From the NCBI RefSeq assembly GCF_002197845.1, contig NZ_NIDE01000005.1:434001-498000 (forward strand): 64,000 bases of DNA, written 5' to 3'. Shown here one piece after another: positions 1-64,000 of this stretch. Under the pieces are notes generated by a model. It was given only the letters and a program-made list of their open reading frames with translations, was not told the DNA's origin and ran no database searches. Every line of letters begins with the position of its first letter. The stretch's first letter is position 1. Source of the stretch: Fimbriiglobus ruber (GTDB lineage Bacteria > Planctomycetota > Planctomycetia > Gemmatales > Gemmataceae). The translations under genes and the position numbers were made by a program.

Positions 1-830
1 CACGACGCCAACGGTTTCCTGCCGCCGGCCTGGAACGGGTACTCCGTCTCCATGTCGGGCCGGGCCACACCGGCGACGCCCAAGACCGGCATGCTCCCGG
101 GCACGCTGCACTTTTACATCCTGCCGTACATCGAGCAAACGGCCCTCTTCCAGCTCGCCACGACGCCGTACGGGTCGATGACGCCGGGCGTTTACACGAC
201 GAGTATCAAAACTTACCTCTGCCCGTCGGACGCAAGCCGTGGCGTCACGCAAAACTACAGCAACACGACGGCCGGGTTCACCAACTATTCCGATAACCTG
301 ATGGTCTTCGACCCGAACAAGCCGGGGCAACTCACGACGATCATGGTCGACGGGACCTCGAACACGGTCATGTTCGGTGAACGCTATCAGACGTGCGCAC
401 TGAACAGTGGGTCGTTCACTCAATCGTTGTGGGCCCAGTATCCTGGTGGCCAGAGTTCGCCCCTGGCGATCAGCTCGTTAGTCGCGGACCAACCCGCGTA
501 CGCGTCGCCGTTCGGCTACTGGGACGCGGGTTACACGACCGGCCGGCCGTTGCCCAACTTCGCCAACAAGGGGGGCGACACGGCCCGAACCAGCGTGCCG
601 CCCCTTACACCAGCACGAACACCGCCGGATGGACTCCTTTCCAGACCGCCTCGACCGGACTCACACCGACCAACTGCAACTACATGACACTCAGTTCGTG
701 TCACCCGGGCTGCCTCATGGTCGGTCTGGGCGACGGGAGCATCCGGGCGGTGAATAACGGCGTGTCGACTGTCACCTGGATGCAAGCCTGCAATCCCAAC
801 GATGGTGCGCCGCTGGGATCGGACTGGTAA
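1..830 (+). pseudogene. DUF1559 (prepilin-like H-X9-DG) protein, 5' partial, frameshifted
   Basis: The reading frame is already open at base 1, so the start lies outside the window. The frame that begins at base 1 carries the DUF1559 core: HDANGFLPP at the very start, LHFYILPYIEQTALF, then YLCPSDAS and DGTSNTVMFGE. This frame runs into non-family sequence after about base 598. The family's C-terminal signature (GCLMVGLGDGSIRAV followed by STVTW) is in another frame and ends at the stop at 828-830. The break sits near the C-rich stretch at 598-604. DUF1559 proteins are abundant pseudopilin-like secreted proteins of Planctomycetes. A true frameshift pseudogene and a sequencing error both fit. 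Confidence 0.85.
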
Positions 831-994
831 TGCGACGGCGAAACAAACCGCAATTATTGGATAGCGGAAAGCGTTTCCCCACGGTCATCGCGTTCCAGTC
901 CCGATGAACGGCTTGTTCGCGAGTTAAAATCGGCTCCCATAACACTGGACGCGGGCAAACGGGGTGCGCGAGTCCATTCCACGCTAAGCCGAGG

Positions 995-1073
995 GGCCAG
1001 CGAAGAGGGGCAGCGGTCGCCGACTCCGGGTTCACCCTCCGGAATTGGCGACCGTTGCCCCTCTTCGCTGGCC
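995..1073. repeat. Long hairpin: 35-bp imperfect inverted repeat with 9-nt loop
   Basis: Arms 995-1029 and 1039-1073 match at 32 of 35 positions around a 9-base loop (1030-1038). It lies in the gene-free stretch 831-1222, downstream of the DUF1559 gene. No T-run follows on either side, so it is either a factor-independent type stem without a U-tract or a small palindromic repeat. No coding sequence is convincing between 831 and 1227. Confidence 0.75.
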
Positions 1074-1227
1074 TCCCGCATTCCCGGAATAGTCCGCGGC
1101 CTTTCGCGAAACGGCGTTCGGCGCGGCGCGGAAGTCCATCGTTGACATCCGCCAGACCGTCCAGTACGGTCTAAACAACTTTCGGGCCGTTTCTTTTCGG
1201 CTTCCTCGGTGATGCGAATAGGCATCG

Positions 1228-2934
1228 CCTAGGCTGATCGGAAGTCGGGCTGGCCGTGGTTTTTGGTTCATCCCGGATTGGGTACGGTTTTTCCCGGGGA
1301 CGGGTCGGTGCCGAGGAACTTCCGCCGCAGCCACTGGACCGTCGACCCGAACATGAGTTTCGCCCACGTCTGAACGACCTTCTCCGGCACCCGCTCGAGG
1401 TCGGCCTGGATTTGTTCCGGGGTGGTCGTCCCGATCATCGCCCCCAACCCCACGCTCAACCCCGTCAACCCACTGGCCGATTGGTCCCCGGACAACCGCT
1501 TGAGAACCCCGAACGCGGATTCCACGATCTCCGTACTCCCGACCAGCCGTTCCCCCGGACGGGCCGCCCGGGTCTCCCGCCCGACGTACGCCCGCAACCG
1601 GTTCCGCAGGCGTTCCGTGGTCGGATGGTCGCGGGTCGCCAACGGCTCCCACGCCTCGGCGACCAGGGCCGGGGTCCGGGCGCCGAACCCGTCGACCCGG
1701 ACCACCCGGACGGTCGCCTGGGCCAGCGCGTGTTGGTCGGCCCAGACCGGCAGCGCCGCCGCGTACCCGGCCACCCACCCGTAGTGCGCCACCACGTCCG
1801 CATCCGGTTCCGCGGCCTGCAACTTCCGCAGAACGAACGGGCCGAACCGGACGAACGCGGCCACACTCAGGTACCGTCCCCGAGCCCGCAACGTTGGGGC
1901 CATCAGGTGCGCCGACCGGGTCTGGCGAATCGCCGCCGCGGTGGCCGCCATCTGGCGGGTGAACGCCGCCCACTGGGGATCGCCCTCCCAGTAGTGCTTG
2001 AGCAGGTTAGCCGCGACGTGGGTCACGTCCGCCACCCCGACGGTGTCCGGATACCGGACCCGGAAGTCCTGAATGCCGGCCCGCCATTCGGTCGCCCCGT
2101 CGGACACGATCTGCCGCGGCGGCCCGGTCCGGGCGACCGCGTCGGCCAGCGCGGTGGCGACCTGCGCGCGGTTCGTGGTGGCCATCGGAACCAGGGCCAG
2201 GAGATGCACATCAGCCAACGGGAGGGGGCGGACCCCGAACGGCACCTGATCGAGTGGGATGCCAAAGATGGCGAACAATTTCTGGTGACCGATCTGGAGG
2301 GTGTGGTCGATCAGCCACGCCCACGAGTGGTCGTGGGCCAGGGGGCGCGTGAGGTGGGCGTACCCGAGTCGGACGACCCACGACCGGACGGTGGTCGGGC
2401 ACGGCGTCCGGTCGGTGTCCAGGGCGGTCGGCCCGGCGGCGGCCACGACGGCCAGCGCGGCGGCCGTTCCGCGGAACGACAACCCGGCCTGCCGGACGAG
2501 GGCGACGGCGAGACCGATGACGGCGACGGGGTATTGGCCGCCGCGGGGGACAAATCTTTTTGGGGGGCGCGACATCGCCCGCGTCGGCCCCATCCGGGCG
2601 ATACCGGGCGACTTCCTGTTCGAGGTGGTCGACCCGTTGTTGCAGGTGGTCGACCCGCTGTTGCAGGTCCTCGGCCCGCTGACGATGACGTTGGCGGGAC
2701 GCGACGAGATCCCGGACGCGGATGGTCAAGGCTTTCTGTTCGGCTTTGCGGGCGGCCGCTTTCGCTTTCCAGGCGTCCCGCGAGCGGACCAGTTTGGGGA
2801 TCAGAATCCGGGGCGGGGTGTGGAATGCCGTTGCGGTTGCCATGCGACCCTCGTGCCCGACGAACGGGAAACAATTCCCGGAAGTAGAACCGCGAGAATA
2901 ATCCGCGACAAGCCCAACTTCTGATCAGCCTAGG
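1228..2934 (-). mobile_element. Insertion sequence, 1707 bp, family not assigned, with TIRs and 5-bp target duplication
   Basis: Both ends start with CCTAGGCTGATC. The 32-bp terminal inverted repeats (1228-1259 and 2903-2934) agree at about 27 positions. The 5-mer CATCG flanks the element on both sides (1223-1227 and 2935-2939), as expected for a target-site duplication. It carries one transposase in two reading frames on the minus strand. Removing it joins an intergenic region just upstream of the gene at 2969, so the insertion probably changed that gene's leader rather than its coding part. Confidence 0.88.
1268..2843 (-). CDS. Transposase encoded in two overlapping frames (orfA/orfB type)
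   Basis: The upstream frame starts at 2843 (ATG) and encodes a basic, coiled-coil N-terminus with repeated QQRVDHL heptads. The downstream frame (1268-2593, with its own ATG at 2593) encodes the main 441-residue part. Likely acidic catalytic residues are in the segments SDGATEW, VADVTH and STEIVESAFGVL. The frames cross at a run of six C followed by five A (minus strand, 2567 to 2557). Continuing orfA into orfB there needs a +1 (or -2) shift. This may be programmed frameshifting or transcript slippage that makes the full transposase, or two separate proteins, or a decayed gene. I cannot assign the IS family from sequence alone. Confidence 0.75.
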
Positions 2935-2968
2935 CATCGCCCGTGTCTTTCATCCGGGAATCCCGCCA

Positions 2969-3676
2969 ATGACCCGCATGCACCTCCTTTTCCTCGGGGC
3001 CGTTCTCGCGGTCGTCCTCGGCACCGACCCGGGCCGCGGCGACACCCCCGACCCGATCGCCAAGAAACTGGACGCGGCCAAGACCAAGTACGAGACGGAG
3101 ATGAAGAAGGTCAAGGCCGACGCCAAGAAGTACTTCGACGCCCGGGCCGAGAAGGCCCGGAACGCCGGGAAGGACAACAAGAAGTTGCTGGACGAGGTGA
3201 CGGACGAGCGGAAGACGTTCGAGGAATTGAGCGTGATCCGGGCGGACAAGGGGTTGGCCCCAGTCGCCCGGCGGGTTCAGGTGGCCCAGGCCGATGTGGA
3301 CAAGGCGTTCGGGCTGGCGGCCGATGCCTACACGAAAGCCAAGAAGGACGACCTGGCAGCGGCTGTTACCCGCGAACGAGAGCAATTCTTCTCGAAGGCC
3401 GCGATCCGCATCGCCCCAAGTGGCAATCTGTGGATGAGTCTGTTCAACGGGAGGGATCTGACCGGATGGACCGGCCAGGATAAAGGGCGAGATCCAATCG
3501 TCGTGGACAAAGGCATCATAAAAATAGAACACAAAAAAGGGATTGAAAGCGGCATGGGAACGGAAGAGGCAACCCATGCAAAGGATATGCCGCTGTCTGA
3601 GGATTTCCCGGTGGAGTCTCTCTCACGCGTTGATTATGCGGCGATTTCCAGCTCGTTTGGCTCCGCAGCGACGTGA
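2969..3676 (+). pseudogene. Secreted DUF1080 (3-keto-disaccharide hydrolase-like) protein, truncated by an IS
   Basis: The ATG at 2969 opens a signal peptide (MTRMHLLFLGAVLAVVLG), then a Lys/Ala-rich helical region (about residues 25-145), then the start of a DUF1080 domain, recognised by SLFNGRDLTGW near residue 155. The normal domain is about 180-200 residues. Here only about 60 remain before the ISKra4-type element begins at 3610, and the last 22 residues (after LSEDFP) are IS sequence. DUF1080 proteins are common secreted carbohydrate-active or beta-sandwich proteins in Planctomycetes. The truncated product is probably non-functional. Confidence 0.8.
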
Positions 3677-5326
3677 CCTCCCATGATGGGCTGTGGCCGC
3701 GCGGCCAACACCCGCCCGTACACGACATCCCAGATCCCGCTCAGGAAGACCACCCGCAGGTTCAAGATCGTCTGCGCCCCGTCCTTCGCCCATCGCATCC
3801 CGCGGAGCTTCAACCGCTGGATGAAGACCGTCTTGCACGCCGCCTCGGTGCCCCCACTGCCCAACGGTACCCCCACCCGTCGGTACGTCGCGTAGTCTAT
3901 GTGGCTCATCCGATTCCGCAGGTACGCGTACGCCCGGTCGTACTCCTTCTTCTGGACCCGTGTCAGCGTTCGGGCCGCCCGGAACGCCGCGGCCGAGTGC
4001 AAGACCCGGTTCACCCCGCCCGGCAGGAGCAACCACGTCAGCATCGTCTTCGCCCAACCCACGGCCCGCGCGTTGTCGCCGAACAGCATGTTCGCCAGCG
4101 CCCACACCCGCTCGCTCGCGTGGTAGTAATCGACCACCCGGACCCATGCGAGTGCGGCCCCGGTCCGCGGGTGTGTCATCCTCCGGAGGACGCGGTCGTC
4201 GTACCCCGTCTCGTTGTCCCCGGTGTCCGTCACGTCGCACCACCGGGGTACCGGACCCTCCCACCGGGTAAGCACGTCGCGGATCACGGCCGTCAAGGCC
4301 CCACGCATCGCCGGCCGGCCGGGTTCGGGCGCGTACGCCAAGTACACGGTCCCCAACCGCGTCCCCCGGCGGTCGTACACGCGGACCGTGCTCGTGCTGG
4401 CCACCTCGTACAGACTCCCACGTTTCATCCGCAGGCGGAGCGTGATCCCGTCCCGACCGACGCACACGACCGGCTTGTGGCGGCCGGTCGATGCGCCCGC
4501 CGCGGCCAGCCAGGTCCGGAGTTGGTCGACCTGGGCGTCGTGCCGGTACACGCCCATCTCGTCCGACACGGCCCGACTCACCGGCCGCCATTTCTTGACC
4601 CCCCAACCGACCCCGTGGTCCGCCCGCAACCGGGCCAGGATCTGCTGTTGGTTGGCCCCGGCCGCGGCCAACAACTGGCACGCCCGGGCGGCCAGGGCCG
4701 GACTCGCCCCGTGGACCAACCCGAGTCGGTGGGCCCGCGGGAAGAGCATCGGCTCGCCTGCCTGGGACGGCCGGTCGCCGATCCGCCGGACGACCAGTTG
4801 GCCGAACACGGTCCACACGTTCTGCCGGGTTTTCGCGTGAACCCGGGTGTACGTCTCGTGCTCGAACCGGGCGTGCCGGGGTTGATCGACGGCGGCGGCG
4901 GGTTCGACCTGGTTGTAGCGGAATGGGACGACCTGCCGGCCCAACTCGCGGACCACGATCTGGACATCGTGCTCGAACTGAAGGGTCCGGGCCGGGGTGA
5001 CGGGTTCGGACCGGAAGGCGTCGACGAGAGCCCGGAGTTGTGCCCCGGACGCGGCCCACCGATCGTCGCGGGATCGGTCCGGGTGGCCGGGCGCGTCGGA
5101 TTCGGACGGGGCCGCACACGTGGCCATGACGAGGGTCAGGGGAATAGAAAGGGTCATGCGGCGTTCCTTCGCTCGAGGAGTTGTGGTAAACCCAACGAGA
5201 GTCGGAACGCCGCACCTTTTCAAGTACAAACGGCGATCGGCGCGGGGCGGAAAAGGGACTCGCCGCTTGTTTCCCGGCCCGAAGGCCAAAAACCCCGGCA
5301 TTTCACAGCGTCAGAGAGACTTCACC
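3610..5326 (-). mobile_element. ISKra4-family insertion sequence, about 1.7 kb
   Basis: Inverted ends are visible: GGTGGAGTCTCTCTCACGC from 3610 and, on the other strand from 5326, GGTGAAGTCTCTCTGACGC (two differences in 19). The single transposase gene is on the minus strand. No target duplication is evident. The genes on either side (DUF1080 on the left, beta-propeller on the right) are both truncated exactly at the element ends, which points to an adjacent deletion or a recombination product rather than a simple insertion. Confidence 0.8.
3634..5157 (-). CDS. ISKra4-family transposase
   Basis: From the ATG at 5157 (preceded by AAGGAA) the product is about 507 residues. The C-terminal region has the family signature GVPLGSGGTEAACKTVF followed by RLKLRGMRWAKDGAQ and LNLR, typical of ISKra4 transposases, and the middle has WCDVTDTGDNETGY and VVDYYHASERVWALAN. 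The same frame continues upstream to 5301, but that part overlaps the IS end and lacks a ribosome site. It catalyses element transposition. The copy looks intact. Confidence 0.85.
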   Translation of the reverse strand: MTLSIPLTLVMATCAAPSESDAPGHPDRSRDDRWAASGAQLRALVDAFRSEPVTPARTLQFEHDVQIVVRELGRQVVPFRYNQVEPAAAVDQPRHARFEHETYTRVHAKTRQNVWTVFGQLVVRRIGDRPSQAGEPMLFPRAHRLGLVHGASPALAARACQLLAAAGANQQQILARLRADHGVGWGVKKWRPVSRAVSDEMGVYRHDAQVDQLRTWLAAAGASTGRHKPVVCVGRDGITLRLRMKRGSLYEVASTSTVRVYDRRGTRLGTVYLAYAPEPGRPAMRGALTAVIRDVLTRWEGPVPRWCDVTDTGDNETGYDDRVLRRMTHPRTGAALAWVRVVDYYHASERVWALANMLFGDNARAVGWAKTMLTWLLLPGGVNRVLHSAAAFRAARTLTRVQKKEYDRAYAYLRNRMSHIDYATYRRVGVPLGSGGTEAACKTVFIQRLKLRGMRWAKDGAQTILNLRVVFLSGIWDVVYGRVLAARPQPIMGGHVAAEPNELEIAA

Positions 5327-6527
5327 CTTTTGAAGTGTCAAATTCCAGCGTTTTCGACCAATCTTTCATTCCAAGAGTCACGCGGAGGCGATCATTGACG
5401 AAATGGAGATCAGATATGTAGAGAATATGCGGGCTATATGTGTGCCATCTTTCTGGCTCGAATCTGTGGCTGTAATTTGATTTAGGCGGTGATAGTGTGC
5501 CATTAAACGGAACCCGTAATTCCATTTCGCGAGTGAGTCCCGAACCTAATTCAACAGAAACAATCGGGAATCTATACACGTGATCTTTTGGTCCTTCTAC
5601 GTATCCCCCCGCCCGAGCGCGAAAGACTTTTGTGTCCGCGAAAGCGATAGAATCGTCTTTCTGCTCGGATGTCAGCCACACGTCCTTGGAAAAATCAGGC
5701 GGCTGCCGAAACCATTCAACTGTACACAGCAAATTTGGCCTTCTCGAGAATTCTCTGACTACCCGGTTTGACGGCGCCAGGCTTACAAAACTGCAGTCGC
5801 GACACGCCCATACCAGGTTGCCCTTGTGGATACGATATTCATCTGCCCGCACCATTCTTGGGAGTGTTACCGTACTGATCGGGTTGCCATCAGTACCTAT
5901 TTCGTACACCACACATTCGGACAGTTGCCCGGGATACCGCGTTGATCCTTTGGCGACGGCTACGAATATGCTGCCCTCATCTTTTGATGTCGTGGGAATA
6001 AATATCGGCCCGCCAACGATTGCATTTGACTGTGGTAATTTGCTGTCGTCCGTTATTGGCAGAGGTTTCAAATCACCTGCCGGATTTCTGGGGTTCCTCA
6101 CGAAATTGTAAACATACGCACTGGGGCCAATATATTCCCGCTCGAATTCCCAAACGCGCTCGATTTGCCAACTGGTAACACCGGTGGCCATTTCCAGGCA
6201 GACAAGGTTTTCCAGGGGTCCGGCACAAACTAAAACATTCTTGCCCATTTTAACCAATGCACGAGCCGCGGGATACGCTCCGCGGGAAATGTCTCCTAAA
6301 AAATGTACCAGTGTCGGGTACATAGTCGGTTTTTTAACCGGGGTAAACGACCTTGACCACAATTGCTTCGGTGGCTCAGTATCGAAGCAAATAACTCGGT
6401 ATGAATTAATTCGACTGTTCGTTTGACGCTTCTCATCGTACGTAGCCGTATTGGCAAGTATGACGATGCGATCCCGCTCCACCAAAATACTCTCCACTGT
6501 TTCATGTTGTTCGGGCCGAGTGGGACC
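5322..6527 (-). pseudogene. Beta-propeller secreted protein, 3' part (split by ISAs1 element)
   Basis: This is the larger, C-terminal part of a gene whose 5' part lies at 7829-8281. Deleting the IS (6528-7818) and one copy of the 10-bp duplication joins the two in one frame: ...LEDIQIGGPT then RPEQHETVESILVERD. The fragment has repeated PQQ/WD-like blades, for example NVLVCAGPLENLVCLEMATG and GSIFVAVAKGS. Its C-terminus is also damaged: the stop codon (TGA at 5322-5324) is supplied by the terminal repeat of the ISKra4 element. A GTG at 6497 could restart translation, but the product would lack a signal peptide. Confidence 0.82.
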
Positions 6528-7818
6528 CAGGGCAATCGCACCTCAAAACCCCTTGATTTTCAACAAAATTTCTTCCATGTATGCCTCGTCCCATCCAGCC
6601 TTTAATCGCATCCCATTGAGGCTCGACTTCGTTTTGATCTGCTTGAGGACCGAGAGCACCATCCGCCGCAACCAGCCGACGTTCTCGGCCTGGGCGTCCT
6701 CATCTCCATTCCGTACACGACTGGCATCCTCCCGGAACACCACATCTAACACCCAATGTAACCCATTCTCAATGCCCCAATGATTCCGCGCCCACCCGGC
6801 GAACTGCCGAGCCGAGGCGACCCGACTACTGATGTAAAAGCGCGTCTCGGTCTGGCTCTTCCCCTTCTCCCCACGCTCCGAGACCACCACGATCACACTC
6901 GTGAGGTCCTTCCACAATGCGTAATCCCGGACCCCCTTCCGGATCTCGTCCACGTCCGTCAGCACCCAACATTGCCGCAGTTCCTCCCGACCCCGAGTCG
7001 TCTTCTCCTGGGCAAACCCGTCCCACGTACCCGACGCGAACTCCTGCTCCAAGGCGTGATCAAACAGAGCCTCGAGATCCGCGCGCAGATGGGGTTGATT
7101 GTCCTTTACCGCGAGCAGGTAATCGCCCCCCTCGGCACGGATCGTGGTGGCGATCTCCTTCTGGCAGCCCATGGCGTCGATACTCACCAACGCCCCCGAG
7201 ATCTCAATCAATTCCAACAACTTCGGGATCGCGGTGATCTCGTTCGACTTGTCGTCGACGGCCACTTGGCCGAGACTCAGGCGGGCATCGGTGGCCCACG
7301 CGCTGACCAAGTGGAGTGCCGTGACCCCGGCCCCGGCGTCCTCCGATCCGGCCAACCGCTTGCCATCGATCGCGATGTGCGCGCGTCCGAGTTTCCCGCA
7401 CACGTCGGCGATCCATTGACCGAAGCACGCCTGAAACGCGGCCGGTTTGAGATGGGCAAACACCCGCCCGAAAGTGTCGTGGGACGGGATCCCGTGGACC
7501 AGTGGGAGGAACCGCCGGAACCATCCGATCTTGGCCCGGCCGAACGTTTCGACGGCGACCCAATCGTTGGCCCCGCCGATGGCCGCGCACAGGGCGATGG
7601 TCAGAATCTCGTGCAAGTTGTGAGCCAACGTCCGCCCCGGGCGGCGCGGGTCCTCCAAGGTGCGGAAGGCCTCAACGAAGGGCGCGGGAGGAGTCGTGTC
7701 CATAGGATGCGGTAACCATCCGTGGTTATGAGAGAACCCGATCGTCATTTCTCAATATATTAAAGGTGACAACCCGAGCCAGATCGCCCAGACTGCCTGT
7801 TGTGATGCGATTGCCCTG
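6528..7818 (-). mobile_element. ISAs1-family insertion sequence, 1291 bp, with perfect 10-bp target duplication
   Basis: The ends carry 13-bp perfect terminal inverted repeats: CAGGGCAATCGCA from 6528 and its complement ending at 7818. The 10-mer GAGTGGGACC is duplicated directly outside (6518-6527 and 7819-7828). Perfect ends, a perfect duplication and an intact transposase indicate a recent insertion. The target is a secreted beta-propeller gene on the minus strand. Confidence 0.93.
6543..7703 (-). CDS. ISAs1-family transposase (DDE type)
   Basis: The product is 386 residues from the ATG at 7703; an in-frame ATG at 7748 also exists. The N-terminus has the ISAs1-associated domain (FRTLEDPRRPGRTLAHNL, then IGGANDWVAVETFG). 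The DDE domain has IAIDGKRLAGS (first Asp), VSIDAMGCQKEIA (second Asp), DYLLAVKDNQ, and NHWGIENGLHWVLDVVFRED (Glu). This gene moves the 1291-bp element around it and appears complete. Confidence 0.92.
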   Translation of the reverse strand: MDTTPPAPFVEAFRTLEDPRRPGRTLAHNLHEILTIALCAAIGGANDWVAVETFGRAKIGWFRRFLPLVHGIPSHDTFGRVFAHLKPAAFQACFGQWIADVCGKLGRAHIAIDGKRLAGSEDAGAGVTALHLVSAWATDARLSLGQVAVDDKSNEITAIPKLLELIEISGALVSIDAMGCQKEIATTIRAEGGDYLLAVKDNQPHLRADLEALFDHALEQEFASGTWDGFAQEKTTRGREELRQCWVLTDVDEIRKGVRDYALWKDLTSVIVVVSERGEKGKSQTETRFYISSRVASARQFAGWARNHWGIENGLHWVLDVVFREDASRVRNGDEDAQAENVGWLRRMVLSVLKQIKTKSSLNGMRLKAGWDEAYMEEILLKIKGF

Positions 7819-7828
7819 GAGTGGGACC

Positions 7829-8281
7829 CCCGATCTGAATATCCTCCAGCCACTTTCCGGTAGCAAAGTTGAGCCTCCAGATTTTAGCCAGAGACTTGCG
7901 ATCGGGTCTTTGACGGCCCAGGCTGACGCTCGTGAAATAAGCCATTCGCTCATCATGTCCCAGCAAAACCGGCTCGGCGTCGGCCGGAAACTTTGTCGTC
8001 CATAGCGGGCTGTCGCCGTCGGAATTGGATGATTTGATTTCTCTGTCATCAATGACGAAAGAGTATTTCCCAATTCTTGTTTCCTGACGGGACAAATTGT
8101 TTAATGCCACAGGCTTTAACTCGATATCACCTGCTGATAGCCTGCAATTGTTGACGTCCGGAGAGATGGGCTCGGAGTTCTTATCTTCGGGCGGTTTGTC
8201 GGCACCTCTGGCCGATGAAACCCCGTTGCTTACGGCAAACGCCAAAAACAGCCAGCAGCCCAGGAAGTTTAGCTTGCCCAC
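7829..8281 (-). pseudogene. Beta-propeller secreted protein, 5' part (split by ISAs1 element)
   Basis: The start is GTG at 8281 behind AAAGGGG. It is followed by a signal peptide (LNFLGCWLFLAFAVSNG, cleavage near SSARG) and the beginning of a propeller-like domain (GHDERMAYFTS, WRLNFATGKWLEDIQIGG). The frame then enters the ISAs1 element. The 3' part continues at 6527. Together they would give a protein of roughly 550 residues before the second truncation at 5326. Function of the intact protein is unknown; the fold suggests binding or a scaffold in the cell envelope. Confidence 0.8.
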
Positions 8282-8432
8282 GGCTTGCCCCTTTCTTTAA
8301 CAGGAACAACAGATTAGAGAAGCGATGGTCCGTTTCAGGTAGTTGCATAGCGATTTTCCAGACTACCCTGGGCTTCCAGGCTTGGCAATCGACTCGGTGA
8401 CGGGGCTTCAATTCTTACGGGCAACAGCGTTA

Positions 8433-8484
8433 CGTACGAACACGCCAGCCGCGAGCGGTCGCTCGCGGCTGGCGTGTTCGTACG
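8433..8484. terminator. Perfect 25-bp hairpin between converging units
   Basis: Arms 8433-8457 and 8460-8484 are perfectly complementary, separated by only two bases. It lies 64 bp beyond the stop codon of the topoisomerase gene (minus strand) and faces the start of the beta-propeller gene. The very strong GC-rich stem is typical of terminator-like stems seen elsewhere in this chromosome (20284, 39446). No T-run follows. Confidence 0.7.
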
Positions 8485-8548
8485 CGATGAATTTCGGGGG
8501 CGCCAGTCGACGTTACACTTGGAATCGTTCCCTCCGGCCGGTGCGGGG

Positions 8549-10963
8549 TTATTCGTCAAACAGCGTGGCCGGCCCGTCGCCGTTCCGCTCGGCCGGCTTG
8601 TCCGCGTCGCGGGGCTTGCGCTCGGTCTTGCCCTCGACCTCGTCCCAGTTCGCCAATTCGATCGGCGGAGGCACCACGCGGGCGAACTTCTTCCGGGCGA
8701 ACTTCTTGTCGCCCTTGCCCCCGCGGGCCTGCGATTCCTGGTTCAACGGCGTGTACAGCTCCGAACTGCCGGCTTCAGTCTCGACGACCAGCCGGTTGAG
8801 ATCGTTCCGCCGGCCGGACGTGATGAGGTTCCCACCGATGCACGCGTCGCCGTCGTCGAGCTTGATCCCGATCACGCCCTTTCCAACGCCCGACAGGATG
8901 TTGACCTGGTCGAGCGGGAAGTAAATCACGTGGCTGGCGCGGGACGCGAGCATGACTCCGTCCTCGTCGCGGGCCAGCTTGACGAAAACGACCTTGTCGT
9001 CCCCTTCGAGCTTCGCGTACCGGCGGCCGACCTTCGTGGACTCCGGCCGGTACGAAGCGAGCGGCAACCGCAGGACGTTCCCGGCCGACGTGGCGATGAC
9101 GAGGTACGGGCCGCCGGGTAAGTCCCCCTCGGCCGGCTGGTCGGCTTGCGTGAATCGGGCGTCGGTCGTCATCGCGGCGATGACCTTCACCTGGTCCGCC
9201 ATCTTGAAGAACTTGGTGATCGGCTCGCCGTACCCGGAACTCGCCGGCACCTCGTTGATCCGCATCGTGTACGCGGCACCGTCGTCGGTGAAGAAGATCA
9301 CCGTGTCCAGCGTGCTGCCCGGGACGACCGCCACCACCTCGTCGCCCTCGCGGACGCGGGTACTCTCGACCGACGCCAGTCGGCCGACCCGCTTCACCCA
9401 CCCGTCGCGGGTCAGGACGACGTTCGTGTTGTCGCGGACGATGTAGGCGTCTTCGTTGAACTCCAGCACGTCCTCGTCGGACGCCATCCGCGTCTTCCGG
9501 CGGACGACGAAGTCCTGCTTGCCGAGTTCCTCCAGTTCGCCCTTCACCACGCCCCACAGCTTCTTCTCGGACGCCAGCAGGGCTTCGATCCGGGCGGCTT
9601 CCTTCTTCTTCTCCTTCAACTCGTCCAGGATCTTCTGGATCTCCATCTGGGCGATCTTGTAGAGCTGGGCGTCGAGAACCGCGTTGACCTGCTCGTCGTC
9701 CAGGCCGAACTCGGGCTTGAGCTTCTCGGCCGCGTCCGGCTTGCCGCTGCTGTTGCGGATGATTTTGATCGCCTTGTCGAGCCCGTCGAAGATGATGCGG
9801 AAGCCGTCGAGCAGGTGGATGCGGCGGAGCAGTTGGCGGAGCTGGTATTCAAACCGGCGGCGGACGGTCGCGAGCCGGAAGTCGAGGAAGTATCGCAGCA
9901 TTTCCCGCAGGCTGAGCGCGTCCCGCGGGACCATCGTGACGCCGTCCTCGGCCGGGACGAGGCAGGTCACGTTGTACGCGAAGTTCTTCTGCAGCTCGGT
10001 GTGCTTGTAAAGGTACGCCATCACCAGGTTCGGGTCGGTCCCCGGCTTGATCTCCAGCGCGATGCGGAGCCCGTCCTTGTCGTTCGACTCGTTCGCCAGG
10101 TCGAGCAGTTGCGGGAGTTTGCGGTCCTCGATCAGTCCGCCGATCAGGGCTTCCAGCGCGCCCTTGTCCACGCCGTAGGGGATGGACGTGACGATGATTT
10201 GTTGCTTGCCGCGGCCGAGGTCTTCGAGCTTCCACTCGGCCTGGATCTTGATGCTCCCGCGGCCCTCTTCGTAAATCTTGCGAAGGGTCGCCCGGTCGGT
10301 CACGATCTTGCCGCCGAGCGGGAAGTCCGGCCCCTTGACCTTTTCGAGCAACTGGGGGATGGTGGCGTCCGGGTTGTCGATGAGGTGGACGCAGGCGCGG
10401 AGGACTTCGCCGAGGTTGTGCGGCGGGATGTTCGTGGCCAACCCGACCGCGATGCCGGACGTGCCGTTGACGAGCAGGTTCGGGTACTGGGCCGGCAGCA
10501 TCACGGGCTCTTGCCGCGTGCCCGAGTAGTTGCCCGTGTAGTCGATCGTTTCCTGGCCGATCTCGTCGAGTAGGTACTCGGCGGCCCGGGTAAGCTTGGC
10601 CTCGGTGTACCGGTACGCGGCCGGCGGGTCGCCGTCGACCGACCCGAAGTTCCCTTCGCCGTGGACGAGCGGCACCCGCATAACCCATTCCTGGGACATG
10701 CGGACGAGGGCTTCATAAATCGCCCCGTCGCCGTGCGGGTGGAAATTCCCCATCACGTCCCCGACGATCTTCGCGCACTTCGAGGCCTTGCGGTCGAACG
10801 TCAGGTTCGAATCGTACATCGAGTACAAGATCCGCCGCTGGACCGGCTTGAGCCCGTCCCGGATGTCCGGCAGGGCGCGGCCCTTGACCACGGACACCAT
10901 GTACCGGAGCATCCGGCTCCGGACCTCGTCGGCGATCGAAACGGTCTGAACGTCATTCGCCAT
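8549..10963 (-). CDS. Type IIA DNA topoisomerase subunit A (GyrA/ParC)
   Basis: The 804-residue protein is the DNA-cleaving subunit of gyrase or topoisomerase IV. Visible features: the N-terminal region SRMLRYMVSVVKGRALPDIRDG; the quinolone-region motif FHPHGDGAIYEALVRM (residues 74-89); the cleavage tyrosine in AAYRYTE (Tyr119); the long coiled coil (about 400-460); and C-terminal beta-pinwheel repeats (about 490-740). The residue equal to E. coli GyrA Ser83 is Gly80, and the Asp87 position is Glu84. An ARGGKG segment near residue 752 only loosely resembles the gyrase-specific GyrA box and sits much later than usual, so I do not decide between GyrA and ParC. No gyrB/parE neighbour is present. 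Confidence 0.93.
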   Translation of the reverse strand: MANDVQTVSIADEVRSRMLRYMVSVVKGRALPDIRDGLKPVQRRILYSMYDSNLTFDRKASKCAKIVGDVMGNFHPHGDGAIYEALVRMSQEWVMRVPLVHGEGNFGSVDGDPPAAYRYTEAKLTRAAEYLLDEIGQETIDYTGNYSGTRQEPVMLPAQYPNLLVNGTSGIAVGLATNIPPHNLGEVLRACVHLIDNPDATIPQLLEKVKGPDFPLGGKIVTDRATLRKIYEEGRGSIKIQAEWKLEDLGRGKQQIIVTSIPYGVDKGALEALIGGLIEDRKLPQLLDLANESNDKDGLRIALEIKPGTDPNLVMAYLYKHTELQKNFAYNVTCLVPAEDGVTMVPRDALSLREMLRYFLDFRLATVRRRFEYQLRQLLRRIHLLDGFRIIFDGLDKAIKIIRNSSGKPDAAEKLKPEFGLDDEQVNAVLDAQLYKIAQMEIQKILDELKEKKKEAARIEALLASEKKLWGVVKGELEELGKQDFVVRRKTRMASDEDVLEFNEDAYIVRDNTNVVLTRDGWVKRVGRLASVESTRVREGDEVVAVVPGSTLDTVIFFTDDGAAYTMRINEVPASSGYGEPITKFFKMADQVKVIAAMTTDARFTQADQPAEGDLPGGPYLVIATSAGNVLRLPLASYRPESTKVGRRYAKLEGDDKVVFVKLARDEDGVMLASRASHVIYFPLDQVNILSGVGKGVIGIKLDDGDACIGGNLITSGRRNDLNRLVVETEAGSSELYTPLNQESQARGGKGDKKFARKKFARVVPPPIELANWDEVEGKTERKPRDADKPAERNGDGPATLFDE

Positions 10964-11134
10964 CGCGGGTACTCGCGGAACAATCAGTGTACTGATGTAT
11001 ATTTACAATAACAGGTCGCCGGGGGCCGCACAGGTCCGTTACGGAGAGGGGACTAGGTCACAGGTGTGGCGCGCTATTGGGTGCCGCTTCTCCGAACGGC
11101 GTCGACGGTACGCAATTCCCGGCTGTGCGATCGA

Positions 11135-11953
11135 TTACGGCTCACTCGCATCTGGGTCGATACCCGCGGCCCGCAACAAGGCTCGCAAGCGTTCGGCTTC
11201 CGTCTCTGCTGTGACGGCCCGCTTCCGCTCGGTCTCTTTCTGCTTCCGCTCGGCCGCGGCCTGACGCTCGGCTGCCTCTTTCTGCTTCCGCTCGGCTTCT
11301 TTCTGCTTCCGCTCGGCCGCGACCTGTCGCTCGGCCGCCTCTTTCTGCTTCCGCTCGGTCGCGACTTGCCGCTCGGCGTCCTCCATCCGTGCGTTGAGTT
11401 CTTGGAACGAGAAGAACGGCCGACCGTCCGGCCGGAAAACGGTTAGCTCGTCTCGCACCGCGAACCGGATGCCGACCCGCGGGCTCGTGTGCCCGTCCAT
11501 CTCGGCCGCCGTCCACCGGCCGGTCGCCGCGTCCCGCACCCACCCGGCCCAGCCGCCCGTGTCCGGGTCGTACTCGTAGTACTCGTCGGCCCCGTGCTGC
11601 TCGTAGAACGCCCGCTTGCGGCGCATCTCGGCCGCCGTGTTCGATGGCGACAGGACCTCGAAGATGACCTGCGGGAAGATGCCCCCTTCCTCCCACAGCT
11701 TGTAACTCCCGCGGTGACCCCGGGGGCGGCCGAACGCCACGTACACGTCCGGCGCCTGGCACACGCCCGGGTCCGTCGGGTCCGGGTAGATCAGGTTGTC
11801 GCCGGCCACGAACGCGGTGTCCGGGAGGACCGCCTCGATGTTCCCCTTGAGGGTGACGATGCATTCGTACTGCTTGGTGTTCTCGGACATCGGTTTGCCG
11901 TCCGAATCGGGAAACACGACGCCCGGCGGCACCGGCGACACAACCGCGCTCAT
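11135..11953 (-). CDS. Uma2-family endonuclease with long charged coiled-coil tail
   Basis: The start is the ATG at 11953, seven bases after AAAAAGGTG. The 272-residue product has the Uma2/PD-(D/E)XK-like core: DNLIYPDPTDPG, APDVYVAFG, VIFEVLSPSNTAAE, and RKRAFYEQHGADEYYEYDP (Asp and Glu/Lys candidates). The last 90 residues are near-perfect repeats of the type AERQVAAERKQKE, reflected in DNA repeats at 11200-11400; they predict a continuous charged helix. Uma2 proteins are massively expanded in Planctomycetes and Cyanobacteria, and their biological role is not settled. Confidence 0.85.
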   Translation of the reverse strand: MSAVVSPVPPGVVFPDSDGKPMSENTKQYECIVTLKGNIEAVLPDTAFVAGDNLIYPDPTDPGVCQAPDVYVAFGRPRGHRGSYKLWEEGGIFPQVIFEVLSPSNTAAEMRRKRAFYEQHGADEYYEYDPDTGGWAGWVRDAATGRWTAAEMDGHTSPRVGIRFAVRDELTVFRPDGRPFFSFQELNARMEDAERQVATERKQKEAAERQVAAERKQKEAERKQKEAAERQAAAERKQKETERKRAVTAETEAERLRALLRAAGIDPDASEP

Positions 11954-12340
11954 GGCTGACACCTTTTTGCAAACGACTGCGATGGCTCACGCCGCCACAA
12001 CCGGGCATACGCCGTTGCACTTCCTGCGGCCACCGCCACGTGACTTCCCAGCCATCAATACTTACCCCACGGTCAGCAGCACCGCCGCAACGAACCGTGC
12101 GTGGCGGGAACGCCGTCCGTCAATCCGACCGCCCGTCCGGAACAATACCGTCGTTGCCGGCAACGCCAAATGCGGTCGCCGGTAGGGCATACACCACGAT
12201 ATACCGTGTGAGCACCGTGGCGAACACGGCAACGTGCAGTCGAATAGACGCCCGAATTTTTGTTACCGTTCGCCATCCCGACCGATGAGGCTCCCTGTTA
12301 CGACCCCCATCTGTCCGATTCGAGGGCGCGGAACGAGCGA

Positions 12341-12442
12341 CAAAGATGGCACGAAATGCGTGTCCCACATCAATGTCACGCGGTTCGCGACGAGTGCGAG
12401 GAAGGGAGCGGCAAAGATGACACGAAATAGCGTGCCCTACAT
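12341..12442. repeat. Imperfect 30-bp direct repeat in a gene-free stretch
   Basis: Copies at 12341-12370 and 12412-12442 share CAAAGATG, CACGAAAT, CGTG and ACAT in the same order and spacing, about 71 bp apart. The surrounding stretch 11954-12512 contains no convincing gene on either strand. It may hold remnants of an old element or regulatory repeats. Confidence 0.4.
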
Positions 12443-12512
12443 CCGTCTGCCTGTAAGCGACGACACCCCCGCGGGTGCGGGGGTGCGGGCTCGTCCGCGC
12501 GACCGGCGCGGG

Positions 12513-13430
12513 TCACTTTTCCGTCGGCGCGGTCACGGCGACGGGGGCGGGCGACGGGTACGCCTTGCCGATCTTTTCCAGCTGCACGTCGTAGTCGGCC
12601 GGGACGTCCTCGAACCCCTTGAGGTTCCAGAGCATCATCAGCGGTTTGCCGGTCGGGGTCTGGTGGGCGGTGGTCAGCAGCTGCCGCACCTTCTCGACCG
12701 TCTCGTCGTCCACCGCACCCTTTTTATAGGCCACGACGGTCGGCGGGAAGCTCTCGGATTTGGAGAGGACGCGGAGCTGCTTGAACGCCCCGGGCTGGAG
12801 GCTCTGGTAGCCGGCCAGAGCGGCCGCGTCGACCACGGCGGCCGGGGCGTCCCCGGCGACGACCGCGTCGAGCGCTTCCTCGGCGTTGGCCGGCGGCTTG
12901 GCCCGCGGCTTGGCCGTGCCGGCGGGCAGCCCGGCACGCTCCCGGTCCAGGTAGGCGTAGCAGTGGGCCTTCGTCCCCCGGGGGAGGACCACGCATTCGT
13001 CCTTGAGGTCGGCCAGGCAAGTCATCTTGCTGTCGACGTGGACTACCACGCAGGCCTGAAGTTTCCGCCCCGGCGGGACCGTAACCGCCAGCGGGACGAA
13101 GTCCGGGTGCTTCTGCTTGACCCACGCGAACTCGAACCCGTGGAACACCCCGAACTGGTACCGCTTGGAATCCAGCCGGTCGGCCAGGATGAACGGGTCG
13201 GCGGCGATTTCCACCCCGCCGTTAAACCCGGTTTGCTTTTGGATCATGTCCTGGAGCGGGCGGGCCAGCGCCCGGACCATCCCCGGCTGAACATCCCGGA
13301 AGATCCCCTGGACCATCCCGATCTGGAGGCTGACGGCTTCGGCGTCGCCGGCCCGGCTCGGTCCGGCCCACGCCAGCCCGGCCAGAACGGCGGCCACCCC
13401 GACAGTGCGCTGATATAAGGTGCGAACCAC
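12513..13430 (-). CDS. PhnD-like periplasmic phosphate/phosphonate-type binding protein
   Basis: I place the start at GTG 13430, after AAGGAA; an open frame extends further to 13607 but lacks a signal sequence. The 305-residue product has a signal peptide (LYQRTVGVAAVLAGLAWAG, cleavage near PSRAG). A type-II solute-binding fold follows, with the PhnD-like segments FGVFHGFEFAWVKQ, LADLKDECVVLPRGTKAH and AVVDAAALAGYQSL. The family usually feeds ABC importers for phosphonates or related anions, but no permease or ATPase is adjacent, so it may act as an orphan sensor or binding protein. Substrate is unknown. Confidence 0.78.
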   Translation of the reverse strand: MVRTLYQRTVGVAAVLAGLAWAGPSRAGDAEAVSLQIGMVQGIFRDVQPGMVRALARPLQDMIQKQTGFNGGVEIAADPFILADRLDSKRYQFGVFHGFEFAWVKQKHPDFVPLAVTVPPGRKLQACVVVHVDSKMTCLADLKDECVVLPRGTKAHCYAYLDRERAGLPAGTAKPRAKPPANAEEALDAVVAGDAPAAVVDAAALAGYQSLQPGAFKQLRVLSKSESFPPTVVAYKKGAVDDETVEKVRQLLTTAHQTPTGKPLMMLWNLKGFEDVPADYDVQLEKIGKAYPSPAPVAVTAPTEK

Positions 13431-13654
13431 GTTCGATTCCTTCCCCGGCCACCCGGGAACACGGTCCGGCCCGCGAGCGAGCCCGATCCGCCGACCACAC
13501 CGTTCGGAACTGAGTCGCCCGACCCGGTCCCGTCCCCAAGTCCACCATCTCAAACCGGCGCCCGCCGGTTTGTTACCCGGCGGCGGGTTTTTCTTCGTAT
13601 TTGGCACCGAATTGCCCGAATTTTGTCCGGGATCTCGGCACCCCGTGCGTTTTC

Positions 13655-15010
13655 TTAGCGCCCGGGGAAGTCTGCCCGGATCGCGCCGGCGGTCACCCGT
13701 TCCAGGGTGGCCAGCGCCTTCAGGTGTTCAAGCACGGCCTCGACGTAGTCCGCCTGGGCCTTGCCCGCCAGTGCTTCGGTGGCCACGAGTTGCTCCGGGT
13801 CGCCGCGGGTCGCCGCGGCCGCCCGCGACTCCTCGACCATCGCCCGGGCTCTCTGGTAGTTCGCTTTCACCCGGGTCAGCCGCTGGACCGACTGCTCCCA
13901 AGTGAGGTAGGCGTTCGAGGCTTCGAGGCGGACGAGGTTGACCGTCTTTTCGTACACGTCTTCCTGGCGGGCACTCAGTTCCAGCGCCCGGGCCACCCGC
14001 GACTCCCGCGGCCCGACCAGGGTGGCGGGCATTTCCGGCCCCAGCGCCCCGGGACGGTAGTCGCCGTTCCGTACCGGCATGGGCACCTGCTTGGCATGCA
14101 GGTCGGCGCCACTCGCCAGCGTCGGGGCCTTGACCCGCCGGATCTGGGCCTGGGCCTGGACTTCCAGCCGAAACGCATCCACTCCGGCGGCAGCCTGCGC
14201 CAATTCCGGGCGGCGGGCCAGGGCGTGCGCGATCACGTCGTCGCGGCTCACGGTGCCGTTCATGAGCGGGAGCGTTTCGTCCCGCGGGACGAACTCGTAT
14301 TCCGGGCCGACGCCCATGATCTCGCGGAGGGCGTCCAGCGCCGCCCGGTGCCCGGTCTGGGCTTTCAGCCGGAGGTTCTGTAACTCGCCGATCGCGCTCC
14401 GGAGGACGTTGAGCGTGAACTGGGAGATGCGGATCTTCGGGTCGCGGACGCCGGACTTCCAGATCTCCTCGGCCACCTTGTAATAAATCTCCATCTGTTC
14501 GATGAAGTCGTTGGCCGTCTGCTCCTGTTGCCGGGCGTAAATGTACGTGTAATAGAACCGGCAGACGTCGTACACGATCTCCTGGCGCGTCTTCTCCACC
14601 TCGGCCTGGGCCAGAACCAGCCCCCGCTGGGCCTGCTGCCGGCGGTACGGGAGGTCCGGGCTCAGGTGTTCGATCAGGTGCGGCATGCTGTCCAGCGAGC
14701 GGATGCCGATCTGGGTGGCGTTCAGGCTGTGTACGGCGGCCTTCATGGCCGGCTGCCGCTCCAACGCGATCGCGATGCACTCGCCCAGCCCGAATCGGGT
14801 GACGGCCGGCGACGGGGGGATGTACCCGCCCGGGGGGGCGAACGCGGTGGAACCCGCCTTGTCCGCGGCGGGCACGCGGATCGCCTTCGGGGCCGGAGCC
14901 TCGTCGGGGGGCTGTGCGATTGCGGGGGCGACCGCAACCGCCAGGGTCGCCAGCGCGGAAGCGGCACGTAGCAACCGGTAGGGGCCGAGCAGGGTGAACG
15001 AGCGTATCAT
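13655..15010 (-). CDS. TolC-type outer-membrane efflux protein
   Basis: The ATG at 15010 opens a signal peptide (LLGPYRLLRAASALATLAVAVA, processed after AIA). The 451-residue protein has the outer membrane efflux pattern: FGLGECIAIALERQP at the start of the domain, and two long helical repeats with Gln/Ala-rich heptads (YYTYIYARQQEQTANDF; ASNAYLTWEQSVQRL). It probably forms a trimeric exit duct for an RND or ABC pump or for type I secretion. The partners are not in this window. A frame extension to 15364 lacks a signal peptide. Confidence 0.85.
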   Translation of the reverse strand: MIRSFTLLGPYRLLRAASALATLAVAVAPAIAQPPDEAPAPKAIRVPAADKAGSTAFAPPGGYIPPSPAVTRFGLGECIAIALERQPAMKAAVHSLNATQIGIRSLDSMPHLIEHLSPDLPYRRQQAQRGLVLAQAEVEKTRQEIVYDVCRFYYTYIYARQQEQTANDFIEQMEIYYKVAEEIWKSGVRDPKIRISQFTLNVLRSAIGELQNLRLKAQTGHRAALDALREIMGVGPEYEFVPRDETLPLMNGTVSRDDVIAHALARRPELAQAAAGVDAFRLEVQAQAQIRRVKAPTLASGADLHAKQVPMPVRNGDYRPGALGPEMPATLVGPRESRVARALELSARQEDVYEKTVNLVRLEASNAYLTWEQSVQRLTRVKANYQRARAMVEESRAAAATRGDPEQLVATEALAGKAQADYVEAVLEHLKALATLERVTAGAIRADFPGR

Positions 15011-15045
15011 GTCCGGGCCTCGGGCCGACTCATCCGTGACAGCGA

Positions 15046-15074
15046 CGGACCCTCGGAAGGGTCGCGAGGGTCCG
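15046..15074. repeat. 10-bp perfect hairpin upstream of the TolC-like gene
   Basis: Arms 15046-15055 and 15065-15074 are perfect complements with a 9-nt loop. It lies 36 bp upstream of the TolC-like start codon, inside its probable 5' leader, and about 320 bp from the divergent ThiE gene. It may be a leader structure or an operator; nothing else is recognisable in 15011-15395. Confidence 0.5.
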
Positions 15075-15395
15075 CATCCTGCGGGTCCCGCGGTGGCACA
15101 GAATTCATCGACCTCCCGCGCGGGGCGGCTGGACCCCGGCGAGCCGGAACGACTGGACCGGACCGACCGCACGGGCCGGTTGGTGCGAATGCGCCGAACG
15201 CCCCGAAGCGGGACGCACCTGCCTGCGGCGCGGGCGGGACGGCTTATGATGATTGAACACGGTGTATCGGTTGGAGCGGGCGCCGGTGGTGCGAACCATC
15301 CGCGCCCGCCGGTCGCGGGAGGGCAGAACCACCCTAACCGGCCGGCCGGGGCAATTTCAAACAAAAAACTGTGCCGAATTTAACGAGGGTGCCGG

Positions 15396-16892
15396 ATGAA
15401 GCACGATCTCAGCCCGGCCGTCGAGCGCGCGCGGGACGCGGCTTTGGGTGCGGCCGACCGGAACGGGACCGGCGTGGTCCGCTTGACCGATTGGCTCCTG
15501 GGGCTACTCGAAGAAGACGAGGGGAAGCCGGCCTCCCTTTTGGAACGGACCGGGGCGGACCTGGCAGATGTCCGGGCGGCACTGGGCGATCGGGGCGATT
15601 GGCTTCACCCGCCCGCGCCGTCCGAGTACACGATTTACGCGGCCGCCCGGGAGCGGGGGCTGGTCCTTCGCGGCGACCCGGCGCTGACCAGCGAGTTCGT
15701 CTTCCTCGCGCTCCTCAACGCGGACGCCGGGTTCCGCGACCAGCTCGCGGGCGTGGGCGTCCGGGTCGACGCGATCGAGGCTCTACTGGACGCGAAACTG
15801 TACGTCGCGGCTCCGGCGGACGACGCCGAGCCGGTGTTCGTCGTGCCCGAGTCGACCGAGCACATCGACGCCGCGCGGGTGGTGGACGCGAACCTGAACC
15901 GGGCGCGAGAAGCCTTCCGCGTTCTGGACGACTACTGCCGGTTCGTCCTCGACGACCGCGTGCTGACCGAGGAGGTCAAGGCGATGCGGCACGACCTGGC
16001 GGCCGCCTCCGCCCGTATCCCCCCGGCCCTGCTCCTGGCCGCCCGGAACACGCCCGGGGACGTGGGTACGGACGTGACCGCGGGCGGTGAGTACGCGCGG
16101 GAGTCGCCGTCGCAGGTGGCCGCGGTCAACCTCAAGCGGGCGCAGGAAGCGCTGCGGAGTATCGAGGAATACGGAAAGGTCTTCGGCCCGGAACTGGGGC
16201 GGGCGGTCGAGGCCGTCCGTTACCGCGCGTACACGCTCGAACGGGCCGTTCTCGCGGGGGCGACCGCCCGGGGGCGGCTGGCGGGAGCGAAGTTGTACGT
16301 CCTGCTGACCGGGGCACAGTGCGTATCGTCCCTCGACTTTACGATCGCCGAGGCGGCGGCCGGCGGGGCGCAAGTTTTCCAGCTTCGCGAAAAGACGATG
16401 ACCGACCGCGAGTTGATCGACCGGGCCGAGCGGATGCGCCGGTGGACGCGGGACGCCGGGGTGCTGTACATCGTGAACGACCGCCCGGACGTGGCCCGGT
16501 TGGTCGGCGCGGACGGCGTCCACCTCGGCCAGGACGACCTGCCGGTGGCCGCGGCCCGCCGGATCGTCGGCCCGGACGCGCTCATCGGGGTGAGCACGCA
16601 CACGCCCGAGCAGGTCCGCCGGGCCGTCCTCGACGGCGCCGACTACATCGGCGTCGGCCCGACGTTCCCGTCGCGTACGAAGGAATTCGACCACTTCCCG
16701 GGCCTGGATTTCGTCCGCTTTGTGGCGGCGGAAACGTCGCTCCCGGCGTTCGCGCTGGGCGGCATCAACCTGTCGAACGCCGGCCAGGTCGTCGAGGCGG
16801 GGTTGACGCGGGTGGCGGTGAGTTCCGCGATCGCAGAAGAGGATGAGCCGCAGCCGGTGGCCGCGCGGTTCCGGCAGATCCTGGGTGGGTAA
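15396..16892 (+). CDS. thiE: Three-domain fusion: Clp-N-like, ThiD2-like, thiamine-phosphate synthase
   Basis: The 498-residue product starts at the ATG after GAGGGTGCCGG. Residues about 1-145 look like a double Clp N-terminal domain (LSPAVERARDAALGAADRNG, LTDWLLGLLEE). Residues 160-280 match the helical ThiD2-type domain found fused to some ThiE proteins (DANLNRAREAFRVLDDYCR, LKRAQEALRSIEEYGKVFG). Residues 293-498 are ThiE: QLREKTM, VNDRPDVARLVGADGVHLGQ, IGVSTHT and GVGPTFPSRTK. ThiE joins HMP-pyrophosphate and thiazole phosphate to make thiamine phosphate in the cytosol. No riboswitch is visible upstream here, unlike thiC at 39702. The Clp-N-like part is the unusual element. Confidence 0.9.
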   Translation: MKHDLSPAVERARDAALGAADRNGTGVVRLTDWLLGLLEEDEGKPASLLERTGADLADVRAALGDRGDWLHPPAPSEYTIYAAARERGLVLRGDPALTSEFVFLALLNADAGFRDQLAGVGVRVDAIEALLDAKLYVAAPADDAEPVFVVPESTEHIDAARVVDANLNRAREAFRVLDDYCRFVLDDRVLTEEVKAMRHDLAAASARIPPALLLAARNTPGDVGTDVTAGGEYARESPSQVAAVNLKRAQEALRSIEEYGKVFGPELGRAVEAVRYRAYTLERAVLAGATARGRLAGAKLYVLLTGAQCVSSLDFTIAEAAAGGAQVFQLREKTMTDRELIDRAERMRRWTRDAGVLYIVNDRPDVARLVGADGVHLGQDDLPVAAARRIVGPDALIGVSTHTPEQVRRAVLDGADYIGVGPTFPSRTKEFDHFPGLDFVRFVAAETSLPAFALGGINLSNAGQVVEAGLTRVAVSSAIAEEDEPQPVAARFRQILGG

Positions 16893-16916
16893 GAAGGCGG
16901 GCGGGCTCTTGGTCCA

Positions 16917-16935
16917 GGCTCACGGGCCGTGAGCC
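16917..16935. terminator. Short palindromic stem after the ThiE gene
   Basis: Nine-base arms (16917-16925, 16927-16935) around a single central base, 25 bp after the ThiE stop codon. It is a plausible terminator stem but without a T-run. Confidence 0.45.
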
Positions 16936-17098
16936 CGGGGCTCCACCGGGCGCTGGATTCCGCCCTATACCAAAACGCACGTGACACGACTTTGCGGTAC
17001 GCCGGGGCCACAAGTTCGTAGGCAGGTATAATCGTATTTGCACGGTTCAGATGTTTTCGTCACAGAGCAATCGAGATACTCAAATCAGGAGACGGCCG

Positions 17099-17542
17099 AT
17101 GATTATTTGGGGGTCGCGGGGGCGGGAGATCGAACTGGAATCGGGTCACTTTTTCTGCCCCCAGTGCGAGTCCGAAGAGTCTTACAAGCTCTATCGGGTT
17201 GCGACATACTTTACCCTTTATTTTATTCCGCTGTTCGAGACCGAAAATCACGGCGAATACGTCAAGTGCGGCGGGTGCCGGGGGCAGTACAAAACAGCGG
17301 TGTTGAATTACAAGCCCCCGACCAAGGCCGAACTCATGCTGGGCTCGGTCCGGGCCGACCTGGAATCCGGCACCCCGATCCAGATGGCCCGGACGAAGCT
17401 TCTGAACGCCGGGAACGAGCCGGCCGTCGCCGAAAAGCTGGTCGCGGTCGCCGCCGGCGACCACGTCAAAACCTGCTCGACCTGCGACCTGACGTTCGTC
17501 GACACCGTTTCCCGCTGCTCCAGTTGCGGCGCCGCCTTGTAA
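17099..17542 (+). CDS. Zinc-ribbon protein
   Basis: The ATG at 17099 follows AGGAG at good spacing, so I prefer it to the ATG at 17051. The 147-residue product has an N-terminal zinc ribbon (CPQC, then CGGC) and a second ribbon at the C-terminus (CSTC, then CSSCGAAL). The middle is hydrophobic and aromatic (YRVATYFTLYFIPLF) and could be one membrane segment or a buried strand pair. It is a conserved type of small zinc-ribbon protein. Function is unknown. Confidence 0.8.
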   Translation: MIIWGSRGREIELESGHFFCPQCESEESYKLYRVATYFTLYFIPLFETENHGEYVKCGGCRGQYKTAVLNYKPPTKAELMLGSVRADLESGTPIQMARTKLLNAGNEPAVAEKLVAVAAGDHVKTCSTCDLTFVDTVSRCSSCGAAL

Positions 17543-17588
17543 CGCGGCCGTTGGGCTCGGTGGGGCCGACCGCGGGAGAACGAATTCC

Positions 17589-19322
17589 GGCATGGTTCAA
17601 AAAAAGCGGCTTTTCGGGTAGCACCGAGCCCTCGGCGCGGACCCGTAGCGGTCCTTCTTGCGAAGGTGGGTTGCGATCCGCCTTGGCCGGTTGGTCCACG
17701 TCCTGACGAATCGGGTAAAGCCGAGTGATTCGAGCCAATGCGGCTGGGCTTCTCCGCAAAGAACCTCGATCGGGCTTTTATCCACTCGGTCGTGGTGTTC
17801 GCTGCGTGGGAACCGGCGGTGATTGAGGAAGAACTGGAGCAAGGCCAAGTCGTCGTGGCCCAGATGGCGGCGCAAGAAGAAGTACCCGCGGCGTCGGCTA
17901 TTCCGGTTCTCGGCCAACGAACTGGCCCGGACCGTCCGTTGGCCGAGCGCTTCCACGGCTTGGGCCAGTGGGTCGTAGTGCGTCCCGAGCCCACCTCGCA
18001 AGGCGGCGTCCCGAGGCCATCGGCGCCGATCCTGGACCGCGAGCGTGCGGACCCCGAACAACTCCCGGATGATCTGTGGGTCGCGTTCGAGTGGTTCGGC
18101 CAACGCCACGAAGGCGGCAGCGCGTTCGGCCGCAAGCGCCAGGAGGTCGTCCCGTTGGCCGCGGAGGTAGCGGACCCGTTGGCCCAGGTGAGTTGGGGCG
18201 GCGGCGGTCCGGGCGTCGCGTTCGGCGCGGAGGACGTCGTACCGGGCCACGCGCTCGGGATGCGGTGGGCCTGCCAGACCAAGGACGTCGTGGCGGAGCC
18301 CGTGGGCCAACAGGGCGACCTGGTCCGCCTGTTCGATGGCGCGGGCGTCCTCGCGATCTGCCTGGGAGAGTCGATGGCTCACGCGGGGATCGACCGGTTG
18401 ATTTCGGCGGACGCGACCGGCGACCTTGTGCCGCAGGCGATCCGCCGCCGCCATCGCCCGATCGGCCCGATGTTCCAGGAGCGAAACGACCGCGTGGACG
18501 TCCTGCAAGGCGTGGAAGACATCCCTGCGACAGGGAACCACGGGTACGGCGGCCGTGCGTCCGGCCCGCAACCCCCGACCGGCGTCGGCGACGATGGCCA
18601 TCGGGGCGAGACCGCGGTCGCGGAGTTCGAGGACCCGAACGGCCCAGGTGTCGGCGTCGCGGTGGTCCTCCAGGCGGAGCAAGTAGCAGGAGGTGGAGCG
18701 GGTGTCGACGCCGACCAGGACGGGTCGACCGTTCTGGACGATCTCGTCGTGGGCACCGATCCGGACCGGGCCGAGGTTCTCCCGCGCGTTGAGGGCCCGT
18801 GCCGGAGCGACCGCCTTCTGGACGAGGTTGTGAACCGTCCCGAGTGAGAGGTCGTAGTCGAGCACGTCCCGGCAGATCTCAACGACCCCCCGGAGGGGGC
18901 CATGTCCGATCAGCACCAACGCGAGCGTGAACGGGTGCAGCCAGTGCTTGGTGACCGGCAGGTGGAACAAGACCGCGTCATCGGCCGGGAGGGGATCAAA
19001 GGCGTTCGCCAAGGCGCGGTCCGCGAGGGCTTGTTGCCGGTAGACGAACCGGCGACGGACGTCGTGTTGGTCGGCCCGATCGGTGATCGGGACGGTTCCG
19101 GCGAGGGCCTGGACCGCGATCCGCTGGCGTTGTGCGGGGCTGAGTGTGTGAGCCGGGCCGGCGCCCGGCGCGTGAGGGTGGGCACGAGCGGACGGGGTGG
19201 TAGAAAGACACATGCCTGTTTCGTCCATGATACTGGGGCGGTGATAACCACCCGTCTGGGGGAAACAGGCATTTTTGTTAACATCACCTCAGCCGGAGTG
19301 TGACCCGGCTTTGAACCAAGCC
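17589..19322 (-). mobile_element. Insertion sequence, about 1.73 kb, family not assigned
   Basis: The two ends carry short inverted repeats: GGCATGGTTCAAA from 17589 and GGCTTGGTTCAAA read inward from 19322 (12 of 13 identical). The single transposase gene fills the interior on the minus strand. I see no clear target duplication. The inner part of the right end (19288-19315) recurs almost exactly at 22928-22955, next to a transposase remnant. Confidence 0.72.
17597..19228 (-). CDS. Transposase (543 aa, family not assigned)
   Basis: The protein begins at the ATG at 19228. The N-terminal third looks like a helix-turn-helix region (LSPAQRQRIAVQALAG, RRFVYRQQALADRAL). The central part has likely DDE residues: VLVGVDTRSTSCYLL (Asp), AIVADAGRGLRAGR (Asp), with VPCRRDVFHALQDVH after it. 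The C-terminus has RASSLAENRNSRRRGYFFLRRHLG, a plausible Glu region. Its position inside matching terminal repeats supports transposase identity. I cannot name the IS family. Confidence 0.72.
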   Translation of the reverse strand: MDETGMCLSTTPSARAHPHAPGAGPAHTLSPAQRQRIAVQALAGTVPITDRADQHDVRRRFVYRQQALADRALANAFDPLPADDAVLFHLPVTKHWLHPFTLALVLIGHGPLRGVVEICRDVLDYDLSLGTVHNLVQKAVAPARALNARENLGPVRIGAHDEIVQNGRPVLVGVDTRSTSCYLLRLEDHRDADTWAVRVLELRDRGLAPMAIVADAGRGLRAGRTAAVPVVPCRRDVFHALQDVHAVVSLLEHRADRAMAAADRLRHKVAGRVRRNQPVDPRVSHRLSQADREDARAIEQADQVALLAHGLRHDVLGLAGPPHPERVARYDVLRAERDARTAAAPTHLGQRVRYLRGQRDDLLALAAERAAAFVALAEPLERDPQIIRELFGVRTLAVQDRRRWPRDAALRGGLGTHYDPLAQAVEALGQRTVRASSLAENRNSRRRGYFFLRRHLGHDDLALLQFFLNHRRFPRSEHHDRVDKSPIEVLCGEAQPHWLESLGFTRFVRTWTNRPRRIATHLRKKDRYGSAPRARCYPKSRFF

Positions 19323-19741
19323 AGGATTTGCTTTCCTTATGCCGGAAAACGAGCCGTAGTAAACATCGAGGTGCCCGAAAAAAAGCTATGTGTCCCGCAC
19401 CGAGCGGAGGCGCTACGGTTGTCGCCCACACTGGCACGATCCCATCTCGCTGCCATTCACCGGGATCGCGTGACCCAGTCTGTGGGCGAAAGTCCCCCGG
19501 GTGCCCGGGCGATCTTCGCCCATACGTTATTTCAAACCTGTTCCAAAACCCTACAGCGTTCGCCCTCGTGATTTCAGCAAACCCATGCCAGCCTGACGGA
19601 TGCATCGGGCTGGGCTGATGAACTTGCCGCCAAAAACGAGTCGGCACGACGTGTGCCTATAGCTGCTGCGAGCCGCACCGACTCGTCGGCCGGTCGCGGG
19701 TGGAAAACCTTCCGCACACACAACCACTTCAGGTCACCGCC

Positions 19742-20275
19742 ATGAAGCATCATCCGCACGATGAGACGTTGACGCACGAAATATTGTCCGGCGTCGTAAC
19801 GTCTTACAACATCAGCCCACGCGGCGGCATTGAAGGCATGCTGCTGAGCCGGGACGAGGACGGGGAGACGGTCCAGGTGAACTTCCCGCCGGACACCGGC
19901 ATCCCCCTGGCTGCGATCGGGCAGGCGGTCACGATCGCCGTGGACCCCGAACCGCACCACGGGCCGCACCACCACGAAGGCGAACACCCGGTCTACCACG
20001 TCGTTGGTGGCGCGACCGAGCCGGAAGACGGCGAACCGACCACCCTCGAAGGGGCTGTCAAAAGTCTGAATTACGCCCGGCACGGGGAGGTGAACGGTGT
20101 CGTCCTCGACGGGGGCGAGTTCGTCCACCTGAAGCCGGACGGGGTGAAGCGGGTCGGCCTGAAAATTGGCGACCGCATTGAGGTCGTCGGGAAAGCCCGG
20201 CCGATGATGGCGGGGGGCCGGGTCGTCGAGGCGAGTGTCGTGAACGGAACCAAGGTCGGGGGCAAAAAACACTAA
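19742..20275 (+). CDS. Small protein of two tandem beta-rich repeats, function unknown
   Basis: The start ATG is at 19742. The 177-residue product has two related halves: SGVVTSYNISPRGGIEGMLL with VQVNFPPDTG, and EGAVKSLNYARHGEVNGVVL with VHLKPDGV. Each half looks like an OB-type or small-barrel fold. A His-rich linker (PEPHHGPHHHEGEHPVYHV) lies between them and might bind metal. There is no signal peptide. Upstream (19323-19741) I see no gene, only a 9-bp inverted repeat around 19640-19690. Confidence 0.65.
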   Translation: MKHHPHDETLTHEILSGVVTSYNISPRGGIEGMLLSRDEDGETVQVNFPPDTGIPLAAIGQAVTIAVDPEPHHGPHHHEGEHPVYHVVGGATEPEDGEPTTLEGAVKSLNYARHGEVNGVVLDGGEFVHLKPDGVKRVGLKIGDRIEVVGKARPMMAGGRVVEASVVNGTKVGGKKH

Positions 20276-20283
20276 CCCCGGGG

Positions 20284-20314
20284 CCGACGGGCGGGATAGC
20301 AACCCGCCCGTCGG
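20284..20314 (+). terminator. Perfect 12-bp GC stem-loop
   Basis: Arms 20284-20295 and 20303-20314 are perfect complements with a 7-nt loop. It sits 8 bp after the stop codon of the two-repeat protein and 22 bp before the MFS start, so it probably separates the two transcripts. Confidence 0.7.
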
Positions 20315-20336
20315 TCCCTCGCCCGGGAGGCGAGCC

Positions 20337-21755
20337 ATGACGAACGCGGTCCCTCGCGAGTCGCCGGCATCCGGGCTCCAGCCAGCCCGGGCAACGGATT
20401 GGGTGAGTTGGGTCGGGCTGGGCATGGTCGTCTTCTTCCTGGCCGAGGTGAACGGCGTGACGCTGCCGTTCGTCACCACTTACCTGTTAGAGAACGACTG
20501 GAGTTACGACGCGATCGGCGTGGCCGTGTCGCTGACCGGCCTCGTGAGCCTGTTGGTTCACACCCCCGCGGGCTTCCTCATCGACCGTGCCCGCCACTAT
20601 CGGGCGGCTCTGGCAGTCGCATCGCTCGTGGTCGGCGGGTGCTTCCTCCTCCTACCGCTGGGGCCGCCGAGCCCGGCCTGGGTTTTGGGACTGTTGGGAC
20701 TCGCGTCCGTCGGACGGCCATTGTTCGGACTCCTGACCAACGCCCTGACGTTGGGCCTGACCGGCCCGATCGGGCTGAACCGGGCGGTCGGCGTCCTCGA
20801 GGGCTGGAACCACGCGGGCAACATCCTCGCCGCCCTGACGGCGATCCTGCTGGTCAGCTGGTTCGCGACGGCCGCGGTCTTTTACGCGGTGGCGGTCGCC
20901 TCGGCCTTCGCCGCCGCCTCACTGCTGCTCGTCCGCCCGGCAGACCGGGCGGGTACTCGGGCACTCGTGGTCCACGCACCCGGGCCGTCGGTGCCGCCGG
21001 TCCGGTTCTGGGAGTTCGTCCGCGAGCCGCGGGTGGCAATCTTTCTCGGGGCGTCGGCCCTGTTCCACCTGGCCAACGCCCCCGTCATGCCACTTGTCGC
21101 CCAAAAGGTCAAGCACGTCGGCGGGAGTGACGCCCAGGTCGCTGGATTGGTGTTAGCCGCCCAGGGGGTCATGATCCCGGTCGCGCTGGCGGCCGGGTGG
21201 GCCGGCGATCGGTGGGGCCGCAAGGCAGTCCTGGCCGTGGGGTTCGTCGTACTCCCGGTGCGGATCATACTCTATGGACTGACGGACGAACCTGGAGTTC
21301 TGGTCGCGCTGCAAACTCTGGACGGCGTCGGCGCCGGCATCTTCGGCGTCACGGCCGTCGCGGTGTGCGCGGATCTCGCGAACGACCGGGGCCACTTCAA
21401 TACGTTGTCAGGGGTACTCGCGACGGCCGTGGGGATCGGCGGCGTGGTCGGCCCGCTGGCCGCGGGACTGTTGGTGCAGCACGCCGGGTTCACGGCCGCC
21501 TTCGCCGCGTTCGCGCTCGTTGCCACGGCGGCGGCCGGGCTTTTCATCGGCCTGATGCCGGAGACGGCGGCCGCGGGGGAGGCGGGAAACGAGGACGGAC
21601 CTTCAGTGCCAGATCATTCCGGCACCGAAGGCGTAGTCGTCATAACATCCCCGCGGACGGCCCCCGCGACACAAGACCGCCCCGGCGTCCGGGCGCCTGA
21701 CGCGGAGACGGCTGACCAACCCCGGCGGGTTCGCATCTCGTTTCCCAGGAAATGA
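20337..21755 (+). CDS. MFS transporter
   Basis: The 472-residue protein begins at ATG 20337 after GGGAGG. It shows about twelve hydrophobic segments and the MFS signature after TM2 (GFLIDRARHYR) and again in the second half (GWAGDRWGRKAVL). The last 60 residues are a hydrophilic tail (TAAAGEAGNEDGPSVPDH onward). Substrate is not predictable; the overall pattern resembles multidrug-type efflux MFS proteins. The EamA gene follows after 39 bp on the same strand, so the two may be co-transcribed. Confidence 0.85.
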   Translation: MTNAVPRESPASGLQPARATDWVSWVGLGMVVFFLAEVNGVTLPFVTTYLLENDWSYDAIGVAVSLTGLVSLLVHTPAGFLIDRARHYRAALAVASLVVGGCFLLLPLGPPSPAWVLGLLGLASVGRPLFGLLTNALTLGLTGPIGLNRAVGVLEGWNHAGNILAALTAILLVSWFATAAVFYAVAVASAFAAASLLLVRPADRAGTRALVVHAPGPSVPPVRFWEFVREPRVAIFLGASALFHLANAPVMPLVAQKVKHVGGSDAQVAGLVLAAQGVMIPVALAAGWAGDRWGRKAVLAVGFVVLPVRIILYGLTDEPGVLVALQTLDGVGAGIFGVTAVAVCADLANDRGHFNTLSGVLATAVGIGGVVGPLAAGLLVQHAGFTAAFAAFALVATAAAGLFIGLMPETAAAGEAGNEDGPSVPDHSGTEGVVVITSPRTAPATQDRPGVRAPDAETADQPRRVRISFPRK

Positions 21756-21794
21756 CCGGGCGAGGCGGACCGCCCGGAACGTGGAGCCCGTACC

Positions 21795-22226
21795 ATGTTC
21801 GATCGCAGTAGCTGGGTGTTGTTCGCGCTCGGATCGGCGGTCTTCGCCGCCCTGACGGCCGTGTTGGGTAAGGTGGGCGTGACGGAGGTGAACTCGAACC
21901 TCGCCACGCTGATTCGCACGGTCGTAATTCTGGTCGTAACGGCCCTCATTATCACCGGCCGCGGCGAGTGGGAACCGCTGGACAAGATCTCCGCCCGTGG
22001 GACACTGTTTCTGATCCTCTCGGGCATCGCCACCGGCCTGTCGTGGCTCTGTTACTACCGGGCGCTTCAACTTGCTCCGGCCTCCAAGGTCGCGCCCGTG
22101 GATAAACTAAGTGTGGCGATCGTGATCATCTTGGCGGTCGTGTTCCTGGGGGAACCGCTGACGTGGAAGGTGGCCGTCGGCGGGGCGCTCGTCGTGGCCG
22201 GCGTGGTCGTACTCGCGTGGGCTTGA
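21795..22226 (+). CDS. EamA-family transporter, single-domain (half-size)
   Basis: This is a 143-residue membrane protein with five hydrophobic segments. It matches a single EamA (drug/metabolite) repeat: ALGSAVFAALTAVLGKVGV at the start, and YYRALQLAPASKVAPVDKLS and VFLGEPLTWKVAVGGALVV near the end. Single-repeat members must dimerise to form a ten-helix transporter. The start at 21795 is 13 bp after a GGAACGTGGAG stretch. Substrate unknown. Confidence 0.87.
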   Translation: MFDRSSWVLFALGSAVFAALTAVLGKVGVTEVNSNLATLIRTVVILVVTALIITGRGEWEPLDKISARGTLFLILSGIATGLSWLCYYRALQLAPASKVAPVDKLSVAIVIILAVVFLGEPLTWKVAVGGALVVAGVVVLAWA

Positions 22227-22247
22227 GGGGGCGGTATAATCGCATGA

Positions 22248-22418
22248 AAGGGGAATACCCCGCGGGCGTTGACGTCGTTACGGAACGCGGCCGTCTACCT
22301 GTTACGGGGATGGGCGGTTCCAGCGCGGCCGCCGCGACCCGCGAGCTGTCCGCCCACCCCACCCCCGGAAGGCTCTCGACCTCCTCTACGCTCCAGGTTC
22401 TACTTCTGCGTAGACCTG
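22248..22418 (+). pseudogene. ISAs1-like transposase 3'-end fragment (solo end)
   Basis: About 170 bp nearly identical to the 3' end of the degenerate ISAs1-like copy at 35561-35727. Both contain the coding end GVYLLRGMGGSSAAAATREL-like sequence and finish in an end that reads CAGG(G/T)CTAC inward from 22418, a terminal repeat of this element type. No other part of the element is present here. It starts 21 bp after the EamA stop codon. Confidence 0.75.
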
Positions 22419-22513
22419 TCAGTCGGCCGGGACCTCCTTGACTGACACAATTTCGAGCGGCACCCGTTGGGCGATCCGGGTCCGCTTTCTGAATACTTGC
22501 GGGCGGCCGTCGC

Positions 22514-22834
22514 CATGGTAACTGGACGGGTGTCGGGGGCCAACGTGCCGAGGGTGCGGAGGAGATTGCAGGCGGTGTGGCACCCGATGGTCAGGATGGC
22601 GGCCCGAGCCAGCGGGACGAACCGTCGGAAGGTGGGGGCGGTAACAGCCGGGGCGAAGGAGTCCCAGAAGGAGCGGGCGGGTTGGGGGAGGTGTTCGTGA
22701 ACGCGGCGGGCATGGCGGGCTTTGCGTGCTTTGCGTGCCAAACGCCGCTTCTGCTTGGCGGTGCGGTGGCGGGCGCGACGGGTGCGGTCGGTGCGGGTCG
22801 AATGGCCCGAGTTCCGGTTGGGTCGAATGGTCAT
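22514..22834 (-). pseudogene. Transposase N-terminal fragment with one IS end
   Basis: The frame opens at ATG 22834 behind GAGGAG and gives a basic N-terminus (RRARHRTAKQKRRLARKARK). A typical transposase N-domain follows: APTFRRFVPLARAAILTIG and CNLLRTLGTLAPDTRP. After about 22520 the sequence is no longer family-like. The rest of the gene is missing. An IS end with the palindrome CCCGGCTTTAAGCCGGG lies upstream at 22947-22963. Confidence 0.65.
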
Positions 22835-22983
22835 GGGAGTCTCCTCGGTACGTGAGGGCTCATTGCTACCCTCATTTCACCAAGGAGGCTCTCTCTTTCC
22901 CAGGCCACCCGAAATGGGCAAACGTGGAACTCAGCCGGAGTGTTACCCGGCTTTAAGCCGGGCCCAATCACCTGCCGAACGCC

Positions 22984-23325
22984 TTAGCGGCGAAAGACCT
23001 CGTGCCGGGGGAGGACGAGCTTGACTTTCTCATCGGGAACCTTGTATTCGCCGTGAACAAACCCCTCGCGGCCGAAATGTTTGTCGAACCGGTACGCCTC
23101 CCAAGCCTTTCCGTCGTGGAAGAACCAGTGCGTTCCGTCGGTGTAGTACCACCGCTTGTCGGCCTCGCACCAGAAGCTCCAGTGCCCGTCGTGGTTGCGC
23201 CAGTGGTCGCCCCGCGGTTCTTCCCGCGCCGCCTCGGCGGACGGCGTCAGGCCGGTCAAGGCCCACGTGCCCGTCAAGGCGATTCCCGCAACGGCCACGA
23301 CCAGATACAGTTTCAGATTTCGCAT
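22984..23325 (-). CDS. Small secreted protein of unknown function
   Basis: The start is ATG 23325, just after GGAGTCCGAAC. The 113-residue product has a signal peptide (LKLYLVVAVAGIALTGTWAL, likely cut near SAEA). The mature part is rich in Trp, His and Tyr (DHWRNHDGHWSFWCEADKRW, THWFFHDGKAWEAYRF), with repeated W-aromatic hairpins suggesting a small beta structure. No family recognised. Confidence 0.7.
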   Translation of the reverse strand: MRNLKLYLVVAVAGIALTGTWALTGLTPSAEAAREEPRGDHWRNHDGHWSFWCEADKRWYYTDGTHWFFHDGKAWEAYRFDKHFGREGFVHGEYKVPDEKVKLVLPRHEVFRR

Positions 23326-23512
23326 GTTCGGACTCCTTGGGCGTCGGTCTGCGTTTTTGAGGCCAGCAACTACCGATTCGTCAGAGGTGAGACGAAACCG
23401 ACGAGAATACCACCCCTTCAGTACCTTATTCTTCAAACGGGGTCAACCCCGTGGGAACGCCAGCCAGAAGCGTGGTTGCGCGGCTCACGAAGTCGCCACC
23501 CGGCCGCGCAGT

Positions 23513-24352
23513 TCACCTCGGCCGCCATTCACCCGCACCCCACGGCGGCGGGCCGACTCGCGCCCAGAACGCTTCGGCGATCCGGCGCTGAATTTCCACC
23601 GCCAAATCGGCATCGCCCACGTCCCGATCCACATGATTGAACAGGCCATCGGTGCCGACTTCCAACGCGACCCACGGACCTTTCGGGGTCTGCAGTAAAT
23701 CCACGCAGCCGAACGAGTCGAACAGTCCGGCGGCCTCCAAGGCGCGGCGGGCGGTATCGACCGCTCCCGGGGGCGGCGCTCCGGCGACCTCATACCGGGC
23801 GCCCCGAGCGTGCGCGACCCACGGCGACGGTCGCGTGCCTTCGGGGAATCGTCTGGCGACCCAGCCGAATAGTTTCCCGCCGGCCGCGTAGAGGCGGTAA
23901 ACCTCGGGCTTCTCCAGACGGACGAATTCCTGCACGAGGAGCGGCCGCGGCCAACTCGACGAGACCCGCACGTCGTCCGTCAGCATGCGGTGTCCGGCGG
24001 CCCCGCAGCCGGTGGGGAACTTCAGGCACCATTCCTGGTCCGGACGGGCGCGGCGGTGAGCCTGGGCTCCCGCGAGCGTGTCGAAGACGTGCGTTTCCGG
24101 CGCGGGGACCGCGTGGTCGGCGAACGCTCGGGCGATGAGTCGTTTGTCCGCCGCCAATCGAATCGAGGAATACGGAATGAACAGATCGCCACACGACGCC
24201 GGGTCGAAATCGTCGGCATGGAGCAAGTAATTGTACCGCCGCGGGGTCGGCGACACGTCGATCCACAGCGCACCGGCAAGCTGGCGGGCGAGCCCCTCGA
24301 ACGCCCAGGAACCGGGGCCGTTGTTCAGCACGCAACAGTCATTCGCGTCCAC
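23513..24352 (-). CDS. ATP-grasp domain protein
   Basis: The start is GTG 24352, six bases after AGGAG and nine bases downstream of the SDR stop, so the two are translationally close. The 279-residue product has ATP-grasp features: SSIRLAADKRLIARAF, EWCLKFPTGCGAAGHRML (glycine-rich nucleotide loop), LLVQEFVR, VYRLYAAGGKLFGW, and FGCVDLLQTPKGPWVALEVG (Glu/Asn metal-site region). ATP-grasp enzymes join a carboxylate to an amine or thiol nucleophile through an acyl phosphate. As the last gene of the dehydrogenase set it may ligate or activate the pathway product; this is inference. Confidence 0.8.
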   Translation of the reverse strand: MDANDCCVLNNGPGSWAFEGLARQLAGALWIDVSPTPRRYNYLLHADDFDPASCGDLFIPYSSIRLAADKRLIARAFADHAVPAPETHVFDTLAGAQAHRRARPDQEWCLKFPTGCGAAGHRMLTDDVRVSSSWPRPLLVQEFVRLEKPEVYRLYAAGGKLFGWVARRFPEGTRPSPWVAHARGARYEVAGAPPPGAVDTARRALEAAGLFDSFGCVDLLQTPKGPWVALEVGTDGLFNHVDRDVGDADLAVEIQRRIAEAFWARVGPPPWGAGEWRPR

Positions 24353-24360
24353 GATATCTC

Positions 24361-25143
24361 CTAAAACTCCCGCGCGTACCCGGCCGTCCAGCCGCCGTCG
24401 ACGACGAGGATGTGGCCGTTGGTGTAGCTGTTCTCCGGGTCGGCCAGGAAGAGGGCGGCGACGGCGATCTCGTCCACGGTCGCCGGCCGGGCGAGCGGGA
24501 CGTGGTCGAGCATCCGCTGGACGGAGTCGCGGAACAGGCCGTCGTCGCCGTAGAACAGCTTGCGCGTCCCCTCGGTCAGTGTCGAGCCCGGGGCGACGCC
24601 GTTGACCAGGATGCCGTGCGGCCCGAGTTCCAGGGCCATCGCCTTGGTCAGGTTTACGACCCCGGCCTTCGCCGCCACGAACGCGCACTGGAGCCGGAGC
24701 GGCACGAGGCCGGCGATCGAGGCGATGTTGATGATCCGGCCCGACTTCTGGGCTCGCATCCGTATGGAAGCGGCTCGGCTCATCTCATACAGGCCCGTCA
24801 GGTCGACCGCCAGGATGCGGTCCCACTCCTCGCGCGGGAACTGGTCGATCGTGACGCGGTGGGCGAACGTGTTCACCCCGGCGTTGTTGACCAGGATGTC
24901 CAACCGCCCGGCTTCGGCGACGATCTGGCCGATCACCGCCTCAATTTCGGCCGCGTTGGTCACGTCAAGGCGGAGACCGCGGCCGTTAGGTGTGGCCGCC
25001 GCGGCGGCGCGAGCTTCGTCGGCGCTCAGGTCGGTGTAATAAACCACGCTCCCGTTAGCCGCGAGCCGGTCGGCGATCCTCTGGCCGATGCCCCGCGCGG
25101 CGCCGGTGATGAGGCTCACCTTCCCGGTCAGATCGCATCTCAT
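24361..25143 (-). CDS. Short-chain dehydrogenase/reductase with altered catalytic residues
   Basis: The 260-residue protein is a classical SDR in length and fold: TGAARGIG (residues 14-21, NAD(P) binding), LDV and NNAG (87-89 region). The catalytic tetrad, normally Asn-Ser-Tyr-Lys, reads Asp114 (LAVDLTGLY), Ser142 (ASIAG), Phe155 (CAFVAAK) and Lys159. The Tyr-to-Phe change removes the usual proton donor. The C-terminal ILVVDGGWTAGY motif is normal. It sits 25 bp after the E2 gene in the same direction. It may use a different chemistry, act as a binding or scaffold protein, or be inactive. Confidence 0.88.
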   Translation of the reverse strand: MRCDLTGKVSLITGAARGIGQRIADRLAANGSVVYYTDLSADEARAAAAATPNGRGLRLDVTNAAEIEAVIGQIVAEAGRLDILVNNAGVNTFAHRVTIDQFPREEWDRILAVDLTGLYEMSRAASIRMRAQKSGRIINIASIAGLVPLRLQCAFVAAKAGVVNLTKAMALELGPHGILVNGVAPGSTLTEGTRKLFYGDDGLFRDSVQRMLDHVPLARPATVDEIAVAALFLADPENSYTNGHILVVDGGWTAGYAREF

Positions 25144-25168
25144 CCGTTGGACTCCGCTTGGAGAAGGG

Positions 25169-26458
25169 TCACGTCGACAGGTACGGCCCCGGGTTCTCGA
25201 TCAGTTGGCAAATGGTCTGGAGGAATCGCGCGGCGGGGGCGCCGTCCACGATCCGGTGGTCGAACGTCAGGCTCAGGGCGATCTGGTCGCGGGCCACGAT
25301 CTTGTCGTCCTGCACGACTGGCTTACGGTCGATCCGGCCGACGCCGAGGATTGCGCATTCGGGCGGGTTAATGATCGGCGTGAACGTGTCGATCCCGTAA
25401 GCCCCGAGGTTCGTGATCGTGAAACAGCCCCCCTGCATGTCGCGGGTCGTCAGGCGGCTGCCGCGGGCGCGGTCGATTAACTCGCGCGATTGCGCCGCCA
25501 CCTCCCGCAGCCCGAGTTTGGGCACGTCCCGCACGACGGGTACGACCAGACCGCTGTCGACGTCCACGGCGACGCCGATGTGGATGGCGTCAGGGGGCCG
25601 GATGCCGTCGTCCGTCCAACGGGAGGCGAGGAGTGGGTGCTGTTCGAGCGCGGCGCCGACGAGTTTAATCAAGAAATCGGTGTACGAGGGCACGGGGCGG
25701 GCAGAATCTGTCCGGGCGACCGTTTTGAACTGTTCTCGGAGGTTGACCAGATTGGTCGCGTCCGGGTGGGCGTGGAGTGTGACCGGGGCGGTCGTGCGCT
25801 GGCTTTCGAGCATCCGGGCGGCGATCGTTTTTCGCGCCGGCGTCAGGGCAGCGGCCATGGTCGGCGCCGGACCTTTAGGGGCGGCCGCCACGCGAATGTC
25901 GCGTTCGCGAATGCGACCGGTTCGCCCGGTGCCGCGGACGCGGGTGTAGTCGACATTCAACTCGGCCGCCACCCGCCGGGCCCGGGGGGAGATGGCCGGC
26001 TCCTGGCGCGCGGCAGGCACCGTTGTAGACGCGCGGACGACGTCCTCCGCGGTGACACGGCCGCCCGGCCCGGTGCCGGGGAGGGCACGCGGGTCAATGC
26101 CGCGCTCGCGGAGCATTCGACGGACGGACGGGCTGGTCGGCGGCTCGTCTGGCTGGGCAGCGGTGGACGCGGGAACGGGTGGCGCGTCGGGAGCAGCCGG
26201 CAGGTCCGCTTCGCCCGGTTGGAGGAGGTAGCCGATGACCGCGCCGACGGCCACGGTCGCCCCCGGTTGCGGGGCGTCGGGCGGGATGCGGAGGGTGCCG
26301 CCGTCCAGGGTTTCGATTTCCTCGGTCGCCTTCTCGCCTTCCAGCTTGAACAGCAGGTCGCCGGGCCGAACGGTGTCCCCGTCCTGCTTGAGCCAGCCTA
26401 CGAAGACGCCCTGCTCCATGTTCCAGCCGAGGCGGGGGATCGTGACAGTAACGGGCAC
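25169..26458 (-). CDS. 2-oxo-acid dehydrogenase E2 (dihydrolipoamide acyltransferase)
   Basis: The 429-residue enzyme has an N-terminal lipoyl domain with the lipoylated lysine in LEGEKATEEIE (Lys43), and a Pro/Ala linker. Two peripheral subunit-binding motifs follow (SPSVRRMLRERGIDP with GTGPGGRVTAEDV; SPRARRVAAELNVDY with GTGRTGRIRERDI). The acyltransferase domain has the active-site motif FDHRIVDG near the end. It transfers the acyl group made by E1 to CoA. The E1 gene lies immediately upstream in the operon. The E3 subunit is not in the window. Confidence 0.92.
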   Translation of the reverse strand: MPVTVTIPRLGWNMEQGVFVGWLKQDGDTVRPGDLLFKLEGEKATEEIETLDGGTLRIPPDAPQPGATVAVGAVIGYLLQPGEADLPAAPDAPPVPASTAAQPDEPPTSPSVRRMLRERGIDPRALPGTGPGGRVTAEDVVRASTTVPAARQEPAISPRARRVAAELNVDYTRVRGTGRTGRIRERDIRVAAAPKGPAPTMAAALTPARKTIAARMLESQRTTAPVTLHAHPDATNLVNLREQFKTVARTDSARPVPSYTDFLIKLVGAALEQHPLLASRWTDDGIRPPDAIHIGVAVDVDSGLVVPVVRDVPKLGLREVAAQSRELIDRARGSRLTTRDMQGGCFTITNLGAYGIDTFTPIINPPECAILGVGRIDRKPVVQDDKIVARDQIALSLTFDHRIVDGAPAARFLQTICQLIENPGPYLST

Positions 26459-26525
26459 GGTTGGTCCTCACTCACGGCCCGGTTGATCCGGTCGTATTCG
26501 TGGATACGGGTCCGGGTCGGCCTCC

Positions 26526-26724
26526 GGTGTCCCCGGGCTCCCGCCCTCGTTGTACCCCATAAGTCGGAAGCAGCGAAAATGCCCCTTCTGAATGGCCTGG
26601 AAAACAAGCGTTTTCCAAGCGGCGAAGCGGATTTGGGCCTTCCGAATGCCGTGCCCGCAACATCTTGTTACGAAAGACGTTGCAGACTTGTGGGGTACAA
26701 CGAGGGCTCCCGCCCGGGGACACC
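26526..26724. repeat. 199-bp element with 40-bp inverted ends inside the dehydrogenase operon
   Basis: Arms 26526-26565 and 26685-26724 match except in their middle, where an 8-base core (GCTCCCGC) is itself inverted in the other arm, plus one further mismatch. A smaller hairpin (TGGAAAAC ... GTTTTCCA) lies inside near 26600. No coding sequence is present. It occupies most of the 326-bp gap between the E1 and E2 genes and looks like a small non-autonomous (MITE-like) insertion. Confidence 0.75.
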
Positions 26725-26784
26725 GGGGGCCGATTGCAACTACCTCCAAAACTCGGACCGGACACACATCGCCCGGACGATGCA

Positions 26785-28839
26785 TCACTCGGCCAGGAGG
26801 TCGCGGATGGCCCCGACGATCGCGTCCACGTTCGGGACGACGGCCTTTTCCAGCGGCGGGCTGTACGGGGTCGGCGTGTGGACACCGTTCAAGCGGCGGA
26901 TCGGGGCGTCGAGGTCGTCGAATCCGCGGTCGGCGATTTGGGCGGCGATTTCGGCCCCGATCCCGTAAGGCGCGAACGCCTCGTCCGCGATCAGGAGTCG
27001 GCCGGTCTTGGCCACCGACCGCGCGATCGTTTCCACGTCCAACGGGGCGACCGTCCGCGGGTCGATCACCTCGACCGAGACGCCGTCGCGGGCAAGGATA
27101 TCGCACGCCTTGAGCGTCTGGTGGACCATGAGGGCCAGGGCGACGACGGTCACGTCTGTTCCTTCGCGGACGACGGCCGCCCGGCCAAAGGAGATTTCGT
27201 AAGCCGCTTCCGGTACCGGGCCTTTGAGGCCGAGCAGCTCGCGGTGTTCCAGGAAGAGTACCGGGTCGTCGCACCGGAGGGCGCGGTGGAGGAGGCCCTT
27301 GGCGTCGTAAGGCGTCGAGGGGACGACTACCCGGAGGCCGGGGAAGTGGGCGTACATCGGGTAGTAGCTACCCGAGTGGTGGGTGGCGGCCGCGTGCCCG
27401 ACTCCGATACAGCCGCGGAGCAGGATCGGCATCTTGATCCGCCCGCTGCTCATGTACTGCATCTTGGCGATCTGGTTGACGATCTCGCCCACCCCGTCGA
27501 GGACGAAGTCGGCGAACATGAAGTCGATGACCGGCCGCGTCCCGGTCATCGCCGCCCCGCACCCGAGGCCGACGAACCCGCGCTCGCAAATGGGCGTGTC
27601 CCGCAGGCGTTCGGGGCCGTAGAGCTTGTAAAGGCCCGCGGTCGTGTTGAAGTTCCCGCCGCGGACCCCGATCCCCTCGCCCACGACGAAGATGCCCGGG
27701 TTCCGCGCCATCTCGGCCGACAGGGCTTCGAGCGTCGCCTGCATGTACGTCAGCTGGCGGTCGCCGGTCGCGGGCGGCGGGGGGTGGGAGACGGCCCGCG
27801 GCTCGGCGTACACGTGCGTGGCGGCCGTCGCCGGGTCGGGCCACGGGGCGGCCTCGGCCGTCTGGTGGGCGGTCTCGATTTCCCGCTGGATCTCGCTCTC
27901 GATCGCGTCCAGGTCGTCGGCCTTCACCTTGCCGGTGTTCGTGATGGACTCGCGGAGCCGCCGGATCGGGCACCGCGCCCGCCACGCCTCGACGTCCTCC
28001 CGGGTGCGGTAGGTGAAGTCGCCCATCCCCTCGGAATGCGGCCGGGTGCGGTAGGTCTTACATTCGAACAGCGTCGGCCCGCCGCCGGACCGCGCCCGCC
28101 GGACCGCCTCCTGTGCCGCGGCGTGGACCGCCCGGACGTCGTTGCCGTCCAGAGACACACCCGGCATGCCGTAAGCCGCCCCGCGGGCCGCCACGTCCGG
28201 GTTGCCGGCCGCGGTGGAGAAAGGAACCTCGGTCGCGAACTGGTTGTTTTCGCAGACGAACAGCACCGGGAGTTTCCAGATCGAGGCCATATTCAGCCCC
28301 TCGTGGAAGGCCCCGTTGTTCACGGCCCCGTCGCCGAAGAAGGCGACCGCGACCCGGTCCGTCTTCAACAGGCGGAAGCTGTACCCCGCGCCGGCGGCCT
28401 GAAGGATGCACGGGCCGACGATCCCGCTCGTCCCCATCAGGCCGACTTCCGGGGCGAAGAGGTGCATGCTCCCGCCGCGGCCGCGGGAACAGCCCGTTGC
28501 CCGGCCGTACAGTTCGGCAAGGAGTTCGACCGGCGGGACGCCCTTGGCGAGCGCGTGCCCGTGCCCGCGGTGGGTGCTGAAGACCACGTCGTCCGGCCGG
28601 AGGTGGGCGCAGACGCCGACCGCGACCGCCTCCTGGCCGATGTAAGTGTGGCAGGCCCCGTGTACCAGCCCGCGCTGGTGCGATTTCACGAGCTGCTCCT
28701 CGCACCGGCGGATGAGGACCATACGCCAGAACAGCGCGAGGAGATTTTTCGCGGGCGGTTCGTTCACGACGGTCAAGTCTCCTGAAACGGGGTTGTCTGT
28801 CGCTTTGGGACTCCGGGAGCGGGGTGGCGGCGTGACCAC
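26785..28839 (-). CDS. 2-oxo-acid dehydrogenase E1, fused alpha and beta subunits
   Basis: The 684-residue protein joins the two E1 chains. The alpha part (about 30-345) has YIGQEAVAVG and the thiamin diphosphate motif FFGDGAVNNG (Gly169-Asp-Gly) with the RGRGGSMHLF loop. The beta part (about 365-684) has GIFVVGEGIG, ICERGFVGLGCGAAM, FMFADFVLDG and the conserved HHSGSYYPMYAH and IDPRTVAPLD. It decarboxylates a 2-oxo acid and passes the acyl group to E2. The acceptor substrate is not readable from sequence: pyruvate, acetoin or a branched-chain acid are all possible. It is followed by E2, SDR and ATP-grasp genes and preceded by an anion-type MFS gene. Confidence 0.92.
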   Translation of the reverse strand: MVTPPPRSRSPKATDNPVSGDLTVVNEPPAKNLLALFWRMVLIRRCEEQLVKSHQRGLVHGACHTYIGQEAVAVGVCAHLRPDDVVFSTHRGHGHALAKGVPPVELLAELYGRATGCSRGRGGSMHLFAPEVGLMGTSGIVGPCILQAAGAGYSFRLLKTDRVAVAFFGDGAVNNGAFHEGLNMASIWKLPVLFVCENNQFATEVPFSTAAGNPDVAARGAAYGMPGVSLDGNDVRAVHAAAQEAVRRARSGGGPTLFECKTYRTRPHSEGMGDFTYRTREDVEAWRARCPIRRLRESITNTGKVKADDLDAIESEIQREIETAHQTAEAAPWPDPATAATHVYAEPRAVSHPPPPATGDRQLTYMQATLEALSAEMARNPGIFVVGEGIGVRGGNFNTTAGLYKLYGPERLRDTPICERGFVGLGCGAAMTGTRPVIDFMFADFVLDGVGEIVNQIAKMQYMSSGRIKMPILLRGCIGVGHAAATHHSGSYYPMYAHFPGLRVVVPSTPYDAKGLLHRALRCDDPVLFLEHRELLGLKGPVPEAAYEISFGRAAVVREGTDVTVVALALMVHQTLKACDILARDGVSVEVIDPRTVAPLDVETIARSVAKTGRLLIADEAFAPYGIGAEIAAQIADRGFDDLDAPIRRLNGVHTPTPYSPPLEKAVVPNVDAIVGAIRDLLAE

Positions 28840-28847
28840 ACCCCCGG

Positions 28848-28934
28848 CCCCTCTCCGACACGGAGAGGGGGAACCGACCCGCTTTGCCGTCCGCGACGGG
28901 CACCTCGGGCTCCCCTCTCCGCGTCGGAGAGGGG
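28848..28934. repeat. Two copies of a short hairpin repeat (arms of 10 bp, 3-nt loop)
   Basis: CCCCTCTCCG and CGGAGAGGGG flank a three-base loop at 28848-28870 and again at 28912-28934. Both copies are perfect. They lie between the MFS stop and the E1 start, so they may act as a terminator or partial terminator within the operon, or be copies of a dispersed palindromic repeat. Confidence 0.65.
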
Positions 28935-28971
28935 TTGGGGGCGAGGTCGCGCCCCACGCCCGGGGACCGAC

Positions 28972-30300
28972 TTATTCCCGCCTCCGGTTCACGCGCAAGA
29001 GGGCCACAATCCCGCCACCCAGGGCAAAGCAGGCGGCCAGGAAGAGCAGACACGCCCGGTCGTCCAGCCCCTCGTATTTCATTCTGCCGACGATCTTTGA
29101 GCCCAAGAAGCCGGCGAGGTTCGCACTCATATTAATGAAGCCGATCGACACGGCCGCGGCCGACGACGAAAGCGCCTGGGTCGGTAGTACCCAGAAGGGC
29201 GAGATCCAGAAGTTCGCACAGAACCCGGTCAGGCAAAGCCAGATGAAAACCAGCGCCCACGGTTGGCCCGGGACGGTACTCAGCGCGAGAAACACGCCGG
29301 CCCCGACCAGGCTGACGACGCAGTGCCACTTGCGGTCGCCGGTCCGGTCCGACGAGTGACCGGACACCAGTACGCCCAGGAAACCGCACAGGTAGACCAG
29401 GCCGGTCCAGACGAGGACGTCCGCGGACGCGCTTTGCCGGCCGAGTGAGGTCAACAGCCCCTGGACGGCCGTCGGCAGCCAGAACACCATCGCGTACCCG
29501 CCGGTGTTGGTCGCGAAGATGCCGAGGGCGAGGAGCCAGACGGCCGGCATGCGGGCGACCCGACCGATCGTGACGGCCCCGCTCGTTGTCTCGACCTCCC
29601 GACGTTCCGCTTCCAGTGTCTTCTCAAGCCACGCCCGCTCGTCCGGAGTCAGCCACCGAGCTTGGGCCGGCCGGTCCGTCAAGAGAAACGGCAGCGCGAC
29701 GCCGAACACGACGGCCGGCGCCCCTTCGACAATAAACACCCACTGCCACCCCGCGAGCCCGAACCACCCCTGCTCCAGCAGCAGCCCCGAAACGGCCGAC
29801 CCGAGGGCCAGACTGAGGGGAACGCCGACGAGCATAACGGCCAGCGCGCGGGCCCGGTCGGGTCGCGGGAACCAGTGGGTGAAATAGACGATGATGCCGG
29901 GGAAGAAGCCCGCCTCGGCCAACCCGAGCAAAAATCGGGCGATGTAGAACTGTGTGGGCGTGGTCACCAGAGCCATGCCCATCGAGCAGAAGCCCCAGGT
30001 GATCAGGATGCGGGCGAACCACTTTCGCGCGCTCCAGTGCTCGACGAGCAGGGCGCCGGGGATTTCGAGGAACAAGTACCCGATGAAGAAGATGCCGATG
30101 CCCGACCCGAACGTGTCGTCGTCGAACCCGAGCGCCCCCTGCATCTGGAGTTTGGCGAACCCGACGTTCGCGCGGTCGAGGTAGGCGACCACGTACAGCA
30201 GGAACACGAGCGGCAGCACCCGCCACGCGACCTTCCGCCGCGCGGCCCGGGCCACGCCGCGCGCGGTATCGTCGTCCGGCGGGTCGATCGTCCCGAACAT
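28972..30300 (-). CDS. MFS transporter, anion:cation symporter type
   Basis: From ATG 30300 the product is 442 residues; an alternative GTG at 30345 also lacks a ribosome site. Twelve hydrophobic segments are visible. ACS-family hallmarks are VAYLDRANVGFAKLQM in the first helix region, FFIGYLFLEIPGALLVE, and FLLGLAEAGFFPGIIVYFTHWFP. Members import organic anions such as sugar acids, phthalate or tartrate. Being first in line before the E1-E2-SDR-ATP-grasp genes, it may bring in the substrate that the pathway breaks down (inference). Confidence 0.85.
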   Translation of the reverse strand: MFGTIDPPDDDTARGVARAARRKVAWRVLPLVFLLYVVAYLDRANVGFAKLQMQGALGFDDDTFGSGIGIFFIGYLFLEIPGALLVEHWSARKWFARILITWGFCSMGMALVTTPTQFYIARFLLGLAEAGFFPGIIVYFTHWFPRPDRARALAVMLVGVPLSLALGSAVSGLLLEQGWFGLAGWQWVFIVEGAPAVVFGVALPFLLTDRPAQARWLTPDERAWLEKTLEAERREVETTSGAVTIGRVARMPAVWLLALGIFATNTGGYAMVFWLPTAVQGLLTSLGRQSASADVLVWTGLVYLCGFLGVLVSGHSSDRTGDRKWHCVVSLVGAGVFLALSTVPGQPWALVFIWLCLTGFCANFWISPFWVLPTQALSSSAAAVSIGFINMSANLAGFLGSKIVGRMKYEGLDDRACLLFLAACFALGGGIVALLRVNRRRE

Positions 30301-30489
30301 GGTGCGCGTACCGGCGGGGAGGGAACGCCGTGAGGCAAGTGCCACACGTTACCAGGGAACGCCGGCGCGGGCACGCGAAAAGTGCGAAGAGGAAAAGCAA
30401 AGGGTGTGCAGCCGGAAAATTGGTGCAACTTATGTTCACTCCGGCGTATGCCTGAGTGACGCCCGGAAATCGCTCCCCGGAGAGTCCCC

Positions 30490-30887
30490 ATGTCTGCCGC
30501 CCCAACATTGACCCCGGAACAAGAAGCCCAAGCCCAAGCTCTGGCCGCCCGCATCCACACGCGGTCGGCGTCCGCCGTCCGGGCGATGGCCCGGACGGCG
30601 GACGCCGACCGACACGACCCTGTTCGGGAAGACCGAAGTCGACATCCGGCACCACGCCCTGGGGATCGTCGCCGACGCCTACAACGAACACCTCGATCAA
30701 AAAAATGGGGACACCGGCTCCTCCATCACATGCCCGAATCCCACGTGCCGTTGAGAGTGGGTGTAAAACGGTCGTCGGGAGTCGGCACAAGGGGACGGGG
30801 ATGCGTTGGCGGGAACACGGCTCGCACGCCGTCTGCCACGTCCGCGCGCTGTACCGGAACGAGAAGGGCCAGTGGGACGCCTTCTGA
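30490..30887 (+). pseudogene. ISKra4-type transposase remnant with large internal deletion
   Basis: The first third keeps the N-terminus of an ISKra4-like transposase: MSAAPTLTPEQEAQAQALAA, then, after a frame change near 30600, LFGKTEVDIRHHALGIVADA. About 40 bases later the extreme C-terminus appears: GCKTVVGSRHKGTGMRW, HVRALYRNEKGQWDAF and the stop at 30885-30887. The roughly 350 catalytic residues in between are missing. It cannot be active itself. It is not close in sequence to the intact copy at 3634. Confidence 0.72.
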
Positions 30888-31035
30888 GATCGCAAGTGCT
30901 GTGAACGCGCACTGGCGGCCCGAACCAAATGTCTACCAATTTAAATGACGCACGCACCTCTTGTCGCGTTCGGCGAGAAGTCTCCCGAATACACTTCCTG
31001 GAGACTGTTTCTCGACCGGCCGGGGGAAGTGGACC

Positions 31036-33453
31036 ATGTCAGACCGTGTTACCGTGTTGTGCGGGCTCGCGATCGCGGCCCTCTCGGTGGCTGAGGCGTC
31101 GGCCCAGGAGGGATACCGGCGGCCGCCGAAGGCCGTGATCGATATTCTCGACGCGCCACTCCCGCCGGCCGTGTCGGTCAGCCCGACCGGCGAACACCTC
31201 CTCTTCATCTGGACCGGCCGCTACCCGCCGATCGCCGACCTCGCGGAACCGACCGTGCGGCTCGCCGGCCTGCGGATCAACCCGCGGACGAACGGCCCGG
31301 CCCGCTCCACGCGAGTGACCCGGCTCAAACTCCTACCGATCGCCGGTGGGGAAGCGAAGGAACTGGAGTTGCCGGCGGGGAAGGTCAGCTTCCCCCTCTG
31401 GTCGCCGGACGGCCAGCGGTTTGCCATCATGGTCACGTCCGAGAAAGGCGTGGGCTTGTGGCTGGGGACCGTAGCCGGCGGGCCGTTCGTCGAGGCGCCG
31501 GGCGTTGCTCTCAACGCCGCGGTGGGCGAGCCGGTCCAGTGGATGCCGGACAACCAATCGCTGCTAGTCCAACTGGTTCCCGAGAAGCGAGGGGCCGCCC
31601 CGGTCGCGCCGGCCGCCCCGTCCGGCCCCGTCGTCCAGGAAAGTAGTGGCAAGGCCGCCCCCGTCCGCACGTTTCAAGACCTGCTGCAGAACCCCCACGA
31701 CGAGGCGTTGTTCGCGTACTACGCCACGTCGCAGCTCGCCGTCGTGCAGTTGGCGGGCGGCAAGGCGACGCACCAGCCGCTTGGCGAGCCGGGCCTCGTG
31801 GTCTCGTCCGACCCGTCGCCGGACGGCAAGTTCGTTCTCGTGAGCCGGGTGAAGCGGCCGTTTTCGTACCTGTTGACGTACTCCGCGTTCCCGCGGGCGG
31901 TCGAGGTGTGGGACGCGGCCGGGGCGGTGGCCCAGACCGTCGCCGACTTGCCGCTTCAGGACAAGATTCCGATCGAAGGCGTCCCGACGGGGCCGCGCTC
32001 GATCCGGTGGCTCCCGACCCAGCCGCACACGCTCCTCTGGGTCGAAGCCCAGGACGAGGGCGACCCGCGGAAGAAGGTGCCGTTCCGCGAAGCCGTCTTC
32101 AGTCGGGCCGTCGGTGCAGCCAGTGAGCCGCGGGAGGTGTTGAAACTCGAATTCCGGTTCGCGGGCCTGGATGTTTTCCCGAGCGACAACCGGATGTTGG
32201 TCCGGGACTACGACCGGGACCGCAAGTGGAGCCGGACCATCCTCGCGTCCACGAGCCCGCTACTCGGCGGCGAGCCGAAGGTGCTGTTCGAGCGGTCGGC
32301 CCAGGACCGCTACGGCGACCCGGGCACGCCGGTGACGCGGACGCTGCCGACCGGCCACCGGGTTCTCCGCACGGCCGGCGACCCGGCCGGGAACACGATC
32401 TGGCTCGCCGGCTCCGGGGCCACCCCGAAAGGCGACCGCCCGTTCCTCGACCGGTACGACGCGACGACCGGCAAGACGACTCGCGTGTTTCACTGCGAGG
32501 AAGGGATGATGGAAAGCGTGGCCGCGATCTTGAACCCCGCGGGAACGAAGCTCCTCGTCCGCCGCGAATCGCCGACAAGCCCGCCGAATTACTTTTACCG
32601 CGAGCCGAACCACGAAAAACAACTGACTGAAACAGCCGACCCGGCGCCGGAACTTCGCAAAGCGAAAAAGCAGCTCGTCACCACCAAGCGGGCCGACGGC
32701 ACGCCGATCTCGTTCACCCTGCACACGCCGCCCGGGTACAAGGACGGGGAGCGGCTGCCGGCCGTCATCTGGGCGTACCCGATCGAGTTCGCGTCGGCCG
32801 ACACGGCCGGCCAGGTCAGCGGGTCGCCGAACACGTTCACGACGATCACCGGCTATTCGCACCTCTTCTTCCTCACGCAGGGGTACGCGGTGTTGGAGGT
32901 CTCGATGCCCGTCGTCGGACCGCCAGCCTCGGCGAACGACACGTTCATCGAACAGCTCGTCTCGAACGCCGCGGCCTCGATCGACCGGGCGGTGGAACTG
33001 GGCGTCGTCGACCGCGACCGGGTCGGGGTGATGGGGCACAGCTACGGGGCGTTCATGACGGCCAACCTGCTCGCCCACTCGGACCTGTTCCGGGCCGGCA
33101 TCGCCCGGAGCGGGGCGTACAACCGGACGCTCACCCCGTTCGGCTTCCAGAACGAGCGGCGGACCTTCTGGGAGGCCCCCGAGGTGTACGGGAAGATGTC
33201 GCCCTTCAACCACGCGGACAAGATCAACAAACCGCTCCTGCTCGTCCACGGGGCGGCGGACAACAACCCGGGCACGTTCCCCGTCCAGAGCGAGCGGCTC
33301 TACCAGGCGATCCGCGGCAACGGCGGCGTCTGCCGGCTGGTGCTGCTCCCGCACGAGTCGCACGGGTACGAGGCACGGGAGACGGTCGAGCATGTGCTGT
33401 ACGAGCAGTTCGCGTGGTTCGACAAGTACGTCAAGAACGCCGGCAAGAAGTAA
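31036..33453 (+). CDS. Secreted prolyl oligopeptidase-family (S9) serine peptidase
   Basis: The ATG at 31036 starts a signal peptide (VLCGLAIAALSVAEASAQ). The 805-residue protein has an N-terminal seven-bladed propeller region (about 40-540) and a C-terminal alpha/beta hydrolase domain. The catalytic triad is visible: Ser669 in GHSYGA, Asp742 in HGAADNNPGT, and His776 in ESHGY. It probably cleaves short peptides in the periplasm. An upstream frame extension (from 30961) lacks a signal sequence and is not used. Confidence 0.9.
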   Translation: MSDRVTVLCGLAIAALSVAEASAQEGYRRPPKAVIDILDAPLPPAVSVSPTGEHLLFIWTGRYPPIADLAEPTVRLAGLRINPRTNGPARSTRVTRLKLLPIAGGEAKELELPAGKVSFPLWSPDGQRFAIMVTSEKGVGLWLGTVAGGPFVEAPGVALNAAVGEPVQWMPDNQSLLVQLVPEKRGAAPVAPAAPSGPVVQESSGKAAPVRTFQDLLQNPHDEALFAYYATSQLAVVQLAGGKATHQPLGEPGLVVSSDPSPDGKFVLVSRVKRPFSYLLTYSAFPRAVEVWDAAGAVAQTVADLPLQDKIPIEGVPTGPRSIRWLPTQPHTLLWVEAQDEGDPRKKVPFREAVFSRAVGAASEPREVLKLEFRFAGLDVFPSDNRMLVRDYDRDRKWSRTILASTSPLLGGEPKVLFERSAQDRYGDPGTPVTRTLPTGHRVLRTAGDPAGNTIWLAGSGATPKGDRPFLDRYDATTGKTTRVFHCEEGMMESVAAILNPAGTKLLVRRESPTSPPNYFYREPNHEKQLTETADPAPELRKAKKQLVTTKRADGTPISFTLHTPPGYKDGERLPAVIWAYPIEFASADTAGQVSGSPNTFTTITGYSHLFFLTQGYAVLEVSMPVVGPPASANDTFIEQLVSNAAASIDRAVELGVVDRDRVGVMGHSYGAFMTANLLAHSDLFRAGIARSGAYNRTLTPFGFQNERRTFWEAPEVYGKMSPFNHADKINKPLLLVHGAADNNPGTFPVQSERLYQAIRGNGGVCRLVLLPHESHGYEARETVEHVLYEQFAWFDKYVKNAGKK

Positions 33454-33517
33454 AACTCGAGACTCATGAAGCGGCAGAGGTGGAAGGGCATAACCATCCG
33501 GTCACAATCGCCCCCCG

Positions 33518-33747
33518 CACCGGCGCTCGGCGCGGGTCTCCGACCCCGCCGCTCTTCGGACCGCAGGTCTCCCGACGCTCGCCCCTCAGACACCGCCGCC
33601 TGCGCCCGGCTGGCGTTGGAGACCTGCGGTCCGAAGAGCGGCGGGTCGGAGACCCGCGCCGAGGAACCCGACTACTCGCAAATCCGGTATCAAAGACGGT
33701 GACGTCCGAAGAGCGGCGGGGTCGGAGACCCGCGCCGAGCGCCGGTG
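33518..33747. repeat. Nested palindromic repeats: perfect 44-bp inverted pair plus a third copy
   Basis: 33518-33561 and 33704-33747 are perfect inverted copies of each other (44 bp). A third copy at 33618-33664 is also inverted relative to the first, and extends the match into the bases after it (to about 33572). All three share CGGCGCGGGTCTCCGACCC and CTCTTCGGAC. They fill much of the gap 33454-33894 between the peptidase gene and transposon debris. No gene is seen there. Confidence 0.8.
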
Positions 33748-33894
33748 GGCACGTTCGGGGTTGTGGCGGCACGTTTCCAACCAGCAATTCCCGCTCGGGG
33801 CATTTTGGCTTGGTTTAGCGGCCATTACGAAGTGTCCTTTCGTATTGGTCCGGCTATCTTATTTTGCATATCCTTCACACATTAATATTGGCAA

Positions 33895-34965
33895 ATGATT
33901 CTTGCCATGTTGCCACCGCCCAAATCGCCTCTGGCCGCGGATCGGTTGATCCGGATCGTCCGCGCTCGGTTCCAACACATCCCCGACCAACGCACCGAAC
34001 CGACCATCTCCTTACGGGATGCCTTGCTCTCCGGATTCGCTCTCTTTTTCCTCAAGTCCCCGTCCCTGTTGGCCTTCGAACGCGAACGCACGACCAACAC
34101 GTTCAATCTGCAGGCGCTGTTCGGCGTGAAACAGATTCCCTGCGACACCCAGATGCGGAAAATCCTCGATGACGTCGATCCCCCGCCACCTCCGACCGGC
34201 CTTCACCGATCTGTTTCGCCACCTGCAGCGTGGCAAATACCTCGAACGGTTCGTCTATTTCCGGGGACATTATTTGCTGGCCAGCGATGGCACCACCCAC
34301 TTCTCGTCCGACAAGATCCATGGCCCGCATTGCCTCAAAAAGCGCAGTCGCAACGGGGGCGTCAGCTACTCCCACCGCATGCTCGGGATGGCGTTGGTCC
34401 ATCCCGACTTCCGCGAAGTCGTTCCTCTGTGCCCGGAACCCATCCTCCAACAAGACGGGACCACAAAAGCGGATGGCGAACGGAACGCCTCGGCGCGGGC
34501 GATAAAAGACTTCCGCCGGGAGCATCCCAAACGGCCGGTGATCATCGTGGAAGGCGCCTCCGCGCCGAGGGACCGCGTGTCCGCATCCTCAAGCGACACC
34601 GCATCCGCTTCATTTTGAGCGTCAAGCCCGGCAAACAGACGCACCTGTTCGCACAGATGAAACAGGCGGACGAGGATCGCCGCCAGGCGGACGAAGGTGT
34701 CCGCGACCAGATGGCCCAGGAACTCGCCGCGCAGATGGACCAAGCGGAACAGGATCGCCGCGTCCAGGTGTTGACGTTGGTCGACCCGGACGGGACCGTT
34801 CATCATTACCGCTGGTTGACCGACGCCGCGTTGAACAAGACCGACGCCGACGAGCGTGTCGGCATGCTCGACTACTGGGAACTCGGCGGGCCGGACGTGC
34901 GGCATTTCCGTTGGATCACGGATCTGGAACTGACCGCCGGAACCGTGTCCGACTGGCCGCATATG
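33895..34965 (+). pseudogene. Degenerate transposase, multiple frameshifts
   Basis: The ATG at 33895 begins a family-like frame (LIRIVRARFQHIPDQRTEP, LLSGFALFFLKSPSLLAFER, IPCDTQMRKILDDVD). It then shifts to another frame near 34175 (RPAFTDLFRHLQRGKYLERF, HYLLASDGTTHFSSDKIH, HCLKKRSRNGGVSYSHRML). It shifts back near 34580 (RILKRHRIRFILSVKPGKQT ... MLDYWELGGPDVRHFRWITD). At least two frameshifts make it inactive. A related N-terminal fragment lies in opposite orientation at 35728-36197. Sequence near 34965 changes to an ISAs1-like transposase. Confidence 0.75.
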
Positions 34966-35727
34966 CCCCCCAGGCGTCGGCCGTGATCGCCCAGTTGCGG
35001 GTCGACGCGACGACGAACGAGCACAAGGCGGCGTTGCGGTTGCTGGGTGTGTTGCCGCCCCTCCAGGGGGCCGTGGTGACGGCCGACGCGATGTTCACCC
35101 ACCGGGACGTGTGCGAGCAGGTGTCGGCGAACGGCGGGGACTACATCTTGTACGCGAAAGACAACCAGGCGACCCTGGAGCGGGATCTGCGGGACCTCTT
35201 CGCGGCAGCCGAACGCGGCCGCCTTCCCCCCTCCAGCTGCGGTTGTGGGCGGAGAATACGCAAACGGTTACGACCCGCAACAAGGGGCACGGGCGGATCG
35301 AGGTGCGGACGCTGACGACCACGACGTGGATGAACGACGACCTCGACTGGCCGCACGTCGGCCAAGTGTTCCGACTCGAGGGGGAGCGGCGAATCGGGGG
35401 CCAGAAGACGGTCGAGGTGGTGTATGGGATCACCAGTCTGTCGCGGGACGAGGCCGACGTGGACAGGTTGTTGGACTTCAACCGGGCCCATTGGGGCATC
35501 GAGAACGGTCGGCATCACACCCGAGATGAGACGTTGCGGGAGGATCGGTGCCGGGTGCGGAAGGGGAATGCCCCGCGGGTATTGGCGTCGTTGCGGAACG
35601 TGGGCGTCTACCTGCTACGGGGGATGGGCGGGTCCAGCGCGGCCGCCGCGACCCGCGAACTGTCTGCCCACCCCCGGAAGGCTCTCGACCCCCTCCACGC
35701 TCCAGGTTCTACTTCTGAGTAGCCCTG
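34966..35727 (+). pseudogene. ISAs1-like transposase, C-terminal half, frameshifted
   Basis: The fragment starts inside the DDE domain: SAVIAQLRVDATTNEHKAAL, GAVVTADAMFTHRDVCEQV, GGDYILYAKDNQATLERDL. After a frame change near 35225 it continues with GQVFRLEGERRIGGQKTVEV, FNRAHWGIENGRHHTRDETL and the end GVYLLRGMGGSSAAAATREL. The element end reading CAGGGCTAC inward lies at 35727. The 5' half is absent. Its last 170 bp are duplicated at 22248-22418. Confidence 0.78.
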
Positions 35728-36197
35728 ACGCCCACCCGGTTCCTTTTGACCAGGCACTCGGGGCAGTGAATGCCGTCGGACGTGGTCGCGAAAGAGTTGG
35801 TCCCGTCGACGGAGATCAGGTACTGCCCGCCGAGGTACCCGAACGTGTCCAGGACGTGATCCCGTTGGAGGCGGCGGAAGACGTCCCGGAAGGCCGGGCG
35901 GAGGGCGGCCGGGTCAACGGGGTCGAGGAGGTCCCGCATCTGGGTGTCGGATGGGACACGAGTGATCCCGTACACAGTCCGGAAGTTGTCGTTCGGGTCC
36001 CGCCTGCGGTGGTCGAACGCGAGGAGGGACGGGTCCTTGAGGGAGAACATGGCGAACGCCGACATGAGGGCGTCCCCGAGGGGGATGGCGGGCGGCCCGG
36101 TGCGGGCATCCGGAATCCCGTCGGACGTCGCCCGGACGAGGGGGCAGAGTGCGTCGGCGGTCAGATCGGCGCGGACCAGACGAGACGGGGATCCCAT
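35728..36197 (-). pseudogene. Transposase N-terminal fragment cut by an ISAs1-like end
   Basis: It starts at ATG 36197 after GGAGG. The first 155 or so residues match the same family as the degenerate transposase at 33895: LGDALMSAFAMFSLKDPSLL, VPSDTQMRDLLDPVDPAALR, FGYLGGQYLISVDGTNSF and CPECLVKRNRVG. At 35727 it is interrupted by the outer end of the ISAs1-like fragment, so that element probably inserted into this gene. The short tail (stop at 35709) is IS sequence. Confidence 0.75.
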
Positions 36198-36419
36198 GAC
36201 GTGCCTCCGACCGGAGGGATGGTAAGATGGGAAGGGCTGGCAAGCATTCTCGGCCCCGACATCGCGACGAGGAAGGGCAAACAACGCGACAACACACGGA
36301 AAATGCAGATGAACGGGAATTGCTGGAACGGAACCCTCTTCCGGCCGACGAGAGGGAGGTTCACGCACGCCTCCTTTCCGACCGAGGAGGATATCTTGTC
36401 GCGACAGCGATCAGTCGGA

Positions 36420-37859
36420 TTACACCCACAGTTCCAGCACGCGGATCATCAACTCGGCCCAGTGATCCGGTGCCGGCAGGTCGGCGTCGCTCTCGACCCG
36501 CACGCCGTGCCCGTCGGTCAGGGTGGGCCGGGGGCCGTCGACGGTCAGGTGAGAGACGACCGCCCCGTCCGGGTCCAAGTCCACCGGCGTAGCGGCCAGG
36601 GTCAGACAATGGACCTGGCTGAGTCTGGCCTGGTCCGTCAGGACGGCGGCCAGCGCGGCCACGTCCGGGACGGCTCGGATTTGCGCCGCCCCGCGTTCGA
36701 TCAACTCTTGTAACAAGAGTTGGAGGAGTTCCGCCTCCTGCGCCAGCGGCTTCTCCCCCCCGGGCTGGACGAACACGAGTTCGAATCTCAGGGCGTCGGT
36801 ACTCAACCAGTCGGCGAGGCGGCGGACGAGGGTGAGAACGGTCGCCAGCGCCATCACGATCCGCTGGTAGTCGAGTTCCGGGTCTTTGAACCGGGCGGCC
36901 ACGAGCGACGGGAAGAGGGCGAACGCGAACGTCCGCCGGCGGCGGAGGAACTGGTTCTCGTCCCGCGAGTAATAAAACAGTTCGTCGCGGACGAACTTCA
37001 TGTCGAACAGGTCGGGCGACTCCGATTCCATGTACGCGAGTTGCGAATGTAGGAGGCTCTCGATCGAGCCCTTCGTCGAGAGGGACGAGTACCCCCCGAC
37101 CGGGTATTGGTCCTCGTCGGCCACGCGGGTCGGCACCTGCTTTCGCCCGGCCAGCGGGCGGACCGGCCGGGCCGGGAGCAGGGCGGTCAGCCGGGCGGTC
37201 AACTGGAGGATCTGGCGGTGCGCGACGTACTGGCCCATGTCGGCCAGCGCCGTCCGCTGCTCCAGCGCGATCACGTCCTCGGGCACGAGGACTTCGGCCA
37301 TCTTCCGGGCGGCGCTGACGAGGGTCTTGTACTGGTTGACGAGCAGCGGCATCGGCCCCTCGGCGATGAGACTCTCGTACCCCTTCGCGAGCAACTCGTC
37401 CCCGCCCGCGGACATCATCCCGCGGATGACCGCCGGCGACAATTCGACCCCGCCGATCTGGCCGTGTTCGCGGACCTGCCGGATGACGTACGCGAGCCCC
37501 TTGGCCTGGTCGCGGCCCTGGTAGCGGCGCAGGGCGTCCGTCGCCCGTTCGAACGCCCAGTCCGCGTAAATCTTCCCGAGCAGGTGGTCTTCGTAGTTTC
37601 GCAGAAGCGCGGCGTCCCAGCCGGGCACCTCGACGTGTTCCTTCGATTGCCGCCCGCGGTCCAGCCCGTAAACGACGTTACCGAGGTCGGCGACGAACCC
37701 GATCGGCGGCAGCGGTTGCCCATTTGAGGCGATTTCCAGTGCCCATTCCAGGGCGGACCGGACCAGTCCGGCGCTCGGCTTCACGACGCGCTGCAGCCAC
37801 AGCCCCTGGAGCAGGAATTTCCGCGCCGCGTCGAGATCACGCAGTTCCACAACGTCCAT
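36420..37859 (-). CDS. Large cytosolic protein, function unknown
   Basis: I choose ATG 37859, since the frame upstream to 38021 looks non-coding. The 479-residue product begins with VVELRDLDAARKFLLQGLWL and has long helical stretches (ALEWALEIASNGQPLPPIGF; LVNQYKTLVSAARKMAEVLV; ILQLTARLTALLPARPVRPL). There is no signal peptide or membrane helix. The last third contains alternating strands and helices (LRFELVFVQPGGEKP; HCLTLAATPVDLDPDGAVV). I do not recognise a catalytic motif or family. The 37860-38310 gap upstream holds a tandem repeat and no gene. Confidence 0.7.
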   Translation of the reverse strand: MDVVELRDLDAARKFLLQGLWLQRVVKPSAGLVRSALEWALEIASNGQPLPPIGFVADLGNVVYGLDRGRQSKEHVEVPGWDAALLRNYEDHLLGKIYADWAFERATDALRRYQGRDQAKGLAYVIRQVREHGQIGGVELSPAVIRGMMSAGGDELLAKGYESLIAEGPMPLLVNQYKTLVSAARKMAEVLVPEDVIALEQRTALADMGQYVAHRQILQLTARLTALLPARPVRPLAGRKQVPTRVADEDQYPVGGYSSLSTKGSIESLLHSQLAYMESESPDLFDMKFVRDELFYYSRDENQFLRRRRTFAFALFPSLVAARFKDPELDYQRIVMALATVLTLVRRLADWLSTDALRFELVFVQPGGEKPLAQEAELLQLLLQELIERGAAQIRAVPDVAALAAVLTDQARLSQVHCLTLAATPVDLDPDGAVVSHLTVDGPRPTLTDGHGVRVESDADLPAPDHWAELMIRVLELWV

Positions 37860-37998
37860 GAGTGTTACCCCACTCCCGCCGGTGCCGTAAGTACCCGTCG
37901 TTTCCCGCCCGACCTGCTTCCAACAGTTTACCGATGGCCGGGGACTCTTTTGAATATAGTGGATGCGAATGAACGTCCGGGTTGCCGCGCGGGCCACG

Positions 37999-38028
37999 GG
38001 TATCATTCGACCGGGTATCATTCGACCG
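37999..38028. repeat. Tandem 15-bp duplication
   Basis: GGTATCATTCGACCG occurs twice head to tail (37999-38013, 38014-38028). It lies in the 450-bp region between two divergent genes, where promoters for both are expected, so it may be a duplicated operator or a replication-slippage product. Confidence 0.6.
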
Positions 38029-38310
38029 ATGGAACGCGGCGCCGACCCGCCGGTTCGAGTTCGTTCGACGGCTCGAACCGGCCAAAGCTCTTGCCATCAT
38101 CTGGACATATTCTTTAACTAAAACTCCCATTCCCCTCAAGTCGTTGCCACCTACTGCCTCGTGAGTCCGTTGCCGTTCGCACGACCCGCAAACCCGGAAG
38201 AACCGTTAATTCCGTACCCCGTAATGGTCGATGTTTTTCGTGAAGCGGGATCATCGGGTTCCGGCCCGAATTACGTTCCTGCGCCCACGTGGCCGATGAT
38301 TGAGGGGCAC

Positions 38311-39417
38311 ATGGCGGCAAAGCGAATCCTTCTTGGAGTGTTCCTGGCCGGGGCGTTCGGTGCCTCATCGGCGTACGGCCAATACGCGCCGCCCGGCACG
38401 ACCCCGCCACCATCGTCGTTCGGTAGCGGTCTGTCGCAGCCGGGCTTGTCCTCGCCGGGAACGGGCGTTCTTCCCGGCACCACACCCTTGCCCGGCGGAG
38501 TCGGTATGCCTCCGCCCGGCGGTGTCGGTACGCCTCTGCCCGGCCCGGCGGTGCCGCCGGGCTCGCCCCCCACGCCAGTTTACTCGGGCTTGTTCGGGGG
38601 CGCGTCGCCGCCCCCGATCGGGACGGGATCGATCGACACGTTAACCGGCCCGCCGAGTTACGCGGCCCAGCCGCTCCCGACCGGGGTCGCGACCAACCCG
38701 CTGGTGGGTGGGGGGTACAACATCCCGTCCTGGTGCTGCGGACCGGTCGGGGGGAACGGCCCGATCACTTACGAACTCTACACCCGCACCGGTCCTAATT
38801 TCACGCTCGGGGGCGGGTCGGCGTTGAGCGGGGCGCTGAAAAACGGGTGGGTGGTCCAGGGGGGCGGGCGGTCGCTCTTCTTCAACCAGGCCCGCGACGC
38901 GGCCTGGGCCCTCGACCTCGGCATCGGGTACACGTACACGCCCGGGGACCGGAACTCGATCCTCACCACCGACCCGAGTATCAAGTTCATCAACGCGAAC
39001 CCCACGGGGTCGTTCAACATCAACACCCCGGTGCCGGTCTACGTCGGCGGGATTTACCGGACGACGTTCAACTACGCGGTCGGGCGCGACTGGTTCCTCA
39101 GCGGGCCGGGGACGACGAACCAGGAAGAGGGGTGGAACTCGCGCTTGGGCCTGGACGTCGGCGGCCGCTGGGGGACCGTCCACGCCGACCTGTACAACGT
39201 CGGCAACACCGGCGACCCGTACATCCGCCGGCAGGCCGTCTCCCAGAGCGTGTTCCTCGGGGCCAATTATAACTGGGAACGGAGCTTCGGCGGGTGGATC
39301 TGGTTCGGGGGCTTCCGGACCGAGTGGGGCGCGACCGTCTCGAACAACCTGATCGCCCCCCAATCGACCCGACTGTTCGACGTCAACCTGCTAATGATGG
39401 CCGGCGTCCGCTACTAA
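38311..39417 (+). CDS. BBP7-family outer-membrane beta-barrel protein
   Basis: ATG 38311 follows GAGGGG. The 368-residue product has a signal peptide (ILLGVFLAGAFGASSAYG), then a Pro/Gly-rich low-complexity segment (residues 25-110) with repeats of the PLPGGVGMPPPGG type. A beta-rich domain to the C-terminus follows (YELYTRTGPNFTLGGG, LDLGIGYTYTPGDRN, LGLDVGGRWGTVHADLY), ending in an aromatic residue (MMAGVRY), typical of outer-membrane barrels. BBP7 proteins are planctomycete-typical. A hairpin terminator follows 29 bp downstream. Confidence 0.8.
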   Translation: MAAKRILLGVFLAGAFGASSAYGQYAPPGTTPPPSSFGSGLSQPGLSSPGTGVLPGTTPLPGGVGMPPPGGVGTPLPGPAVPPGSPPTPVYSGLFGGASPPPIGTGSIDTLTGPPSYAAQPLPTGVATNPLVGGGYNIPSWCCGPVGGNGPITYELYTRTGPNFTLGGGSALSGALKNGWVVQGGGRSLFFNQARDAAWALDLGIGYTYTPGDRNSILTTDPSIKFINANPTGSFNINTPVPVYVGGIYRTTFNYAVGRDWFLSGPGTTNQEEGWNSRLGLDVGGRWGTVHADLYNVGNTGDPYIRRQAVSQSVFLGANYNWERSFGGWIWFGGFRTEWGATVSNNLIAPQSTRLFDVNLLMMAGVRY

Positions 39418-39445
39418 CCGGTACCAAGTTAGCGACGAGATTCGC

Positions 39446-39487
39446 ACGGGCGGCCCGCGGGCGCGTTAGCGCCCGCGGGCCGCCCGT
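39446..39487 (+). terminator. Perfect 19-bp GC-rich stem-loop
   Basis: Arms 39446-39464 and 39469-39487 are perfect complements with the loop GTTA. Located 29 bp after the BBP7 stop and about 65 bp before the TPP riboswitch, it probably isolates the thiC transcript from the upstream gene. Confidence 0.75.
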
Positions 39488-39552
39488 CAGCGTTTGAAGC
39501 CCCGCTGCCGGCTATTCCATTTCGCGCCGGCCCGGCTATACAAACCTGTGTA

Positions 39553-41042
<1,490 letters not shown>

Positions 41043-41102
41043 CAGACCGAGAACCTTTTCAGGGCGGCTGACGGGCCCACAAAAACTCCCGCGCGGGCCG
41101 GG

Positions 41103-41131
41103 TTGACGGGCGCGGCAGCCGTCCTTATAAA
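41103..41131 (+). promoter_or_regulatory. Sigma70-type promoter of tRNA-Phe
   Basis: TTGACG (41103-41108) and TATAAA (41126-41131) are separated by exactly 17 bp. The tRNA begins 17 bp after the -10 box. Near-consensus match and ideal spacing. Confidence 0.85.
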
Positions 41132-41147
41132 ATGTAAGTCGATGCAG

Positions 41148-41220
41148 GGGCAGTTAGCTCAGCTGGTAGAGCGAGCGACTGAAAATCGCTAGGTCCCCGG
41201 TTCAAGCCCGGGACTGCCCA
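41148..41220 (+). tRNA. tRNA-Phe (anticodon GAA)
   Basis: The 73-nt gene folds into a standard cloverleaf: acceptor GGGCAGT/ACTGCCC, D-arm GCTC/GAGC, anticodon stem AGCGA/TCGCT with loop CTGAAAA (anticodon GAA), T-arm CCCGG TTCAAGC CCGGG, discriminator A. The CCA end is not encoded. The T-arm and 3' end are directly followed by a foreign element with an integrase, so this is very probably the attachment site of that element. Confidence 0.97.
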
Positions 41221-41302
41221 CTCTAGAAAACAAGGGGTTTTTGAAAACCCGGACCCGAACCAACCACTGCTCGGCACAGAATTCCGGCACAGAATGAGAA
41301 AA

Positions 41303-41334
41303 GCCCCCCACTTCGTTGGCGCGAAGTGAGGGGC
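41303..41334 (-). terminator. Stem-loop with T-run on the minus strand, upstream of the integrase
   Basis: Arms 41303-41315 and 41322-41334 pair at 12 of 13 positions with a 6-nt loop. Read on the minus strand the stem is followed by TTTTCTCATTC, as in an intrinsic terminator. It would stop transcription running leftwards from the element towards tRNA-Phe. It could also be part of the attachment region. Confidence 0.6.
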
Positions 41335-41389
41335 CGCAACCCGAAGGCTGCCGTGGGGCTTCCGTCATGGCCTCCGGAGGGTTGTTCTC

Positions 41390-42475
41390 ATGGCTCGGAC
41401 TCCAAAACCCTGGTTCCGCACCGAACGCGCCGTGTGGTGCGTTCATTTCCGCGGCAGCATGCACCAACTCGGCCCGCACCCCGAGGGCTTCCCGGCCCCC
41501 AGGCAAGTGAAGGGAAAGTGGAATGCACCCGCGCCGATTCTTCAGGCATTTCACGCACTGCTCGCGACACCATCAACAGCCAAGCCACCAAAAGTTCCTG
41601 ATCCGCCGCCCGTCGCCGGCCTCACCGTGCCGGACGTTTTCGATCTTTTCTTGGAGTGGTGCCAGAAAAATCGATCGGCCCGTACCTACGAATGGTCCCA
41701 GAACCACATCCAAAATTTCCTCGATTCCCTCACCATCAAACGCTTACCGGTAGATGACCTGAAGCCGTTTCACGTTCAGCAATGGGTGGACTCGAAAGAT
41801 ACTTGGGGGGCGAATCACACGCGAGGTGCGATCACAGCCGTGCAACGAGCCTTCACCTGGGCGGAAAAAGTCGGACATATTACGAAGAGTCCCATCCGGC
41901 ATGTCGAAAAGCCCGCTCCGAAGAGAAGGGAGCAAATGCTTACCCCAGCGGAATTCCAGACCCTTCTATCCCACGTCAAGGACGAGCCGTTCCGAGACGT
42001 TCTGGAATTTTGCTGGGAAACCGGAGCCCGAGTTCAGGAAGTACGGCTGATCGAGGGCACCCACTTCAAGTCTGATCGCGGGCGTGTGGAGATTCCCCCA
42101 GACCAGGCCAAGGGAAAAAAGCGTTGGAGAATCATTTATTTGACCGACCGGGCCGACGAGATCGTCCGGCGCCTCGCTCCGATTCATACCGAAGGGCCGA
42201 TCTTTCGGAACGTGGACGGTAACCAGTGGGATGCCCAGAATTTCAACTGCCGGTTCTTCCGCCTGCACAAGAAACTCGGCGTGAAGTACGCACTGACGGC
42301 AATTCGGCACAGCTTCGCGACCCGCATGCTGGAAGCCGGAGTCGATCACCTTACCGTCAGCGCACTCCTTGGCCATGCCGACGGAGCCATGCTGGCGAAG
42401 GTTTACAGCCATGTTGGGGAGAACACGAACTATCTCCGCGACGAACTCAGGAAAGCTTCACGTGGCGATAACTGA
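41390..42475 (+). CDS. Tyrosine recombinase/integrase
   Basis: The 361-residue protein starts at ATG 41390. It has an N-terminal arm-binding region, a SAM-like core-binding domain (VFDLFLEWCQKNRSARTYEW, about 80-170) and a catalytic domain. Catalytic residues: Arg214 (TGARVQEV), Lys about 242-244, Arg306 in TAIRHSFATR, His329 (LLGHADGAML) and Tyr339 (KVYSH). The first His of the usual HxxR box is Thr303. It lies 170 bp from the tRNA-Phe 3' end, the normal position for a site-specific integrase of a tRNA-inserted element. The excisionase-like gene is convergent and overlaps its end by 29 bp. Confidence 0.93.
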   Translation: MARTPKPWFRTERAVWCVHFRGSMHQLGPHPEGFPAPRQVKGKWNAPAPILQAFHALLATPSTAKPPKVPDPPPVAGLTVPDVFDLFLEWCQKNRSARTYEWSQNHIQNFLDSLTIKRLPVDDLKPFHVQQWVDSKDTWGANHTRGAITAVQRAFTWAEKVGHITKSPIRHVEKPAPKRREQMLTPAEFQTLLSHVKDEPFRDVLEFCWETGARVQEVRLIEGTHFKSDRGRVEIPPDQAKGKKRWRIIYLTDRADEIVRRLAPIHTEGPIFRNVDGNQWDAQNFNCRFFRLHKKLGVKYALTAIRHSFATRMLEAGVDHLTVSALLGHADGAMLAKVYSHVGENTNYLRDELRKASRGDN

Positions 42476-42689
42476 CGGGAGGAGCCGGGGCTGGTAACGG
42501 CTCCGGCTCTTTCTTCCCGACCTTGAAGGATGCGAGTACGCCGTCCAGGTCGGCTTCTTCGATCAGAATCTTCCCCCGCCGCCCTTTGCCGCCGACCCGC
42601 ATGTGCGGCAAGACCCGGTCTTCACACCACTGGTAGATCAGACTCAAGCTTACGCAGGCTCGTTCAGATGCCGCTTTTGGGGTCAGCAT
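42447..42689 (-). CDS. Excisionase-like MerR/HTH_17 DNA-binding protein
   Basis: The 80-residue protein has a winged-helix pattern: MLTPKAASERACVSLSLIYQ (recognition helix), WCEDRVLPHMRVGG, then RRGKILIEEADLDGVLAS. This is the common excisionase-family fold. The C-terminus is Pro-rich. It is the last gene of the leftward module and converges on the integrase gene. Likely role: directing the integrase to excision or regulating it. Confidence 0.8.
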   Translation of the reverse strand: MLTPKAASERACVSLSLIYQWCEDRVLPHMRVGGKGRRGKILIEEADLDGVLASFKVGKKEPEPLPAPAPPVSYRHVKLS

Positions 42690-42810
42690 ACCCTACTCCA
42701 GTTCAAATTCCGATCCATCGCGTTCCGTCGCTTCCTTTGTTTCCTTGTGCGCCAATTCGCTTTCTCCATCGAATGACTGAAACGCCGCGGCGAGGATGAC
42801 CCGTCTCGGC

Positions 42811-43104
42811 TTACCGTTCCATGTCCCAATCTCTTTCCTTGGTGCTGTCCACCAACGTGAGTTCCACCACGTTGTCTTTGGAAACGGAGCGGGCGAAGTC
42901 GATTACGTCCCGCTCCAGATCGTGCAGCACCTCAATGACCGGCCGCACGAACTCTTTCACCACCTCGCGAAACTCCGGTGTGAAGCCGTTCGTCTCGAGG
43001 AGTTTCAAGAGGCCCGCAGTCAGGTGTTCTTCGATGACAACGGCGTCGGTCAGGACTCGTCCGATCAACTTCTCCCGCCTGTCGGGAGCGGGATTGTCGT
43101 TCAT
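42811..43104 (-). CDS. Small helical protein, function unknown
   Basis: 97 residues, predicted mostly helical (LIGRVLTDAVVIEEHLTAGL; EFREVVKEFVRPVIEVLHDL; DVIDFARSVSKDNVVELTLV). There is no signal peptide or known motif. It lies 26 bp after the tiny membrane protein at 43131-43229 and in the same direction, so they may be translated from one message. Confidence 0.6.
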   Translation of the reverse strand: MNDNPAPDRREKLIGRVLTDAVVIEEHLTAGLLKLLETNGFTPEFREVVKEFVRPVIEVLHDLERDVIDFARSVSKDNVVELTLVDSTKERDWDMER

Positions 43105-43130
43105 GTCCGATATTCCGTTGGGTGCCGCCC

Positions 43131-43229
43131 CTAAAAGCTAAAGGGGGGATTCTTGGGCCGACGCTCACGCAGGCCGAACATGACGATCAACACAATCGTC
43201 ACGATCGAGATAAATTCGCCTATTCCCAT
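43131..43229 (-). CDS. 32-residue single-helix membrane peptide
   Basis: ATG 43229 is preceded by a perfect AGGAGG at seven bases. The peptide MGIGEFISIVTIVLIVMFGL forms one transmembrane helix and is followed by a basic tail (RERRPKNPPFSF). The ideal ribosome site and strongly hydrophobic composition support a real gene. Such peptides often regulate a membrane complex or act as toxins; no antitoxin partner is obvious. The ISH3-like element begins about 50 bp upstream and may have separated it from its promoter. Confidence 0.6.
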   Translation of the reverse strand: MGIGEFISIVTIVLIVMFGLRERRPKNPPFSF

Positions 43230-43295
43230 GTCATCGCCTCCTAAAAAATGTGCGGTTGGTTCTGACGGGAGAATCCCAGTAGTTTCCATTTTTTG

Positions 43296-44477
43296 TCACG
43301 ACGCATGTGATGGTGGGTTTGGATGTTGCGACTGCTGGAACAGGTACTCGCTGAAGTCATCGAGGATATCCTGATACCGCGGGGGTGTGGATGCCGCGAC
43401 CGGTCGGTTTGCCTTCCGGCCATGCGTCTTTGACGGACGGGCGGTCCCGACCAGCCATTGCCACACGTTCCGCAAGAACAGCGACAGCCCGACCAGCAAC
43501 AACCGGTACAGTGGATCCCGTGAGGAGGTCCGAGCCCGGGAGTGGTTCAACTGGCGGTAGCTGGCTTCGATCCCGAACCGCGTCCGATACGTCTCGCGGA
43601 CATCGACCGGAGACAATCGCACCTTCCAGGTCGCGAAGAACAGCTTCTTCGTGTGCCGCGTCTTCGTGCGGTGGCGGCGATACGACTTGTACGTCACGAC
43701 CAACCGGATGTCGACCGCGTCCTTCCCCGCCCGGTGGGTGTACGGGTACGAGCCCGCCTTCCAGTTCCGGCACGCGCGCATCCCCTTGGCCTTGCGGCCC
43801 CGCTTGGGTTTGCGGCCCCGCATGACCACCGGGATGATGAACGGGAGATTGTGATCCTGGAGCCACGCCATCACCGGCACGGTGAAGAAGTAGCGGTCGA
43901 GGAGAGCCGTCTTGCACACAATCCCGCTGGCCGCCACCTCGGCCCACAGGCGCTCGAGAACGTCGGTCGGCGTCTCCTTGGCGCGGACCCAGGTCAGGGC
44001 CAACGTGTACCGCCAACCGGCGACGACGACACACACGGTGGCATACGTATGGAACTTGGTGGTCCCGCGGTCGGGTTTGCCGCGGCGGAGTTGGCGGGCA
44101 CTTTTTTTTGGGGCGCCGTAGTACGGGATGGCATGGTAATCGACCGCCAGGGTGACCGCCCGACCGGCCAATCGGGGCAACAGGGCGGGGAGCCGAAGCA
44201 ACCGGTTGAGTCGTCGTTCGAGAGCCGGTACCTGCCGGGGCAGGTGGACCCGGAGGAGGTTCCAGAACGTCTGGTCGTGGGTTCCGGGGTACAGTCGGTG
44301 GACGGCACGGGATAACGACGCGGTGCGAGCCGCCGCCCACACCAGGACCGTCCAGAGCATGGCGGCCGTGCAGACCACCGCATCACCGAACGCGAAAACG
44401 GTTTGGCAATGCTCGGCGGCGGCCGCGAACACCTCGTTGGGGATGACACGAGGCGACAACCGGGTATACACTCCCAT
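43296..44477 (-). CDS. ISH3-like transposase
   Basis: From ATG 44477 the product is 393 residues. DDE-type features: LAVDYHAIPYYGAPKKSAR (first Asp; the D-x-x-x-I-P-Y-Y-G run is typical of ISH3-like enzymes), then KTALLDRYFFTVPVMAWL (second Asp) and the YRTRFGIEASYRQLNHSR block with the catalytic Glu. GC content is well above that of the neighbouring element genes and matches the host chromosome. The exact IS ends are not resolved: both flanks begin with GGGA-like sequence (about 43266 and 44547) and have TGTCACG 30-40 bp inside, but they match poorly and no target duplication is visible. Confidence 0.82.
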   Translation of the reverse strand: MGVYTRLSPRVIPNEVFAAAAEHCQTVFAFGDAVVCTAAMLWTVLVWAAARTASLSRAVHRLYPGTHDQTFWNLLRVHLPRQVPALERRLNRLLRLPALLPRLAGRAVTLAVDYHAIPYYGAPKKSARQLRRGKPDRGTTKFHTYATVCVVVAGWRYTLALTWVRAKETPTDVLERLWAEVAASGIVCKTALLDRYFFTVPVMAWLQDHNLPFIIPVVMRGRKPKRGRKAKGMRACRNWKAGSYPYTHRAGKDAVDIRLVVTYKSYRRHRTKTRHTKKLFFATWKVRLSPVDVRETYRTRFGIEASYRQLNHSRARTSSRDPLYRLLLVGLSLFLRNVWQWLVGTARPSKTHGRKANRPVAASTPPRYQDILDDFSEYLFQQSQHPNPPSHAS

Positions 44478-44547
44478 GGAACACGGGCTCCTTCCGTGGA
44501 GGGTGATTGCGTGACACAACCCCTTTACCGAACGGAGCCTGTGTTCC

Positions 44548-45027
44548 CTAGCTCAATTGGAAAGTACTGAATCCGGCACACACGAGTGATTCGTCGATTG
44601 TTTTCATTGAGGACACCAGTTCCATGAACAGGTATTCCAGCCGTCCTTTGGACAGGTCGCGCGAAATGGCCAGCTGTTCCACGGTGACAAAAGAGCCGCA
44701 TTCGGTGGTCGTGACATCGGCGGTGATTTCCCCAACGGGCTGAAGCACGCTGGCATACACGCGGCCGTCGGGAATAGCGATGTTGCTCAGAACGGTGAGC
44801 TTGGTGCATTCGCCGGATCGAACGGCAATTCCTTTGAAAGAAACGCCGCCCTGCCGAAGTTCGTATGTCACTCGGGCCGGCGATCTTACTTTGGGCCGAC
44901 ATTCAATCGGTGCATACCGCGTGGGCAAGGTCATATGGAAGGTGTGCTTGGTCGTAGCTGGCTGGTCGATGTGGCTACGTCGCGTACATGCGTCCGCAGC
45001 GTTCACGAGTCGCATCAGGAAGTTCAT
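44548..45027 (-). CDS. Protein of unknown function, possibly truncated by the adjacent IS
   Basis: ATG 45027 lies six bases after GAGGG. The 159-residue product has a beta-rich pattern in the middle (RVTYELRQGGVSFKGIAVRS, KLTVLSNIAIPDGRVYASV), then helices. There is no signal peptide. The stop codon falls at the presumed end of the ISH3-like element, so the true C-terminus may be missing. It is upstream of the IS in the leftward module. Confidence 0.55.
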   Translation of the reverse strand: MNFLMRLVNAADACTRRSHIDQPATTKHTFHMTLPTRYAPIECRPKVRSPARVTYELRQGGVSFKGIAVRSGECTKLTVLSNIAIPDGRVYASVLQPVGEITADVTTTECGSFVTVEQLAISRDLSKGRLEYLFMELVSSMKTIDESLVCAGFSTFQLS

Positions 45028-45172
45028 TTAAACCCTCGTTTTAATGGCGCAACTACGGAGGCACCTAAAAAGTAAGTGCCTTGTCTGAGATTTTGATGGT
45101 TTGCTTACGTGGGCGATAATTCCGAGTGAAAGCGGACGGTCACGCAGGCCGTCCGCGATTTGAAGCATTTAT

Positions 45173-45334
45173 TTATTTAAAAAATCCCACGAGCCAGTTG
45201 GCCCCCGCCTTCTGAACCGCCCCACTGGAGGCGGCTTGTTTGGCGATGTACGACAAAGCCCAGAACATGACAAAGAGGACCAGAAGGCAGCTGGTCTGAA
45301 AATCGAGCCCAAAAATACCGAACGCGAGCAACAT
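45173..45334 (-). CDS. Small membrane protein (about 53 aa)
   Basis: The frame from ATG 45334 gives a hydrophobic N-terminal half (LLAFGIFGLDF; LLVLFVMFWALSYIA) and an amphipathic tail (KQAASSGAVQKAGANWLVGF). It lies in the same reading frame as, and directly downstream of, the 70-residue protein at 45398-45610 and has a similar Ala-rich tail. The start is uncertain: the frame stays open, without a canonical start, up to the stop codon of the preceding gene. Confidence 0.45.
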   Translation of the reverse strand: MLLAFGIFGLDFQTSCLLVLFVMFWALSYIAKQAASSGAVQKAGANWLVGFFK

Positions 45335-45397
45335 GGGAAACCCCAGGTAAAAAGAAAGGGCGATGTTAGTGAGTAAGAGCCTGTTTCCGGGAAGAAG

Positions 45398-45610
45398 TTA
45401 ATGCGGCCTGTTTTTCGACGCAGCGGCGAAGATGGCACTGGCGAAGCTGCCCAGGATCGTCCCGGTCTGTGCGTCCGACGCGAGCTTGGCTTCGTGGGCA
45501 CGCCGTTGTTTCGCGTCCCACAGTTCCGGTCTGAAAATGATCAGAAACGCGTTGACTCCGAGGTAGGCGGCGATGCAGCCGACTATGATCGTGATGCTCG
45601 TGGCGTCCAT
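45398..45610 (-). CDS. Small membrane protein (70 aa)
   Basis: ATG 45610 follows AAGGAA. One N-terminal transmembrane helix (ITIIVGCIAAYLGVNAFLII) is followed by a charged helix (WDAKQRRAHEAKLASD) and an Ala-rich tail (FASAIFAAASKN). Part of the leftward small-gene set behind the coupling ATPase. Function unknown. Confidence 0.6.
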   Translation of the reverse strand: MDATSITIIVGCIAAYLGVNAFLIIFRPELWDAKQRRAHEAKLASDAQTGTILGSFASAIFAAASKNRPH

Positions 45611-45681
45611 CTGAATTTCCTTGAGTTCTGGGGCCCCAAAGATTCGGCATGGTTCTTCTTCAAGCCAGTTTCGACGAAGGC

Positions 45682-45906
45682 TTACTGCTCGAATTCGTGT
45701 TGAACATCTTTGATCGTTGAGTGGTCGACGGAATGCTTTTCCTCATACGTTTCGCGGGCCGTTTTATTCAGTGGCGCCCCGGGTTCGGGAGCATGTTCGG
45801 GTGCCCCGAAATAGGCTTCGTGGACTGTCTGCCGCACGTCCTTGACGGCTTCACGCCCCATCGCCTTCATTTCGGCAAGAAACTCTTGTAGTTTTTCAGA
45901 GGCCAT
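45682..45906 (-). CDS. Small soluble protein (74 aa), function unknown
   Basis: ATG 45906 follows AAGGAG. Entirely hydrophilic: a helix (LQEFLAEMKAMGREAVKDVR), a Pro/Glu linker (GAPEHAPEPGAP), and a second charged helix with ETYEEKHSVDHS. It lies 18 bp after the membrane protein gene 45925-46488 in the same direction, so the two are very likely co-transcribed. Confidence 0.6.
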   Translation of the reverse strand: MASEKLQEFLAEMKAMGREAVKDVRQTVHEAYFGAPEHAPEPGAPLNKTARETYEEKHSVDHSTIKDVQHEFEQ

Positions 45907-45924
45907 GTGTCTCCTTGAAACGAG

Positions 45925-46488
45925 TTACTTAGGCATGTTTTCCATCATCCAATACTGATCTGCGCGGGCGTCTTCGAGGGCTTGCAGCTTTGCCTGCTCC
46001 TCTCGCGAGATATACTGTGAAGAAACGTACAGACAGACCGCAGACAGCAGGAAGAACCCACTTAAGCTACTGCCATCGGCGTATGCATAATGGGCGGCGA
46101 TGAATGCCGCGATCGGCTCACAGACGGTTCTTGCCCTCCTATCTCCTACGAGGTACGAGAAAACACTTTTCCCCACGTATCGCGAGTGCGGGCGGTAGCC
46201 CCACACGTTTCGCTTCCAGCTGAGTTTGAGCCTGTGTACCGCGAGCCAGCAGCATGTCATCACGAAGAAGAGAAACACCCCGGGGCTATGCGGAACGATC
46301 ATGATCGCATAGAAGAGTAGCGCGCTCATGCCGATCAACATCTGGAACCCGAAGTATCTCGTGCCCATAGTTCCCGGGCAGGTTAACCACGCATGAAACG
46401 GTATTGAGAGAGATTGGGCCAGAGCAATTATGATGCTTACGTTTTGCTTCACCCCTTCGAGGAACTCCGGCTGATGTTGCTGTTTCAT
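45925..46488 (-). CDS. Membrane protein with four to five hydrophobic segments
   Basis: I choose ATG 46488, directly after AAGGAGC, over the upstream ATG at 46536. The 187-residue product has hydrophobic segments at about 15-33, 47-66, 69-85, and 125-165 (FQMLIGMSALLFYAIMIVP; GVFLFFVMTCCWLAVHRLKL; GFFLLSAVCLYVSSQYI). A charged C-terminal helix follows (EEQAKLQALEDARADQYW). Next to a coupling ATPase it could anchor or modulate a transfer complex (inference). No family recognised. Confidence 0.65.
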   Translation of the reverse strand: MKQQHQPEFLEGVKQNVSIIIALAQSLSIPFHAWLTCPGTMGTRYFGFQMLIGMSALLFYAIMIVPHSPGVFLFFVMTCCWLAVHRLKLSWKRNVWGYRPHSRYVGKSVFSYLVGDRRARTVCEPIAAFIAAHYAYADGSSLSGFFLLSAVCLYVSSQYISREEQAKLQALEDARADQYWMMENMPK

Positions 46489-46568
46489 ATAGCTCCTTGG
46501 TATTAGGAATACAGGCAATTCGTAGACTTGCAACAACGATCTGGAGAAAGATATATTTCTCCGTAGGA

Positions 46569-48029
46569 TTAGAATCGTTGCCTGAACTGTGCCTTGATGA
46601 AGGTGTTGCCATTGCTGAAGCGCCGGCCGGATTGGAAGACGTACGCTTCCACCTTTCGGCTTTTACCGCCCTTGGAGAGCGAAACAAACGCATCGGGGGG
46701 CAGAGCAGGTCTAAATACCTGATTCCAACTGGCGCTAATGTTGCCCTGTGGTTGTCCGAGGAAGTCACTCACGATGTCGAAGGGTTGACTCGTCCCGCTC
46801 GATCCTCCAAAGGTGACTTCCGTTACTTCCCCGGCGAAATTCGACAGAAGCTTATTCGTTTCAGTGTCGGAATTTGCACATCCTATAACCGTTGCATGAT
46901 TACTCATCCAAGCCTGGACCTGGTGCCGTGCCGCTTCGCTACTGCCTAACGCAGTGACCGCAAGCGGGATGTTTTGAATCACGTTGACGCAGATGCACTT
47001 GAACTGCCGGGACTGACTGAGAAACATCGCGTCGAGTTCGGGCACACAGAAGTTGGCCGCTTCATCCGTGTAAAAGATAAACGGCCGGCACGGTTCCTTG
47101 AGGCTTCGCCGCATCGCAGCGCGTTGGAACAGGAGCTTGACGGCAACGGCCGCCCACTGAGCGGGTGGTCCAAAAACAGCCCCCGGCACGTCGAAGATGA
47201 CCAGTTTCCCATCCCTCAAAGCCTTTTCGGCGGTGAATGTCGTATCTCCCGTAATTAGGTCTGCAAAGCGGTTCGAAAGTAGCTTGTCGAGGGTATTCAG
47301 GGTCACCGACTGAATGATGCTACGGGTTTTTTCTGAGAGTTCGGGCCACTCGGTACTGAACCACTCCCAGGCCATCTTGAACGCACGCGTCTCGCTACGA
47401 TTCATCGAGGCTGCCAGGACGATTTTCGCGGCCGGAGAGCTTTGCCTCCACTTCGGGTCTTTGAACTGCTCAGGGCTATTGGGAAGCGATTGGCAAAATT
47501 CGAGAACCTCCTGAAATCCGACAACTAACCCCGCCATTTGGAGCAGGGCCATCGCGTAGCCCATCTGCCTTTCGGAGCTTTCGGGCCAGTAGCTGTCGGA
47601 ACTGGTTCGCTGCCGGTTGCGATTCGCGGCTTCCATGATGACGCCGAGGAGAGCCTTAGCGCTCTCCACCCCACCCCCTCTCGCGCTCATCTCGCTGTCC
47701 AGCAGATTGATCCGCCAGCGACCACCGGGCTTCACGTGAATCAAGTCGGCCAACCGACCGGTTTGGCGCATGTAAGCGATGTGCCGGGCCGCTTCGTCTG
47801 GCTTCTGGCAGAGTATCAGCCCCCCGGGACGTGACGGGTGCCCGTATAGTCCCACGGCCAAGTTCGAGCAAATTCCCGTTGTCTTCCCTGACCCAATCAT
47901 CCCGCTGATAAAGACGTTCGAGCAACACTGCTGCAGCGTAAGCTGGTCCTTTCGTCCCGGTCCAATCTTGAGGACGGCGTCTCGGTGAAGGAATAGGCCG
48001 AGAATTAACTGATAGAGCAACCGAACCAT
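46569..48029 (-). CDS. VirD4/TraG-like coupling ATPase
   Basis: The 486-residue protein has a Walker A at residues 43-51 (GMIGSGKTT), followed by LILCQKPDEAARHIAYM. A Walker B-like strand is LVIFDVPGA, and the conserved FIFYTDEAANFCVPELDAMF is typical of TraG/TraD/VirD4 proteins. RQFKCICVNVIQNIPLAV corresponds to the sensor region. No N-terminal membrane anchor is obvious apart from a short hydrophobic stretch (LLYQLILGLFL). In conjugation such ATPases bring the relaxase-DNA complex to the secretion channel. No relaxase is visible nearby. It lies between the ParB-like gene and the small membrane genes, all leftwards. Confidence 0.82.
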   Translation of the reverse strand: MVRLLYQLILGLFLHRDAVLKIGPGRKDQLTLQQCCSNVFISGMIGSGKTTGICSNLAVGLYGHPSRPGGLILCQKPDEAARHIAYMRQTGRLADLIHVKPGGRWRINLLDSEMSARGGGVESAKALLGVIMEAANRNRQRTSSDSYWPESSERQMGYAMALLQMAGLVVGFQEVLEFCQSLPNSPEQFKDPKWRQSSPAAKIVLAASMNRSETRAFKMAWEWFSTEWPELSEKTRSIIQSVTLNTLDKLLSNRFADLITGDTTFTAEKALRDGKLVIFDVPGAVFGPPAQWAAVAVKLLFQRAAMRRSLKEPCRPFIFYTDEAANFCVPELDAMFLSQSRQFKCICVNVIQNIPLAVTALGSSEAARHQVQAWMSNHATVIGCANSDTETNKLLSNFAGEVTEVTFGGSSGTSQPFDIVSDFLGQPQGNISASWNQVFRPALPPDAFVSLSKGGKSRKVEAYVFQSGRRFSNGNTFIKAQFRQRF

Positions 48030-48099
48030 GCTTGTTCCTCAGTGCGTAGGGGAGCGAGGCCGCGTGTTAGGCGGCCGTCGCTTTCGGTTTGGGAGCGAG

Positions 48100-48942
48100 T
48101 TACTTGGCCTTCAAAATGGCCTGGAGATTCGCCAGGGGTAAGCCGAGCTTCTCCAGCCGCTTCAGGGCGTCTACGAGGGTGGACAGAAGGGAGAAGATTT
48201 TCGTCAGGTCTTGAATCCCGAACACGATGGTCACGTCGCCAATACTCACTTTGACGGGTCGTGCCGGCTTCTGCTTTCTCGTCGAAGCGACCAGGCTGTC
48301 GGAGAGGTACGCTTCGGCGGCTTGTACCTTCATGAGCTTCACTTTCTCATATTCCGCCAGTTGCTGATCCGGGAGCAATCTTGACAAACCGTACCCGAGG
48401 CGCGGCCCGAGTTCGGAGGTCTTAATTTTGAGCTTTAATTCCTCAATCAGGTTCTCGAAGATCGCCATCGCTTTGCTCACCGCGGTCTGTTTCGCGGCGG
48501 GGACGTTTCGGCACAGCTCGGCCTGATTCCAGCCGCCTTCCCGCATCAGATCGATGAAGATTTCGGCCTGAGCCAGGATGTCGAACGATTCCGTCATATT
48601 GTTGTCAGTCAATTCCTCAATCAGCAGACGAGTCGGCGTGATTTCACCGGACAGAATTACCGCGGGCACCGTATCGAGAGAGGAGGCGCGCCGAGCGGCG
48701 TTGAGCCTGGTCTGTCCGCAGACGAGCCGGTAAAACTCGCCCTCGGGTATCACCTTCACCGGGTTTCTGATTCCGGCCACGCGGATGTCGTTGGTGATGG
48801 CTGTTTCGTGGTCGTAGTAATGCTTCGTCGTCCGGTCCTTGCGGTCGCGGAGTAAGTTCAGGATCTTTGAAATTGGAATCTGAGTGACGAACAAGCCAGA
48901 AGCTGGGCCGTAGTGGTTAGGATCGGGGAGCGGGGCGGACAT
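48100..48942 (-). CDS. ParB-family protein
   Basis: ATG 48942 follows AAGGAGG at seven bases, so I prefer it to an upstream ATG at 49044. The 280-residue product has the ParB N-terminal domain: FVTQIPISKILNLLRD, IRVAGIRNPVKVIPEGEFYR, LVCGQTRLNAARR (the nucleotide-binding box II position) and IEELTDNNMTES. A helix-turn-helix follows (WNQAELCRNVPAAKQTAVSK). It may act in plasmid-style segregation of the excised element or as a regulator. No ParA gene is adjacent. Confidence 0.82.
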   Translation of the reverse strand: MSAPLPDPNHYGPASGLFVTQIPISKILNLLRDRKDRTTKHYYDHETAITNDIRVAGIRNPVKVIPEGEFYRLVCGQTRLNAARRASSLDTVPAVILSGEITPTRLLIEELTDNNMTESFDILAQAEIFIDLMREGGWNQAELCRNVPAAKQTAVSKAMAIFENLIEELKLKIKTSELGPRLGYGLSRLLPDQQLAEYEKVKLMKVQAAEAYLSDSLVASTRKQKPARPVKVSIGDVTIVFGIQDLTKIFSLLSTLVDALKRLEKLGLPLANLQAILKAK

Positions 48943-49166
48943 TCTGCACCTCCTTGGTGCGTAGGGGGATTCAGGCCGGGGACGACGAAGAACCGGGCAC
49001 AGGGTAATCAGAAAATTCTCTCGAAGAGCCAAGCCAGCCTTCAAAACTCTTTACAGCTTAGTAAGAATCTCCGAAGACTTTATCTTGCATGACACACAGG
49101 TTACTTTGCCGCACTTGTCACGTCGCCGACAGAGAGGTGCCAAGTGGGCGCAAATTGGGCGCAACG

Positions 49167-50216
49167 ATGGTGAAAATGATAAAAGTGAATGGGCCAAAAG
49201 CTAAAGCGGCGCGCGAGAAATCACTATTACGCCAGGAAGAATTGGCGGAGAAAGCCAGAGTTTCGAAGCGAACTATTCAGCGACTTGAAAATGGCGAAGA
49301 CATTTCGCCTCTTACAATTCGACTGGTCGCAGAGGCACTGAAGGTTGAAGTATCCGCGCTTCTTGCAGACACAGTCGAAGACAAACAAAATGCCGGAAAT
49401 GCAAAAGAGGCCATTGAAAACAGTGAGAAACGGCAAACAGATCTTGTTGATGCCATATTCAAGATAAATGAACCTCATCCATGGAATTCGGATCAACTTT
49501 CAGATTTCTTTAAAAAAATTGATCCCATACTGCCTTGGATTCGATCTGCCAAGATCGCTCGCATGGGAGAAGGATGCGTGGAATTGACTTTTCAACTCAC
49601 CGAAGACCAGCTTTCACAGCTGATTGAAGTATACGAGCGAGGGGATTTGGATTTCCTTAACGTGATTGAGATAACACCAAGTTATATTAAAAATGAGAGC
49701 ACCCCTATAGACCGTGATTCGGTCAACGTAGATCTCCTTCCCATTGTCCCTCTAGTGGCTAGCAAAATATATAGATGGCAGGCAATATTTGTTGCCTCTA
49801 CTGCGTCGATAATTGCATTTCTAGGATGGCTTCTAATTGATGCCAGATATCGCGCAGACGAATTAGAGGCAACCAATGCCAAACTCATACAGCGTCAACA
49901 CGATTATGAAGATATAATCGAAAAAGCAAGACTAGATTGGCTTGAATTACGATCAGCATCGCAATCAGAATTAAAAATTGCTAATTCTAAATTTGAAGAA
50001 GCAATAATAAAGCTCGGAGATGCTAGTGATAAGCTTTCTAATGAAAGACTGGCTACACAGAGGGCGACTCAAGAATTTCAGGCATACCAAAAAGCCTATG
50101 AAAAAAATCGACAACTTGTTCAAGAAACACGAAACAAACTCGACACACTTCTTCGCCTGGAAGAAGGAGAAATTAAAAAAGAAATGATTCTAAATATCAG
50201 GAATAAGCTTGATTAA
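49167..50216 (+). CDS. Membrane-anchored XRE-family regulator with long coiled coil
   Basis: ATG 49167 or 49176 are the likely starts; neither has a strong ribosome site. The 349-residue protein has an XRE helix-turn-helix (residues 8-63: AREKSLLRQEELAEKARVSK, TIQRLENGEDISPLTIRLVA). A middle domain of about 110 residues follows, rich in acidic and aromatic residues (PILPWIRSAKIARMGEGCVE). One transmembrane helix is at 204-225 (WQAIFVASTASIIAFLGWLL), and the C-terminal coiled coil of about 120 residues is very Lys/Glu/Asn-rich. It is strikingly AT-rich compared with everything around it. It is transcribed divergently from the ParB gene. DNA-binding plus membrane anchoring suggests a signal-sensing regulator. 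Confidence 0.78.
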   Translation: MVKMIKVNGPKAKAAREKSLLRQEELAEKARVSKRTIQRLENGEDISPLTIRLVAEALKVEVSALLADTVEDKQNAGNAKEAIENSEKRQTDLVDAIFKINEPHPWNSDQLSDFFKKIDPILPWIRSAKIARMGEGCVELTFQLTEDQLSQLIEVYERGDLDFLNVIEITPSYIKNESTPIDRDSVNVDLLPIVPLVASKIYRWQAIFVASTASIIAFLGWLLIDARYRADELEATNAKLIQRQHDYEDIIEKARLDWLELRSASQSELKIANSKFEEAIIKLGDASDKLSNERLATQRATQEFQAYQKAYEKNRQLVQETRNKLDTLLRLEEGEIKKEMILNIRNKLD

Positions 50217-50340
50217 AAACCGCCGTCCTGCCTCCCGGCTCTGAAGCGGCACGCAGCCTCCCGCAATCGCTGGCTACGGTCTGCTTCCCTTTCGCCTCGT
50301 CAGGCCGCGTTGATGCGGTCAACAAGCGAAAGGTTCCGGT

Positions 50341-53300
50341 ATGCCCCAAGTCCAGTATTCGTTGCACTTTCCGTCGACCCCGTCTACAAATGAGAGCGAA
50401 CTAACTCATGTCCCTGTGATGGCCAAGTCCAAGGTTAATCCCTCTCTTTTTGATTCCGAATTACCTCCGGAAGAACGGTCCCGCACGTTCGCGGAACGCG
50501 TTACGCCTCCCTCAGCCAAGCCATTCACGGAAAGGGTCCGATCTTCACGCCCGAGCCTGTTTGACGAGGTGAATGCGGAACCTGACATCCGAGATGAACC
50601 GCTCGCGCTGCCGCCGCCTGCACAGCCAGTGCCACCTCGTCCAGTGCCAACCGTGGCCGCCGGCCCAATGGGCAAAGCAAAGGATCTTCTCGCCGCGATC
50701 AAGACGCTGAAGAAACTCGAACGCCTTCGCTGCATTCCCGACGACGGCGAACGCGAGGTGTTGTCCAGATTCTGCGGGTTCGGACCCGTCGCTTTGCACA
50801 TCTTCCCTGACCCCGTTACCGGAAAGTACAAGGACGGCTGGGAGCAGATCGGCGAGGAACTCCGTGGGTTACTGACGCCCGAGGAATACGCTTCGGTCAA
50901 GAGAACCACGTTCAGCCAGTTCTTCACTTCTCCGGTCGTCATGGCGGCCATGCACGAGGGATTGGCCCGGTTAGGGGTTGCCCCCGGCGCGACGGTGCTG
51001 GAGCCTGGGGCTGGGATCGGCCGGTTCATGAACCAAGGGGATTACGCGTACATCGGCGTGGAACTCGACTCGATTACGGGGAGAATCGCGAGGTTGCTCC
51101 ATCCCAAGGCCGATATCCGAATCGAGAGCATTCAGGACACCAGGTTACCGCAAATCGATGCCGTCATCGGTAACGTCCCATTCGCCGACGTGAAGCTGGA
51201 ACACAACGGCCAGAAGTTTTCACTTCACGATTACTGCTTTGCGAAGTCAGTCGACTCACTCAAGCCAGATGGCGTTCTGACGCTGGTCACGTCGCATTAC
51301 ACGCTGGACAAAATCAACGGGGCGGTCCGTGAGTATCTGGCGGAGCGGGCGGATTTCCTCGGGGCGATTCGGTTGCCAAGCGATGCTTTCAAGAAAGAAG
51401 GCACCAGCGTCGTGACCGACATCGTCTTTATGAGAAAGCGGGCGCTCGATGAACCCCCAAGGCACGTTGACGAGTGGCTGAAAGCCGAGCCCACCGAGAT
51501 CGAGGGCCGTTCGCTACCGATCAACTCCTACTTCAAACGCCACCCAGAAATGGTGCTGGGCACGTACAGCGGGAAGGACTCGCTTTACGGGGAAGGTTAC
51601 TCGGTCCTCTCGAATGGCGACTTGGCAGAGCAACTCCGCATCGCGATTGATCGACTTCCCAGGTTTGGGCGGGTTGAAGCACGGAACTCAAATGGGGCGA
51701 ATTCGCCCCAATTAAAACCCTTCGTCCCTCCGCCTCCTGAAAAGCACATCTCCGAAGGCTCATTTTTCGTTCACGATTCTCGAATCCATCAGATGGTCGA
51801 TGGGCAAGCTGCTCCTGTCGTTTATGGGGGCTCCGAACTCTGGACTCACGGTGGCTTGGTCGGCCGGAGGATGTGCGCCCTGATTGGTCTCCGCGATCTC
51901 GCCAGGCGGGTTCTCCAGTCCCAGAACGAAGGATGGCCGGAGGCCGCCAGGAACGACGCCCGCAAGAAGCTGAATCAGTCTTACGACGCTTTCAAGTCCG
52001 CATACGGGGCGATTAACAAAACGACTGTCTCGGAAAGCAAGGACGGCACGCAGATCCGCCGGATGCCGAACATCGTGAAGTTCCGAGAAGACCCGGATGC
52101 CATGTTGGTGCTCGCCCTGGAAGAGTACGACGATGCCACGGGGGATGCGAAGAAAGCCCCCATCATGCAGCGAGACGTGGTCGGGAAGACGCCGCCGATC
52201 ACGTCCGTTACCTCCGCCGAGGAAGGGCTTCTCGTTTCCCTGGACCAGAAAGGGGCGGTAGACCTGCCGTTCATCTCGCAGCTTTACGGGAAGGCCGAGG
52301 CCGCAGTCATTTCCGAGTTGGGCGACCTGGTCTACTTCGATCCTGAAAGTAAGGCCTGGCAGACCGCTGACGAGTACCTGTCGGGGAACGTCCGTCACAA
52401 ACTCGTGGTTGCCGAGAAAGCCGGGGTTGAGAGAAACATCGAGGCGTTGAAAGCCGTTCAGCCCGAAGACGTTTTACCCGGTGACATCGACGCCAACTTG
52501 GGAGCGCCGTGGATTCCTGTAGCTGACATTCAGACGTTCGCGACCGAGTTGTTCCGCGTGGAGCCGGATTCGATCACGATCGGGCATCTCGCGAAAGATG
52601 CGGTGTGGTCCGTGGAAGGAGACTATTCTGCTGAACGGTCGGTTGCAGTCACGGCGGATTACGGGACTTCACGAGCCAACGGCATTTGGTTGCTTTCGCT
52701 TGCCCTCAACATGAAATCCCCAGTCATTTATGATCCGGACCCTTCGGACCCGGACAAGCGGGTGGTGAACCAGGAAGCGACACTCGCTGCGAAGGAGAAA
52801 CAACGGGCGATCAAGGAGCAGTTCAAAAGCTGGGTGTTCACCGATCCGGATAGAACGGAGCGGTTGGTTCGGCTTTACAACGACAACTTCAACAATCTCC
52901 GTCCCCGGCAGTTCGACGGGTCGCACCTGGATTTTCCAGGAATGTCTCAGGCTCTCACGCTCCGCCAGCATCAAAAAGACGCGGTGTGGCGGATCATGTC
53001 TGGAGGGAATACCCTTTTAGCTCATGCGGTTGGGGCCGGTAAGACCGGGGCATGCTCCGCGGGCGCGATGAAGCTGAAGCAGGCTGGTTTGGCAAAGAAG
53101 TCCCTGATCGCCGTACCGAACCATTTATTGGAGCAGTTCGCCCGCGAGTTCCAGCAGTTCTACCCCAACGCGAAGCTCTTGGTTGCCAGCAAAGACGACT
53201 TCACCAAAGAGCGCAGGAAGTTCCTCACGGCAAAAATCGCTTCAGGGGATTGGGATGCGATCATCGTCACGCATTCGAGTTTCGAGAGAATTGGAATGTC

Positions 53301-55578
53301 CCGGGACTTTCAGGAAAAGTTCCTGCGGAAGCAGATCGCTGAGTACGAGGAGTTGTTGTGTGACCGAGCGGCGGAAAAGGGCAAGAACCGGAACATCATC
53401 AAGACGCTCGAAAAACAGAAAGCCGCGAGGGAAGCCAAGCTGAAGGATTTGCTCGCCAGCGACAAAAAAGATGATGGTTTGGTGTTCGATGAGCTAGGGG
53501 TTGACCACATATTTATTGATGAATTTCAACAGTTTAAGAACATGGAGACTCCTTCGAAGATGGACCGCGTCGCGGGAATTCAGACTGGTGGATCAGAGCG
53601 AGCTTTCGATCTCTTCATGAAATCGCAGTACCTCCACGAGCAACACCCTGGGCATGGGCTTACTGGAGCCTCTGGAACTCCAGTGAGTAACTCGATGGTC
53701 GAGCTTTACACCCTCCAGAGGTACTTCGATCCCGAGGGATTACGAGACCGGGGTATCGAACACTTTGATGCCTGGGCAGCCACTTTTGGGGAAGTGGTCG
53801 AGACGATGGAGATTTCGCCGGATGGGCAAACTCTGAAGCCAAGAAGTCGCTTTGCAAAGTTCGTGAATCTTCCTGAACTCCAGCAGATGTTCCGGGCGTT
53901 TTCAGACGTGCAGACTACGGACATGCTGGATTTACCACGACCAAAGCTTGAGGGTGGAAAGGCCCAGGTCGTCGCTTGCCCAATGTCCGACGAGCAATCT
54001 GAGATCCAGCAGAAGCTGGTTGAGAGATACGAACGCATCCGGAGTACCAAAGTGGACCCCAGGGAGGACAACGCCCTCGCGATTACTACCGATGGCAGAA
54101 AGCTTGCCCTGGATGCCAGGATGATCTCTCCGAATGCAGAGGATTTCCCTGGCTCGAAAATCAACGCCCTGGTGGAGAACGTCTTCGCCATCTGGCAGAA
54201 AACGTCTGGTTCACGGGGAACGCAGATGATCTTCTCAGACATCGGGGTGAATCCCACGTCCTGGGGGTTTTCGGCTTATGACGAGGTCACAAAGAAGCTC
54301 ATTGCTCGGGGTATTCCACGGGAACAGATCGTGTCTATCGGTGAGGCAGATTCAGACGCGAAGAAGCAGGCGTTGTTCGAGAAAGTCAGAAACGGTTCGG
54401 TGCGGGTTCTTCTGGGAAGCACGGCGAAGTTAGGGACAGGAACCAACGTCCAGAAACGGCTCGTCGCGATGCACCACTTGGATGCCCCTTGGAAGCCGGC
54501 CGAGGTTGAGCAACGTGATGGGAGAATCCTCCGTCAGGGGAATCAGAATGCGGAAGTTTCGATCTACCGCTACGTCACCGAAGGAAGCTTCGACGCGTAT
54601 ATGTGGCAAGCGTTAGAAACTAAAGCTCGCTTCATTTCTCAGGTAATGACGGGAGAAAGTGGAGTTCGTCGCGCCGAGGATATCGGGGGACAAGAACTGA
54701 GCTACGCCGAGGTGAAGGCGATTGCTTCGGGGAATCCGGCCGTGTTGACTTTGGCCGAGGCTGACGCGGAATTGCAGAAACTCGCGGTTCTTCGGAGATC
54801 CCATGCGGATGAGCAATTCCTTGCAAGGAGAAACCTCCGGGAACTTCCACAGACCATTGAGAGGCTTGAGAAGCGGCTGGATGCGTTGACTTCAGATGCT
54901 GCCACTGTTGAAGGATCGAAGGGCATGACGGTGGGGAAGAAATCAGGGACCGAAGCGATCCTGGGCCAGGCGTTGAACCGGATACCCGATGAGGTGGACC
55001 GGAGGAGGTTGTTTCCCATTGGAGAATATCGAGGTCTTGCGTTTGGGCTGGAGAGACATCCAGGGGGTTCGGCTGACGTTTACCTAGAGGGGAGGGGGTA
55101 CAGAACAGCACTGTTGTCAAGAGAGTCGCAAGGGCCAAGGGCGGTGATGAACGCGCTGAACCGAATTGCCACGACTTACGACGAGCGGATCGAAGCGACG
55201 GGGAAAGAACTTGCCGTGGTGCGGGGGCAGCTTTCGGATTACGAAGCACGGTTAGGGAGGGTGTTTGCTCACTCAGGGTACATGGAAGAGCTTTCGGGGT
55301 TGCGGGATCGGCTGAAAATCGCGTTGTCAGGGACGCCAGCAGAAGGCGAGCCCACAGCAGGAGAGTTGGCGGAGAAGATCAAGACGCTTCGGGAATCGCA
55401 GGTGGTTGAAGCACCGATGCGAGTGAAATCGAAACCGAGAGTCGAAGTACGGCGACGGGTGGAGCTAGAACCAGAGGCGAAAGAACCAACAACGGAAATG
55501 CCCGAGCCGGAGGAAGCTCCGCCGGTTTCGCACCGGATGCAAGTGCGAAGGGGCGGTACGCAGATGTCGCTGTTTTGA
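50341..55578 (+). CDS. Giant methylase-helicase fusion, DarB-like antirestriction type
   Basis: The 1745-residue protein starts at ATG 50341 (AAAGG upstream; an in-frame ATG at 50419 is possible). Order of domains: a disordered N-terminus with SLFDSELP and SLFDEV; an N6-adenine methylase-like Rossmann domain (VLEPGAGIGRF at 219-229; GNVPF at 277-281 in place of NPPF/Y); and a superfamily 2 helicase with Walker A VGAGKTG (Lys901), DEFQ at 1060-1063, SGTPVSNS, and motif VI EQRDGRILRQGNQN near 1390-1404. A coiled-coil region and a tail ending in QMSLF follow. Phage P1 DarB and similar proteins of conjugative elements have this layout and protect incoming DNA from type I restriction. Role here is inferred from that. 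Confidence 0.85.
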   Translation: MPQVQYSLHFPSTPSTNESELTHVPVMAKSKVNPSLFDSELPPEERSRTFAERVTPPSAKPFTERVRSSRPSLFDEVNAEPDIRDEPLALPPPAQPVPPRPVPTVAAGPMGKAKDLLAAIKTLKKLERLRCIPDDGEREVLSRFCGFGPVALHIFPDPVTGKYKDGWEQIGEELRGLLTPEEYASVKRTTFSQFFTSPVVMAAMHEGLARLGVAPGATVLEPGAGIGRFMNQGDYAYIGVELDSITGRIARLLHPKADIRIESIQDTRLPQIDAVIGNVPFADVKLEHNGQKFSLHDYCFAKSVDSLKPDGVLTLVTSHYTLDKINGAVREYLAERADFLGAIRLPSDAFKKEGTSVVTDIVFMRKRALDEPPRHVDEWLKAEPTEIEGRSLPINSYFKRHPEMVLGTYSGKDSLYGEGYSVLSNGDLAEQLRIAIDRLPRFGRVEARNSNGANSPQLKPFVPPPPEKHISEGSFFVHDSRIHQMVDGQAAPVVYGGSELWTHGGLVGRRMCALIGLRDLARRVLQSQNEGWPEAARNDARKKLNQSYDAFKSAYGAINKTTVSESKDGTQIRRMPNIVKFREDPDAMLVLALEEYDDATGDAKKAPIMQRDVVGKTPPITSVTSAEEGLLVSLDQKGAVDLPFISQLYGKAEAAVISELGDLVYFDPESKAWQTADEYLSGNVRHKLVVAEKAGVERNIEALKAVQPEDVLPGDIDANLGAPWIPVADIQTFATELFRVEPDSITIGHLAKDAVWSVEGDYSAERSVAVTADYGTSRANGIWLLSLALNMKSPVIYDPDPSDPDKRVVNQEATLAAKEKQRAIKEQFKSWVFTDPDRTERLVRLYNDNFNNLRPRQFDGSHLDFPGMSQALTLRQHQKDAVWRIMSGGNTLLAHAVGAGKTGACSAGAMKLKQAGLAKKSLIAVPNHLLEQFAREFQQFYPNAKLLVASKDDFTKERRKFLTAKIASGDWDAIIVTHSSFERIGMSRDFQEKFLRKQIAEYEELLCDRAAEKGKNRNIIKTLEKQKAAREAKLKDLLASDKKDDGLVFDELGVDHIFIDEFQQFKNMETPSKMDRVAGIQTGGSERAFDLFMKSQYLHEQHPGHGLTGASGTPVSNSMVELYTLQRYFDPEGLRDRGIEHFDAWAATFGEVVETMEISPDGQTLKPRSRFAKFVNLPELQQMFRAFSDVQTTDMLDLPRPKLEGGKAQVVACPMSDEQSEIQQKLVERYERIRSTKVDPREDNALAITTDGRKLALDARMISPNAEDFPGSKINALVENVFAIWQKTSGSRGTQMIFSDIGVNPTSWGFSAYDEVTKKLIARGIPREQIVSIGEADSDAKKQALFEKVRNGSVRVLLGSTAKLGTGTNVQKRLVAMHHLDAPWKPAEVEQRDGRILRQGNQNAEVSIYRYVTEGSFDAYMWQALETKARFISQVMTGESGVRRAEDIGGQELSYAEVKAIASGNPAVLTLAEADAELQKLAVLRRSHADEQFLARRNLRELPQTIERLEKRLDALTSDAATVEGSKGMTVGKKSGTEAILGQALNRIPDEVDRRRLFPIGEYRGLAFGLERHPGGSADVYLEGRGYRTALLSRESQGPRAVMNALNRIATTYDERIEATGKELAVVRGQLSDYEARLGRVFAHSGYMEELSGLRDRLKIALSGTPAEGEPTAGELAEKIKTLRESQVVEAPMRVKSKPRVEVRRRVELEPEAKEPTTEMPEPEEAPPVSHRMQVRRGGTQMSLF

Positions 55579-55764
55579 TCATTCTTGATGTGGCGCTTTT
55601 CGCTGCACCTCGACATTCACTCCCTTTCCCTTCCCATCAACGTCCACGTCAACCCGAGGGGTTTTCACGTGGACATCGGGCTTGTCCTTCTCGGTGGCCG
55701 GTGGGGGTGGGGATGGTTGGCAGCCGACGAACAAAAGTACCGGGAGAAGCAGGAAGCGACGCAT
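55579..55764 (-). CDS. Small lipoprotein
   Basis: ATG 55764 lies seven bases after AGAGGA. The 61-residue product has a lipoprotein signal (RRFLLLPVLLFVGC; the Cys would be lipidated), then a Pro-rich and Val/Asp-repetitive tail (HVKTPRVDVDVDGKGKGVNV). Its stop is one base from the end of the DarB-like gene (convergent). Tiny lipoproteins on mobile elements sometimes act in surface exclusion; here this is only a possibility. Confidence 0.6.
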   Translation of the reverse strand: MRRFLLLPVLLFVGCQPSPPPPATEKDKPDVHVKTPRVDVDVDGKGKGVNVEVQRKAPHQE

Positions 55765-56286
55765 TAGGAGTTCCTCTCTGGAGTACGCTTCACGACTTTG
55801 GTTGCGTGCAGCAAGTAAGCAAGCTCAAGCAATACTTTCTGAACAGGGCGGGTGGGCTTGGGTTTACGAATGCGGGAAAGGGTGGCTGGCATCGGTTGCT
55901 CCTATGGGTTGCTTCCGTTCGATTGAGGAAATGCACGGCTTGTGCCGGGACGGGATTTTCAGCGCAACCCTCCTTTTCAAGCATTTCCGGCCGGCAGGAT
56001 GGGAAAATGGGGCGTAGAGGAGCCCGAGGTAAGGAAGGGAACTTCGCTTCGGTCGAAATGCGGTAGGCAGCAGGTAAAAGTGCTATCCGAGAGGTAAGGC
56101 TTACCGCCCTCTTTCGTAAGAGGAGGCGTCAAACGCTTGGATTTGAGCTCTGTTCGAGGCTGCGGAACGAATCATCGCGGTTGGCATGGCGGCTGCTTTA
56201 CCTTCTCCCGTCGAACACCATCTTGAGCCAGGGCACCCGGCTCGCTTCTCACTTTTAAACGCACTTCACCCTGACGCATCAACGAG

Positions 56287-56319
56287 AGCCGGTGACTTCG
56301 GTCGCCGGCTTCTTCTTTT
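56287..56319 (+). terminator. Intrinsic terminator with TTCG tetraloop
   Basis: A 10-bp stem (one G-T pair) closes a TTCG tetraloop (56287-56310) and is followed by TCTTCTTTT. This is the clearest rho-independent terminator in the window. No protein gene precedes it: the 55768-56286 stretch shows no convincing coding sequence on either strand, so the terminated transcript could be non-coding. Confidence 0.8.
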
Positions 56320-56417
56320 GACTGAACATAACGCTGGACCGGAACTACGTTCTGCGCTAGGGTCGGCTCACGCATGGGCAATGAAGCCGTGTGGGCGAGA
56401 TTAACGGACGGTTGAAG

Positions 56418-56720
56418 ATGACGAAGATAAAAACAGCCATGCCAGTCACTGCGAAGAAGTCCTACAAGGAAGGCCACGTTGCACTCGGCATCAGCCTCAA
56501 ATGCCGTGGGTGGAACAGCGATAGCGCACGGATTGAGGGCGGCGCAGACATAACTAGTGCCCAGGCACGCGAGCTTGCTGTCGCGCTGGTGCAGTGGGCC
56601 GATAAGGCAGATGCCAAGGTGGCGGCAAAGGCTGAATCTGAGGAGCGCCGCCACAAGTGGCGTGAACGAGAAATCGCGGCTGGCCGGATGAAAGTGTTGA
56701 AATTAGGATCAACGATTTAA
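56418..56720 (+). CDS. Small protein of unknown function
   Basis: The frame is open from GTG 56391; I choose ATG 56418, giving 100 residues. A beta-rich first half (HVALGISLKCRGWNSDSARI) is followed by helices (ITSAQARELAVALVQWADKA) and a charged C-terminus (EERRHKWREREIAAGRMKVL). It lies just after the terminator at 56287 and before the RHH gene. No family recognised. Confidence 0.55.
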   Translation: MTKIKTAMPVTAKKSYKEGHVALGISLKCRGWNSDSARIEGGADITSAQARELAVALVQWADKADAKVAAKAESEERRHKWREREIAAGRMKVLKLGSTI

Positions 56721-56736
56721 ATGTATGGTAAACGAC

Positions 56737-56952
56737 ATGGCCAATAAAGTAGCAGTAAATACAGCGATTACGCCCAAGGCGTGGGATATCCTGAAGGAAA
56801 GGTCAGCAATGGCTGGCGTTAGCCAAGCGAAACTGTTGCGCGACATTATCCATGCCGGCTTAGGGATGCCGGAGGAGCGACATCCTTTGGAAGCCATTAT
56901 CCGTCGAATAGTTCATGAGGAGTTATCGACGAGAAATCCAGAGTCCGCATGA
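56737..56952 (+). CDS. Ribbon-helix-helix (CopG/Arc-type) DNA-binding protein
   Basis: From ATG 56737 (or 56725) the product is 71 residues: VAVNTAITPKAWDILKERSA (beta strand and helix 1), GVSQAKLLRDIIHAGL (helix 2), then a C-terminal helix (HPLEAIIRRIVHEEL). This is the typical RHH pattern of small dimeric repressors. Its stop overlaps the next start by four bases (ATGA), so it is coupled to the HTH gene at 56949. Confidence 0.7.
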   Translation: MANKVAVNTAITPKAWDILKERSAMAGVSQAKLLRDIIHAGLGMPEERHPLEAIIRRIVHEELSTRNPESA

Positions 56953-57125
56953 CCCCGGCCGAACTCCGCAGAATCGGCGAACGACTCTACGGTCCACGGT
57001 GGCAAGCAAAAATGGCGCGGGTACTTCCGGTATCGACTCGATCTATCCGTCACTGGCTTTCCGAGAAACGGAAGATGCGGCCGGTGATCGCGGAGCGGAT
57101 TCGGAGCCTCAAGCCTGAGATTTGA
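56949..57125 (+). CDS. 58-residue HTH protein
   Basis: It begins in the ATGA overlap with the RHH gene. The sequence MTPAELRRIGERLYGPRWQA, ARVLPVSTRSIRHWLSEKR and MRPVIAERIRSLKPEI reads as a compact helix-turn-helix of the kind used by small phage and plasmid regulators (a Cro-like fold is plausible). Two adjacent tiny DNA-binding proteins translated together could form a control switch. Confidence 0.7.
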   Translation: MTPAELRRIGERLYGPRWQAKMARVLPVSTRSIRHWLSEKRKMRPVIAERIRSLKPEI

Positions 57126-57174
57126 CATCTGCGTCGGGGTGAGATACTCCTCGGTTCGCCTGCCTGCCGCTTCC

Positions 57175-57210
57175 GTTCGGTTGCCGGTGGGCAGGTATTT
57201 GCAACCGAAC
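57175..57210 (+). promoter_or_regulatory. 10-bp inverted repeat just upstream of a ribosome site
   Basis: GTTCGGTTGC (57175-57184) and GCAACCGAAC (57201-57210) are perfect complements. The right arm directly touches AAAAGGAG, the ribosome site of the gene at 57224, so folding or protein binding here could control its translation or transcription. It could be the operator of the adjacent HTH/RHH proteins (inference). Confidence 0.5.
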
Positions 57211-57223
57211 AAAAGGAGTTCTT

Positions 57224-57805
57224 ATGGCCAAACGCGGTCGAATCGTTCCACAAGCACCCACGGAAACAAAGGCAGAAACCTCAGCTACTTCAGCAGCAGA
57301 AACCACTTCTGAAACCTCGGCACCCACGGAGACTACGGCGCTCGCTCTTCCTTCTGAAACACTTCCCCCAGGAGCGACGGACTTCGATCCGGGTTCGTTC
57401 GAGCCTTCGGAGATCGTGAACCAGGTCGCGGAAGCCACGCGGATGCCGGAGAATGGTCGTGAGCCAAAGCAGTTCACCCCGGCGCCGGACCCGTTCGACA
57501 TCCAGTCGGTGTTCACGGATGACAACGCGGTTCACCTTGGGAACAGCCACAGGCAGAGGGCGTATTTCGTACATTTCGATCACAAGCCTGCGCCCGGCCC
57601 GAACGGTGAGAAGCATCCAGCGTTAGCAGCGTTGCAAGACGCAGGGTTTAAGTGGAGAGAAGTTGGTGACGGTTCGTTTGCCTGGAAGAAGCCGTGGGCT
57701 GGTAATCAGTTCAGTTACGTTGAGGAGCAGGATAATCGCAGGCTAGTGAATCAAGTGGGAGCGTTGCTCGGGCCGGTGAAGCACGAAGAGCGGGTGCCGG
57801 ATTGA
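57224..57805 (+). CDS. Protein of unknown function with Ser/Thr/Glu-rich N-terminus
   Basis: A strong AAAAGGAG precedes ATG 57224. The 193-residue protein has a low-complexity N-terminus (ETSATSAAETTSETSAPTET, residues 10-45). A compact domain from about 85 on follows, with aromatic and His residues: HLGNSHRQRAYFVHFDHKP and DAGFKWREVGDGSFAWKKPW. The latter pattern is common in small phage or plasmid proteins that may bind DNA or ligands. No certain family. Confidence 0.65.
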   Translation: MAKRGRIVPQAPTETKAETSATSAAETTSETSAPTETTALALPSETLPPGATDFDPGSFEPSEIVNQVAEATRMPENGREPKQFTPAPDPFDIQSVFTDDNAVHLGNSHRQRAYFVHFDHKPAPGPNGEKHPALAALQDAGFKWREVGDGSFAWKKPWAGNQFSYVEEQDNRRLVNQVGALLGPVKHEERVPD

Positions 57806-57888
57806 GATTAAGGAGGTGGTGGGCGTCTCGGCTTCGCCGCCGCCACCTCCAGCACTCCGCTACGCTACGGTCCCTGCGGGACGTCTGC

Positions 57889-58388
57889 TTACGGCGGCTG
57901 ACGCAAGCCCCGTTTCCGGGCGTAATACTGCCGGTGATACGCGTTTCGGCGCAGTCTCCGCTCTTCAGCGGTCATGATTGGGAGCCGTCCGCCCTGCCGC
58001 TGCATCACTGACGCGGGTAAGCCATTCTCGACGACCTTGCGGGCTTTTTCCCGCACATAGTCCGGCTCGAAACCTGCCGCCCAGCACCACCACTCGAAAT
58101 CGCTTTTGTCAAAGAACCAGCGGTGTGTTTCATCGAGGATGTACTGCTTCTTACCTTCCTGTTTTGCGCCTAACTCTCGGCATCTACCCGCAAGGCATTC
58201 CAGCATGACCGTGAGCTTCGCGATGGCGAGGCGCTGTTCGGGAGTTGTGTGAGTCGAGTGTTCGCCCGAGGGCAGCCAGAACTTGTCCGTCTCGCCTTTT
58301 GCAGTGGTTCCGTTTCGCTCTCCGGCCGGAGGGCAGATCGTCGCCCCCGTTCTTTCAGAAACCGCGCAATCCTTTCTTCGTCGGTCAG
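57889..58388 (-). pseudogene. Element-type accessory gene with a frameshift at a G-run
   Basis: The C-terminal part is clearly coding: GEHSTHTTPEQRLAIAKLTV, CRELGAKQEGKKQYILDETH, FFDKSDFEWWCWAAGFEPDY, ending in basic RRNAYHRQYYARKRGLRQ. Its natural N-terminus, LTDEERIARFLKERG, lies in another frame and starts at CTG 58388, which overlaps the stop of the upstream gene (CTGA). Joining them gives ...LKERGATICPPAGERNG and needs a -1 shift at the five-G run (58344-58348). A lost G, a sequencing error or real frameshifting are all possible. Confidence 0.6.
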
Positions 58389-59413
58389 GCGCTGCCCGTT
58401 TGAGACAGCGCCTGAGCTTCCCCCAAGGGAGACTTTGCCTCCGCTCGTTTGAGACGGCTGGCGACGAACGCATCCAGATCCTCGACGGGTACGTCGTAGT
58501 CACTGGCGATGGACTCCCGGCTCTGGCCGTTGACGAGCATCTTCTGAATGTCGGACCAGTCATCGGGTGAGAGTGGTGAAGGCTTCCAGCAAGCGGCGGG
58601 GCTAATCGCGGTTACTCCACCGTCTACCGAAGTTTCTTCCTTCGGGCGGTCAAGTTCCTGGCCGGTGCTATTCGGTTCCCCAAGGTCTACTGTTTCCAGC
58701 TTTTTCTTCTCCCAGAACCAGATACCGCTACACTGGCTCGCAGTTTTGCCGATCGCCTTACCGATTTCTGCGTAGGAGGCCCCCGTTTGCTTCATCTCGA
58801 TCAGTTTCTGCTTCTGCCAAGGCTCCCACTGGTAGTTTGAACGAGGAACACCTTCCCGTGGTCCGCGGTTCTTTTCGATCCCGTGCTTTGCACGAAAGCG
58901 GATAACGGTGTCACGACTGACGCCGAGGTGCTTTCCGATCTCCTCGTCCGTCATGCTCTCAGCCAAGCGGCGAATCTCCTCGACTTGGTTATCTGAGATG
59001 AAAGTCGACTTTTGAGGTGCCTTGGCCGTTACAGTCTGTCCTGGCTCTTCCCACGCTTGGTCCCGCTCCTCCTTGATCTCGGGGCGGACTTCCCGCTTGA
59101 ATTCAGGATTGTCTGCGAGCCTGGTGTTGAACGACCCGAGCTGCTTCAGGTCCTCAATGTCATTGAGGGCATCATTCAACAGGTAGGACTGGGCCTCAAC
59201 CTCCTCACGGAGTTGGTCCTCGCTTTTCCCGATCACGCCAAGACCGAGGTCTTCGAGCTGCCTGATCGCCTGCTTAACTCGCTCAGGGATTTCTTTCTCG
59301 AAGAAGAGTGCCCAGCCCTTGATGATACCGAGTTCGAGGTAAAACTGATTTTCGCTGGAAACGGTCACACGGCTTTCTCCCCAGCCCCTCGGCGCAACGG
59401 ACGCAAACTTCAT
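58385..59413 (-). CDS. Multi-helix-turn-helix DNA-binding protein
   Basis: 342 residues from ATG 59413. Three HTH-like units are visible: MTDEEIGKHLGVSRDTVIRF (about 155-180), TGASYAEIGKAIGKTASQCS with WQKQKLIEMK before it (Myb/SANT-like, about 210-245), and GQSRESIASDYDVPVEDLDA (about 295-320). The N-terminal part is helical with a Leu-rich coiled coil (AIRQLEDLGLGVIGK, LLNDALNDIEDLKQ). Domains like these suggest a regulator or a DNA-organising or initiator protein. It is transcribed divergently from the small-gene run that starts at 59579. Confidence 0.7.
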   Translation of the reverse strand: MKFASVAPRGWGESRVTVSSENQFYLELGIIKGWALFFEKEIPERVKQAIRQLEDLGLGVIGKSEDQLREEVEAQSYLLNDALNDIEDLKQLGSFNTRLADNPEFKREVRPEIKEERDQAWEEPGQTVTAKAPQKSTFISDNQVEEIRRLAESMTDEEIGKHLGVSRDTVIRFRAKHGIEKNRGPREGVPRSNYQWEPWQKQKLIEMKQTGASYAEIGKAIGKTASQCSGIWFWEKKKLETVDLGEPNSTGQELDRPKEETSVDGGVTAISPAACWKPSPLSPDDWSDIQKMLVNGQSRESIASDYDVPVEDLDAFVASRLKRAEAKSPLGEAQALSQTGSA

Positions 59414-59578
59414 GCTGGTGAAACTGCGCCCGCTGCGCGGAGAGGCCGTCTAGAGATGATCACCAGCGGGGTGAGAGTAATTCAGCAGAAGGCGAAGCGC
59501 AATATGGCAGATGTGCAACAGGCGAACGTTCAAAGAAAGTGCTTTGCAGAGAAATGCGTTTCGTGATATGCATTTCAG

Positions 59579-59719
59579 ATGAACGCAAAAGAACACATTA
59601 GTATCTGCAAGGAATGCGAGCGAGGCTTCAAGCCCGTAAGGGAATGGCAGCGCTTCTGCTCGGCGCTCTGTCGTCTTCGAGCACATCGGAAACAGAAACA
59701 GGAAAGGACCAAGCCATGA
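59579..59719 (+). CDS. 46-residue zinc-finger protein
   Basis: ATG 59579 to TGA 59719. The sequence has CKEC, fifteen residues later CSALC, and a basic tail (RAHRKQKQERTKP): a CxxC...CxxxC zinc-binding pattern. Its stop overlaps the next start by four bases (ATGA), supporting translation. Likely a tiny nucleic-acid-binding accessory protein. Confidence 0.65.
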   Translation: MNAKEHISICKECERGFKPVREWQRFCSALCRLRAHRKQKQERTKP

Positions 59720-60018
59720 ACCAACTCACCGACTGGAAACGCTGCTACGAGCTTTGGGGTGCCTTGATGTACCACGAGGCGGCCGAGACTGGCTACGACG
59801 CGGAAGCCGCGGCCGGACCGCGTGCGGCCTACGACCGGGCGTACAGCGAGTTCCGCGAGAAGTACGGTGAGGCGTTCAACCCGGACTGTGAGCCGGAGAC
59901 GAGCATTCTGGAAGACATCAGAGAGCTCGGATTACGGTTGCTATACGGGAGATACCTCGATACCTGCCGCGGCCGAGGGATGGAGTTCGAGGAGTGGGTG
60001 GCGGGGCAGGCAGTATGA
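59716..60018 (+). CDS. Small helical protein, function unknown
   Basis: 100 residues, starting in the four-base overlap with the zinc-finger gene and ending in a four-base overlap with the next. Aromatic-rich helices (DWKRCYELWGALMYHEAAET, AYDRAYSEFREKYGEAF) and an acidic C-terminus. No motif recognised. Confidence 0.6.
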   Translation: MNQLTDWKRCYELWGALMYHEAAETGYDAEAAAGPRAAYDRAYSEFREKYGEAFNPDCEPETSILEDIRELGLRLLYGRYLDTCRGRGMEFEEWVAGQAV

Positions 60019-60305
60019 ACATCGACGGGAAACCGCTCACCGACCTGATTAACGAGCTGCCCTACGGCAAGTTCGGCGAGATCGTCCGCAAAGAGATCGA
60101 TCCCTTATGGGGCAAAAATCAGAATGACATGAAAGCATTTCGGGTCGTTATGCGTTACGTCCCAAAGCAAGAGCCAGAGGAACACGCGGTAACGGTCGAG
60201 GCCAAGGATGAAGAGGAAGCAAAAAAGCTTGCTTACGACCAAGCAGCGGACGAATTGAGTTACGAAGAACTATGGGTTCACAAGCTGACTGAGATCGGAG
60301 GCTGA
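60015..60305 (+). CDS. Small protein, function unknown
   Basis: 96 residues from ATG 60015 (coupled to the previous stop). An N-terminal helix (LTDLINELPYGKFGEIVRKE) precedes a beta-alpha unit (AFRVVMRYVPKQEPEEHAVT, VEAKDEEEAKKLAYDQAA) that resembles small double-stranded-beta-plus-helix domains. No signal peptide. Confidence 0.6.
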   Translation: MNIDGKPLTDLINELPYGKFGEIVRKEIDPLWGKNQNDMKAFRVVMRYVPKQEPEEHAVTVEAKDEEEAKKLAYDQAADELSYEELWVHKLTEIGG

Positions 60306-60307
60306 CC

Positions 60308-60541
60308 ATGCCGCCCTTACCATTTCCCATCACCGTTCCCCGAGCCACCCCGCCAGCGACACCTCCCGTTGAAGGCCATCTCGCCATTCTTCGGCGTCTG
60401 TTCCTGCGGTCAGAGGTGAAAAACGGAGTGCTTACGCCGCACGAGTCACGGCTCGGTCTGGAGAGCGTGGCTGCGCTGGAGCGGATGCTGGACGAGAAGC
60501 ATGTGGAGCGGATCAAGGAAGGAGGATGTGCGGTTGACTGA
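60308..60541 (+). CDS. Small protein with Pro-rich N-terminus
   Basis: 77 residues; the start lies two bases after the previous stop, behind GGAGG. A Pro-rich N-terminus (PLPFPITVPRATPPATPP) is followed by helices (GHLAILRRLFLRSEVKNGVL, LESVAALERMLDEKHVERI). Function unknown. Confidence 0.55.
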   Translation: MPPLPFPITVPRATPPATPPVEGHLAILRRLFLRSEVKNGVLTPHESRLGLESVAALERMLDEKHVERIKEGGCAVD

Positions 60542-60731
60542 GTCGCTTTTGATTGCTTGGTATGCCTGCGGGTGGGTAGGGGTTGCGTGCTACGCCATCT
60601 ACATTGAGCAGATTTCTCTCGTTGAATTGTGCGGGCTGCTTGTGCTCGGGCCGATCTCAGCGATGACGGGACTGCTAATTCTGATCTCCGAAAACCTCAG
60701 CCTTAACCCCATTCTTTGGAGGAAGCCGTGA
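60534..60731 (+). CDS. Two-helix small membrane protein
   Basis: I propose TTG 60534, eight bases after AAGGAGG and overlapping the previous stop; GTG 60528 is an alternative. About 65 residues with two transmembrane helices (LLIAWYACGWVGVACYAIYI and ELCGLLVLGPISAMTGLLIL). The frame ends in a four-base overlap with the next gene (GTGA). Confidence 0.55.
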   Translation: MTESLLIAWYACGWVGVACYAIYIEQISLVELCGLLVLGPISAMTGLLILISENLSLNPILWRKP

Positions 60732-60907
60732 GCGGATGCGTCGAACACCGCCTGATCCCTCAGCCTGACGTGAGCTTCATCGACTGGGGTAGGAACGCCA
60801 CGATCAACGGGGTTCGAGGGGTCGGACCGGCACGGTACTACGGCGGGGAGGCGGCGGAGGTTTTTCGTGTGCTGCTTCGGTATTCGGGGAAGGAGAGCAG
60901 GGAATGA
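60728..60907 (+). CDS. Small protein, function unknown (GTG start)
   Basis: 59 residues, GTG 60728 in a GTGA overlap with the previous stop. Contains CVEHRLIPQPDVSFIDWGRN and a C-terminal helix (AAEVFRVLLRYSGKESRE). Ends in an ATGA overlap with the next gene. No family recognised. Confidence 0.5.
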   Translation: MSGCVEHRLIPQPDVSFIDWGRNATINGVRGVGPARYYGGEAAEVFRVLLRYSGKESRE

Positions 60908-61056
60908 GTTGCGAATCGCTGAATCAGAAGTGGACGGAAAAGCAGGTCGACGGCCTGATGTTTCGGCTTCTTCAAATGGCCTACCGAAAAGATAACAAAA
61001 CGTGCCGTTTTACCATCGAAGCGCTTAGGGCCAAATTACTGAAGGAGTTGACATGA
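60904..61056 (+). CDS. 50-residue helical protein
   Basis: ATG 60904 to TGA 61056, overlapping both neighbours by four bases. Sequence pattern: EKQVDGLMFRLLQMAYRKDN, CRFTIEALRAKLLKELT. Predicted entirely helical, basic. Function unknown. Confidence 0.5.
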   Translation: MSCESLNQKWTEKQVDGLMFRLLQMAYRKDNKTCRFTIEALRAKLLKELT

Positions 61057-61961
61057 CGACCGAACCGCCAATTGAGAAACTGACAAGAGTACGCAATTCC
61101 CTGGCAATCATTAGCGGTCGCTGCTGGCCAGAATGCGAAGCTCATGTCACGAATTCTATCGCTATCCTAGATGGCCTTATAGCTCACCCGACACCGGATT
61201 TGTTGCTGATTGAGAAGTTAGAAGCCGAAGCTGACTACTGGCGCAAGAACAACGCATCAAGTGTGGTGTGCGGGATGGAAAAGGCTATCGATACCGTCCG
61301 TCAGCATCAGGGCACACCGGTAATGGCCGAGTGCATAATTGGTTTGTTGCGGCCAATTGCCGACAGGGAATGGGACGGGAAGTGGCGGATACAAAAAGCC
61401 ATCGCAGCTTTGCAGGATGCCTTTGCCGGCGGTGGCAAACCGATCCAGAGTGAGAGAAAAGGCGATGCAAGTGAGATACGGGCGTTCAAAGAAGAAAGCG
61501 TGGTGGCCGTCATGAACGCAATCATGCCGAACATGCTTAACACAAAGCGAGCCAGGGAATGCGCGCATCAGGCAATAAATGCTTACCTCCGCACAACGGA
61601 GCCGGTGTTGGACATAGAAAGGGTTGCGTTTGTAAAAAAGCAGGTGTACGATCCGGCGCATTGTTTGGTGACCTCTGGTGAGGATAACGCGCAAAGCGCG
61701 GAAGCGGGTTCGATTCCTGCTCCCCAGCCAACTCCCCCTCCGTATTCCATCTCGACGTCCGAACAGCCGGTGTCGGTATCACTGGATAAATGCGCAAAGG
61801 CAGCAACTGATGAGCTAAAGCATCAAATGGGCGGCCACGCCATTCCAGGCGTTCCTGAACAGGTAGAGAGCTGGACGGCACAAGGGGATGTCAATTGTGC
61901 CGATTTCAAAGCAATAGCTAAAGCCGTCCTAGACGCAGCGGAGGTGCCTTATGTCGCGTGA
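61053..61961 (+). CDS. 302-residue protein of unknown function
   Basis: It begins in the ATGA overlap. The N-terminal half is helical and resembles small phage accessory proteins (EKLTRVRNSLAIISGRCWPE, LIEKLEAEADYWRKNNASSV). The C-terminal half holds a second helical unit (ESVVAVMNAIMPNMLNTKRA, ARECAHQAINAYLR). Low-complexity linkers (PAPQPTPPPYSISTSEQPVS) separate the parts. It overlaps the start of the next gene by 11 bases. No motif for a catalytic function. Confidence 0.6.
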   Translation: MTTEPPIEKLTRVRNSLAIISGRCWPECEAHVTNSIAILDGLIAHPTPDLLLIEKLEAEADYWRKNNASSVVCGMEKAIDTVRQHQGTPVMAECIIGLLRPIADREWDGKWRIQKAIAALQDAFAGGGKPIQSERKGDASEIRAFKEESVVAVMNAIMPNMLNTKRARECAHQAINAYLRTTEPVLDIERVAFVKKQVYDPAHCLVTSGEDNAQSAEAGSIPAPQPTPPPYSISTSEQPVSVSLDKCAKAATDELKHQMGGHAIPGVPEQVESWTAQGDVNCADFKAIAKAVLDAAEVPYVA

Positions 61962-62601
61962 TTTCAGTGAGGTTTGCCCCGCATGCGGGCACCAATGCAT
62001 GACAGTCGCCCAATGCCATTGGGCGCAGGCTGCCAAGGCCGAGCAACAGCCGGTTAGTCCTGAGAACGCCCCTTTCGAGAACCAAGCCTCCACGCCAGTT
62101 CTAGAATCGGGCGAAACGAGGACTAACGAACAGCCGGTTGATTGCCGTAAAGAATTTGAGAAATGGGCGCATGCCCACGGCTATTTCGATTGCGGGCATT
62201 GGGACGAAAGCAAGCAGCGATACGCGGGTATGGAGTTGCGTGCTGCATGGCACGCTTGGCAAGCTAGAGGGGAACCAAAGCGGGAATTGAGCAAAGCTGC
62301 CTATGATGTTGTTGCCGAAAGAAATCGCCAAATTACATCCGAAGGCTGGTCTTTAGCCCATGACGACAAATATGACGCCGGGGAACTTATAAATGCCGCA
62401 ATAGCCTACGTGGGCCAACTCAACCACCACAATCCCGTCTGGTGGAAGCAGTATTGGCCATGGAACATGGATTGGTACAAGCCGAAAAACAGACGGAGGG
62501 ATGTGATTAAAGCGGCAGCCCTGCTTGTGGCAGAAATAGAACGCATTGATCGACTGCCTGACCAAACAAAAGAGCAAGGAAGGCGGGGTTCAGATGAGTG
62601 A
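61951..62601 (+). CDS. Ea22-like phage accessory protein
   Basis: 216 residues. A CPACGHQC zinc-like motif lies at the N-terminus. A segment seen in many phage proteins follows (CRKEFEKWAHAHGYFDCGHW, ELRAAWHAWQAR). The C-terminal unit carries the Ea22-type pattern: AYDVVAERNRQITSEGWSLA, then a Trp-rich WPWNMDWYKPKNRRRDVIKA and ALLVAEIERIDR. The same unit is widespread in phage and prophage early regions. Its codon use is less GC-rich than the host's. Role unknown. Confidence 0.7.
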   Translation: MSRDFSEVCPACGHQCMTVAQCHWAQAAKAEQQPVSPENAPFENQASTPVLESGETRTNEQPVDCRKEFEKWAHAHGYFDCGHWDESKQRYAGMELRAAWHAWQARGEPKRELSKAAYDVVAERNRQITSEGWSLAHDDKYDAGELINAAIAYVGQLNHHNPVWWKQYWPWNMDWYKPKNRRRDVIKAAALLVAEIERIDRLPDQTKEQGRRGSDE

Positions 62602-62800
62602 TGAATGCATTATTCGTACAGCGATGCAGCTTGTGCTGACCCCTACTCTCGACCTTATTCATCGCGATCCCCATCAATGGAGCGACAGGCCATGCAGCAC
62701 TTGCAAAGCCGTGACTCCGTTATTGAGACAGAATTTTGGATGCTACAGGTATCAGGCGGAAAAGCGGGCGAGAACTCAAATAGAAAGTAATCAGCCATGA
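62594..62800 (+). CDS. Small Cys-containing protein
   Basis: 68 residues from ATG 62594, overlapping the Ea22-like gene. Contains CIIRTAMQLVLTPTLDLIHR and CSTCKAVTPLLRQNFGC (a possible zinc or disulfide cluster). It overlaps the next start by four bases. Confidence 0.5.
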   Translation: MSDECIIRTAMQLVLTPTLDLIHRDPHQWSDRPCSTCKAVTPLLRQNFGCYRYQAEKRARTQIESNQP

Positions 62801-63141
62801 CCCCCGACCAGATCACCACCTCTCGCGACCGGCTCGTCTCTGAAGGCTTCCACTCCTCGTCGGAAGCCGTGAGGGTTCATGAGCGATTACTGGCGCTTAT
62901 GGCCGCCCAGGAGGTGAATACCGAGGGAGCCGTGGCGTCGATCGTGGACCTCCAGGTGGAGTGCGAGAAACTCCAAGAGCAGGTCGAGAGGTTAAAAAGA
63001 GCTGCGGTGCTTGCGGTCGCTCCATTGGAAGCGATGAATATATCCGGATCGTTGATTTTCGTGTGCCCAGAGGTGCGGTATGCGGTAGCCGGGGGGATTC
63101 AGGCAGTGAGAGAAGTAATCACAGAAAGTGAGGATAAATGA
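62797..63141 (+). CDS. Small coiled-coil protein
   Basis: 114 residues, starting in the ATGA overlap. Helix-rich with heptads (ECEKLQEQVERLKRAAVLAV) and an N-terminal RDRLVSEGFHSSSEAVRVHE segment. Likely oligomeric; function unknown. Ends in the next gene's ATGA. Confidence 0.55.
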   Translation: MTPDQITTSRDRLVSEGFHSSSEAVRVHERLLALMAAQEVNTEGAVASIVDLQVECEKLQEQVERLKRAAVLAVAPLEAMNISGSLIFVCPEVRYAVAGGIQAVREVITESEDK

Positions 63142-63704
63142 CTGAAGCGTTCCCGTTAGCATGGCCCTCCGGAAAACCCCGGACCCGTAATCCCCAACGA
63201 AGCCGGTTTGATGTCTCGTTTGCCACGGCTCGCGACTGCCTTCTCCATGAGATCCGGCTGCTCGGTGGAACCCTTCCAGTCCTATCCACGAACATCCCGC
63301 TTCGCCGCGACGGTTTGCCCTACGCGAATCAACCTCAACCCTCTGATCGGGGTGTGGCGGTTTACTTCACCCACAAGGGCCAACAGATGTGCTTCTGCTG
63401 CGACCGTTGGGATTCTGTCGCAGACAACGTCCAGGCGATCCGAAAGACGATAGAGGCGCTTCGGGGAATCGAACGTTGGGGAACCGGGGACATGGTGCAA
63501 CAGGCGTTTACCGGCTTCGTCGCGTTGCCCAGTAATTCGCCGTGGGACGTTTTGGGTCTGAAGGCAGGGGCAAATCGATCGGAAGTCGAAGTCGCTTATC
63601 GCGAGAAGGCCAAAAGTTGTCATCCCGACAGGCCCAGCGGCAGCCACGAACAGATGGCTCGACTGAACGCGGCTCGGGACGTGTTGCTGAGGAGAGTGGG
63701 ATGA
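63138..63704 (+). CDS. J-domain (DnaJ-like) mobile-element protein
   Basis: 188 residues. The N-terminal domain is the type common in phage and plasmid proteins: FDVSFATARDCLLHEIRLLG, LRRDGLPYANQPQPSDRGVA, VYFTHKGQQMCFCCDRW. It is joined to a C-terminal J-domain: WDVLGLKAGANRSEVEVAYR, EKAKSCHPDRP with the intact HPD tripeptide, and LNAARDVLL. The HPD motif would let it stimulate a host DnaK. Replication or packaging roles are known for J-proteins of other elements. Confidence 0.82.
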   Translation: MTEAFPLAWPSGKPRTRNPQRSRFDVSFATARDCLLHEIRLLGGTLPVLSTNIPLRRDGLPYANQPQPSDRGVAVYFTHKGQQMCFCCDRWDSVADNVQAIRKTIEALRGIERWGTGDMVQQAFTGFVALPSNSPWDVLGLKAGANRSEVEVAYREKAKSCHPDRPSGSHEQMARLNAARDVLLRRVG

Positions 63705-63958
63705 CCGATTCAAACCTCAAGTCATCCGACCATGTCCCGCAAGACCCGGCCGTTGAAAATGCGCTCCTTCGAGGGGCATTGTGGCTGGCGACGAAATCCC
63801 TCAAGCGATACCACGACGCGAAGCACACCAAGCTTGAGGCGGAAATCGATGGATCACCCCGTTTCCAGGTCATCGTGACAGAGGAAGCACGACAGAAGGC
63901 AGCGGACGCGATTACGCGAGCGGAGGGAATGCTTCAGGGGAAAGGGCATGGTCGATGA
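63701..63958 (+). CDS. Small protein, function unknown
   Basis: 85 residues from ATG 63701 (ATGA overlap with the J-domain gene). Helical (VENALLRGALWLATKSLKRY) with a basic middle and an acidic helix (ITRAEGMLQGK). Overlaps the next start by four bases. Confidence 0.5.
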   Translation: MTDSNLKSSDHVPQDPAVENALLRGALWLATKSLKRYHDAKHTKLEAEIDGSPRFQVIVTEEARQKAADAITRAEGMLQGKGHGR

Positions 63959-64000
63959 GCGGTTGGCTTCAAGTTCAGTGTCTGGGCGTCCCGGCTTCGC
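63955..64000 (+). CDS. Start of a further overlapping gene, cut by the window end
   Basis: ATG 63955 lies in an ATGA overlap with the previous stop, continuing the pattern of the run. Only 15 residues (MSGWLQVQCLGVPAS) are inside the window; no call possible. Its last 18 bases repeat those at 57820-57837 with one difference. Confidence 0.4.
   Translation, partial: MSGWLQVQCLGVPAS

Follow-up and report, generated by a model that had tools for sequence, protein, structure and literature searches.

The tyrosine of the YxxxK motif is the recognition residue of SDRs and is taken to be their catalytic acid/base. Its replacement with phenylalanine is expected to abolish activity in ordinary SDRs. 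Contig NZ_NIDE01000005.1 of Fimbriiglobus ruber carries an SDR gene in which this replacement appears to have occurred naturally, and the question raised by the locus is whether such a protein can still be a working dehydrogenase. The DNA analyzed here (64,000 nucleotides; the window) had been read previously from its letters, and that original prediction described an SDR with Asp114 and Phe155 in place of the tetrad Asn and Tyr.

The SDR gene of the window

Both substitutions, including the CAFVAAK box that stands for YxxxK, were confirmed in letters and numbering on an open reading frame of the minus strand (Table 1); translation of the plus strand over 24361-25143 gives an unrelated reading. 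In the protein, D114 lies in VDLTG, S142 in IASIAG, and F155 and K159 in CAFVAAK (residues 153-159). The NAD-binding and structural motifs had been considered intact, and TGxxxGxG and NNAG are indeed present as TGAARGIG and NNAG. The protein matched PF13561 with 189.5 bits (cut-off 27) and fell under the curated cut-off of each of the best 25 of 232 matching NCBIfam models.

An AF2 model of the protein had a mean pLDDT of 90.1, and its Foldseek and VIA matches were classical SDRs. Structural alignment gave Z scores of 36-37 to FabG, butanediol dehydrogenase and relatives (36.0 for the FabG Y151F structure, 1q7c), with about 40% sequence identity to FabG. No solved structure of a member of the family described below was found among the matches listed, which were ordinary SDRs of at most about 42% identity. 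Shared with the FabG, 3-hydroxybutyrate and glucose dehydrogenase SDRs (PF13561, PF00106) are the fold, TGxxxGxG, NNAG, Ser and Lys. Unlike these classical enzymes, the family has Phe at position 155 in most collected members, Asp for the tetrad Asn, the arginines R96 and R150, and an RxF tail. The window protein resembles a classical NAD-dependent SDR but lacks two class-defining residues, Tyr and Asn; it is best filed as belonging to an SDR-fold family with a variant active site.

Table 1. Features of the SDR locus (window positions)
Feature	Position	Strand	Remarks
ATP-grasp-like protein	23513..24352	-	Weak match, under Pfam cut-off; probable GTG start
SDR, 260 aa + stop (TAG at 24363-24361)	24361..25143	-	ATG start; member of a discrete, Phe/Tyr-dimorphic family
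C-terminal tail AREF: Arg258 and C-terminal Phe260	24364..24375	-	Arg258 structurally opposite Gln247 of Serratia butanediol dehydrogenase (approximate)
Lys159	24667..24669	-	Kept in 68/68 family members
Phe155 (codon TTC), site of catalytic Tyr	24679..24681	-	Tyr in 69/69 control SDRs
Arg150-Leu151-Gln152	24688..24696	-	R150 and Q152 invariant in family; 5 and 3 residues before 155
Ser142	24718..24720	-	Kept in 68/68 family members
Asp114 (codon GAC), site of tetrad Asn	24802..24804	-	Asp in 68/68 family members
Arg96, loop after NNAG	24856..24858	-	Invariant in SDR family
E2-type protein: lipoyl, E3-binding and acyltransferase domains	25169..26458	-	
E1 alpha-beta fusion, 2-oxoacid/acetoin dehydrogenase complex	26785..28839	-	Near SDR in other genomes too
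MFS transporter	28972..30345	-	Nearest D-galactonate transporter family, under its cut-off

The genes around the SDR follow one another on one strand in an operon-like order: MFS transporter, E1 alpha-beta fusion, E2, SDR and ATP-grasp-like protein. The SDR begins 25 bases after the end of E2, and the GTG of the ATP-grasp-like gene lies 8 bases past the SDR stop, behind AGGAG. The order E1-E2-SDR also occurs in related genomes (L031-L034, L037), with E1 77-81% and E2 52-53% identical. None of the other 52 loci in the comparison showed the ATP-grasp-like gene.

Two inverted repeats were observed nearby. The 326-base gap between E1 and E2 contains a palindromic element of about 200 bases (26517-26733) with 49-base arms that are 88% complementary; with 40 of 135 candidates scored, at least 28 further copies are present in the genome (164-229 bases, 89-99% identity). 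The other repeat (28820-28962; 58-base arms, 78% complementary) lies before the end of the MFS gene and overlaps the E1 start as called.

A family in which the catalytic tyrosine varies

A search of 59 related genomes identified orthologues at 68-80% identity in seven genomes, including the window's own, after which identity drops to 44%. D114 and F155 are common to all seven other sequences of this first alignment (68-80% identical). A genome collection was then scanned with the seed motifs [LV]VNNAGVN and HRV[TP]ID[EQ]F and the best 80 loci were kept; 34 of them (L039-L072, 51-80% identity) belong to the family, and none of the others exceeds 42% identity. With profile searches at E 1e-75, 11 of 392 planctomycete genomes (the window's own included) proved to encode a member. 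The count was 5 of 337 genomes for the phylum to which the Opitutae locus L056 belongs (2 of the 5 already known) and 12 of 347 for the order that contains the Kaistia locus L065 (1 already known). Given these low counts, the distribution of the family is sparse and patchy. Among the best 5000 records listed for plasmid-borne relatives of the window SDR, all were below 60% identity.

Altogether, 68 members were collected from planctomycetes, Armatimonadota, Verrucomicrobiota and kin, and Alphaproteobacteria. This number includes incomplete sequences (L038, 241 aa; L048, internal gap; L072, 192 aa; L126, 180 aa) and close copies (3 of 260 residues separate L041 from L032, and L049 is the same contig as L120). 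The open-licence papers listed for SDRs that naturally have Phe in place of Tyr, or no Tyr, concern eugenol synthase and a few others; none is on this family by title, and our impression is that the family is so far undescribed.

R96, D114, S142, R150, Q152 and K159 are present in 68/68 members. Position 155 is the only tetrad site that varies within the family, with Phe in 57 members and Tyr in 11 (54 and 11 of the 65 members that are non-redundant at 97%). As controls, 69 SDRs were taken from the weaker matches of the same searches (L008-L030 and L073-L118). All 69 have Tyr at position 155, and their residue 114 is Asn (58), Asp (8), Met (2) or Ser (1); the eight with Asp114 all have Tyr. 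The sharing of the substitutions by orthologues, which the original prediction had put forward as the check to make, is thus borne out: both residues occur in 7/7 of the nearest sequences, and Phe155 is found in the family and in none of the controls, a pattern well beyond chance. Asp114 fared otherwise. It had been read as one of the marks of a different reaction, but it is a family-wide trait that also occurs with Tyr and therefore does not mark one. By itself Asp114 is ordinary, far less remarkable than Phe155.

The Phe majority is partly a sampling effect, since the motif-seeded scan may favor Phe members. Phe and Tyr are balanced 5:5 in the ten other planctomycete members found by profile only (Phe in L119, L120, L122, L123 and L127; Tyr in L121, L124, L125, L126 and L128). 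One of them, the Tyr155 member L126, is 77% identical to the window SDR over its 180 residues. All 12 genomes of the L065-order search have Phe155.

Residue 90 (window 24874-24876) was seen to covary with position 155, being Val with Phe155 in 50/54 and Ile with Tyr155 in 9/11, which is partly a sampling effect. The covariation is suggestive and is given little weight because one seed motif of the scan selects Val90. Two other residues were considered as replacements for the tyrosine and rejected: Tyr198 of the lid, a possible replacement hydroxyl, is present in only 59/68 members and absent from the Phe members L060 and L061, and position 95 (His95) is variable. One genome (G015) has two SDR copies, L032 and L038, identical at 217 of 241 residues; both copies precede an epimerase-like gene and a cyclase-like gene that are read from the other strand.

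Repeated exchange of Phe and Tyr

A tree was calculated from 75 rows (51 Phe, 11 Tyr and 13 outgroup). L038, L072, L079, L083, L084, L120, L158, L159 and L163 were left out as partial, long-branch or same-contig sequences or in thinning close relatives; an earlier tree had left out L038 and L072. The SDR family forms one side of a branch with 100/100 support. The Phe label needs seven changes on the tree, five of which are forced by well-supported branches, so Phe and Tyr have been swapped at least five times. For example, the Tyr members of the Opitutae group (L055-L057 and L063) branch as the sister of L068, a planctomycete with Phe, and another sister pair joins L126 (Tyr) to L119 (Phe). 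The stem of the family probably had Tyr, because the outgroup is all Tyr; Phe would then have arisen many times, or once with returns.

Most differences between the window gene and six close orthologues fall at third codon positions, as in the comparison with L031 (32, 37 and 105 differences at positions 1, 2 and 3). This excess indicates that the gene is under selection; the Phe-bearing proteins are thus being maintained. To judge from the alignments, the tyrosine seems optional and not simply lost, because Phe and Tyr have been interchanged repeatedly while the other residues of the site stay fixed.

Neighboring genes and the likely substrate

Neighbors were surveyed in 53 loci, including L049 and L130 (one contig) and many short contigs. 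E1 or E2 was present within the flanks examined in 26/53 loci, from several phyla, and absent from the other 27, some of which have long flanks (L035, L045-L047); the pathway link is therefore not universal. Position 155 could be read in 25 of the E1/E2-bearing loci and is Phe in 19 and Tyr in 6 (L056, L057, L058, L063, L131 and L135). Among these E1/E2-bearing loci, the nearest ones all have Phe155 (the window, L031-L034, L040-L042 and L129). A recent loss of function had been expected to show itself as operon orthologues that all carry Tyr, which is not what these loci display.

A conserved cupin of about 140 aa adjoins the SDR in 8/53 loci (L045, at 9787-10206, L035, L046, L047, L050, L051, L132 and L134), none of which has E1-E2 in the flanks examined. 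Seven of these loci have Phe155 and one Tyr155 (L134). As E1/E2 and cupin loci are both mixed, the switch at position 155 does not follow these neighbors.

Recurrent neighbors over the 53 loci were 2-hydroxyacid dehydrogenases (11), an UlaG-like hydrolase (7), an aldose 1-epimerase (mutarotase; 4), a RhaT-like symporter (3) and a FAH hydrolase (2), together with RbsABC-like transporter genes and galactonate-dehydratase-like dehydratases of the enolase superfamily. The RhaT, epimerase, FAH and enolase assignments are above the Pfam cut-off, with finer NCBIfam names mostly below cut-off; RbsA and RbsC were named by eye. Acyl-CoA enzymes are not recurrent, with an acyl-CoA synthetase-like gene recognized by eye in two loci (L033, L040).

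From these neighbors we infer a role in sugar or sugar-acid metabolism. The substrate would be polar and probably anionic, judging from the invariant R96, R150 and Q152. NAD is the probable cofactor, as suggested by the Rossmann motif and by D38 at the end of strand 2; of the 63 non-redundant members that have a residue at this position, 62 carry Asp and 1 carries Gly. Arginines of this kind have precedents. PMC11199699 describes L-2-keto-3-deoxyfuconate 4-dehydrogenase, an enzyme of a sugar-acid pathway, and hydroxypropyl-CoM dehydrogenases, in which arginine residues of the site hold the carboxylate or sulfonate; one such Arg sits three residues before the Tyr, and the sugar-acid enzymes retain the Ser-Tyr-Lys triad. 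The present family differs from 2-keto-3-deoxyfuconate dehydrogenase in having its Arg five residues before position 155 and Gln at minus three.

Other features of the neighborhoods were also observed. In alphaproteobacteria and Opitutae (L052, L053, L056 and L065) the E1 fusion has its own C-terminal lipoyl domain. The protein beside E1 in L065 matches the E3-binding domain only, and the E2-like gene of L058 encodes an 81-aa lipoyl domain alone; a complex of this type, without a recognizable acyltransferase, is odd. A conserved protein of about 340 aa occurs near the SDR in L043 (7067-8110), L046, L058 and L061 (6931-7944), together with the RhaT-like symporter in L046, L058 and L061; the L061 copy has no Pfam match.

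A C-terminal tail and its distribution in Alphaproteobacteria

The family has a characteristic C-terminus. The tail G(Y/F)xR(D/E)(F/W)-stop was present in 43/43 non-alphaproteobacterial members with a complete end and in 0/69 control SDRs. The count comprises 41/41 members of the tail alignment plus L072 and L177, which fell under its score filter and whose tails were read separately; the alignment omitted L130 and L170, which share their contigs with L049 and L059, as well as L037, which is truncated by its contig.

The corresponding alphaproteobacterial SDR has the RxF tail in 0/22 cases and ends instead in GW(T/I)(A/T)G(Y/F) plus two residues. In 21 of the 22 alphaproteobacterial loci, a second SDR with the tail GYxR(D/N/S)F or GFARDF is encoded within about 4 kb (20/20 partners in the tail alignment plus the L067 partner, just under its identity filter); the locus without it, L070, is a 4.5-kb contig. 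The flanks of the window SDR contain no partner SDR gene.

Two Rhodospirillales loci (L052, L054) encode a full-length partner that has TGAARGIG, D114, Tyr155 and Lys159. The partner is degenerate in 19/22 loci, where it has 189-209 aa (L168 was aligned over 155). In the 18 degenerate partners of the tail alignment, neither the glycine motif nor NNAG remains, the Asp114 segment and the Lys are gone as well, and the Tyr site holds Phe, Ala, Trp, Gln or, in L066, Tyr. A separate alignment of 18 such partners has 25 invariant columns, 14 of which are in the last 30 residues. A model of such a partner had a pLDDT of 89 with a disordered tail, and SDR matches over the shortened fold. This pairing resembles in kind BbsCD of anaerobic toluene degradation, which acts on an acyl-CoA and which a title cited by PMC10818641 calls a heteromeric SDR with inactive pseudoenzyme subunits; the pair found here was seen only in Alphaproteobacteria. 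The BbsD chain was among the matches of the window SDR, and BbsC was not among the 50 Foldseek matches listed for the pseudo-SDR model.

A clue to what the tail might do comes from the 2,3-butanediol dehydrogenase of Serratia marcescens (6xew/6vsp). This is an ordinary Tyr SDR, 32-33% identical to the window SDR, and like the family it has a C-terminal tail in a comparable position; it differs in having Gln where the family has Arg. The structural alignment ends with model residue 258 opposite residue 247 in 6vsp_B and 6xex_B, and with 257 opposite 246 in 6xew_A. The predicted match of R258 with residue 247 is approximate because the tail has low model confidence (pLDDT). In the Serratia enzyme, the C-terminus of one molecule enters the substrate pocket of another, Gln247 bonds the substrate and the Q247A variant lost about 90% of activity; its authors hold it to be active only as a tetramer (PMC7656694). 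If the present family behaves likewise, each subunit would have its site completed by Arg258 of a neighbor. A tail that is shared and interchangeable would be expected to leave the complementary loss observed in Alphaproteobacteria.

Proposed mechanism and alternatives

The active site is proposed to be built to work with or without the classical tyrosine. R96, R150 and Q152 would hold a polar, probably anionic sugar or sugar-acid substrate. Lys159, tuned by Asp114, would deprotonate the substrate hydroxyl, and Arg258 inserted from the neighboring subunit would assist; with these groups in place, the tyrosine hydroxyl would become optional. The product would pass into a pathway in which the E1-E2 complex is often employed. 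The alphaproteobacterial version would operate as a heteromer, with the second SDR donating the tail. As a whole, this proposal of an NAD-dependent sugar or sugar-acid dehydrogenase, often encoded beside E1-E2, in which Lys159/Asp114 and a neighbor-donated Arg replace the Tyr and which is a heteromer in Alphaproteobacteria, is tentative, and we give it nearly an even chance of being correct. A stricter formulation describes a Tyr-independent branch of SDRs relying on Lys159/Asp114 and the C-terminal Arg of a neighbor, with the alphaproteobacterial site split between a tailless Phe-type SDR and a degenerate tail supplier that form an obligate heteromer; this is possible and somewhat doubtful.

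The Phe members could be inactive. They would then be non-catalytic sensors of NAD or a metabolite, or structural partners of E1-E2, that is, pseudoenzymes beside working Tyr-type enzymes, and the SDR may have such a regulatory or structural role. The loss of the Tyr would normally end SDR catalysis, an E1 or E2 gene lies near the SDR in 26/53 loci, and the lineage does make pseudo-SDRs, as its alphaproteobacterial members illustrate. In those true pseudo-SDRs, however, the cofactor motif has disappeared together with the Asp114 segment and the Lys, whereas the Phe members keep Lys159, Ser142, Asp114 and the substrate-side Arg and Gln residues as strictly as the Tyr members do. Seven Phe members also adjoin the cupin and not E1-E2, and at least five Phe/Tyr flips sit poorly with a division into sensors and enzymes; we consider such a role unlikely. 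An exchange of this kind within otherwise invariant sites argues in the same way against a different reaction of the Phe type, in which no acid/base would be needed at position 155 (enol or enoyl reduction, or epimerization or dehydration with bound NAD). The model here would be human peroxisomal 2,4-dienoyl-CoA reductase, which has Asp at the tetrad Asn, no Tyr, a conserved Lys and an acyl-CoA substrate. The likeness would extend to Asp114, the Lys and the missing Tyr, and the cupin or hydrolase neighbors would fit varied pathways. Nevertheless, acyl-CoA enzymes are not recurrent neighbors, save for the synthetase-like gene of L033 and L040, and a change of reaction also seems improbable.

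The gene might instead be dying, with Phe155 as a recent change that is neutral or degenerative, which could be argued from 155 being the only varying tetrad site. Orthologues across many genera and several phyla share the Phe, however, which rules out a recent loss of function, and conservation of the gene is seen chiefly in its protein sequence; a dying gene is thus very improbable. Of the original prediction, the conserved, non-canonical character of the SDR holds, as its orthologues attest. The step from there to a new reaction or a regulator is weakened by the interchange of Phe and Tyr, which extends to E1-E2 loci, with the other residues fixed. The same reaction with a dispensable tyrosine appears to fit the alignments better than either.

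Significance

The anomaly is true and conserved, and goes further than first noted, with a tyrosine that looks optional and, in Alphaproteobacteria, a split-off tail. With position 155 switching in an otherwise frozen site, the family offers natural matched pairs for asking what the tyrosine does, and it would caution against writing off Phe variants as dead. If true, the pairing in Alphaproteobacteria would clearly exemplify an active site shared out between a functional enzyme and its degenerate copy. The neighborhoods point to an uncharacterized E1-E2-linked pathway for sugars or sugar acids in planctomycetes and rhizobia, in which this family would represent an unusual way of running a very common reaction.
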